A stretch of 32,906 nt of DNA, from positions 1 to 32,906 of the forward strand of contig JACERO010000017.1 in NCBI GenBank assembly GCA_013911135.1. The letters are read 5' to 3'. Under the pieces are notes generated by a model, which saw only the letters and a list, made by a program, of their open reading frames with translations, did no database searches and was not told where the DNA came from. Positions 1 through 32,906 of this stretch are shown here, one piece after another. Position 1 is the first letter of the stretch, and every line of letters begins with the position of its first letter. A program made the position numbers and the translations under genes. This stretch comes from Candidatus Nitrosopumilus sp. (lineage in GTDB: Archaea > Thermoproteota > Nitrososphaeria > Nitrososphaerales > Nitrosopumilaceae).

Positions 1-1
1 C

Positions 2-603
2 AAATTGTTATTAGTTGATAGAGAGTTTTTTACAGCTGGAATAATTTCTGTGATAAAACAAAAACACTTGAAATTTCTAATGCCTGCAAAAAAGACTCCA
101 AGAATTAAAGATGCCATTTTACAATATGTTAATAGAGATAGAAAATCAATTTCAAATTGTATGATACAATCCGCATCAGGGCATGTCGAGTCATTTACTC
201 TAGTCATTTTACCAAACAAGAATGCAAGAAAAAAATCAAATCTTACAGACCAGTACATTACATTTGCAACAAATATTTCACCAAAAGAAATATCACACAA
301 CATACAATCCATTCCAACTGATTACAAGCAACGGTGGGGAATAGAGACAGGTTATGCCTGCATAGGAAGATTCAGACCAAAAACTATAGTTCAAACCAAT
401 CCATAAGGTTGCTATACTTTTACTATTCATTAATTTTGTACAATGCATGGATTATTACAAATTTGATAATATCTGAAGAATCGGATATACAAAATTACAA
501 ACCAATCATATCAATTGAAACTCTCAAATATTTCTTTGTGAAAATGATTGTGTATTATTTTAGAAATAACAAAAATAATTATTTCCTAGAATGTGTAATT
601 TGA
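2..603 (+). pseudogene. IS4-like DDE transposase, C-terminal part, frameshifted
   Basis: The reading frame is open to the window edge and starts with residues LLVDREFF, which fits the second catalytic Asp block of IS4-like transposases (D-R-x-F-F). It continues through FLMPAKK to YKQRWGIETGY, which contains the third catalytic Glu in the Y-x-x-R-W-x-I-E signature. Near 383-388, just after RFRPKT, the frame must shift: the typical following block (S-x-N-x-x-I-R-L-L-Y-F, then L-Y-N-x-W) is read in another frame from 388 to a stop at 601-603. The two halves join perfectly if one base is missing near 386. Either the copy is dead, or it uses frameshifting, or there is a base-call error. No classical heptameric slippery site is seen (only CCAAAAAC). 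Confidence 0.75.
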
Positions 604-605
604 TG

Positions 606-623
606 TACTTTCCCATCTACTGG
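606..623. repeat. Right terminal inverted repeat of IS copy 1
   Basis: The sequence TACTTTCCCATCTACTGG is the exact reverse complement of 32779-32796. The match stops at both sides (605 and 624 no longer pair with 32797 and 32778), which defines an 18-bp terminal repeat and places the IS boundary at 623. Confidence 0.8.
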
Positions 624-663
624 AATAGGTTAACTCCTTCCCAACCATAATCAATAAAACAAC

Positions 664-1698
664 CTAATTATTTTTGGAGAGAGCTTTTTTGTTTATGCAT
701 TCATTGATGAATTGTAGTGAGCTAACCGCACCTGTATTACCTGTCTTTTTCATTAAATCGTAACTGAGTCCAATCTTTGTCTTATCAATTTGGCATTTTT
801 CTGCAACATAATCTACAAATCTACTTCCTGCAGTGTGTAATCCCCAGATCCTAATTTTTTTAAATTCAGACGGCATCTTTTTACGTAATAGTTTAAGATT
901 TTGTGCAGAAAGATTTGCTACCTCTTCTCTGAGCTTTTTTGGCTGTAATTTTATATCAAAAACTATTCTGTGTTTTTTGTCTGGAGACATTTTGATTGTG
1001 GCATTTTTCTCAGTATTTTTTGTATCCTTTAAAGTGAGAATTGATTTTGAATCAATCTGAATTTGTGTATTTTTTGTCTTTTTTTGTGATAATATAGTAG
1101 ATGCAACAGCATCACTAAAAATCAAAAAATAAATTAAATTATAAAAATTTACTTTGTCTTTTTTTGAGATGTGTTTAATCTGTTTTATTCTATCTAAAAA
1201 CCATGGAGTATAATGAGTTCCAATTAGTACAAATGCATTTTCTTTTCCATTCATGAGAAAGTATCCTGCAGAATTTAGCAATGATTCCGAAAATGAGGAA
1301 CATGCCAATCCTTGAAAGTTTTGTGCTCTGATATCTTTTCTAAATGAAAGCTTGGGAATTAGTTCAACTGTTGGTGAAGGATCAAGATACTGCTGATTGT
1401 CATTAATTGTAATGAATAATCCAATTTTTTTAGGATCTACTCCACGTAGAGACTTTTTTGCTGTTTTGTAATACATATCATTTAGACTAACATCTGATTC
1501 AACAAAATCTCCCTTGTCAAAATCAATTTTTGAAAAATCATATGATTTGTAGATGTAGTCTATTCCTAACTCATTTTTTGCATATTCTCGAACTTCTTTG
1601 TCAAGCTTTTTCTTGAGAAAATCATCTACTATCTCAGATATTAAATAACGAAATTTTGCCTTGGTAAATACTATGTTTGATAAGTTAACAGATGGCAT
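664..1698 (-). CDS. Thiolase-fold condensing enzyme, KAS III / type III PKS-like
   Basis: A 344-aa protein that I read as a decarboxylating condensing enzyme of the thiolase superfamily. The nucleophilic Cys is at about residue 133 in GLACSSFSESL, followed by the expected hydrophobic helix. A G-D-A-like segment (FSDAVAS, about 194-200) matches the FGDGAAA strand. His is at about 288 in LHTAGSRFVD, the usual position of H-P-G-G-x-x-I/V, and Asn at about 321 in KKTGNTGAVSS corresponds to GNxSSAS. So the Cys-His-Asn triad of KAS III and chalcone-synthase-type enzymes is present, although overall similarity looks low. The start codon follows the stop of the upstream LLM gene by one base, so it is translationally coupled at the end of the glycine cleavage operon. 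Substrate and product are unknown. An archaeal HMG-CoA synthase is less likely because this gene's neighbours are not mevalonate genes. Confidence 0.6.
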   Translation of the reverse strand: MPSVNLSNIVFTKAKFRYLISEIVDDFLKKKLDKEVREYAKNELGIDYIYKSYDFSKIDFDKGDFVESDVSLNDMYYKTAKKSLRGVDPKKIGLFITINDNQQYLDPSPTVELIPKLSFRKDIRAQNFQGLACSSFSESLLNSAGYFLMNGKENAFVLIGTHYTPWFLDRIKQIKHISKKDKVNFYNLIYFLIFSDAVASTILSQKKTKNTQIQIDSKSILTLKDTKNTEKNATIKMSPDKKHRIVFDIKLQPKKLREEVANLSAQNLKLLRKKMPSEFKKIRIWGLHTAGSRFVDYVAEKCQIDKTKIGLSYDLMKKTGNTGAVSSLQFINECINKKALSKNN

Positions 1699-1699
1699 T

Positions 1700-2626
1700 C
1701 TATTGAATGCTTTTCAGCAATTTATCAAGTTTCTCAAAAAAGTCATCGGTGTACTTGTCTTCAGGTAGATCAAATCCCAAAATTATGGTTTTTAATTTTG
1801 TGCTTTTTACTATTTTACTAATTTTCTCTTTACACTTTTCTACCGAGCCTGAAACTGTTAATTCGTCAAGCAGTACATCTGCAACATTTTGCATAGCCTC
1901 CAATAATCCACTTTTTTCATAAGCACTCTTGATCTTCTCAACTTCTTCTTGAAAACCAGCATTTGTTAGTGAAATTGTATAAAACTCATTTGCGCCAATG
2001 TATCCAGCCAGTGTCATTTTTGCTTGATTGTTATTATCTGTAAAAAAGGTAGGAAGAATTGAAATTACATTAAATTCATCCTCTGGTTTATTCAAAGACT
2101 TTAGTGTTGAGTTGATTAGATCTATATGATTTGAAATTTGATCTTTTGGTTTTAAAAAAAATATGACACCATCTGCATTTTCAGCTGCAAGTTTTGTGGT
2201 TTTTTCACCAACTGCAGCCCAATAGATTTGGCCCGAATATTTTGTCTTGATAAAATTTGAGTAGTCCTTCAGTCGTGAAAGTGGTTTTTTAAATTTCATC
2301 TTCCACAAATTCTCAATAATTATGGGTGCACTTGTTCCCATTCCTAAAACAAATTTTCCACTAGTCTTTGTGTGTATGTGATTTGCAGCATCAAGAATTT
2401 CTTCTTGTGTTCTTGAAAATACATTGATGATTCCTGTTCCAAGTTTTACATGCTTAACTCTCTCACTGATATTTGATAAAACATCCAATGCATTCACTCC
2501 AAAAAATTCTGGATGTGTTTCTGACACAAAAAAGTATTCAACAGAGTTGTCATCTGCAATCTGAGCTGCTCGCTTGATAGCATCTATTGGAGCTCTTATT
2601 CCAAGCTCAATTCCAATTTTAGTCAC
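1700..2626 (-). CDS. LLM-class (F420/flavin-dependent) oxidoreductase, Mer-like
   Basis: A 308-aa TIM-barrel protein of the luciferase-like monooxygenase superfamily. The N-terminal strand is KIGIELGIRAP. KLGTGIINVFSRTQEEI (about 79-95) corresponds to the L-G-x-G-V-x-N-P-x-x-R-x-P block, followed by SGKFVLGMGTSAP (about 109-121). This pattern is shared with F420-dependent methylene-tetrahydromethanopterin reductase (Mer, about 320-330 aa) and related F420 enzymes. It lies 34 bp after lpd and one base before the thiolase-fold gene. The glycine cleavage system releases a methylene-tetrahydropterin, so a Mer-like role on that carbon is a reasonable inference, but the superfamily is broad and many members act on unrelated substrates. 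Cofactor preference cannot be told from the sequence. Confidence 0.75.
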   Translation of the reverse strand: MTKIGIELGIRAPIDAIKRAAQIADDNSVEYFFVSETHPEFFGVNALDVLSNISERVKHVKLGTGIINVFSRTQEEILDAANHIHTKTSGKFVLGMGTSAPIIIENLWKMKFKKPLSRLKDYSNFIKTKYSGQIYWAAVGEKTTKLAAENADGVIFFLKPKDQISNHIDLINSTLKSLNKPEDEFNVISILPTFFTDNNNQAKMTLAGYIGANEFYTISLTNAGFQEEVEKIKSAYEKSGLLEAMQNVADVLLDELTVSGSVEKCKEKISKIVKSTKLKTIILGFDLPEDKYTDDFFEKLDKLLKSIQ

Positions 2627-2660
2627 AAAATTTCTACTAATATCTCTCTAGTATAAAATA

Positions 2661-3965
2661 TTAGGACGTATGGATGCTTTTTCCATCTAGACTTCTTAGC
2701 GCATCTACAAATGCTTCTGGAAGGGTAGGATGAGCGTGAATTGTTTCAATCACGTCTTTTGGTTTTAGTTTTAATTTTATTGCCAACGTAGCCTCACCAA
2801 TGATTTCACTTGCATGTGCTCCAACTATGATGGTGCCTTGCAATATCCCATTTTCCTCAAAAACCTTGATAAATCCACGTGTATCGCCTAAACAATTTGC
2901 TTTTGCATTAGCTATCATAGGAACCTCTTTCGAATTTCCCTCACATTTTCCAACAATTGCCACTTCAGGGTATGTAAACACACAGAATGGTACTGCAGAA
3001 TAATCAATTGTACTTTTTTCTCCCAAGATATTTTGTGCAGCAACCTCGCCTTGATATGATGCTACATGAGCAAGCTCATATTTTCCTGCAATGTCTCCTA
3101 TTGCATAAACATTTGACAGATTAGTTTGCATGTACTCATTTACTGTAATACCTTCATCATTCCACGCAATTCCTAACTTGTCTAGATCATCAGTGTTAAA
3201 GTTAGGTTCTCTTCCTGTGCTAATTAGAATTTTTTCTGGATTAATCTCATTCTCATTTATCATTACTTTTTCGTTATCTATTTTCATAGAAGATTTTGTC
3301 ATAACAGAAATTCCATCTAGTTTCATGTATTTTTCAATGGCAGCTCCTACTTCTTTTGGCTGACCTGGCAAAAGAGAATCCTCCATCTCAACTAACCAAA
3401 TTTTACATCCTAGTGCATTGAGAATTGATGCAAACTCACATCCACTATATCCTCCACCTACAACCAAAATAGATTCTGGAATATTCTCTAGATCAAAAAC
3501 TGAATCAGTTGACACAATTTTCTCAACTAAATCATTCGCTGGAAAACTTTTGGGTTTGCTACCTGTAGCAAGAACAATGTTTTTTGTCTCTAGTGTTCTA
3601 TCATTTACTATAACTTGATTTTGTGATTTTATGCTAGCTTCTCCTTCTATCAACTCTATTCCATGTTCTTTGAAAAGGAAACCAATTCCAGATGCAAGTT
3701 TTGAAACAGTTGACTTCATTTTTGATCTTAGAATAGAATAATCAATCTCAATGTTGCTGTTGATGCCAAATTTTTTGGCTGATTTTGCCTTTCTTACAAT
3801 ATCTCCCATTGAATGTAGGTATTTTGTTGGAATACAGCCCTTTTGGATACATGTACCTCCAAGACCATTTTTTTCAACAACACAAACCTTCACACCTTCC
3901 CTTGCTAGGCTTATTGCGCACACATAACCCGCAGGTCCAGCACCAATTATGATTGCATCATACAT
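2661..3965 (-). CDS. lpdA: Dihydrolipoamide dehydrogenase (L-protein / E3)
   Basis: A 434-aa class I pyridine nucleotide-disulfide oxidoreductase that re-oxidises dihydrolipoyl-GcvH with NAD+. The FAD-binding motif GAGPAG is at residues 8-13. The redox-active disulfide is GGTCIQKGCIPTK with Cys39 and Cys44, the spacing of true lipoamide dehydrogenases. A second Rossmann motif VVGGGYSGCE serves NAD, and AIGDIAG precedes the dimerisation domain. The C-terminal HAHPTLPEAF supplies the His-Glu catalytic base (about His412, Glu417). It is somewhat shorter than bacterial Lpd (about 470 aa) but has all catalytic parts. It follows lplA by 41 bp in the glycine cleavage operon, so its main partner is probably GcvH. 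Confidence 0.93.
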   Translation of the reverse strand: MYDAIIIGAGPAGYVCAISLAREGVKVCVVEKNGLGGTCIQKGCIPTKYLHSMGDIVRKAKSAKKFGINSNIEIDYSILRSKMKSTVSKLASGIGFLFKEHGIELIEGEASIKSQNQVIVNDRTLETKNIVLATGSKPKSFPANDLVEKIVSTDSVFDLENIPESILVVGGGYSGCEFASILNALGCKIWLVEMEDSLLPGQPKEVGAAIEKYMKLDGISVMTKSSMKIDNEKVMINENEINPEKILISTGREPNFNTDDLDKLGIAWNDEGITVNEYMQTNLSNVYAIGDIAGKYELAHVASYQGEVAAQNILGEKSTIDYSAVPFCVFTYPEVAIVGKCEGNSKEVPMIANAKANCLGDTRGFIKVFEENGILQGTIIVGAHASEIIGEATLAIKLKLKPKDVIETIHAHPTLPEAFVDALRSLDGKSIHTS

Positions 3966-4006
3966 ATGATTTGATGAACTTCAAGTAGCAATAAATTTTG
4001 CCAAGG

Positions 4007-4759
4007 TTATCTTCTAAATGTCCAGTTTTCACTTGAAAATTTTTCATTCATTAACTTCTGACATAATTCTAATTCTTCTTGGTTTAGTTTGAAAGGAACA
4101 AGTTCACATCCAAAAACATCTGTTGCACTGTTTTTTAGAGCATCAGAAACTTGGTCAAATGTTTTTGAAATACCTGCAACTCTATTTTTGACATCTGAAA
4201 TTTCCTTATCGCTTATCTTTTCTATTGGTACATTTAGCAATGAAAACATTTTTTCTACATCTACCTCTAATAGAACTGTTCCATGTTGCAGTAAAGTGCT
4301 ATTCTTTCTGGTTTGTGCATTTCCACAAACCTTCTTTCCATTAATAGTAACATCATTTAATGGAGAAAACTTAGCATCAAGTCCAAGTTTCTTTAATGCT
4401 TGTATAATTAATTCACTAATTTCTTTATATGATTCCATTATGCTTTGCGGAAAATTTTTTGTAACAAACGAATATGTCAATTCCATATCATGAAAAACTG
4501 CCCCACCTCCAGTGATTCTTCTGACCACATCTACATTTTTCTCATTACATTTTTTGTAATCAACTTCATCTATGCTTTGAAAATAACCAATAGAAATACA
4601 AGGCTTAGACCATCCATAAATTCTTAAAATAGGTTCTTTGTAGTTGTAAAGTAAAAACTCATCAACTGCCATGTTCCATGTTCCTGTGTTATTTCCTGTT
4701 TCTAAAATTCCAATGTTTTCAAATTTGATTTTTCTCACCTTTTGTACTAAGTATAACAT
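4007..4759 (-). CDS. lplA: Lipoate-protein ligase A, catalytic domain (LplA-N)
   Basis: A protein of about 250 aa of the biotin/lipoate ligase fold, which adenylates lipoate and passes it to the lysine of GcvH. Visible motifs are TWNMAVDEFLL near the N-terminus, RRITGGGAVFHD (about 81-92, the lipoyl-AMP loop), and NGKKVCGNAQTR (about 141-152) with the catalytic lysine. LQHGTVLLEVD follows. It lacks the C-terminal accessory domain found in E. coli LplA; that part is the separate gene just upstream (4719-5030), as in the two-subunit ligase of Thermoplasma. The reading frames overlap by about 41 bp. The start is uncertain: ATG at 4759 is used here, but TTG at 4762 or GTG at 4738 are possible, the last being closer to where the conserved fold begins. 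Confidence 0.88.
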   Translation of the reverse strand: MLYLVQKVRKIKFENIGILETGNNTGTWNMAVDEFLLYNYKEPILRIYGWSKPCISIGYFQSIDEVDYKKCNEKNVDVVRRITGGGAVFHDMELTYSFVTKNFPQSIMESYKEISELIIQALKKLGLDAKFSPLNDVTINGKKVCGNAQTRKNSTLLQHGTVLLEVDVEKMFSLLNVPIEKISDKEISDVKNRVAGISKTFDQVSDALKNSATDVFGCELVPFKLNQEELELCQKLMNEKFSSENWTFRR

Positions 4760-5030
4760 CAACTAACGAATCTATTTCAAATCCAAAAAATTCTGAGTTT
4801 TTCAAAGTCATCTGAATTTTATTTTTTAATTCTTCTTTTTCTAATTTGGCTCCACAAAGTCCTTGTTCTAGTTGCTCCATTACTTCTTCTGGATGGACAA
4901 AAAAGTCTCCTGTTATTCTAATTGAATGAATCAATTGTGATTCTTGCTTGTAGGCAAGTTTGATTTTTACAATCTTGCCTAGTTTTGCTGTGGTTGTTGC
5001 AATAATTGTTTTATCATGGCTAGAATTCAA
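4719..5030 (-). CDS. lplB: Lipoate-protein ligase accessory subunit (LplB)
   Basis: A 103-aa protein matching the C-terminal domain of bacterial LplA, here a separate gene. The diagnostic stretch is ITGDFFVHPEEVMEQLEQ followed by LCGAKLEKEEL, equivalent to GDFF-x-x-P-E-E-x-x-x-x-L-E-x-x-L-x-G. In archaeal bipartite ligases this subunit is needed for the adenylation step. It begins with TTG one base after the gcvPB stop and overlaps lplA, so both ligase subunits are coupled to the enzyme complex they activate. Having the accessory gene before the catalytic gene, inside the gcv operon, is a useful context marker. Confidence 0.85.
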   Translation of the reverse strand: MNSSHDKTIIATTTAKLGKIVKIKLAYKQESQLIHSIRITGDFFVHPEEVMEQLEQGLCGAKLEKEELKNKIQMTLKNSEFFGFEIDSLVDVILSTKGEKNQI

Positions 5031-5031
5031 T

Positions 5032-6444
5032 TTATGATTCCTTAGGCATCCATCGTAGATTCAGCTGGCGTGCTGCCTTTACCTCATCTAATCTTCCAGG
5101 TGTTGTATGAGGCGAATTTTTGACTAATTCTGGGTCTTCTTTTAGTTCTTTGATGATGGTTTTCAAGACCCTGGCAAACTCATCTAGTGTGTCTTTGCTT
5201 TCAGTTTCTGTGGGCTCTATCATCAAGGCCTCTTTCACAATCAATGGAAAGTAAATTGTAGGTGCATGAAAACCATAATCTATAATTCTTTTTGCAATGT
5301 TGATAGTACTTTTCTCACCAAAGTTTTTTGCAGATATGACAAATTCATGTGCACATCTTCTATCATATGGTACATCAAAGTCTTCTTTTAGTAAACAAAA
5401 AAGATAATTTGCATTTAAAACTGCTATCTGTGAAACTTTTTGAATGTCTGATCCCCATGATTTTAAGTATGATAACGCACGAACAAGTATTCCAAAGTTT
5501 CCATAAAACGAATGTATCTTACCTACACTCTTTTCTTTGTTAGAATCAAAAACGAATTGTTCATTTTCTTTTTTAATTCTTGGTACTGGTAAATAATCTT
5601 CAAGAAATGATCTAACTCCAAGTGCTCCTCCGCCAGGTCCACCACCACCGTGTGGTGTAGAAAATGTCTTGTGCAAGTTAAGATGCATCATATCAAATCC
5701 TTGATCTGCAGGTTTACTAATTCCCAAAAGTGCATTCATGTTTGCACCATCACAATACATCAGAGATCCATTTTCTTTTGCAAGATCTTTGATCTCAGAT
5801 AAATTCTCTTCATATAATCCCAAAGTATTTGGATTTGTAATCATTACAACTGCCACATCTGGTCCTATTGCCTTTTTGAATTCATTAATGTCCATGTTTC
5901 CACGATCATCTGTTGGAATCGTAACTGTTTGGAATTTACACATAGCTGCAGTTGCAGGATTTGTTCCATGAGCAGAGTCAGGAATTATTATTTTGGTTCT
6001 GGTTTCATTTTTTTCTGCAAAATATTTTTTGGCAATCATTACTCCAAGTAATTCACATTGTGAACCTGCAGATGGCTGAAGAGAGAACGCATCCATTCCA
6101 GTGATTTCTTTTAGATTATCTTCCAGCTCCCAAATAACCTGCAATGCCCCTTGTGCGTGACTAGCAGGCATGTGTGGATGCAGATCTGAGAATCCTTGTA
6201 GTTTGGCAAGATCCTCATTGACTCTAGGATTATACTTCATGGTGCATGAGCCTAGAGGATAGAAATTGGTATCAATTCCATAATTTTTTCTTGATAACTC
6301 AGTGTAGTGTCTAATAATTTGAATCTCATTTACATCACATAATGGAAGATATCTTCTTTTTAGTTCTTCAGGCAAATCTACATCCTTTTCTTGAGAAGGT
6401 ATATGCTTTGTATTTGATTGGATGTAGTTAAAAATTAATTTCAT
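5032..6444 (-). CDS. gcvPB: Glycine dehydrogenase (decarboxylating) subunit 2
   Basis: A 470-aa PLP-dependent subunit of the P-protein, which decarboxylates glycine and transfers the aminomethyl group to lipoyl-GcvH. The PLP lysine is Lys259 in HLNLHKTFSTPHGGGGPG. DSAHGTNPAT (about 156-165) and the glycine-rich loop after Lys259 are typical. In this lineage the P-protein is split into two chains, with the N-terminal half encoded just upstream. The start ATG overlaps the gcvPA stop as ATGA, indicating coupled translation and 1:1 assembly. Length agrees with archaeal and Gram-positive GcvPB. Confidence 0.95.
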   Translation of the reverse strand: MKLIFNYIQSNTKHIPSQEKDVDLPEELKRRYLPLCDVNEIQIIRHYTELSRKNYGIDTNFYPLGSCTMKYNPRVNEDLAKLQGFSDLHPHMPASHAQGALQVIWELEDNLKEITGMDAFSLQPSAGSQCELLGVMIAKKYFAEKNETRTKIIIPDSAHGTNPATAAMCKFQTVTIPTDDRGNMDINEFKKAIGPDVAVVMITNPNTLGLYEENLSEIKDLAKENGSLMYCDGANMNALLGISKPADQGFDMMHLNLHKTFSTPHGGGGPGGGALGVRSFLEDYLPVPRIKKENEQFVFDSNKEKSVGKIHSFYGNFGILVRALSYLKSWGSDIQKVSQIAVLNANYLFCLLKEDFDVPYDRRCAHEFVISAKNFGEKSTINIAKRIIDYGFHAPTIYFPLIVKEALMIEPTETESKDTLDEFARVLKTIIKELKEDPELVKNSPHTTPGRLDEVKAARQLNLRWMPKES

Positions 6445-7694
6445 TTACTTACCGCCGAAATATACGAATCAATATCTTGAAGTGAATTTTTTTCAGTGCA
6501 ACATACCAATAATTTATCATCTCCAACATCTATTCCACCAAAAATGTCACATTCCATCAAATCTGCAATTATTTTTTCAGATGGTTTTGGTGATTTTACT
6601 AGAAATTCATTGTAAAATGGATTTGTGTTGATGGAATCAAATCCATTTTTTCTCAACTTTTCATGCAAAAGATGTGCTCTATGATATGATGCTCTTGCTA
6701 CATTTTGAAGTCCAGATTTTCCTAATAATGCCAAGTAAATTGTTGCAGTTAATGCCAGTAGTGTCTGATTTGTAGTGATGTTACTTGTGGCACGTTCCCT
6801 TCTGATGAACTGCTCTCTTGCTTGTAATGTCAAAACAAAACCTTCATTGCCTTGGTTATCCATAGTCATTCCTACGATTCTTCCTGGCAATTTTTTTGTC
6901 AAAAATTGTTTTACTGCAATAAATCCTAGATAGGGACCGCCAAAACTTTTTGGTATGCCAAACGCTTGACCTTCTCCTACAACAACATCTGCACCAAATT
7001 CTCCAGGAGTTTTGAGTATTGCCAAAGAGGTTGGATCTGAGATACAGTTTATGAACAGTGCATTGTTTTGGTGAGCCATATCAATCAAACCTTGAGGGTT
7101 TTTGATATTTCCATAAAAGTCAGGAGTCTGTGAAATCACACATGCAGTGTTTTTATCAATAGTGTTTGTAATGGTTAGTTCTGTTCCATCACAATATGTT
7201 TGAAGAACTTTCAGATATTCTGGATTAAGTCCATCATCCACAAAAACATCCTTTCGTTTGGTATGTGCACTGGATAACAATGCTGCTTCAGCCAAAGCTG
7301 ATGCACCATCATAAAGAGATGCATTTGAGACATCCATGCCTGTAAGTAGGCATATGAATGACTGAAATTCGTATAAAACCTGCAGAACTCCTTGACTAGC
7401 TTCTGGTTGATATGGAGTGTATGATGTCAAAAATTCTCCTCTTGATACAAGATGATTAATCACCGATGGTATGTAATGATCATAAGACCCACCACCTACA
7501 AAGTATTTCATAGCCGAATTTTTTTCTGACAAAGACGTAATGTATGAAACTAATTCTATCTCACTTAATGGATTGTCTATCTTTAATTCAGAAAGTTTTG
7601 GTTTGAATTCTGAAACCAATTCATCTAATGTTGAACATCCAACAACTGAAAGCATTTTAGAAATATCTTCTTTTGTATGTGGAATAAAGTTCAT
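6441..7694 (-). CDS. gcvPA: Glycine dehydrogenase (decarboxylating) subunit 1
   Basis: A 417-aa N-terminal-half subunit of the split P-protein. It starts with FIPHTKEDISKMLSVVG, the usual beginning of GcvPA. YFVGGGSYDHYIPSVI is followed by FLTSYTPYQPEASQG, which forms part of the active-site entrance, and IRRERATSNITTNQTL lies further on. The chain contributes to the heterotetramer rather than carrying the PLP lysine. It lies three bases after gcvH and overlaps gcvPB by four. No defect is seen. Confidence 0.95.
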   Translation of the reverse strand: MNFIPHTKEDISKMLSVVGCSTLDELVSEFKPKLSELKIDNPLSEIELVSYITSLSEKNSAMKYFVGGGSYDHYIPSVINHLVSRGEFLTSYTPYQPEASQGVLQVLYEFQSFICLLTGMDVSNASLYDGASALAEAALLSSAHTKRKDVFVDDGLNPEYLKVLQTYCDGTELTITNTIDKNTACVISQTPDFYGNIKNPQGLIDMAHQNNALFINCISDPTSLAILKTPGEFGADVVVGEGQAFGIPKSFGGPYLGFIAVKQFLTKKLPGRIVGMTMDNQGNEGFVLTLQAREQFIRRERATSNITTNQTLLALTATIYLALLGKSGLQNVARASYHRAHLLHEKLRKNGFDSINTNPFYNEFLVKSPKPSEKIIADLMECDIFGGIDVGDDKLLVCCTEKNSLQDIDSYISAVSK

Positions 7695-7697
7695 TGA

Positions 7698-8078
7698 TTA
7701 CTCCTTATTCTGTCCTACTAGTTCATCATATTGTTCTTTAGAAAGCAAAGAATCTATTTGCTCAGGATTACTTGGTTTTATTTTCACAATCCATCCTTCT
7801 TCATAGGGTGACTGATTAATTAATTCTGGATGCTCTAATAGTTTTTCATTAATTTCAATAATTTCTCCATCTACTGGACAGTAGATATCAGATGATGCTT
7901 TGACAGAATCTATGATTACCATGACATCATTTTGTTTGAACGAACTTGAAACTTGAGGTAATTCAATTGATACTATGTCTCCAAGCTGATCTTGTGCAAA
8001 TTCTGTTATTCCAACAATTATGATTTGATCGCTTTTTTCAATCCATTCATGTTCTTTAGTAAATTTTTTTTCTGCCAC
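7698..8078 (-). CDS. gcvH: Glycine cleavage system H protein
   Basis: A 126-aa lipoyl carrier protein that shuttles the aminomethyl group between the P, T and L proteins. The sequence begins KFTKEHEWIE and contains GITEFAQDQLGDIVSIELP. The lipoylation hairpin is IIDSVKASSDIYCPVDG with Lys60 as the modified residue. The usual E-S-V-K is D-S-V-K here, a mild change. The C-terminal part (SPYEEGWIVKIKPSNPEQID) is complete. It lies 36 bp after gcvT and 3 bp before gcvPA. It is the probable substrate of LplA/LplB and LipA encoded in the same locus. Confidence 0.95.
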   Translation of the reverse strand: MAEKKFTKEHEWIEKSDQIIIVGITEFAQDQLGDIVSIELPQVSSSFKQNDVMVIIDSVKASSDIYCPVDGEIIEINEKLLEHPELINQSPYEEGWIVKIKPSNPEQIDSLLSKEQYDELVGQNKE

Positions 8079-8114
8079 GGCAAACTTTGAAATAATCTCA
8101 TTAAAAAAGTTGTT

Positions 8115-9170
8115 TTATCTTTTATAAAATCTAGTAGATGTTAATCTACTGTCATAGAATTTACTACCAATATCGAGCTTAATTTCTCTCTCCAAAGGAT
8201 ACTCTACCGGTACAAAACAATATCCAATTGGCTTTCCAAGTGTAGGGGAGAAACTACCTGATGTTACAATTCCGATCTCCTTTTCCTCATCGTAAATCTT
8301 GTTATCTTTTCTAGCAACTCTTTGTGCTTCGATAATTTCAAAACCTCTCATTTTTTTCTCTACTTTTTTCTGTTCAAGTGCAGCTTTTCCTATAAATTCA
8401 GTCTCAAATTTGACGGTCCATTTTAGTGGAGCCTCAAGTGGAGTAATTGTTTCATCAATGTCATTCCCATAAAGCATCAATCCTGCTTCAAGTCTTAGTG
8501 TGTCTCGTGCGCCCAAACCAATTGGCTTTATTCCATATTTTGTACCAGTCTCCAATAATTTTTCCCAAACTTGCACCTGTTTTGAATCAAAAAATAACTC
8601 AAATCCATCTTCACCCGTGTACCCAGTTCTTGAAATAATACAATCAACATCGTATAGTTTAGTTTCAAGCAAATGAAATGATTTGAGATTTTCTATTTGT
8701 TCAACACCTGCATCTTTTAACACATTTTCTGCTTTTGGACCTTGTAGTGCTAATAATGCATAATCATCTGTGACGTTTTGAATTTCACATGACTTTGCAT
8801 TTTCTGTGATCCAATCAAGATCTTTTTTGATGTTTGATGAATTGACAATAACTACAAATTCATTTGAATTAATTTTATTAACTATCACGTCATCTACTAT
8901 TCCACCATCTTCATTACACATTGGAGAATAGATAACCTGTTTGTCACCAATTTTTGAAATATCATTTGTTATCAAATGTTGTATTTGTGATTCTGCTTCT
9001 CCTTTGATTTTAAATCTACCCATGTGAGAAACATCAAACAACCCAACGCTTTCTCTAACATTTTTGTGCTCATCAATAATTCCAGAATATTGTAATGGCA
9101 TCTCCCATCCATGAAAGTCAACCATCTTAGCATTCGATTCTAAATGATTTTTGAAAAATGGTGATCGCAT
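8115..9170 (-). CDS. gcvT: Glycine cleavage T protein (aminomethyltransferase)
   Basis: A 351-aa protein that takes the aminomethyl group from GcvH, releases ammonia and forms methylene-tetrahydropterin. Typical parts are MVDFHGWEMPLQYSGI (about 16-31), GLFDVSHMGRF (about 43-53) and NEDGGIVDDVIV (about 86-97) with the catalytic Asp at 93/94. SRTGYTGEDGFELF follows, then LGARDTLRLEAGLMLYGND. It is the first gene of the nine-gene operon. A TATA-like ATATAAC on the minus strand (9193-9199) lies about 26 bp before the ATG, so the mRNA is probably leaderless. There is no room for a glycine riboswitch. Confidence 0.95.
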   Translation of the reverse strand: MRSPFFKNHLESNAKMVDFHGWEMPLQYSGIIDEHKNVRESVGLFDVSHMGRFKIKGEAESQIQHLITNDISKIGDKQVIYSPMCNEDGGIVDDVIVNKINSNEFVVIVNSSNIKKDLDWITENAKSCEIQNVTDDYALLALQGPKAENVLKDAGVEQIENLKSFHLLETKLYDVDCIISRTGYTGEDGFELFFDSKQVQVWEKLLETGTKYGIKPIGLGARDTLRLEAGLMLYGNDIDETITPLEAPLKWTVKFETEFIGKAALEQKKVEKKMRGFEIIEAQRVARKDNKIYDEEKEIGIVTSGSFSPTLGKPIGYCFVPVEYPLEREIKLDIGSKFYDSRLTSTRFYKR

Positions 9171-9192
9171 GCAAAATAAAATGTTATTATTC

Positions 9193-9199
9193 GTTATAT
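9193..9199 (-). promoter_or_regulatory. TATA-like box of the gcv operon
   Basis: ATATAAC on the minus strand is centred about 26 bp before the gcvT ATG at 9170, the archaeal TATA-to-start distance for a leaderless mRNA. It overlaps the first possible lipA ATG (9198), which argues for the downstream lipA start at 9213. Confidence 0.45.
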
Positions 9200-9212
9200 G
9201 TTCATTGAATCG

Positions 9213-10094
9213 ATGAGCTTAATCCGGCCAAGCTGGTTAAAAATGAAAATTCCTTCAGGTGAAAATTATCTCAAAGTAAGAAAGACTTTACAAAAATACA
9301 ATCTACATACTGTTTGTGAAGAGGCATCTTGTCCTAATATTTCTGAGTGCTGGGGTGTAGGTACTGCAACAATTATGATCATGGGTGATGTGTGTTCCCG
9401 TGGATGCAAATTTTGCAATGTTGAAACTGGGAAACCCTTCGAATTAGACTCTAAGGAACCACAACATGTAGCAGAAGCAATCAAAGACTGGAATCTGCGT
9501 TATGTGGTAATCACATCTGTTTGCAGAGATGATCTACCAGATGAAGGCTCCAAGCATTTTGCTAGGACTATACAATGCATAAAATCTGAATGCCCAAATA
9601 CAGTAGTTGAGTCATTAATTCCTGATTTTAGTGGAAATGAAAAATTCATCGAAACAATAGTAAAAGCAAAACCCAATGTAATTGGTCATAATGTTGAAAC
9701 TGTCAAAAGACTAAGCTTATCTATTAGAGACCTTCGAGCAAATTATAATCAATCACTGAAGGTTCTAAAATATGTAAAAGAATTAGATTCTAGCATTTTT
9801 ACAAAATCATCTTTGATGTTGGGATTAGGCGAATCAGAAGAAGAAATTCTACAAACTGCCCAAGAACTCAGAGATGTTGATGTTGATATCATTACTCTTG
9901 GTCAGTACTTACAACCATCTTTATCGCATCTTTCAGTAAAGGAGTTTGTAACCCCCGAAAAATTTTACCAATTAAAACTTGATTTGAAAAAACTAGAGTT
10001 TCTTCATGTAGAATCTGGTCCATTTGTTAGAAGTTCATTTAGAGCATCAGATGTAATTGATCTCATTATGAAAAACACGGATAAGAGTAGCTAA
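9213..10094 (+). CDS. lipA: Lipoyl synthase (radical SAM)
   Basis: About 293 aa. It inserts two sulfurs into protein-bound octanoyl chains to make lipoyl groups. The LipA-specific auxiliary cluster motif CEEASCPNISEC (C-x4-C-x5-C) is followed by the radical-SAM motif CSRGCKFCNV (C-x3-C-x2-C). The C-terminal VESGPFVRSSFRA supplies the serine that ligates the auxiliary cluster. An in-frame ATG at 9198 is possible, but the family normally begins just before RPSWLKMKIPSGENY, and the gcvT promoter lies over the earlier codon, so 9213 is preferred. The gene is divergent from the gcv operon, and the two start regions are only about 40 bp apart, so they probably share regulation. No LipB is seen here; LplA/LplB may supply octanoyl or lipoyl groups. 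Confidence 0.94.
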   Translation: MSLIRPSWLKMKIPSGENYLKVRKTLQKYNLHTVCEEASCPNISECWGVGTATIMIMGDVCSRGCKFCNVETGKPFELDSKEPQHVAEAIKDWNLRYVVITSVCRDDLPDEGSKHFARTIQCIKSECPNTVVESLIPDFSGNEKFIETIVKAKPNVIGHNVETVKRLSLSIRDLRANYNQSLKVLKYVKELDSSIFTKSSLMLGLGESEEEILQTAQELRDVDVDIITLGQYLQPSLSHLSVKEFVTPEKFYQLKLDLKKLEFLHVESGPFVRSSFRASDVIDLIMKNTDKSS

Positions 10095-10114
10095 ATCAAA
10101 TTCTTAATTAACAA

Positions 10115-10121
10115 TTTTTTT
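10115..10121 (+). terminator. Oligo-T terminator after lipA
   Basis: Seven T residues follow the lipA stop by about 20 bp, inside the 43-bp gap to the convergent L10 gene. Oligo-T runs of this kind act as intrinsic terminators in archaea. No stable hairpin is evident. Confidence 0.4.
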
Positions 10122-10137
10122 GGTTCTAGATTTTAAT

Positions 10138-11004
10138 TTATGCAGGTGTGTAATCTTTTGCTTGTCCAGCAACTGCTTTTGCTTGAGCATCTGCCTTTTG
10201 CAATATTTGCTCCTTTGTTTCATCAGTCATATAACCTAATTCTACAGATACGGAACGTGCAGATTGTGATGCAGTACTGAGTATTTGTGAAATATTTTCT
10301 GGGGTAACATATGCTGCTTCAATAGATAGTGATATTGCTTCTTGGTGAGCTTGTGCAAATCCTCCTCTGATTTTCTCAACATCAATTACCATCTCTTCTT
10401 CAGCATACTTGAGTCCATCTTCTAGTGCTGCATAAAGTGAAATTCCAGCCTCTACTGGCTTGATATCTAATTTTCCAAGAATTGCTGCTAATTTTTCATT
10501 GATCGCTTCGCCTTTTAATACAGGAGTACTATCCTTTGCAATCCAAATTGTTCCTTGGTCAATTTTAGTTGGAATGCCTGCTTCTTTGAATTCTGTAAGC
10601 ATTGGTCCTGGTGCAATTCCTGTATTTTTTGCAGGTACTACAATGTCTATACTTGCAATATCTCCTCCTCTTGCAATCATCATGATTTTGTTTTTGGCTA
10701 GAAGAACATTTAGCTTGAATGGTGACATGTTGGTAAACATGAACATGCATTGTCCTGTAAGTTCTCCAATCATGTCCTTGATTCCTGGTACATCTAATTT
10801 CTCAAGTGCTTTTTTTGCAACTTTGTCTTTGATACTTACAAATTCAACGTCATCTTTGAGAATTTTTCTTAATGGCAATATTTGTGTAGACCGTACTTTG
10901 TTCATTTTGATTATAGCTAGAACTTTGTATTTTTTTGGTAACTCTTGTAATTGTTGATACATTTGGGTTTTTCTTTTAGGATAAGTTGTTCTATTTTCAT
11001 GCAT
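10138..11004 (-). CDS. rpl10: Large ribosomal subunit protein L10 (P0, uL10)
   Basis: A 288-aa stalk base protein that binds 23S rRNA and carries L12 dimers. The N-terminal domain includes YKVLAIIKMNKVRSTQILPL and CMFMFTNMSPFKLNVLLAKNK. The archaeal/eukaryotic insertion domain contains VPAKNTGIAPGPMLTEF and TKIDQGTIWIAKDSTPVLK. The C-terminal half is the helical spine for L12 binding, but it ends in AVAGQAKDYTPA without the long acidic tail seen in many archaeal P0 proteins. It overlaps the L1 gene by eight bases. No L12 gene follows; lipA is convergent instead. Confidence 0.93.
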   Translation of the reverse strand: MHENRTTYPKRKTQMYQQLQELPKKYKVLAIIKMNKVRSTQILPLRKILKDDVEFVSIKDKVAKKALEKLDVPGIKDMIGELTGQCMFMFTNMSPFKLNVLLAKNKIMMIARGGDIASIDIVVPAKNTGIAPGPMLTEFKEAGIPTKIDQGTIWIAKDSTPVLKGEAINEKLAAILGKLDIKPVEAGISLYAALEDGLKYAEEEMVIDVEKIRGGFAQAHQEAISLSIEAAYVTPENISQILSTASQSARSVSVELGYMTDETKEQILQKADAQAKAVAGQAKDYTPA

Positions 11005-11659
11005 GTTTCTTCTTAACCTCTTGCACTTGTTTTACTGGTTTACCCATTGTAGTTTTTATTATTATTTTCTTGATGTTCTTTTCTCCGTTTGGTAATTTCT
11101 TTTCAATTGCACTAAGAACAGCATGTGCATTAATTGCCAAGTCTGCATCTTCCATAGTTTCATTTCCAATTTTACATGATATGGATAAGGATGCTCTTGT
11201 TCTTACTTTGATTGATGATCTAAATCTTTGTAAAAATGACTCTATTGGTGCATCAAATGGAACTGGTGTTGGCATTTTTCCCCTAGGACCTAAAAACTGA
11301 CCCAAAGTTTTTCCTATAAGTGGCATAACTTTTGTGTCTGCCAAAAAGAAATCATATTTGTTAATAAATTTTCGAGATTCTCTTTTGTTAGTTGCAAATT
11401 TCTCTAATTCATCTGTTCCAATAACTGCATCAGCATTTGCCTGTTTTGCTTTCTGACTCATATCTCCTGTAGCCATAACACAAACAGTTGCTGGAGAACT
11501 TGTCTTTGGAAGTTGAACTATTTCGTTTAGGGCAAATCCTTTCTTGACATCTATATCTTTGAAATTAATAATTAACTCTACAGATTGTGTGAATTTTTTC
11601 TGTTTAGTTTCAGTCTTTGCTTTTTTAATCACTTCAGCAAATTGTGTCTCTGTAATCAT
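10997..11659 (-). CDS. rpl1: Large ribosomal subunit protein L1 (uL1)
   Basis: About 220 aa. It forms the L1 stalk and often represses its own operon in archaea. Recognisable stretches are VELIINFKDIDVKKGF, KYDFFLADTKVMPLIGKTLG and LGPRGKMPTPVPFDAPI, followed by KIGNETMEDADLAINAHAVL and the C-terminal IIIKTTMGKPVKQV. The start at 11659 (MITETQ) is preferred over 11668 (MCVMITETQ) because a TATA-like TTTTAAGTA on the minus strand (11682-11690) is centred about 26 bp upstream of it. L1 has its own promoter here because a regulator gene separates it from L11. Confidence 0.93.
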   Translation of the reverse strand: MITETQFAEVIKKAKTETKQKKFTQSVELIINFKDIDVKKGFALNEIVQLPKTSSPATVCVMATGDMSQKAKQANADAVIGTDELEKFATNKRESRKFINKYDFFLADTKVMPLIGKTLGQFLGPRGKMPTPVPFDAPIESFLQRFRSSIKVRTRASLSISCKIGNETMEDADLAINAHAVLSAIEKKLPNGEKNIKKIIIKTTMGKPVKQVQEVKKKHA

Positions 11660-11681
11660 TACGCACATTTTCGAGAAAGCC

Positions 11682-11690
11682 TACTTAAAA
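11682..11690 (-). promoter_or_regulatory. TATA-like box before L1-L10
   Basis: TTTTAAGTA on the minus strand lies about 26 bp upstream of the L1 ATG at 11659. It implies that L1-L10 is transcribed separately from secE-nusG-L11. Confidence 0.4.
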
Positions 11691-11731
11691 TCGTTTAGAG
11701 GTTAAGATTTTTGATTATTGATTATTTAAAA

Positions 11732-11765
11732 AAATTACACTTTTTCTATAAAATAACTGTAATTT
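11732..11765. repeat. Imperfect dyad between L1 and the Lrp gene
   Basis: AAATTACA (11732-11739) and TGTAATTT (11758-11765) form an 8-bp inverted repeat with 18 bp between the arms. It lies in the 166-bp divergent region between L1 and the Lrp/AsnC gene, so it could be a regulator site. AT-richness makes chance pairing possible. Confidence 0.3.
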
Positions 11766-11792
11766 AAAAGGAAATTTATCTCAAAACCTACA

Positions 11793-11800
11793 TATATTAA
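11793..11800 (+). promoter_or_regulatory. TATA-like box of the Lrp/AsnC gene
   Basis: TATATTAA is centred about 28 bp before the ATG at 11826, fitting a leaderless or nearly leaderless archaeal transcript. Confidence 0.45.
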
Positions 11801-11825
11801 ATCATAACCATAATTTTCTAACGCG

Positions 11826-12281
11826 ATGCACAGATTTGATGAACTTGATATGAAATTGCTTTATGAATTAACCAAAGACGGATCTATTTCGGTTCCTATT
11901 TTGTCTAAAAAACTTGGGATCAACGCTTCTGTGCTTTATAGTAGAATCAAGAGATTACTAAAGAAAAAACTGATAAAAAAATTCACTGTAGAAATTGATG
12001 ATTCTCTCTTAGGTATTGGTGTAAAAGCTACTGTTGGAATAAATCGAGATCCAAAGTTTAAGGATGCAATTCATAAAAAATTCATGGAAACATCAGAAGT
12101 TGTATCTATCTCAGAAATTACTGGTAGATTTGACATAATGATTCAAGTTTATGCAAAGAACCTTGAATCTCTTCATTCTGTGGTAATTGAAAAAATTGGA
12201 AAAATAGAAGGCATTCAAAATACTGAAACCTTTGTAGAATTACAAAAAACTGATAAAGATCCTGTTTATTTAATTCAATAA
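11826..12281 (+). CDS. Lrp/AsnC family transcriptional regulator
   Basis: A 151-aa regulator. The N-terminal winged helix is FDELDMKLLYELTKDGS followed by the recognition region KLGINASVLYSRIKRL (about 28-43). The C-terminal RAM/ligand domain contains VVSISEITGRFDIMIQV, the typical dimer/octamer surface with a G-R-x-D motif. Family members sense amino acids or metabolic state. It sits on the plus strand between L11 and L1, which are usually adjacent. Its stop codon abuts the L11 stop codon with no base between. Its target is unknown; autoregulation and control of the divergent L1-L10 unit are the obvious candidates from position alone. Confidence 0.88.
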   Translation: MHRFDELDMKLLYELTKDGSISVPILSKKLGINASVLYSRIKRLLKKKLIKKFTVEIDDSLLGIGVKATVGINRDPKFKDAIHKKFMETSEVVSISEITGRFDIMIQVYAKNLESLHSVVIEKIGKIEGIQNTETFVELQKTDKDPVYLIQ

Positions 12282-12761
12282 TTATTGGAATTTTTCATCC
12301 CATTTGCCTTCGTTAATTTCGACAGTAATTTCTTTTGGGGTCTTTCCTTCTACTTTTACACCTAATGCTACACATGTACCAATGATGGTTTTTGCAACAA
12401 ATTTTAATGAAGAAGCATAAGATTTCTCAAGTTTTGTATTTGCTACTTTTACAATTGAATCCATTGTGACATCTCCTGCCCATTCGGTACCTGATGCGCC
12501 TGATCCTTTTTGGATTCCAGCTTCTTTCATAATGAGTGCTGCAGCTGAAGGAATGCCGATTTCAATTTCATATTTTTTTGTATCGTTATTAACAACAACG
12601 GTTACTGGAACTTTCATCCCCTCAAAGTCTTTTGTTTTATCATTAATTGCTTTGATGACTTCCATAATGTTAACCCCTAATGGGCCTAATGCTGGACCTA
12701 ATGGCGGACCTGCAGATGCTCCTCCTCCTGTTACAAGTGCTGATACTTTTTGATCTCCCAT
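12282..12761 (-). CDS. rpl11: Large ribosomal subunit protein L11 (uL11)
   Basis: A 159-aa protein of the GTPase-associated centre. The N-terminal domain GGGASAGPPLGPALGPLGVN (about 13-32) contains the conserved proline/glycine loop. VPVTVVVNNDTKKYEIEIG follows, and the C-terminal rRNA-binding domain includes MDSIVKVANTKLEKSYASSL and IIGTCVALGVKVEGK. It follows nusG by 35 bp in a secE-nusG-L11 unit and meets the Lrp gene tail to tail. Confidence 0.95.
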   Translation of the reverse strand: MGDQKVSALVTGGGASAGPPLGPALGPLGVNIMEVIKAINDKTKDFEGMKVPVTVVVNNDTKKYEIEIGIPSAAALIMKEAGIQKGSGASGTEWAGDVTMDSIVKVANTKLEKSYASSLKFVAKTIIGTCVALGVKVEGKTPKEITVEINEGKWDEKFQ

Positions 12762-12796
12762 GTTTTATCTTCTCAATATGAAAAATTTAATCCTTA

Positions 12797-13339
12797 CTAA
12801 GCCCCACTTGCTAGTTTCAGGTAGTTTGCGTCTACTGTTACTGGTAATTGATATGATGCATCCAACAAAACTACTGTTGCTTCCTCTTTTTCAACGTCAA
12901 TTCTGGTAATTGTTGCTTTCATTCCTTTGAATGGACCTCCTGTGATCTCTATTACGTTATCTACTGCTAATTGTGAAACTGTTGATTTTTTGATAAGATA
13001 TCCCTCAATATCTTTGAATTCTAATTCTCCTCTTAATTGACCACGAATGTGTCTTATTCCTTCAACTGCCATGTATGCATCACTTGGGTTGATTGCTTCA
13101 ACTACAACATAGCCCTTTAGATTGTCAACTAGCAAAACTGATTGAATGTTAATTTTATTTGCATTTGCTTCTAATAATCTCATTACTACTTTTTCTTGTC
13201 CACCAGTGGTCCTAATTGCAAACAAATGTGATTTTATTTCCTCAGTTGTTTGAACTTCCTCAGTTGTTTGAACTTCCTCAGTTGTTTGAACTTCCTCAGT
13301 TGTTTGAACTTCCTCAGTTGATTTTATTTCTTCTGACAA
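12797..13339 (-). CDS. spt5: Transcription elongation factor Spt5/NusG, with repeat N-terminus
   Basis: A 180-aa elongation factor that pairs with Spt4 and closes the RNA polymerase clamp. The NGN domain runs from about 40 (HLFAIRTTGGQEKVVMRLL) through GYVVVEAINPSDAYMAVEG. The KOW domain has VIEITGGPFKGMKATITRID. Before the NGN domain lies an extra segment of about 35 residues built from T-E-E-V-Q-T hexapeptides encoded by four identical 18-bp units. The start codon is TTG at 13339, two bases after the secE stop; no other start fits upstream. The acidic repeat is probably disordered and may vary in length between strains. Confidence 0.93.
   Translation of the reverse strand: MSEEIKSTEEVQTTEEVQTTEEVQTTEEVQTTEEIKSHLFAIRTTGGQEKVVMRLLEANANKINIQSVLLVDNLKGYVVVEAINPSDAYMAVEGIRHIRGQLRGELEFKDIEGYLIKKSTVSQLAVDNVIEITGGPFKGMKATITRIDVEKEEATVVLLDASYQLPVTVDANYLKLASGA
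13241..13320 (-). repeat. 18-bp coding minisatellite in spt5
   Basis: Four exact copies of an 18-bp unit (plus strand CTCAGTTGTTTGAACTTC) begin at 13241, 13259, 13277 and 13295, with an 8-bp partial copy from 13313. Each unit encodes TEEVQT. The array is flanked on both sides by the same ATTTTATTTC sequence, so the bounding E-I-K-S segments are themselves repeated. The units are identical at every base, including wobble positions, which points to recent slippage expansion. Confidence 0.95.
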
Positions 13340-13341
13340 TA

Positions 13342-13518
13342 TTAGTTCCTACCAAATGTAATTACCGAAAATACAAACTGAATAATAAATCCAATTGTAC
13401 CAACTCCTCCTATTCCAAATAATACCAATCTGAGATGTTGCTGATACTCATCTCTATCTGGTTTTTTGGCCATTTTCATGGTATTGCCCATGTTTCTCAA
13501 AGTCTGCCTTGGGTTCAT
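13342..13518 (-). CDS. secE: Preprotein translocase subunit SecE (Sec61 gamma)
   Basis: A 58-aa protein. Translation of the minus strand from ATG at 13518 gives an N-terminal amphipathic part with KMAKKPDRDEYQQHLR, then one hydrophobic helix LVLFGIGGVGTIGFIIQFV and a short end (FSVITFGRN). The K-P-D/x-x-E-Y segment, the single C-terminal membrane helix and the position directly before nusG and L11 match archaeal SecE/Sec61 gamma. Its partner SecY is encoded at 24727-26157. The stop is two bases before the nusG TTG. ATATAAGG on the minus strand (13540-13547) fits as its TATA box. Confidence 0.9.
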   Translation of the reverse strand: MNPRQTLRNMGNTMKMAKKPDRDEYQQHLRLVLFGIGGVGTIGFIIQFVFSVITFGRN

Positions 13519-13526
13519 TGCTGGAA

Positions 13527-13548
13527 ATTAATAAGGTGTCCTTATATC
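13527..13548. promoter_or_regulatory. Compact divergent promoter, secE and dtdA
   Basis: Only 39 bp separate the secE and dtdA start codons. A TATA-like ATTAATAA (plus, about 13527-13534) lies about 27 bp before dtdA, and ATATAAGG (minus, 13540-13547) about 26 bp before secE. Between and overlapping them is the palindrome ATAAGG-TGT-CCTTAT (13531-13545). Both mRNAs would be leaderless, and the two pre-initiation complexes could not bind at once. Confidence 0.45.
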
Positions 13549-13557
13549 TCTTATCTC

Positions 13558-14334
13558 ATGGAGCTACTAATTTCGTATCAAGATGACCCTGCAGGTTACA
13601 ATATAGCAAAATTTCTTTCAAAAGAAATGACACAAGAAGATGATATTTTCCGTGGAAAATATTATGACTTGATAATAATTCCCACTCCTGCCATTTCTGC
13701 TGATTGGTTAGAAGAAAAATATGATTATGATGGATTTGTATTTCTATCCAAACATACTGCTGAATCCGGAGTGTTAGCTTTGACTTGTCATTGTACCGGT
13801 AATTTTTCTGAAGCAAAATTTGGTGGAAATGAAAGACAAGTCGCAATTCCTCACCCACATCTTCAAAAAGCATATCTACAAATTCTGAAGAAAAACCAGT
13901 CTCAATTTTCAGAATTTCAAATCACTATTGAGGCAACACACCATGGGCCTACTGCATTGACTAAACCATCTATTTTTATAGAAATAGGCACATCTGAAAA
14001 ACAGTGGAATGATGTATCTTTATGTAATTCAGTAGCAACTTTGGTTCATCAAGTGATTACTCAACCAATCAAAGAAAATCCTGTAGCAATTTGTTTTGGA
14101 GGAACTCATTATCCTTCAAAATTCACTACTGAGTTACTTGAAGGAAAACATGCACTTGGAACTGTAATCCCAAAGCATGCATTAGACAATCTTGATGAAA
14201 AATTATTCTCTCATATTCTTACACAAAATAGTATGGCACAAACTGCCCTTTTGGATTGGGGTGGACTTGGCTCTAATAAACAGAAAGTACTTGGTTTCCT
14301 TAAATCAACAGAACTTGAGGTAATCAAACTTTGA
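13558..14334 (+). CDS. dtdA: D-aminoacyl-tRNA deacylase, archaeal type (DtdA/GEK1)
   Basis: A 258-aa enzyme that hydrolyses D-amino acids from mischarged tRNAs. Features of the family are the start MELLISYQDDPAGYNIAKFL, then LSKHTAESGVLALTCHCTGN, followed by ERQVAIPHPH, ITIEATHHGPTALTKPSIFIEIG and the late CFGGTHYPSKFT. The frame is open further upstream to 13435 but that would overlap secE and is not conserved-looking; ATG at 13558 begins exactly at the family N-terminus. It overlaps the next gene by four bases. Confidence 0.92.
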   Translation: MELLISYQDDPAGYNIAKFLSKEMTQEDDIFRGKYYDLIIIPTPAISADWLEEKYDYDGFVFLSKHTAESGVLALTCHCTGNFSEAKFGGNERQVAIPHPHLQKAYLQILKKNQSQFSEFQITIEATHHGPTALTKPSIFIEIGTSEKQWNDVSLCNSVATLVHQVITQPIKENPVAICFGGTHYPSKFTTELLEGKHALGTVIPKHALDNLDEKLFSHILTQNSMAQTALLDWGGLGSNKQKVLGFLKSTELEVIKL

Positions 14335-14630
14335 ATCTTGAACAAAAAATTTACAAAAAATTACTAGAGGTTCCAAAAGGTCAAATCACAACTTATGGTG
14401 AATTGGCAAAAGCAGTTGGTTTGAAAAATGGACAGAGGGCTATTGGAAAAATAATGAACAAAAATCCTTATCCTGTGATTGTTCCATGTCATAGGGTTGT
14501 AATGTCTACTGGAAAAATTGGTGGTTATGCATATGGAGAACATATCAAAACAAAATTGCTAAATGATGAAGGTATTAAAACTGAAAATGGCAAAATTAAG
14601 GATTTTGAAAAAAACGTCTTTAGATTCTAA
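14331..14630 (+). CDS. ogt: O6-alkylguanine-DNA alkyltransferase, minimal catalytic domain
   Basis: A 99-aa protein consisting only of the DNA-binding and active-site domain. The sequence LEVPKGQITTYGELAKAVG is followed by GQRAIGKIMNKNP, which contains the arginine finger, and by VIVPCHRVV with the acceptor cysteine; GGYAYGEHIKTKLLNDEGI completes it. The cysteine is kept, so this is an alkyltransferase rather than an ATL protein, where it is Trp. The usual N-terminal ribonuclease-like domain is absent. It starts with TTG overlapping the dtdA stop. The 3' end overlaps the convergent L19e gene by 11 bp. Confidence 0.88.
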   Translation: MNLEQKIYKKLLEVPKGQITTYGELAKAVGLKNGQRAIGKIMNKNPYPVIVPCHRVVMSTGKIGGYAYGEHIKTKLLNDEGIKTENGKIKDFEKNVFRF

Positions 14631-15075
14631 TCTTCTCTCTGATTTCATCCATCAAAGTTCTAAGGTGTGCTTTGTTTCTAACAGTATTTCCACCAACTTT
14701 TTTGTAGAGTATCCAAAATTCTGGATTGGTCAAATCTTTTCTGTCTTTTGCAATCTTTAACAATCGTCTTAATGCACGAACTTTAGCAACGTACACTTCT
14801 TTCTTACCTACTCGTGCACCCTTTCTACCTTTTTTGGCACCTTGAGTTGTACCTCTTTTGTTTTTCTGGGCTTTCTTTACATGTGCTCTACCTTTGGATG
14901 TACCTGTAAATGACTTGATCCTGATTGTATTTGCTGTAATGAGACTTCGAATATTTTCTCTTGTAATTGCATCTGCAACATCATCTAGATGATCAGTGTC
15001 AAATCTTATTCTATGAACCCCGACACCAGTAACTCTAGATGCCAGTCTTTTCTTAGCTTTAAGATTTACTACCAC
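14620..15075 (-). CDS. rpl19e: Large ribosomal subunit protein L19e (eL19)
   Basis: A 151-aa, very basic protein. The conserved start is VNLKAKKRLASRVTGVGVHR, then the segment ENIRSLITANTIRIK, the basic linker SKGRAHVKKAQKNKRG and the helical end RALRRLLKIAKDRKDL. It overlaps L32e by 17 bp. In many archaea L32e-L19e lies inside the spc operon before L18; here the pair is on the opposite strand about 7 kb from L18. Confidence 0.95.
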   Translation of the reverse strand: MVVNLKAKKRLASRVTGVGVHRIRFDTDHLDDVADAITRENIRSLITANTIRIKSFTGTSKGRAHVKKAQKNKRGTTQGAKKGRKGARVGKKEVYVAKVRALRRLLKIAKDRKDLTNPEFWILYKKVGGNTVRNKAHLRTLMDEIREKIRI

Positions 15076-15463
15076 TTACATTCACTCTCGCATTAAAAAT
15101 TTTGAATTTTCTTTCAACTGCTTTAACAACAATTTCTTTTCTCTTTTTGGTACCAACACTATGTCCAAATCTAACACCATCTTTTTTTGGATCTAATTTC
15201 TCTAAATCATTTAAATTGTGAACTAAATTATCTGTAAATCCTGAAGGGTGTAGTCCCCTTGCTTCTTTAGGTCCTCCATATCCAACTTTAACAAGACCTG
15301 GACGACCTCTACTTTTTTGTTTTCTTTGATGGTGATCAATACCTTTTGGTTTTCTCCAGTTAGTTTGTAGTCTGACATAACGCCAACTTTCTGGTCTTAC
15401 AAAATCTGGATTATGTCCTTTTATTTCCTGTCTCTTTGCAAGCTTATCTTTGTTGATCGACAT
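15059..15463 (-). CDS. rpl32e: Large ribosomal subunit protein L32e (eL32)
   Basis: A 134-aa basic protein. The family signature is HNPDFVRPESWRYVRLQTNW followed by RKPKGIDHHQRKQKSRG and KVGYGGPKEARGLHPSGF. The frame is open up to 15670, but the family N-terminus begins at MSINKDKLAKRQEIKG, so ATG at 15463 is chosen. A TATA-like stretch on the minus strand (GTATTTATTT, about 15485-15493) is centred 26 bp upstream, supporting this start. L19e is co-transcribed downstream. Confidence 0.94.
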   Translation of the reverse strand: MSINKDKLAKRQEIKGHNPDFVRPESWRYVRLQTNWRKPKGIDHHQRKQKSRGRPGLVKVGYGGPKEARGLHPSGFTDNLVHNLNDLEKLDPKKDGVRFGHSVGTKKRKEIVVKAVERKFKIFNARVNVSGSKS

Positions 15464-15484
15464 CAGAGTGACTCTTGAATTTTG

Positions 15485-15538
15485 AAATAAATACGTTCCT
15501 AGCCAAAAAAAAATTTCAGATAGGAAAGAGATAATAAG
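15485..15538. promoter_or_regulatory. Divergent promoter region, L32e and pckA
   Basis: On the minus strand GTATTTATTT (15485-15493) lies about 26 bp before the L32e ATG. On the plus strand ATAATAAG (15531-15538) lies about 31 bp before the proposed pckA ATG at 15566. A run of nine A (about 15505-15513) lies between. Confidence 0.4.
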
Positions 15539-15565
15539 GAAATTCAAGGCGGATCGAAATATCTC

Positions 15566-17217
15566 ATGAACAAATCTGAGATTGATCAAATAATTTTTGG
15601 AGGTGCAATCCTCTGACTCAAGTTGTAGGCAATGCTGTAACTGACAAATTCTCATCACAATTAGCAACATTTAGAATCAATCCTGCCAAAGTTCACAGAA
15701 ATCTAGGCGTAGATGAAATGGTCAATCTCGCAGTCGAAAGAAATGAGGGTGTCGTAAATTCAACAGGCTCTCTTTCTGTCAATACTGGAAAATATACTGG
15801 TAGATCTCCTGATGATCGATTTATTGTATATGATGACAAAACTCATGATACAATTGATTGGGGAAAAATTAATCATCAATTTCCGAGTGATAAATTTGAG
15901 AAACTTCTTGAAAAAATGAAAAACTTTGTTGATAACAAAGAACTTTTTGTTTTCGATGGTTTTGTAGGTTCTGACCCTGAAAACCGCCTTCCAATTAGAG
16001 TAATTAATGATCGTGTTTGGCAAAATCTATTTGGAAGAACACTGTTTATTCGACCTACTAATGAGGAGTTAGAAAATCATGAACCTGAGTTTACCATATT
16101 ATGTATTAATGATTTTGAAGCAGTTCCAGAAATAGATGGAACACGAACCGATGTATTCATCCTAGTTGATTTAACAAGAAAAATTGTTTTGATTGGAGGT
16201 ACACAATATGCTGGAGAAATGAAAAAATCAATGTTTAGTATAATGAACTTCCTTTTGCCAGAACGTGGTGTTTTTCCAATGCATTGCTCTGCAAATATTG
16301 GAGAACAAGAAGATACTACATTATTTTTTGGATTGTCTGGTACCGGTAAAACCACTCTTTCTGCAGATCCTAATAGAAAACTAATTGGTGATGATGAGCA
16401 TGGATGGTCTGATAATGGTACCTTTAACTTTGAAGGTGGATGTTATGCAAAATGTATCAATCTTAGTCAAGAAACAGAACCTGAAATATGGGATGCAATC
16501 AAACCAGGTGCAGTTTTAGAAAATGTAGTACTTAATGATAATGTACCAAATTACAAAGATAACAGTTTAACTGAAAATACACGTGTTGCATATCCTTTGG
16601 ATTACATTCCAGGTGCAGTAATTCCTAGTGTTGGTGGACATCCTAAGGTGATTGTATTTTTGACTGCTGATGCATTAGGAGTTTTGCCTCCAGTTTCTAG
16701 ATTAACAAAAGAAGGAGTTATGTACCATTTCATGTCAGGTTATACCAGTAAATTGACTGGAACTGAAAGAGGAATCAAAGAACCAAAATCTGTATTTTCT
16801 GAGTGTTTTGGGGCTCCATTCATGCCTAGACCGGCATCCGTTTATGCAAAACTACTTGGAGAGAAAATCAATCAACACAATACTGTAGTTTATCTTGTAA
16901 ACACTGGTTGGTCTGGTGGCCCTTATGGAATTGGAAAAAGAATTAAGATCAAATATAGTCGTGCCATGATCACTGCTGCTATATCTGGTGCACTTGATAA
17001 TGTAAAATATGATCATGATGATTTATTCAATCTAGATGTCCCAACTGAAGTAAATGATGTTCCTTCTGAAATTTTAGATCCAAAAAATACTTGGGTTGAC
17101 GAAGATTCGTATGTTCTTTCTGCAAAAAATTTAGCTCAGATGTTTGTTGAAAACTTTAAGAAATTTGAAAATGTTTCATCAGATATAATTGATGCTGGCC
17201 CAAAACCTACTTCATAG
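15566..17217 (+). CDS. pckA: ATP-type phosphoenolpyruvate carboxykinase, apparent N-terminal frameshift
   Basis: Gluconeogenic enzyme: oxaloacetate plus ATP to PEP plus CO2. The intact frame from 15718 (499 aa) contains TGKYTGRSPDDRF, the P-loop FFGLSGTGKTTLSADP, then the metal/kinase block GDDEHGWSDNGTFNFEGGCY, and FLTADALGVLPPVSRL. It lacks about 50 N-terminal residues of the family. These are present upstream in two frames: MNKSEIDQIIFGGA from ATG 15566, then NPLTQVVGNAVTDKF and the rest up to 15718, with no ordinary start codon in the second frame. One added base (an A near 15607) would join them into about 550 aa, the normal length. Either the base is missing in the data, or translation starts at 15718. 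The stop faces the protease gene one base away. Confidence 0.88.
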
Positions 17218-17218
17218 G

Positions 17219-19243
17219 TTATCTTCTGTTAACTAGTCCAATAATTCCTATTATTATTACAATTCCTGCAATTATTACAATTGGCTTTTCTGGAATATCT
17301 ATAATTTCTAATCTGTAAGAATTTTCTGGAAGTGAACTAATTTCAATTGTGTTAAATGCAGATGATGTATTTCCTTCAACTCTAATTTTAGCATCTACCC
17401 AATATTCTGAATTTTCATAGATATCTATTGACGCCTTTCTGTTTGGTGTCATAGTTGTAGTGTCTATTTTTCCATCTTTACTATTTGTGACTGAAATTTT
17501 TGCAAAACTCCATTCTTCTGGATGATAAATATCAAAGAAAAGTTTTTGAACTTGTTGATTTACAGAAATTGAGCCTAATGTATAATGTAATAAAAATGGA
17601 ATTACATATCTAGTATTATCATGATTGATAATTATTTTTCCTTCATAATCTCCAAAATTTTCTTCAGTCATATTCATTTTAATTTGCAAATTATTACCCT
17701 CAAGTACATATGAAAATTTTATGAATTCTGACCCTTCAAATTTAACATCAAAATTATCAAATGTGCCCTCTATCAATTTTAATCCAAATTGTTTTTCAGC
17801 AATTCGATTATCTGATGATACATTTACTACAAAATTTGGTGGTACGATAATTAATTTTGCATTATAAGCATTTCCTATATCTAATCTTCCAGCACCTGCT
17901 TCGTGTAGTGAGAATTCTTGTCCATAGGCATCTGAAACAGGCTCAACTGTAGTTAGCAGTAGGGATTTTATTTCATGATGATGAAGTTCTGGGTTTTTTT
18001 GAAGTAATAATGCTACTGCTCCAGAAACATGTGGTGCTGCATAGCTTGTTCCACTAGTGAAATTGTACCCTCCATTGTTTTGTGTGGAATTGATGTATAC
18101 ACCAGGTGCTACAATATCTGGTTTTAAGTAAAATGATGATACTGGTCCTCTAGAACTAAAATGTGCTACAAAATCTGGATTGTAAAATAAATGCATATTT
18201 GCTTCATTACCATTTTTTATCGATTCTTTGATTTCAAGTCCTTCTTCTCTATCAATGGATACAACTGGGATTTGTGGTTTGTATCCTGGTTTCATAAATT
18301 CATGAATCAATTCACCCAAAAAAATTCCTGCTCTATTATTGTATATAATCAGAGCTTTTGCTCCTGCATTTGCAGCGTTACTTTCCTTAATAGAAAAATA
18401 CAATAATTCTCCTTCTACATCACTTCCTCTTTCAACAATTAGTATTGCATCTTTCACATCAATCTCTTTCAAATTTTCAATTTTTCCAAATCCTCCAAAA
18501 ATTATTTTTTCTATGATTGGTTCTTCTAGTTTTGTAGAACCTACCATTGGAATTACAGTATATGGTTTTTCATCTACTTCTAATGTTGCAACCAAACTTG
18601 AAGTGAGATTGTTATATGTTGCACCTACTGTAACAGATCCAAAATTTCCACCTGGGCTACCGATTGTTTTGAATCCAGGACCATCATTTCCAGCAGCAGT
18701 TACTACAAAAATTTCTTTCTCTAATGCGTTATTTACTGCACGTTCAATCTTTGCATTTGTTTTGTTTACTCCTAAACTAATATTGATAATATCTGCACCA
18801 TCATCAATTGCTCTTTCAATAGCTCTACTGATTAATTCTGATGATACTCCTTCTCCATCTTCTGAAACTTTGTAAGCAAGAATTTTTGCTTTAGGCGCTA
18901 TTCCAAATACTTGGCCATCAGCTGCAATTACTCCTGCAACCTGAGTACCGTGCCCATTTGTATCCAAAGGTGGTTGGTCTTCTTGTATGAAATTGTATCC
19001 TCCTATTACTTTTCCATCAGGACCCCATCCAAATAGGTCTGGATGATTAAAGTCTACACCCGTATCAATTACTGCTACTTTAATTCCTGTTCCATCAATT
19101 CCATCAATTCTTGGAATTTCTGTTCCAACATATGGGACACTTCTATTCAAGTATGTTTGAATTTCATTTTCAGATTGTAGAGATTGAGACAAAATAAAAC
19201 CCACTAAAAATACTATCATCATAGAAAAAACTAAGAATTTCAC
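17219..19243 (-). CDS. Membrane-anchored subtilisin-like serine protease (S8)
   Basis: A 674-aa secreted protease. There is an N-terminal signal segment (about 1-20, FLVFSMMIVFLVGFILSQ). The catalytic Asp60 is in VAVIDTGVDFNHPDL, His98 in NGHGTQVAGV, the oxyanion Asn186 in AAGNDGPG and Ser400 in SGTSYAAPHVSGA. A protease-associated-type insert lies between the His and Ser blocks (about 240-340, with GAKALIIYNNRAG). After about 460 come beta-rich extracellular domains, then a C-terminal membrane helix (IVIIAGIVIIIGIIGLV) with a positively charged end. It is thus probably anchored on the cell surface with its catalytic domain outside. All catalytic residues are present. It is divergent from sod, and its substrates are unknown. 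Confidence 0.93.
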   Translation of the reverse strand: MKFLVFSMMIVFLVGFILSQSLQSENEIQTYLNRSVPYVGTEIPRIDGIDGTGIKVAVIDTGVDFNHPDLFGWGPDGKVIGGYNFIQEDQPPLDTNGHGTQVAGVIAADGQVFGIAPKAKILAYKVSEDGEGVSSELISRAIERAIDDGADIINISLGVNKTNAKIERAVNNALEKEIFVVTAAGNDGPGFKTIGSPGGNFGSVTVGATYNNLTSSLVATLEVDEKPYTVIPMVGSTKLEEPIIEKIIFGGFGKIENLKEIDVKDAILIVERGSDVEGELLYFSIKESNAANAGAKALIIYNNRAGIFLGELIHEFMKPGYKPQIPVVSIDREEGLEIKESIKNGNEANMHLFYNPDFVAHFSSRGPVSSFYLKPDIVAPGVYINSTQNNGGYNFTSGTSYAAPHVSGAVALLLQKNPELHHHEIKSLLLTTVEPVSDAYGQEFSLHEAGAGRLDIGNAYNAKLIIVPPNFVVNVSSDNRIAEKQFGLKLIEGTFDNFDVKFEGSEFIKFSYVLEGNNLQIKMNMTEENFGDYEGKIIINHDNTRYVIPFLLHYTLGSISVNQQVQKLFFDIYHPEEWSFAKISVTNSKDGKIDTTTMTPNRKASIDIYENSEYWVDAKIRVEGNTSSAFNTIEISSLPENSYRLEIIDIPEKPIVIIAGIVIIIGIIGLVNRR

Positions 19244-19257
19244 AAATTTTCTAACTA

Positions 19258-19273
19258 TTTTTACAAGTAAAAA
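19258..19273. promoter_or_regulatory. Perfect 16-bp dyad between protease and sod
   Basis: TTTTTAC-AA-GTAAAAA is a perfect inverted repeat in the 78-bp divergent gap. It is centred about 23 bp before the protease ATG (where a TATA box would be) and about 56 bp before the sod ATG. It could be an operator for one or both genes. The base composition makes this tentative. Confidence 0.35.
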
Positions 19274-19291
19274 TGAATTGCTTACTAAACC

Positions 19292-19299
19292 AATAAATT
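19292..19299 (+). promoter_or_regulatory. TATA-like box of sod
   Basis: AATAAATT is centred about 26 bp before the ATG at 19322. An upstream TTG (19298) would lie inside this box, so 19322 is the more likely start. Confidence 0.4.
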
Positions 19300-19321
19300 G
19301 AATAAATTTTTAAAAGAACTC

Positions 19322-19942
19322 ATGGAAAAATACACACTTCCTGAAATGCCATATGCTTATGATGCATTAGAACCTCATATTGATGGAAAAACAATGGAGA
19401 TTCATCATACAAAACATCATCAAGCATACACTGACAAATTAAATGCGGCTCTTGAAACATGTCCAGCTGAGATTCAAGAAAAAGATATCCTTGACATTTT
19501 GTCTGATATTAATTCAGTTCCAGAAGACAAAAGAGGTGCAATTAATTTCAATGGTGGTGGTTATGATAACCATAGGTTATTTTGGAATAACATGAAAGCA
19601 AATGGAGGCGGAGAACCTGGAGGATCTATTGCTGATGCAATTAACGATTCTTTTGGAAGCTTCTCTGACTTTAAAGAGAAATTTTCATCCACTACAGCAG
19701 TAATTCAAGGCAGTGGTTGGGGATGGTTAGTATACAATCCTTCTTCAAGTAAGGTTGAGTACAAATCAATGCCAAACCAGACTAGTCCAAGAACTGAAGG
19801 ATTAGTGCCATTGTTAGGCTGTGATGTTTGGGAACATGCATACTATCTCAACTATCAAAACAAAAGACCAGTATACATCGAAGCATGGTGGAATGTAGTT
19901 AACTGGGATGAAGTCGAAGATAGATTCTCAAAAGCAAAATAA
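19322..19942 (+). CDS. sod: Superoxide dismutase, Fe/Mn family
   Basis: A 206-aa cytoplasmic enzyme that dismutates superoxide. It starts MEKYTLPEMPYAYDALEPHI. The metal ligands are His28 (EIHHTKHHQAY), His84 (YDNHRLFWNN), Asp168 and His172 (GCDVWEHAYYLNYQNKR). GSGWGWLVYNP is the conserved active-site strand. Fe or Mn preference cannot be settled by eye. The frame is open to a TTG at 19298, but the conserved N-terminus and promoter position favour 19322. A T-rich terminator follows. For an aerobic ammonia oxidiser this is a core oxidative-stress enzyme. Confidence 0.95.
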   Translation: MEKYTLPEMPYAYDALEPHIDGKTMEIHHTKHHQAYTDKLNAALETCPAEIQEKDILDILSDINSVPEDKRGAINFNGGGYDNHRLFWNNMKANGGGEPGGSIADAINDSFGSFSDFKEKFSSTTAVIQGSGWGWLVYNPSSSKVEYKSMPNQTSPRTEGLVPLLGCDVWEHAYYLNYQNKRPVYIEAWWNVVNWDEVEDRFSKAK

Positions 19943-19956
19943 AGTTCTTATCTTTA

Positions 19957-19964
19957 TTTTTTTT
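19957..19964 (+). terminator. Oligo-T terminator after sod
   Basis: Eight consecutive T in a T-rich tract 15-22 bp after the sod stop, before the prefoldin promoter. It fits archaeal intrinsic termination. Confidence 0.45.
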
Positions 19965-19997
19965 ATTTCAATATCCTTAATTCTATCTGTGAATGAA

Positions 19998-20020
19998 TTT
20001 ATAACCATCTGAGAATGGTT
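19998..20020 (+). promoter_or_regulatory. Promoter of pfdA-ftsY-argF with overlapping dyad
   Basis: TTTATAAC (19998-20005) is centred about 27 bp before the pfdA ATG. AACCAT-CTGAGA-ATGGTT (20003-20020) is a 6-bp inverted repeat overlapping the downstream side of the box, so it could be an operator. Confidence 0.4.
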
Positions 20021-20028
20021 TGTTGTAA

Positions 20029-20454
20029 ATGAGTGAAGAACAGGCACAGCAGTTAATGCAGCAAATGCAAATGCTTGAAACATATTTTTCTGATTTATCT
20101 CAAAGAGAAGGAACATTTCTGAGTGTTTTAAGAGAGGCAACTGCTGCAATTGAATCCATAAAATCTCTTAGTCAAAAACCTGAATCAGAAACTCTTGTTC
20201 CAATTGGAATTGGAACATATATTCCTACAAAAATTTCATCCACTAGCAAAATTGTTTTGAGTATCGGTGCAGGAGTTGCCGTGGAAAAAGATTTTCCTTC
20301 AGCTATAAACTATCTTGAAGCACATATTAAAGAAATTGAGGTTGCTTTACAAGATAACGCTGCAAAAAAACAAGATGCAGCAGCACGATTAGAACAAGGA
20401 AGAGAACAAATTAATCAATTAATGCAATCTGTATCACAACCAAAATCAGGATAA
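20029..20454 (+). CDS. pfdA: Prefoldin alpha subunit (GimC alpha)
   Basis: A 141-aa chaperone subunit that, with prefoldin beta, forms a jellyfish-like hexamer delivering unfolded proteins to the thermosome. It has two coiled-coil helices (about 1-45 and 95-138) around a beta-hairpin core. The core residues VPIGIGTYIPTKI and IVLSIGAGVAVEKDFPSAI are characteristic of the alpha class. It lies four bases before ftsY, a pairing that is conserved in archaea. The usual neighbours L31e, eIF6 and L18a are not in the 86-bp gap upstream. Confidence 0.92.
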   Translation: MSEEQAQQLMQQMQMLETYFSDLSQREGTFLSVLREATAAIESIKSLSQKPESETLVPIGIGTYIPTKISSTSKIVLSIGAGVAVEKDFPSAINYLEAHIKEIEVALQDNAAKKQDAAARLEQGREQINQLMQSVSQPKSG

Positions 20455-20458
20455 AACT

Positions 20459-21574
20459 ATGTTTGATAAACTTCGTGATGCATTTTCGAATGCAGCGAAA
20501 AGTCTTGGTGAAAAGGAACTTAAAGAAAAAGATATTGAAGATATTCTTTTTGAATTAGAAATCTCTCTTTTAGAATCTGATGTAGCAAGTGAAGTAATTG
20601 ATGAAATCAAATCTGATTTAAAAGAAAAACTAATTGGTTCAAAAATTGGCAAACATCAAATTGAAAAATTTGTTAAAGATAGTTTAATTTCAAACATCTC
20701 TGCATTATTTGATGCTGCAGAGAAAATTGATCTATTTGAAAAAATTAATGAAAAAAAGAAACAAGAACAACCTTTTTTGATTTTATTTGTTGGAATTAAT
20801 GGTACTGGAAAAACCACTTCTTTAGCTAAAATTGCATATATGCTGAAACAAGCAAAATATTCTATTGCTGTTGCAGCAGCAGATACTTTTAGAGCTGGTG
20901 CAATTGAACAATTACGAGAACATACTAACCGTCTTAATCTAAAACTTGTTGCACAGAATTATAATTCGGATCCTGCAGCCGTTGCTAGAGATGCAGTATT
21001 GTATGCTAAATCTCACAAAACAGATTGCGTGTTAATTGATACTGCAGGAAGAATGCAAACAAGCAAAAACTTGATGGAACAAATTGAGAAAATTAACAAA
21101 GTTGTAAATCCTGATATGACAATTTTTGTAGGTGATTCTTTAGCTGGAAATGATACTGTTAACCAAGCACGAGAATTCTTTGCACGTGTAAAATTCAATG
21201 CTTCTATTTTGACAAAAAGTGATGCAGATGCAAAAGGTGGTGCTGCTTTATCAATTGTAAAAGTCACTTCTACCCCAGTTCTTTATGTTGGAACTGGACA
21301 AGAATATTCTGATCTAAAACCATTTGATAAAGAAACTTTTCTAGAAACAGTTTTTGGTTCATTAGGTGATGTTGATATAAAGAAAATAGATGAACCTGAA
21401 CCAACACCAGAATCCTCTTCTAATGATCCGTTTGAAGGGATTAGTGATAATGACATTGCAACTTATTCAGATCTATTTGATGTCCCTCCACCTGAAAATG
21501 ATAACGAAGCTAACAAACTAGCAAATAAGATTCGTGAGTGGATTAAACGTGGTAGACTTGAATCTAGTGAATAA
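20459..21574 (+). CDS. ftsY: Signal recognition particle receptor FtsY, with C-terminal extension
   Basis: A 371-aa SRP GTPase that docks ribosome-SRP complexes at the membrane. The N domain spans about 1-95. The G domain has the G1 loop GINGTGKTTSLAKIAY (about 113-128), AADTFRAGAIEQL (G2), IDTAGRMQTSKNLM (G3) and TKSDADAKGG (G4, about 252-261). VLYVGTGQEYSDLKPF closes the core, which normally ends near residue 301 (LETVFG). About 70 more residues follow: an acidic, proline-rich linker, then ATYSDLFDVP and ANKLANKIREWIKRGR. After the stop codon the same frame continues for 18 codons with a lysine-rich tail (KVEEEKPKKKRGMSGFGK) to a TGA that overlaps the argF ATG. Either a stop has arisen inside a longer gene, or the tail is no longer used. 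Confidence 0.93.
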   Translation: MFDKLRDAFSNAAKSLGEKELKEKDIEDILFELEISLLESDVASEVIDEIKSDLKEKLIGSKIGKHQIEKFVKDSLISNISALFDAAEKIDLFEKINEKKKQEQPFLILFVGINGTGKTTSLAKIAYMLKQAKYSIAVAAADTFRAGAIEQLREHTNRLNLKLVAQNYNSDPAAVARDAVLYAKSHKTDCVLIDTAGRMQTSKNLMEQIEKINKVVNPDMTIFVGDSLAGNDTVNQAREFFARVKFNASILTKSDADAKGGAALSIVKVTSTPVLYVGTGQEYSDLKPFDKETFLETVFGSLGDVDIKKIDEPEPTPESSSNDPFEGISDNDIATYSDLFDVPPPENDNEANKLANKIREWIKRGRLESSE

Positions 21575-21631
21575 AAAGTTGAAGAAGAAAAACCTAAAAA
21601 GAAACGAGGTATGTCTGGATTTGGGAAATGA
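21575..21631 (+). other. In-frame coding-like tail after the ftsY stop
   Basis: Directly after the ftsY TAA the same frame stays open for 18 codons rich in Lys and Glu, ending GMSGFGK before TGA at 21629-21631. That TGA overlaps the argF ATG in the ATGA arrangement common in this operon-rich genome. Together with the basic/hydrophobic end, this suggests the ancestral ftsY stop was here. Confidence 0.55.
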
Positions 21632-22542
21632 AACTCAAAACAAAAGATTTACTCACTTTAGCGGAATTAACCCCAAAGGAATTTGTGGAATTAATTGATT
21701 ATTCAATTAAACTAAAAAAAGAACTCAAAAAAGGTGGAAACAAACCTATTTTGAAAAATAAAACATTGACAATGATTTTTCAAAAACCATCTACTAGGAC
21801 ACGTGTAAGTTTTGAAATTGGAATGTATCAATTGGGTGGTTATGCAATTAATTTATCATCAAATGATATGCAATTATCCCGTGGTGAATCTATTGAGGAT
21901 ACTGCAAAAACTCTCTCACGATATACTGATTGTATAATGGCGCGTGTCTATGAACATAAATTATTAGATAAACTGTCTGAGCATGCAACTGTACCTGTAA
22001 TAAATGGACTATCTGATTCTTTTCATCCTTGTCAAACTTTGGCAGATTTTATGACTATTAAAGAGAAGAAGAAAAAACTCAAAGGATTAAAGATTGCTTG
22101 GATAGGGGATGGAAATAATGTTTGTAATTCTATGATTTATGGTGCTGCATTATCTGGAATTGACATGTCGATTGCAACTCCTAAAGGGTTTGAACCTGAC
22201 AAAACTGTTGTTACAGAATCAAAGAAATCAACTAACATTGAATTAACTACAGATCCATTCATTGCCACTAAAAATGCTGATGTAGTTGTTACTGATACCT
22301 TTTCATCTATTCATAATAGCAATCCAAAAAGAATCAAAAAATTTCTTCCCAAGTATCAAGTTAATTCCAAGTTAATGAAAACTGCAAAGAAAAATGCGAT
22401 CTTTATGCATTGTCTTCCTGCTAAAAGAGAACAAGAAGTAACATCATCCGTAATTGATGGTTCTCAATCAGTTGTTTGGGATGAGGCCAAAAATCGCCTT
22501 CATACTCAAAAGGCATTACTTGCTACTCTTATTCACGCTTAA
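21628..22542 (+). CDS. argF: Ornithine carbamoyltransferase
   Basis: A 304-aa enzyme that makes citrulline from ornithine and carbamoyl phosphate in arginine biosynthesis. The carbamoyl phosphate motif is KPSTRTRVSFE (about 53-63). The segment DSFHPCQTLADF with the HPxQ motif follows, then IAWIGDGNNVCNSM, and the catalytic MHCLPAKREQEVTSSVIDG with the H-C-L-P loop near residue 270. The HCLP loop identifies ornithine rather than aspartate carbamoylation. The length is normal. It is the last gene of pfdA-ftsY-argF; the L18 promoter begins right at its stop codon. Confidence 0.94.
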   Translation: MKLKTKDLLTLAELTPKEFVELIDYSIKLKKELKKGGNKPILKNKTLTMIFQKPSTRTRVSFEIGMYQLGGYAINLSSNDMQLSRGESIEDTAKTLSRYTDCIMARVYEHKLLDKLSEHATVPVINGLSDSFHPCQTLADFMTIKEKKKKLKGLKIAWIGDGNNVCNSMIYGAALSGIDMSIATPKGFEPDKTVVTESKKSTNIELTTDPFIATKNADVVVTDTFSSIHNSNPKRIKKFLPKYQVNSKLMKTAKKNAIFMHCLPAKREQEVTSSVIDGSQSVVWDEAKNRLHTQKALLATLIHA

Positions 22543-22544
22543 CG

Positions 22545-22552
22545 TATATAAG
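22545..22552 (+). promoter_or_regulatory. TATA-like box of the L18-cbf5 operon
   Basis: TATATAAG is centred about 30 bp before the L18 ATG at 22579 and starts three bases after the argF stop. This is the clearest TATA box in the window and would drive the nine-gene run from L18 to cbf5. Confidence 0.6.
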
Positions 22553-22578
22553 AGAAGATTCAAACTCGGTTTTTATAG

Positions 22579-23061
22579 ATGGCCTATTCAAAAATATTGA
22601 GAAGACTAAGAGAAGAAAAGACCAATTATAAAAAACGTGGAACCATGTTGATGGGTAAACGTGATTTTGTCACTGTAAATATTTCTAATGAAAATACTCA
22701 AGTCCAAATTCTCACGCCTGGTATGACTGGTGATAAGGTTGTTGCATCTGCACATTCTAGATATTTAATTGAAAAAGGATGGAAAGGATCTAGAAAGAGT
22801 GTACCGGCAGCATATCTTACAGGATATTTGGCAGGCAAGAAAGCACTTGGTAAAGGTGCAAGTGATGCTATTCTTTATACCGGAACTAAAAGATACACGC
22901 AAAGAATGGCAGCAGCTCTGAAAGGAGTTATTGATGCTGGTCTTAAAGTCCCAGCTGACCAAGAAACATTTCCGCCTGATGATAGAATAAATGGAGATCA
23001 TCTTACTGTTAAAAATGATATTTCAAAAATGAAATCAACTATTGATAGTGAGGCTAAATAG
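22579..23061 (+). CDS. rpl18: Large ribosomal subunit protein L18 (uL18)
   Basis: A 160-aa protein that binds 5S rRNA with L5. The motifs are REEKTNYKKRGTMLMGKRDF near the N-terminus, then VVASAHSRYLIEKGWKG, and PAAYLTGYLAGKKALGKG; AAALKGVIDAGLKVP precedes the end. It opens the distal spc cluster, two bases before S5. Confidence 0.95.
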   Translation: MAYSKILRRLREEKTNYKKRGTMLMGKRDFVTVNISNENTQVQILTPGMTGDKVVASAHSRYLIEKGWKGSRKSVPAAYLTGYLAGKKALGKGASDAILYTGTKRYTQRMAAALKGVIDAGLKVPADQETFPPDDRINGDHLTVKNDISKMKSTIDSEAK

Positions 23062-23063
23062 AA

Positions 23064-23789
23064 ATGAGTCAAGCAACACAATCCAAAGGCACACAAGGAC
23101 AATCAAGAGGCGGTCCACGAGGACGTGTACCTGTATATGGACGAGGTCCACCAGGAGGAAATAACGATCGTCCAAGACGACCAAGAAGAGAACCAGAAGA
23201 AGAGGTTTGGGTTCCAAAAACCATATTGGGACAGAAAGTTGCATCAGGAGAAATTACTTCACTTGAAGAAATAATTGAATTAGGATTAAGAATTCAAGAA
23301 GCAGGAATTATCAAGAAACTACTTCCAGATTTGAAAAGTGAAGTTGTTGATGTAGGAATTATTCAAAAAATGACTTCAAATGGTCAATCTACACGATTCA
23401 AAGCAATTGTTGCAGCTGGAAATCAAAATGGTTACTTGGGAATTGGTAGGGGAAAATCAAAACAGATGCGAATCGCTATTGAGAAAGCAACAAGTCAAGC
23501 TTTTCTTAATGTCAATCCAATCAAATTAGGATGTGGTAGTTGGGAATGCAGATGTGATCAAAAACATTCTATCCCATTCAAGGTTAAAGGAAAGGGTGGA
23601 AGTGTCACAATAGAAATTATTCCAGCACCTCGTGGATTAGGTCTAGTTGCTGGCGGTAAAATTAAACGATTATTGGAATTAGCAGGTCTTAAAGATGCAT
23701 GGACTACTGCAAAAGGCTCCACTCCTACAATGAGTTCAACTTCAAAAGCTGTATTGGATTGTCTTAGACAGACATTTAGTCAGGGTTGA
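23064..23789 (+). CDS. rps5: Small ribosomal subunit protein S5 (uS5)
   Basis: A 241-aa decoding-site protein. The N-terminal 45 residues are rich in Arg, Gly and Pro (for example GGPRGRVPVYGRGPPGG) and probably flexible. The S5 N domain contains RFKAIVAAGNQNGYLGIGRG followed by GKSKQMRIAIEKA. The C domain has PFKVKGKGGSVTIEIIPAPR and GLGLVAGGKIKRLLELAGL. The stop overlaps possible upstream starts of L30. Confidence 0.95.
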   Translation: MSQATQSKGTQGQSRGGPRGRVPVYGRGPPGGNNDRPRRPRREPEEEVWVPKTILGQKVASGEITSLEEIIELGLRIQEAGIIKKLLPDLKSEVVDVGIIQKMTSNGQSTRFKAIVAAGNQNGYLGIGRGKSKQMRIAIEKATSQAFLNVNPIKLGCGSWECRCDQKHSIPFKVKGKGGSVTIEIIPAPRGLGLVAGGKIKRLLELAGLKDAWTTAKGSTPTMSSTSKAVLDCLRQTFSQG

Positions 23790-23794
23790 TAAAA

Positions 23795-24262
23795 ATGGTA
23801 AAAGCATATCTTGTTGTTAGAATTAAAGGTCAAGCTGATTGCCCATATTGGGCAACAACCACTATGACTCTGTTAAAATTAGACAAAAAATATCGTGCAA
23901 CAATCTTACCTGCTAAAGATAATACTTTGGGAATGTTAAGAAAAGTACAGCACTATGTATCTTGGATTGAACTCGATGCTTCTCTGGCAAAAGAATTGAT
24001 TGAGAAGAAAGCAAGAAAAGGTGGTTATCAAAAAGTTACTGCTGATGATCTAAAAGAACTTGGTTTTGCAAGTACCGAAGAATTGGGAACCGCTTTGGCT
24101 GACGGCAAAGCTACTTTATCAAAATTAAAACCTCTAAAACCTTGGTTTGCTTTAGCGCCTCCAATACATGGATTCAAAAGAAGTACCAAGAAATTGTATG
24201 GGCAAAAAGGCATGCTTGGACAAAATAAAGAACTTGGCACTATAGTTAGGAGAATGATTTAA
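23795..24262 (+). CDS. rpl30: Large ribosomal subunit protein L30 (uL30)
   Basis: A 155-aa archaeal/eukaryotic-length L30. The start KAYLVVRIKGQADCPYWA is typical, then LLKLDKKYRATILPAKDN and GMLRKVQHYVSWIE. The C-terminal extension FALAPPIHGFKRSTKKLYG matches archaeal L30. ATG at 23795 is chosen over a TTG at 23786 because it begins at the conserved N-terminus. It is followed one base later by L15. Confidence 0.95.
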   Translation: MVKAYLVVRIKGQADCPYWATTTMTLLKLDKKYRATILPAKDNTLGMLRKVQHYVSWIELDASLAKELIEKKARKGGYQKVTADDLKELGFASTEELGTALADGKATLSKLKPLKPWFALAPPIHGFKRSTKKLYGQKGMLGQNKELGTIVRRMI

Positions 24263-24263
24263 C

Positions 24264-24734
24264 ATGGCAACTAGATTACGAAAGACTAGACGACTTAGAG
24301 GAGGAGGACATATGGGCTGGGGACAAGTAGGTCAACATCGTGCAAGTGGCCATAAGGGTGGTCTTGGAGTTACCGGTATGATGAAACACCACTACAGTTC
24401 TATGCTAAAATTTGACCCAGATCATTATGGCCATGATTCAACTAAACCACCTCACCCAAATGTTACAAAGAAATGGGCTAGCGTCCGAGATCTTGATGAC
24501 TTGTTCGTCAAGTTCGGTAAAGAAGAAGAAGGAAAGAAAATCGTAGACCTTGAAAATGCAGGATACAAAAAACTCCTTGGCGGCGGAAAACTAACTAACG
24601 CTTATTCCGTTAAAGTAAAACAATTTACAGCATCTGCAGAAGAGAAATTAAAAGCCGTTGGGGGAGAGGTGCTATCTAGTGTTGAAGCCTCAGCTGGTGT
24701 AGAAAAAGATGAGGTGTTATCTGATAATGGCTGA
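24264..24734 (+). CDS. rpl15: Large ribosomal subunit protein L15 (uL15)
   Basis: A 156-aa protein. The basic start RLRKTRRLRGGGHMGWGQVG and QHRASGHKGGLGVTGM are characteristic. LLGGGKLTNAYSVKVKQFTA is the C-terminal fold. The acidic end (VEKDEVLSDNG) overlaps the secY start by eight bases. Confidence 0.95.
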   Translation: MATRLRKTRRLRGGGHMGWGQVGQHRASGHKGGLGVTGMMKHHYSSMLKFDPDHYGHDSTKPPHPNVTKKWASVRDLDDLFVKFGKEEEGKKIVDLENAGYKKLLGGGKLTNAYSVKVKQFTASAEEKLKAVGGEVLSSVEASAGVEKDEVLSDNG

Positions 24735-26157
24735 AGGTAGTATTACTGCAATTATCAGAAAAGTCGTTTTTAAAGTAGAACCATACCTTCCTCAAGTACC
24801 AAAACCAAAAAAGAAGATTACTCTTCAAAAACGATTGTTATGGTGCGGCGTTATATTATTAATTTACATGGTAATGGGCCAAACACCATTATTTGGCGCC
24901 ACAGCACCACAGTTTGATTTTCTAGCATTTGCTAGAGTTATTTTTGCATCACAACAAGGTACCCTAGTTGAATTAGGAATAGGACCGATAGTTACTGCTG
25001 GACTCTTGATGCAATTATTGAGAGGTTCTGACATTCTCAAATTTGATTTCAAAAAACCAGAAGAAAGAGGAATATTTCAAACAGCTACTAAATTAGTCAC
25101 ATACATTGTCATTGTAGCTGAATCTATTGTATATGCTGTAGCAGTTTATGGTCCTGGAATGTCTGAGCCATATGTTTTGTATATATTGATTGGCCAACTG
25201 ATGGGGGCATCGATAATTATCATGTTCTTAGATGAAACAATTCAAAAGGGTTGGGGTCTTGGTAGTGGAATCAGTTTATTCATTATGGCAGGTGTTGCTC
25301 AACAAATTCTTTGGAGTATGTTTAGCCCATTACCTGCAGGTGATGGAGGGATGATTGGTATCATCCCGTACATAGGCCAATCTATCATGAATGATGATAT
25401 TTCAAATATTTTATTTCGTGCCAACCAACTGCCGAGTATCTTTGGGCTGTGTCTCACTGCCGGAATATTGTTAATACTTGTATTTACACAGGGAATGAAA
25501 ATCGAAATTCCAATTGTCTCTACAAAATATAGGGGCTTCTCTGCTGTCTATCCCATTAAATTGATGTATGTATCTAACATTCCTGTAATCTTAGCATCTG
25601 CTCTAACTGCAAATGCTGTTTTCATCTTCCAAATGTTATGGTCAAACATGAACCCGCGGAATAATAATTTCTTTATGAATTTTATAGCGCAGTTTGATCC
25701 AACTAGTCCTAATACCCCCATAGGTGGTATCATTTACTACATCACACCTCCACGAGGTTTAGATGTTGCAATTTTAGATCCTATGCGTGCAGTAGGTTAT
25801 GTCATATTCATGATTGGAATTGTTGTTGTATTTGGTAAGTTATGGGTAGAACTTGGCGGTTTATCGCCAAAGAGTGCAGCTCAGAATTTACTTGATGCAG
25901 ATGTTCAAATTCCTGGATTTAGAAGATCAAACAAACCAGTTGAAGCATTACTGAACAAGTACATTCCATCAGTTACCATCGTTGGCTCTATGATTTTGGG
26001 TCTATTAGCAGGTGTATCTGATGTTCTTGGTGTATTTGGTTCTGGAATCGGAATTTTACTTATGGTAGATATTCTCATCAACTATTATACACAGTTAGTG
26101 AGAGAACAAGTAGAAGTCGTTATGCCGCGGTTGGGTGCTTTGCTTGGAAGAAAATAA
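24727..26157 (+). CDS. secY: Preprotein translocase subunit SecY (Sec61 alpha)
   Basis: A 476-aa channel protein with ten predicted membrane helices. The N-terminal stretch EPYLPQVPKPKKKITLQKRL precedes helix 1. The plug region and helix 2 include TLVELGIGPIVTAGLLMQLL, the typical G-I-x-P-x-x-x-x-G motif. GSGISLFIMAGVAQQI and the cytoplasmic loop KIEIPIVSTKYRGFSAVYPI follow. ATG at 24727 is chosen; an in-frame ATG at 24709 only adds residues coded within L15. Its SecE partner is at 13342-13518. Confidence 0.95.
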   Translation: MAEGSITAIIRKVVFKVEPYLPQVPKPKKKITLQKRLLWCGVILLIYMVMGQTPLFGATAPQFDFLAFARVIFASQQGTLVELGIGPIVTAGLLMQLLRGSDILKFDFKKPEERGIFQTATKLVTYIVIVAESIVYAVAVYGPGMSEPYVLYILIGQLMGASIIIMFLDETIQKGWGLGSGISLFIMAGVAQQILWSMFSPLPAGDGGMIGIIPYIGQSIMNDDISNILFRANQLPSIFGLCLTAGILLILVFTQGMKIEIPIVSTKYRGFSAVYPIKLMYVSNIPVILASALTANAVFIFQMLWSNMNPRNNNFFMNFIAQFDPTSPNTPIGGIIYYITPPRGLDVAILDPMRAVGYVIFMIGIVVVFGKLWVELGGLSPKSAAQNLLDADVQIPGFRRSNKPVEALLNKYIPSVTIVGSMILGLLAGVSDVLGVFGSGIGILLMVDILINYYTQLVREQVEVVMPRLGALLGRK

Positions 26158-26722
26158 GAAAATTATAATGACTGGGATACCAGGTGTTGGAAAAACAACT
26201 CTGTTATCCAAAATTGTTGAAATCATAAAAAGTCATGGTAAAAGTGTCAATGTAGTGAGTTTTGGAACTATGATGTTTGAAATCGCCAAGGAAAATGGTT
26301 TGAAAGATAGAGATGAGCTCAGAAAATTATCCGTAACAGAGCAACAAAACCTCCAAAAAATTGTTGCAGAAAAAATTGCTGCACTAAATGATCAAATTGT
26401 GATAATTGACACTCACGCATTTATTAATTCTCCAGAAGGATACTATCCAGGATTACCTGAACATGTTTTAAAAATTATCAAGCCAACAAACTTTGTTTCT
26501 GTTTCTGCAAAATCTGAAGAAATCTACAATAGACGAATGAAAGATGATACCCGAAATAGAGATAAAATTACTCTAATTAACATTAAAAAAGAATTAGAAT
26601 ATCAATCAGGTATGATTTCTGCATGTGTGGTGATTACTGGTTCCCCAGTAAGACATATTCTTAATAATGAGGGAAAGGTTGATGAAGCAGTAGATAAAGT
26701 AATTAGTTCAATAGGGCTGTAA
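26144..26722 (+). CDS. adkA: Archaeal adenylate kinase
   Basis: About 192 aa. It interconverts AMP, ATP and ADP. The P-loop is KKIIMTGIPGVGKTTLL near the N-terminus. SFGTMMFEIAKENGLKDRDEL and LRKLSVTEQQNLQ are typical of the trimeric archaeal AdkA family, with DTHAFINSPEGYYPGLPEHV in the middle. No ATG lies before the P-loop strand. TTG at 26144 or GTG at 26135, both overlapping the secY end, are the possible starts; TTG gives the more usual N-terminus. Its place after secY is conserved in archaea. Confidence 0.9.
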   Translation: MEENKKIIMTGIPGVGKTTLLSKIVEIIKSHGKSVNVVSFGTMMFEIAKENGLKDRDELRKLSVTEQQNLQKIVAEKIAALNDQIVIIDTHAFINSPEGYYPGLPEHVLKIIKPTNFVSVSAKSEEIYNRRMKDDTRNRDKITLINIKKELEYQSGMISACVVITGSPVRHILNNEGKVDEAVDKVISSIGL

Positions 26723-26725
26723 AAA

Positions 26726-27331
26726 ATGGATTTTAATTTTATACTACTTTTCCTTCATGATTCTCTTACAGAAGGCAGACATGCTCTAGGAAGCGATGAT
26801 CCAATAATTCAAGGACTGATTCTTTCAATGTTTTGTGTAACTGGATTTGGTATTATTCTCAACTTGTTTAATGCTGGAGTTAGAAAAAAGATGGTTGATC
26901 AAGTAAAGCTAAAACGCATTATGAAAGAGACTCGTGCATGGCAAAAAGAAAGAATGAGGGCCATGAGATCTAAAGATCTAGAAAAAACAGCTGAACTAAA
27001 CAAAAAATCATCATACATGAACAAAATGTCAATGGAAATGATGCAGATGAATATGAGACCTATGATGATTACCTTTGTGCCCTTGATCTTGATATTTTAT
27101 CTTGTACTGCCACAATTGTTCTCATACACTGTAGCCATATCCCCAATTCCACTAAATGTAATTCCAGGAGATTTCTTCACATTAACATGCACTACCATAC
27201 AAGCAGCAGATCCAGATCATATTTGTTTTGGCAAAGAAAATTCAATATATCTTTGGGCATGGTATTTTCTTTCCTCTATTGCTTTTAGTGGCATGATTAT
27301 GAAACTAACAAAAACAACAATGGGCACTTGA
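26726..27331 (+). CDS. DUF106 membrane insertase-like protein (Oxa1/EMC3 superfamily)
   Basis: A 201-aa membrane protein. Membrane helix 1 is at about 26-46 (QGLILSMFCVTGFGIILNLF). A charged cytoplasmic coiled coil rich in Lys, Arg and Met follows at about 50-105 (VKLKRIMKETRAWQKER). Helix 2 is at about 112-132 and helix 3 at about 173-195. This is the layout of archaeal YidC-like DUF106 proteins, which resemble Get1, EMC3 and TMCO1. The role is probably insertion of membrane proteins, next to SecY. Gene order (secY-adk-DUF106-cmk-cbf5) supports the call. It overlaps cmk by four bases. Confidence 0.88.
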   Translation: MDFNFILLFLHDSLTEGRHALGSDDPIIQGLILSMFCVTGFGIILNLFNAGVRKKMVDQVKLKRIMKETRAWQKERMRAMRSKDLEKTAELNKKSSYMNKMSMEMMQMNMRPMMITFVPLILIFYLVLPQLFSYTVAISPIPLNVIPGDFFTLTCTTIQAADPDHICFGKENSIYLWAWYFLSSIAFSGMIMKLTKTTMGT

Positions 27332-27888
27332 CAAAATCCATTGTTATTTCTGGTCCCCCTGCAGTAGGAAAAACAACTGTTGCTAAAGGATTAGCAGAAG
27401 AATTTCAATTACAATATCTTAGCGGTGGCGATGGCCTAAAAGAAATGGCAAAAGAGCAAGGTTTTGATTCTGATGGTGATGATTGGTGGGATACTGATGA
27501 CGGAATGAAGTTTCTCAACCAACGTGAACAAAATTCTGAATTTGACAAAAAATTGGATGATAAATTAATTGCACTCTTCAATCAGGGTGGAATGGTAATT
27601 ACCAGTTATACATTACCTTGGCTAATCAAAGATGGCATCAAAATTTGGCTAGAGGGTTCTCATACAAGTAGTACTGAAAGAATGCAATCAAGAGATAACA
27701 TGAGTTCTGAAGATGCTTATGAAATTACAAAAGAACGATTTGACAAGAATAAAGCATTGTACAAAAAATTATACAACTTTGATTTTGGTGATGATACGTC
27801 TGTATTTGATTTAATAATTAATACAGATAATCTTACAGCCCAACAAGTAATAGATGTTACAAAAGAAACTGTGAGAAAATTACTATGA
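27328..27888 (+). CDS. cmk: Cytidylate kinase
   Basis: A 186-aa nucleoside monophosphate kinase of the short archaeal type. The P-loop is VISGPPAVGKTTVAKGL. The substrate region contains YLSGGDGLKEMAKEQGFDSD and KLDDKLIALFNQGGMVITSY. TERMQSRDNMSSEDAYEITK covers the lid. It starts with TTG overlapping the DUF106 stop and overlaps cbf5 as ATGA. An insertion of acidic and Trp residues (DGDDWWDTDDG, about 50-60) is noticeable. L34e and L14e, found around cmk in many other archaea, are absent here. Confidence 0.88.
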   Translation: MTKSIVISGPPAVGKTTVAKGLAEEFQLQYLSGGDGLKEMAKEQGFDSDGDDWWDTDDGMKFLNQREQNSEFDKKLDDKLIALFNQGGMVITSYTLPWLIKDGIKIWLEGSHTSSTERMQSRDNMSSEDAYEITKERFDKNKALYKKLYNFDFGDDTSVFDLIINTDNLTAQQVIDVTKETVRKLL

Positions 27889-28886
27889 CCCTCAAACAAC
27901 TTGAAAATCTTATTGAAATTGATCAGGATATCACAGATGATGCTTATGGGACATATTATGATAAAAGAACAATTGAGCAATTACTAAATTATGGGCTCAT
28001 TATATTGGACAAACCACCTGGTCCTACAAGTCATGAAACTGTAGCTTGGACCAAACGCATTTTGAAACTTCCAAAGATTGGTCACAGTGGAACCCTTGAT
28101 CCTCAAGTTTCAGGAGTTTTACCATTGGGGCTTGGGGAAGCTACAAAAGCATTAGGAGTTTTACTTTATGGTCCAAAAGAATATCATGCATTAGGACGAG
28201 TTCATTCTCTACCCTCTAAAGAAAAACTTGAAGAAATAATTGATTTGTTTCGAGGAGAAATTTATCAAAAACCCCCTCAACGTTCAGCCGTTGTAAGACA
28301 AACAAGAACAAGAACTATCCATGAATTTGAAGTGTTAGAACAAAAAGAACGATTACTCTTAACTAGAATTTTATGTGAATCTGGAACCTATATCCGAAAA
28401 TTGTACTATGATTTAGGAGAACTTCTTGGGCCTGGTGCTACAATGATTGAGCTTAGACGAACCAGAGTAGATCAATTTTATGAAACTGATGGTTTAGTAA
28501 CTCTTCATGAACTTGCAGATGCATTTGCAGTTTGGGAGGAGAAAAAAGATGACACTAAATTAATGAAAATGATCAAGCCTGTTGAATATGCATTTAGTGA
28601 GTTAAAGTCAGTAGTAATTCGTGATTCTGCCGTAGATGCTATGTGTCATGGTGCACAACTTGCAATACCTGGTATTTTGGAAATTTCTCCAAATCTAAAA
28701 AAAGGCGATATTGTTGGAATTTATACACAAAAAGGAGAGGCTGTTGCTTTAGCAGAGTCATCTATGTCTGAAGAAGAAATCCGTGATGCTACTAAAGGGT
28801 ATGCATTTGAAACAAGAAGAATCATTATGGCTCCAAACACTTATCCAAAAAAATGGAGAACAAAACCAACCCCTCCAAAGGATTAA
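27885..28886 (+). CDS. cbf5: tRNA/rRNA pseudouridine synthase Cbf5 (TruB family, H/ACA)
   Basis: A 333-aa catalytic subunit of H/ACA guide RNPs that also can act as tRNA Psi55 synthase. The start GLIILDKPPGPTSHE is followed by the catalytic GHSGTLDPQVSGVLPLGLG with Asp72. PPQRSAVVRQTRTRTIHEF and SGTYIRKLYYDLGELLGPGA are typical. The C-terminal PUA domain (about 240-320) contains VDAMCHGAQLAIPGI and GEAVALAESSM. It is the last gene of the L18 operon. Confidence 0.94.
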   Translation: MTLKQLENLIEIDQDITDDAYGTYYDKRTIEQLLNYGLIILDKPPGPTSHETVAWTKRILKLPKIGHSGTLDPQVSGVLPLGLGEATKALGVLLYGPKEYHALGRVHSLPSKEKLEEIIDLFRGEIYQKPPQRSAVVRQTRTRTIHEFEVLEQKERLLLTRILCESGTYIRKLYYDLGELLGPGATMIELRRTRVDQFYETDGLVTLHELADAFAVWEEKKDDTKLMKMIKPVEYAFSELKSVVIRDSAVDAMCHGAQLAIPGILEISPNLKKGDIVGIYTQKGEAVALAESSMSEEEIRDATKGYAFETRRIIMAPNTYPKKWRTKPTPPKD

Positions 28887-28895
28887 AAAATCAAA

Positions 28896-28913
28896 AATTA
28901 TTTTAAAATAATT
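28896..28913. promoter_or_regulatory. Perfect 18-bp palindrome at the start of the small membrane gene
   Basis: AATTATTTTAAAATAATT is self-complementary over all 18 bases. It lies 10 bp after the cbf5 stop and overlaps the TTG start at 28912. It could be a protein-binding site or an mRNA hairpin. It is entirely A and T, so chance is possible. Confidence 0.35.
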
Positions 28914-29358
28914 GTTAGCAAAAAGCCTTGTACTCTTTATTGGTGTTGGTTTGATTTCTGGACTTGCATTTGGTGTTTATTTGCTTGATGTAAAAAATAC
29001 AAGTCAACTAATTTTTGTTGAAGGACCATCAATTTCTGTAGTAACAGAAAAAATTGATTTTAAAATAGGTGAAGAGATAAAAATTCGAATTGTAAATTCT
29101 GGATCTATTCCAATGATCTTCTCTGATACATCATATGGTCTTAGAATTACTACCTTGGCTGGAGGATTACTGTATTCGCCAGTTTCTGCACAAATGATCT
29201 CTAATCTAGAACCTAGTGATGAGATAGAATTTTCATGGGATCAAATAAAAAATGATGGCGATGCAGTCTTGGCGGGTATTTACAAAATATCTGCAAAGGC
29301 AATAGACAAACAAGGAAATAAAGTAGAAACATCAACTACTGTTACAATTTGGAAATAG
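28912..29358 (+). CDS. Membrane-anchored protein with one beta-sandwich domain
   Basis: A 148-aa protein that I do not recognise. An N-terminal hydrophobic helix (about 4-25, LVLFIGVGLISGLAFGVYLL) acts as signal anchor. The rest (about 35-148) alternates beta strands: IDFKIGEEIKIRIVNSGSIP, later LEPSDEIEFSWDQ and AGIYKISAKAID, ending in TSTTVTIWK. This resembles small immunoglobulin-like or BsuPI-type folds found outside the membrane in thaumarchaea. TTG at 28912 is the only possible start, because a TAA precedes it in frame. It follows cbf5 by 25 bp and may be in the same transcript. Confidence 0.65.
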   Translation: MLAKSLVLFIGVGLISGLAFGVYLLDVKNTSQLIFVEGPSISVVTEKIDFKIGEEIKIRIVNSGSIPMIFSDTSYGLRITTLAGGLLYSPVSAQMISNLEPSDEIEFSWDQIKNDGDAVLAGIYKISAKAIDKQGNKVETSTTVTIWK

Positions 29359-29380
29359 TTTTTCAATTCACAAATAACAC

Positions 29381-29390
29381 AATATATAAT
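29381..29390 (+). promoter_or_regulatory. TATA box of tRNA-Ser
   Basis: AATATATAAT lies about 40 bp before the first base of the mature tRNA, allowing a 5' leader of about 14 nt. Confidence 0.5.
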
Positions 29391-29425
29391 CAAATCCTAC
29401 CGAATAATTTTGTCGTAAGACTTGT

Positions 29426-29526
29426 GCCGGGGTCGCCTAGCCTGGTAGGGCGCGCGCCTGGAAATAATTAACCATAAAGCGCGTTCTCGCAAGGGAACAG
29501 GAGTTCAAATCTCCCTCCCGGCGCCA
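29426..29526 (+). tRNA. trnS: tRNA-Ser(GGA) with 14-nt intron
   Basis: The cloverleaf was folded by hand. Acceptor GCCGGGG pairs with TCCCGGC (one G-T pair). The D arm has a 3-bp GCC/GGC stem with A14, G18-G19 and A21. The anticodon stem is CGCGC/GCGCG. The anticodon is GGA at 29460-29462. A long variable arm TTCTC-GCAA-GGGAA marks a class II tRNA. The T arm is GGAG-TTCAAAT-CTCC with an A-C mismatch at 49-65. The discriminator is G, as expected for archaeal tRNA-Ser, and CCA is encoded. An intron of 14 nt (29464-29477) sits between positions 37 and 38. GG of the anticodon can pair with CC of the intron, as in a minimal bulge-helix-bulge. Confidence 0.93.
29464..29477 (+). other. Archaeal tRNA intron, canonical 37/38 position
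   Basis: The 14-nt sequence ATAATTAACCATAA interrupts the anticodon loop after A37. TGG (29459-29461) and CCA (29472-29474) can pair to form a short central helix. The exact borders can move by one or two bases on sequence alone. Confidence 0.75.
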
Positions 29527-29540
29527 TAATTTTCTATTGA

Positions 29541-29546
29541 TTTTTT
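29541..29546 (+). terminator. Oligo-T terminator after tRNA-Ser
   Basis: Six T residues 15 bp after the encoded CCA fit termination of the tRNA transcript. The remaining bases up to 29634 show no gene. Confidence 0.4.
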
Positions 29547-29634
29547 AAGTATGAAAAATGAGTTTTAAAACAAGAACTCTTGTGACTTTTCCAAATGTGG
29601 TGATTTAGAACCTCATTTTGTAGACTGGAATTAA

Positions 29635-30429
29635 TTATAGGGCTTTCATGTGTTTGTACAGGGCATAAATTATAATCATAAAACATGCTGTCCAACCTGA
29701 ATTAATTGGGTAATTGTGAGTAAATTCTTCAATTGTTTCTAAATAAAAGAAGACAGAATCTGATATGGTCCACAACAATATCCCTGCTGCTAATAGTAAC
29801 CATGTTTCTTTGAGAACTGAATGACGAAAAACACTTGCACCTACAACTGCAAAAGCTAGTGTTGCTGATGTTCCAACAATAAATAAGTTGCTATAGACTA
29901 GGTCAAACAAGAGCTCGTCATATTCTCCCCACTCCATATATGCAATCATTGAAAAGCTGCTAACTGCAATAATTGGAATCACAACAATGGTTGCTTTCAT
30001 TGTTTTGTTCCATTGTGGTCTAAAGTATTTTGTGTTAAGACCAAGATGTAAGATTGCAAAAATATAGCTTACCAAAAAACCTATGTCAAAAGGAGATGGA
30101 TATGGATCCCACCCTAATACAAATTGTTGATAATAATATCCTACATCTCCTATAAACCAAGCAAAAAATCCTAATCCTAAAAATAAATATGCTTTTCCAA
30201 GCATTTCTGAACCGCGATATCTTTTGGCAACAAAAATAGAAGCTATTCCACAACCTGCCATTCCTGCCATAAAGAATCCATCTTTGATGTCAAAGTATGA
30301 GCCATCAAAAAAATACAAACCATAGATGAGATCTATCATGGTTAGTCCAATAATTAGAGCGATGATTTTGATGTTGATTTTATTGGACTTTTTTTCAACA
30401 TGCTTTGCACTTGGAATTTTCTCATTCAT
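29635..30429 (-). CDS. Multi-pass membrane protein, stand-alone sensor-type module
   Basis: A 264-aa protein with about eight hydrophobic helices after a short basic N-terminus. One loop has WFIGDVGYYYQQ, followed by WDPYPSPFDIGFLVSY. The W-x-x-G-D and P-Y-P-S-x-x-D pattern is reminiscent of membrane domains that precede GGDEF or histidine kinase domains in bacteria. The second half contains a related motif (WTISDSVFFYLETIEEF), suggesting an internal duplication. There is no attached output domain. A small TATA-like stretch on the minus strand (about 30455-30464) is at the right distance from the ATG. Function is unknown. It lies downstream of a regulator gene and near a nucleotide cyclase, so a signalling role is possible but not shown. 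Confidence 0.65.
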   Translation of the reverse strand: MNEKIPSAKHVEKKSNKINIKIIALIIGLTMIDLIYGLYFFDGSYFDIKDGFFMAGMAGCGIASIFVAKRYRGSEMLGKAYLFLGLGFFAWFIGDVGYYYQQFVLGWDPYPSPFDIGFLVSYIFAILHLGLNTKYFRPQWNKTMKATIVVIPIIAVSSFSMIAYMEWGEYDELLFDLVYSNLFIVGTSATLAFAVVGASVFRHSVLKETWLLLAAGILLWTISDSVFFYLETIEEFTHNYPINSGWTACFMIIIYALYKHMKAL

Positions 30430-30478
30430 TCCTGTATGTAATCAAAAAACTGGAAATAATATAACAATTGCGTTAAAA

Positions 30479-30522
30479 TTGGTATGATTCTATTTTACGA
30501 GATTGAGAATTCATCATACCAA
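30479..30522. repeat. Long inverted repeat between regulator and membrane gene
   Basis: TTGGTATGAT (30479-30488) and ATCATACCAA (30513-30522) are exact inverted repeats with 24 bp between. Inside, TTCT and AGAA can extend the stem. It begins six bases after the regulator stop on the minus strand and ends about 50 bp before the membrane gene start, so it could be a transcript hairpin or an operator. Confidence 0.6.
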
Positions 30523-30527
30523 AAATT

Positions 30528-31378
30528 TTATTTTAGAAGTTTGGATTCTTGGAATTTTGTGCTGTTATCCCAGCACCATGTAAAATAGTCATAACACCAT
30601 TCACAAAATTTTGAATCATAACTATAAAACATCTCATGTAGATCTGTTATTCCCTCAAGATTTGGAAAAAATACTGCTGATTCTTTGTCTGTGACTAATA
30701 CTATCACTGTAACATTTTTTTTAATCCTTCTTTCTAAATTTCCATTTTTTACATATTTTTGAAAATCCTTTTCTTCAAAAATCTTTTCTCTCTCTTCTGG
30801 AATTATTACCTTGTCTGAAAAAACAGAGTGAATATGCAGATCACTTTTCAATTGTTTGGAAATAACTTCTACAATATCACTTGAATATGGAATTTCAGAC
30901 AAAATATTGTAAATGAATTTTTCAGCATTTTCATGTATTTGTCTCCATTTTTCTAATGTTTTGACATAGCCTTTTACTTGTTTTTTATTTTCTAGTGAAC
31001 CTATTCTCTGAATAAACCTCTCATCAAGATTTCCCAAAGTGTGATTAGTAAAGAATTGTTTGTTTTCTGCAAAAAATGATAGTGAAGGAATTTGTACTAA
31101 AATTGCATTTCCATATACTGTTAATCCATAATTTCCATCAACATCCTTCTCAATTAATCCTGCTTTCGTTAATCTAGTAACATTTCTATGAATTTCTGGT
31201 TTTGTTGCATCAATATATTTGCTAATTTTGAAATATTGAGCTTATTTTTTGCTATATTTCTTATAATGTTCAATCTCTGCTCACTAGATAATTCTAAAAA
31301 ACTATTTGCTATGTTATCTGATTCATAACCCATAGGATTTGTATCAAAAATATAGTCTAAAACGTTACTATTGGACAT
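30528..31378 (-). pseudogene. Winged-helix regulator with DUF1724/FilR1-type domain, frameshifted
   Basis: An archaeal HTH regulator of about 283 aa in two frames. The first part (31378 to about 31214) includes LELSSEQRLNIIRNIAKNKL and ISKLANI. The second frame continues from about 31211 as DATKPEIHRNVTRLTKAGLI, which is the recognition helix and wing. It then runs through FFTNHTLGNLDERFIQRIG, typical of the methanogenesis-regulator (FilR1/DUF1724) domain, to the stop at 30528. One missing base near 31212-31214 explains the break exactly. The C-terminal end contains a cluster of Cys and Trp (CEWCYDYFTWCW). If truly broken, only a 69-aa N-terminal piece would be made. It is divergent from the cyclase. 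Confidence 0.7.
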
Positions 31379-31403
31379 TTATGATTCTAGTTGTTCATTT
31401 TTG

Positions 31404-31433
31404 TATTCTAAACCCATCCATAAATTTAGAATA
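31404..31433. promoter_or_regulatory. Operator-like dyad over the regulator promoter
   Basis: TATTCTAAA (31404-31412) and TTTAGAATA (31425-31433) are exact 9-bp inverted repeats with a 12-bp spacer. The arm nearer the gene overlaps the place where the TATA box for the ATG at 31378 should be (about 26 bp upstream). Arm centres about two helical turns apart fit a dimeric winged-helix repressor acting on its own promoter. Confidence 0.55.
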
Positions 31434-31576
31434 TCATAATTTCTCTACAATCTTTGTGGGATTATTGAAACTGTGAAAATGGCATGGTAAACTGTGCATA
31501 CTTTCTTCTTTTTACAGATTTCATTTTTTGAACACAACATTAAAAATTACCAATAATTATAGCATTATGAATTATT

Positions 31577-32757
31577 TTGAATAATACAGTCCCTGAGGAT
31601 TTAATCCATGCTGCATTCTTCTTGTTGATATTGTTGGCTTATCTAACCCAATTCTTTCAACAGAGACTCAAAGAACAAAAATCAAACAACTATATTCAAT
31701 GATTTATGATTGCAAAACTTTTCTGGCAACTCCTAAAAGTGATCTTTTCATTTTGCCAACAGGGGATGGTATGTTAATTGGGTTTCAAGGAGGTTTAGAG
31801 CAGCCAATTTCTCTTGCAATAGAACTACATGCACGACTCCAAAAATATAATCAACTAGTACTAGATACAGAAAAAATTGCTACAAGGATAGGATGTAATG
31901 TAGGTCATATTTTTGTTGTCAAAGATCTTTTTGATAACATAAATTTGTGGGGTCCAGGAGCTATTCTTGCAAGACGTGTTATGGACTTGGGAAACGAAAA
32001 TCAGATTCTATTTCCTTCAACCATGATAACTGATCTTTTTGAAGTATCTAACAAATACGAAAATATCATTCACCCAATTCACAATTTTACAATAAAACAT
32101 GACGGTGAACTTCTTGTTTATTCTGTCTATGGCAAAGATTTTGGGAACAAAGTATCACCTACAAATTCCAGACAAACTAACATCATAACTACCCAAAATC
32201 CCAATTCTTCATATAAAAAAATTATTTTTAATATCCATATAAAAGATTTTGAGAAACCAAATTTGATCGCATATGAACGAATTTATGATTTTGCAAATAG
32301 TTCTAGAGAGCCTGTCTATACTATGGATGTAGAAATAATGACTCATACAAAAACTGATGTCCAGGATCTAAGCATAATGGTATTTGATGAGAACAACAAA
32401 GAATTAGAAATAACAAAAATCTTATCTACAGAATTTTCCAAAAAAATAACCATAAAATTAAATCGACCTGTCTTTCGAGGTAGCGACCAAAGATTAGTCA
32501 AAGTTACCTATGTAAAAAACGAGCAAAGTAATTTCTTTCAACATCAATTTTTGACAAAAACTGATAATTTTGAACTAAATTTCATAACTCGACATAATTT
32601 TCCAAATAAGCAACCTAACTTCTTCTTTATTGATAAAAATAACAACAAAACACTTGTTAGAGAATCAAAAAAAATCTCTAAAGGTATGTCTTATGTAACT
32701 ACATGGAAAATAAATGATAAAATCTATCTTAATGATATAATTCGTTTGGAATATTGA
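31577..32757 (+). CDS. Class III nucleotide cyclase with beta-rich C-terminal domain, N-terminal frameshift
   Basis: About 393 aa if one base is restored. Frame 1 starts at TTG 31577 (NNTVPEDLIHAAFFL). Frame 2 continues from 31624 as VDIVGLSNPILSTETQRTKI and runs into the long frame from 31699. The cyclase domain (about 10-185) has the first metal Asp in LVDIVG, the second in PTGDGMLIGF, RIGCNVGHIF for the following strand, and GPGAILARRVMDLG, which keeps the Arg of the N-x-x-x-R motif while Asn is replaced. A Ser/Asn-rich linker (about 195-210) leads to a C-terminal domain of about 150 residues, beta-rich and ending in WKINDKIYLNDIIRLEY. This layout resembles cyclases with an AGS-C-type sensor domain, as in Pycsar-like defence, but I cannot confirm that family. 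The product (cAMP, cGMP or cUMP) is unknown. Confidence 0.65.
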
Positions 32758-32778
32758 AATTAAATAATTTTTACAATC

Positions 32779-32796
32779 CCAGTAGATGGGAAAGTA
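32779..32796. repeat. Left terminal inverted repeat of IS copy 2
   Basis: Exact 18-bp inverted match to 606-623, with no further pairing on either side. Confidence 0.8.
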
Positions 32797-32906
32797 ACTC
32801 AAATTAGATCAGAAACTATCAATTATTCAATCAAATTATTCCGATAGAAAAAGCTTGATGATAGTGTATCATTTTATCAAATGTGAATCACAACTCATTT
32901 GATACC
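32779..32906 (+). mobile_element. Insertion sequence, left end of second copy, cut by window edge
   Basis: CCAGTAGATGGGAAAGTA (32779-32796) is the exact reverse complement of the right end at 606-623, so a second element of the same type begins here, reading rightwards. The remaining 110 bases show no long open frame; the transposase start presumably lies at or beyond the window edge (a GTG near 32881 opens a short frame). The insertion lies 21 bp after the cyclase stop. Confidence 0.75.

Follow-up and report, generated by a model that had tools for sequence, protein, structure and literature searches.

Results and discussion

Organization of the locus

The window (i.e. the whole stretch of 32 906 nucleotides from Candidatus Nitrosopumilus sp. 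that was analysed) carries near its right end a gene for a class III nucleotide cyclase-like protein, together with a divergent gene for a winged-helix regulator, the gene of a membrane protein with several transmembrane segments (hereafter TM8) and one end of an insertion sequence (IS) (Table 1). An earlier note on this DNA had listed the regulator, the membrane protein and the IS as neighbours of the cyclase, and all three were confirmed. The intron-containing tRNA gene at the left border was found by Rfam and missed by ARAGORN. The block cmk-truB-orf148-tRNA is collinear in six relatives, and the DNA after the tRNA differs in all seven genomes compared: the six relatives have no cassette at this place, and in the window genome the cassette lies between the tRNA and the IS end at 32779. 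In genome G066, 19 bases of the tRNA 3' end are repeated downstream of the tRNA (L137, positions 5184-5202), where they resemble an attachment-site repeat.

IS ends lie at both ends of the window contig, and they probably broke the assembly; the IS ends showed no target-site duplications that match. The start of a second contig, C18, consists of an IS end followed by a fatty-acid desaturase gene that is both truncated and broken, an oxidoreductase gene, likewise broken, and the genes that lie downstream in the relatives; a dehydrogenase is also broken there. The desaturase shares 55% identity with that next to the cyclase of genome G007. Because the start of C18 carries the other IS end and the downstream genes of the relatives, this contig and the window contig (C12) are probably neighbours, an adjacency read from synteny.

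Table 1. Features of the locus, in window positions.
Feature	Positions	Strand	Evidence and remarks
Other end of IS	1-623		DDE transposase (DDE_Tnp_1) at 2-406; also present at the start of C18
Intron-containing tRNA, probably Ser-GGA (by eye)	29426-29523	+	Rfam; left border of the variable locus
TM8, intact protein of 264 aa with 7-8 TM segments	29635-30429	-	Homology with a histidine kinase (its sensor half)
Winged-helix + FilR1-middle (PF08350) regulator	30528-31378	-	Pfam; divergent from the cyclase; one frameshift near 31220
Cyclase gene, 5' end	31577-31621	+	Begins with TTG, LNNTVPEDLIHAAFF; in another frame than the remainder; alignment with intact orthologues
Class III nucleotidyl cyclase domain	31624-32133	+	Guanylate_cyc in orthologues, Foldseek, active-site alignment
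C-terminal beta-sandwich domain (predicted), about 186 aa	32197-32754	+	Predicted structure, Foldseek, Pfam Ribophorin_I in 1 of 11 tails
Terminal inverted repeat and left IS end	32779-32906	.	Inverted-repeat end at 32779-32806; cut by the contig end

The cyclase gene

The region 31577-32757 of the plus strand, which had been presented as one gene, does contain a cyclase gene, but as two out-of-frame pieces, and no single frame covers the span. The frame opening at 31577 encodes about 15 relevant codons, LNNTVPEDLIHAAFF, and then continues into unrelated sequence up to a stop; the frame opening at 31609 encodes ILLVDIVGLSNP and runs on to the stop at 32757, with the VDIVGLS motif starting at 31624. 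The break is single, a one-base slip near 31621 (31621-31624). As the ATG at 31699 falls 3' of the codon for the first metal-binding Asp (D7, codon 31627-31629), the listed 352-residue open reading frame, taken as annotated, could not give an active enzyme.

Intact orthologues of 400-406 residues, 41-47% identical to the window copy, were found in three genomes of the genus. With an E of 6e-108 and 46% of 379 residues identical, the homology is far beyond chance. The intact orthologues match Pfam Guanylate_cyc above the cut-off, with E from 6e-7 to 2e-5; the window copy alone stays below it. The window gene codes for an unusual class III cyclase-like signalling enzyme but is interrupted by the frameshift, and an active cyclase is probably not made in the window organism.

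Catalytic domain and active site

A Foldseek search with the cyclase domain retrieved 3et6, 3mr7 and 4wpa (TMt about 0.7-0.8), i.e. the CHD fold. Fold, metal-binding Asp residues, Arg and the Guanylate_cyc matches of the orthologues bear out the assignment to class III made in the earlier note. That note had also seen both metal Asp motifs and the conserved Arg, and these residues are indeed there: in an active-site alignment of 35 clade members, anchored on two canonical cyclases, D7 (Me1), D53 (Me2, codon 31765-31767) and Arg123 are kept in every aligned member having those columns. The base-selecting positions, previously described as unclear, could be assigned from the same alignment. The Lys position is taken by Leu49 (Leu, Phe, Val, Ser, Ile or Met across the clade) and the Asp position by Asn112 (Asn in most members). 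The Asn of the N-x-x-x-R motif, i.e. the transition-state Asn, had been correctly recognized as replaced; its position is Ile119, is Ile or Val except in a few distant members, and holds Asn in none of the homologues. Thus Lys, Asp and Asn are all replaced in 35 of 35 aligned members, mostly by Leu, Asn and Ile respectively, whereas K, D and N stand at these positions in the two canonical thaumarchaeal cyclases. Since they extend across all aligned members, these changes are a property of the clade and not a sign of decay.

The best match of the window cyclase among proteins of solved structure is Ma1120 (E 6e-8), a class III adenylyl cyclase from Mycobacterium avium (PDB 4wp8, 4wpa). The two share the catalytic fold, the two metal Asp residues, the Arg and the lack of the transition-state Asn; however, Ma1120 retains the ATP-selecting Lys/Asp pair and has no beta-sandwich tail. 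Ma1120 is active with Ala at the Asn site, and the A164N mutation sharply lowers its activity (PMC4215837), so that replacement of the Asn does not rule out catalysis. Ile at this site is known from mycobacterial cyclase-like proteins (PMC4886424). That the clade is catalytic, and that it forms a cyclic nucleotide of whatever base, is inferred.

The C-terminal domain

A dedicated beta-rich C-terminal domain is present, as the earlier note had proposed, although with about 186 residues instead of the 150 given there. The tail modelled alone (pLDDT 89, pTM 0.85) is beta-rich, and all 50 PDB matches listed by Foldseek were M1-family aminopeptidases or proteins of the OST1/ribophorin I fold (E 9e-8 to 1.4e-6 and TMq 0.48-0.64 among the matches listed); the best viral structure match was the M1 aminopeptidase of Tupanvirus. 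A match to Pfam Ribophorin_I in one of the 11 family tails (E 6e-5) independently points in this direction. The fold, predicted with confidence, is a saddle-like multi-strand sandwich of the M1 aminopeptidase N-terminal (M1-N)/ribophorin I (OST1) type. The likeness lies in the predicted fold and the one Ribophorin_I match, but identity is about 6-14% and the cyclase protein contains no protease or OST parts. The domain was found in 20 of 299 genomes of the phylum, nearly all from one family, always within an open frame of cyclase length. Its role may be regulatory, through binding of a ligand or a partner.

The tail had been likened to AGS-C in the earlier note. No profile match to AGS-C (PF18134) was found in the window or its relatives, nor in the 11 tails even at a threshold as permissive as E <= 5; together with the different fold predicted by modelling, this speaks against AGS-C.

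The recurring cassette and its distribution

The regulator is intact in its orthologues (266-276 aa). PF08350 scored above the cut-off both in the window fragment and in an orthologue, and the HTH family PF25213 did so in the orthologue; with its HTH and FilR1-middle domains, the protein resembles the FilR1-type archaeal regulators. No link between such regulators and cyclases was found in the published literature searched. The regulator is the commonest neighbour of the cyclase, being present in 13 of the 37 cyclase-bearing loci. Distant clade members have a different regulator pairing, and in locus L024 the regulator and cyclase genes overlap by 4 bases.

For TM8, seven transmembrane segments were predicted, and its homologue is the N-terminal half of a histidine kinase of about 600 residues found throughout Nitrosopumilus. 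The earlier note had put it forward as a candidate effector; because of this homology it is better read as a stand-alone sensor, and a Pycsar-type effector is the less likely reading. In the window genome, further copies of the TM8 family, interrupted by stops, are located on contigs C55, C32, C38 and C79, which suggests that the family is expanded and decaying there.

Comparison of the neighbourhoods of homologues in other thaumarchaea, which the earlier note had recommended, revealed that the regulator and the membrane protein recur beside the orthologues. The window cyclase falls in a clade characterized by TM8, TPR protein and regulator (clade A, SH-aLRT 98). TM8 is encoded within a few kilobases of all seven clade A cyclases; the gene set CY2 (a second cyclase)-regulator-cyclase-TPR-TM8 occurs in four loci, and TPR and TM8 in two more. 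In clade B, the regulator and TM8 are mostly absent, and a single-TM protein lies beside the cyclase in most loci. This protein (179-221 aa, with the motif FRPW[IV]G) was seen in nine loci (L032, L036, L061-L066, L068), mostly convergent with the cyclase, and those of its members that were scanned matched no Pfam family above the cut-off. Because TM8 and the regulator families also occur in many genomes that have no clade cyclase, the cassette re-uses widespread parts.

The cassette is patchy, being found in 17 of 95 genomes of the genus, in keeping with the accessory locus previously proposed. Canonical class III cyclases, in turn, are present in 56 of 56 good genomes of the genus; it is therefore the noncanonical clade that is accessory, and not the presence of a cyclase as such. 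The cNMP_binding domain (CNB, PF00027) was absent from the 19 genus genomes searched, so that any receptor would have to be of another kind.

Origin of the frame breaks

The frameshifts might be errors of assembly, with an unbroken cyclase gene in the organism itself. Both breaks look like losses of one base in short homopolymers and lie near the contig end; moreover, long open frames flank the break and the catalytic residues are retained. However, no frame break was detected by a coding-potential scan of the preceding 29 kb (positions 1-29600), where the one unassigned stretch turned out to be a complete gene of 99 aa, and several genes at the same site, as well as several TM8 paralogues elsewhere in the genome, are also interrupted. 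The terminal branch of the window cyclase is long, 0.66 versus 0.07-0.17 in most of its sisters, although part of this length may be due to lateral origin rather than decay, considering that SecY is about 92% identical among the compared genomes and the cassette 36-57%. On the strength of the local clustering of the breaks, the long branch and the lack of breaks elsewhere in the first 29 kb, real local decay is favoured, assembly error being the less likely reading.

Possible function of the cassette

The reading we prefer, with a probability of roughly 0.6, is that the window locus represents a sensory cassette of Nitrosopumilaceae, specific to that lineage and here in decay, that includes a noncanonical cyclase. 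In intact relatives the cassette comprises the noncanonical class III cyclase, the winged-helix/FilR1 regulator, the sensor with 7-8 transmembrane segments and the TPR protein, in many cases joined by a canonical class III cyclase. A cue would be detected by the membrane sensor, by the beta-sandwich, or by both; the beta-sandwich is probably the binding site of a ligand or partner and the gate of the dimeric catalytic domain, which would then convert an NTP, of whatever base, into a cyclic nucleotide. The likeliest reader of this nucleotide would be the regulator, or else another cassette protein that has no CNB fold, and the outcome would be a change in transcription.

It may be asked whether the cyclase domain has any catalytic role. 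It could be a dead enzyme that senses an NTP or another ligand and acts on the regulator through direct contact between the two proteins, in which case no second messenger would be formed. The clade-wide replacement of Lys, Asp and Asn, the lack of known cyclic-nucleotide receptors in the genus sample and the position of the regulator as commonest neighbour would all fit. Yet both metal Asp residues and the Arg are kept in every member having those columns, which would be unusual for a pseudoenzyme, and Ma1120 demonstrates that the Asn is dispensable; we consider a dead enzyme unlikely. A specific form of the catalytic alternative must be regarded as equally tentative, namely that the cyclic nucleotide made by the clade has a base chosen outside the known residue codes, that its receptor is not a CNB protein (perhaps it is the FilR1-type regulator) and that control lies with the M1-N/ribophorin-like sensor. 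If so, ammonia-oxidizing archaea would possess a second-messenger circuit under an M1-N/ribophorin-like sensor domain.

The earlier note had connected the cyclase with phage defence through Pycsar, where infection, sensed in this case by an AGS-C domain, would trigger synthesis of cCMP or cUMP and activation of a membrane effector. The class III fold, the patchy spread and the variable tRNA-adjacent locus with its IS are what such a system might display, and the PycC cyclases (6YII, 7R65) likewise have a class III core in which the base-selecting residues are noncanonical (PMC11224242); these are, however, Phe/Arg/Gln or Tyr/Asp/Arg in PycC and Leu/Asn in the window clade. The PycC models of PADLOC-DB 2.0.0 are permissive, in that the ordinary class III cyclases found throughout the genus match them down to E 1.7e-33, yet the window protein and three full-length homologues remained without a match at E <= 10, and two further homologues without one at 0.01. 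Given that ordinary cyclases match, the missing match is informative and the PycC matches of CY2 are not; the latter were rejected as a sign of Pycsar, an ordinary cyclase of the genus (L100) scoring higher. In general, a PycC call from PADLOC-DB 2.0.0 on a model match alone is unsafe. No CNB-, TIR- or PycTM-like partner, nor any adjacent gene for a cNMP receptor-effector, was found among the cyclase neighbours, and the 72 neighbours gave only scattered generic PADLOC matches, nearly all from one member per family. Scans of phage, plasmid and viral collections, of which the pattern-based ones are of limited reach, returned no relative of the clade cyclase. With PF18134 missing, another fold predicted for the tail and CNB domains absent from the genus sample, a Pycsar-type system is very improbable, and a role of the window cyclase in phage defence is unsupported. 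Of the earlier interpretation, the class III cyclase, its dedicated tail, the accessory locus and the neighbours stand, but AGS-C and Pycsar are not supported. The only defence-like context encountered concerns a tail-less relative in genome G034 (L022, positions 5755-12467), where the clade cyclase domain overlaps a gene for an Mrr_cat nuclease, with a DrmD/ZorD-like SNF2 helicase nearby; this is a possible undescribed defence operon, and the one neighbourhood that would speak for the Pycsar reading.

Cyclic-nucleotide signalling in ammonia-oxidizing archaea is essentially uncharacterized, and cyclase counts have been taken as a measure of cAMP capacity in these organisms (PMC9289680). For the window clade this is doubtful, because the clade is not expected to obey the cAMP residue code and the genus sample contains no CNB receptor. 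The clade represents a new variant among class III cyclases, available as intact orthologues elsewhere in the genus, and the recurrence of cyclase, regulator and sensor in one cassette names the genes to be studied together. In genome G057, a KaiC-like ATPase is fused to a cyclase of this clade in two loci (L020, positions 8423-9871, and L021, positions 9375-10835), beside a MinD/ParA-like ATPase.
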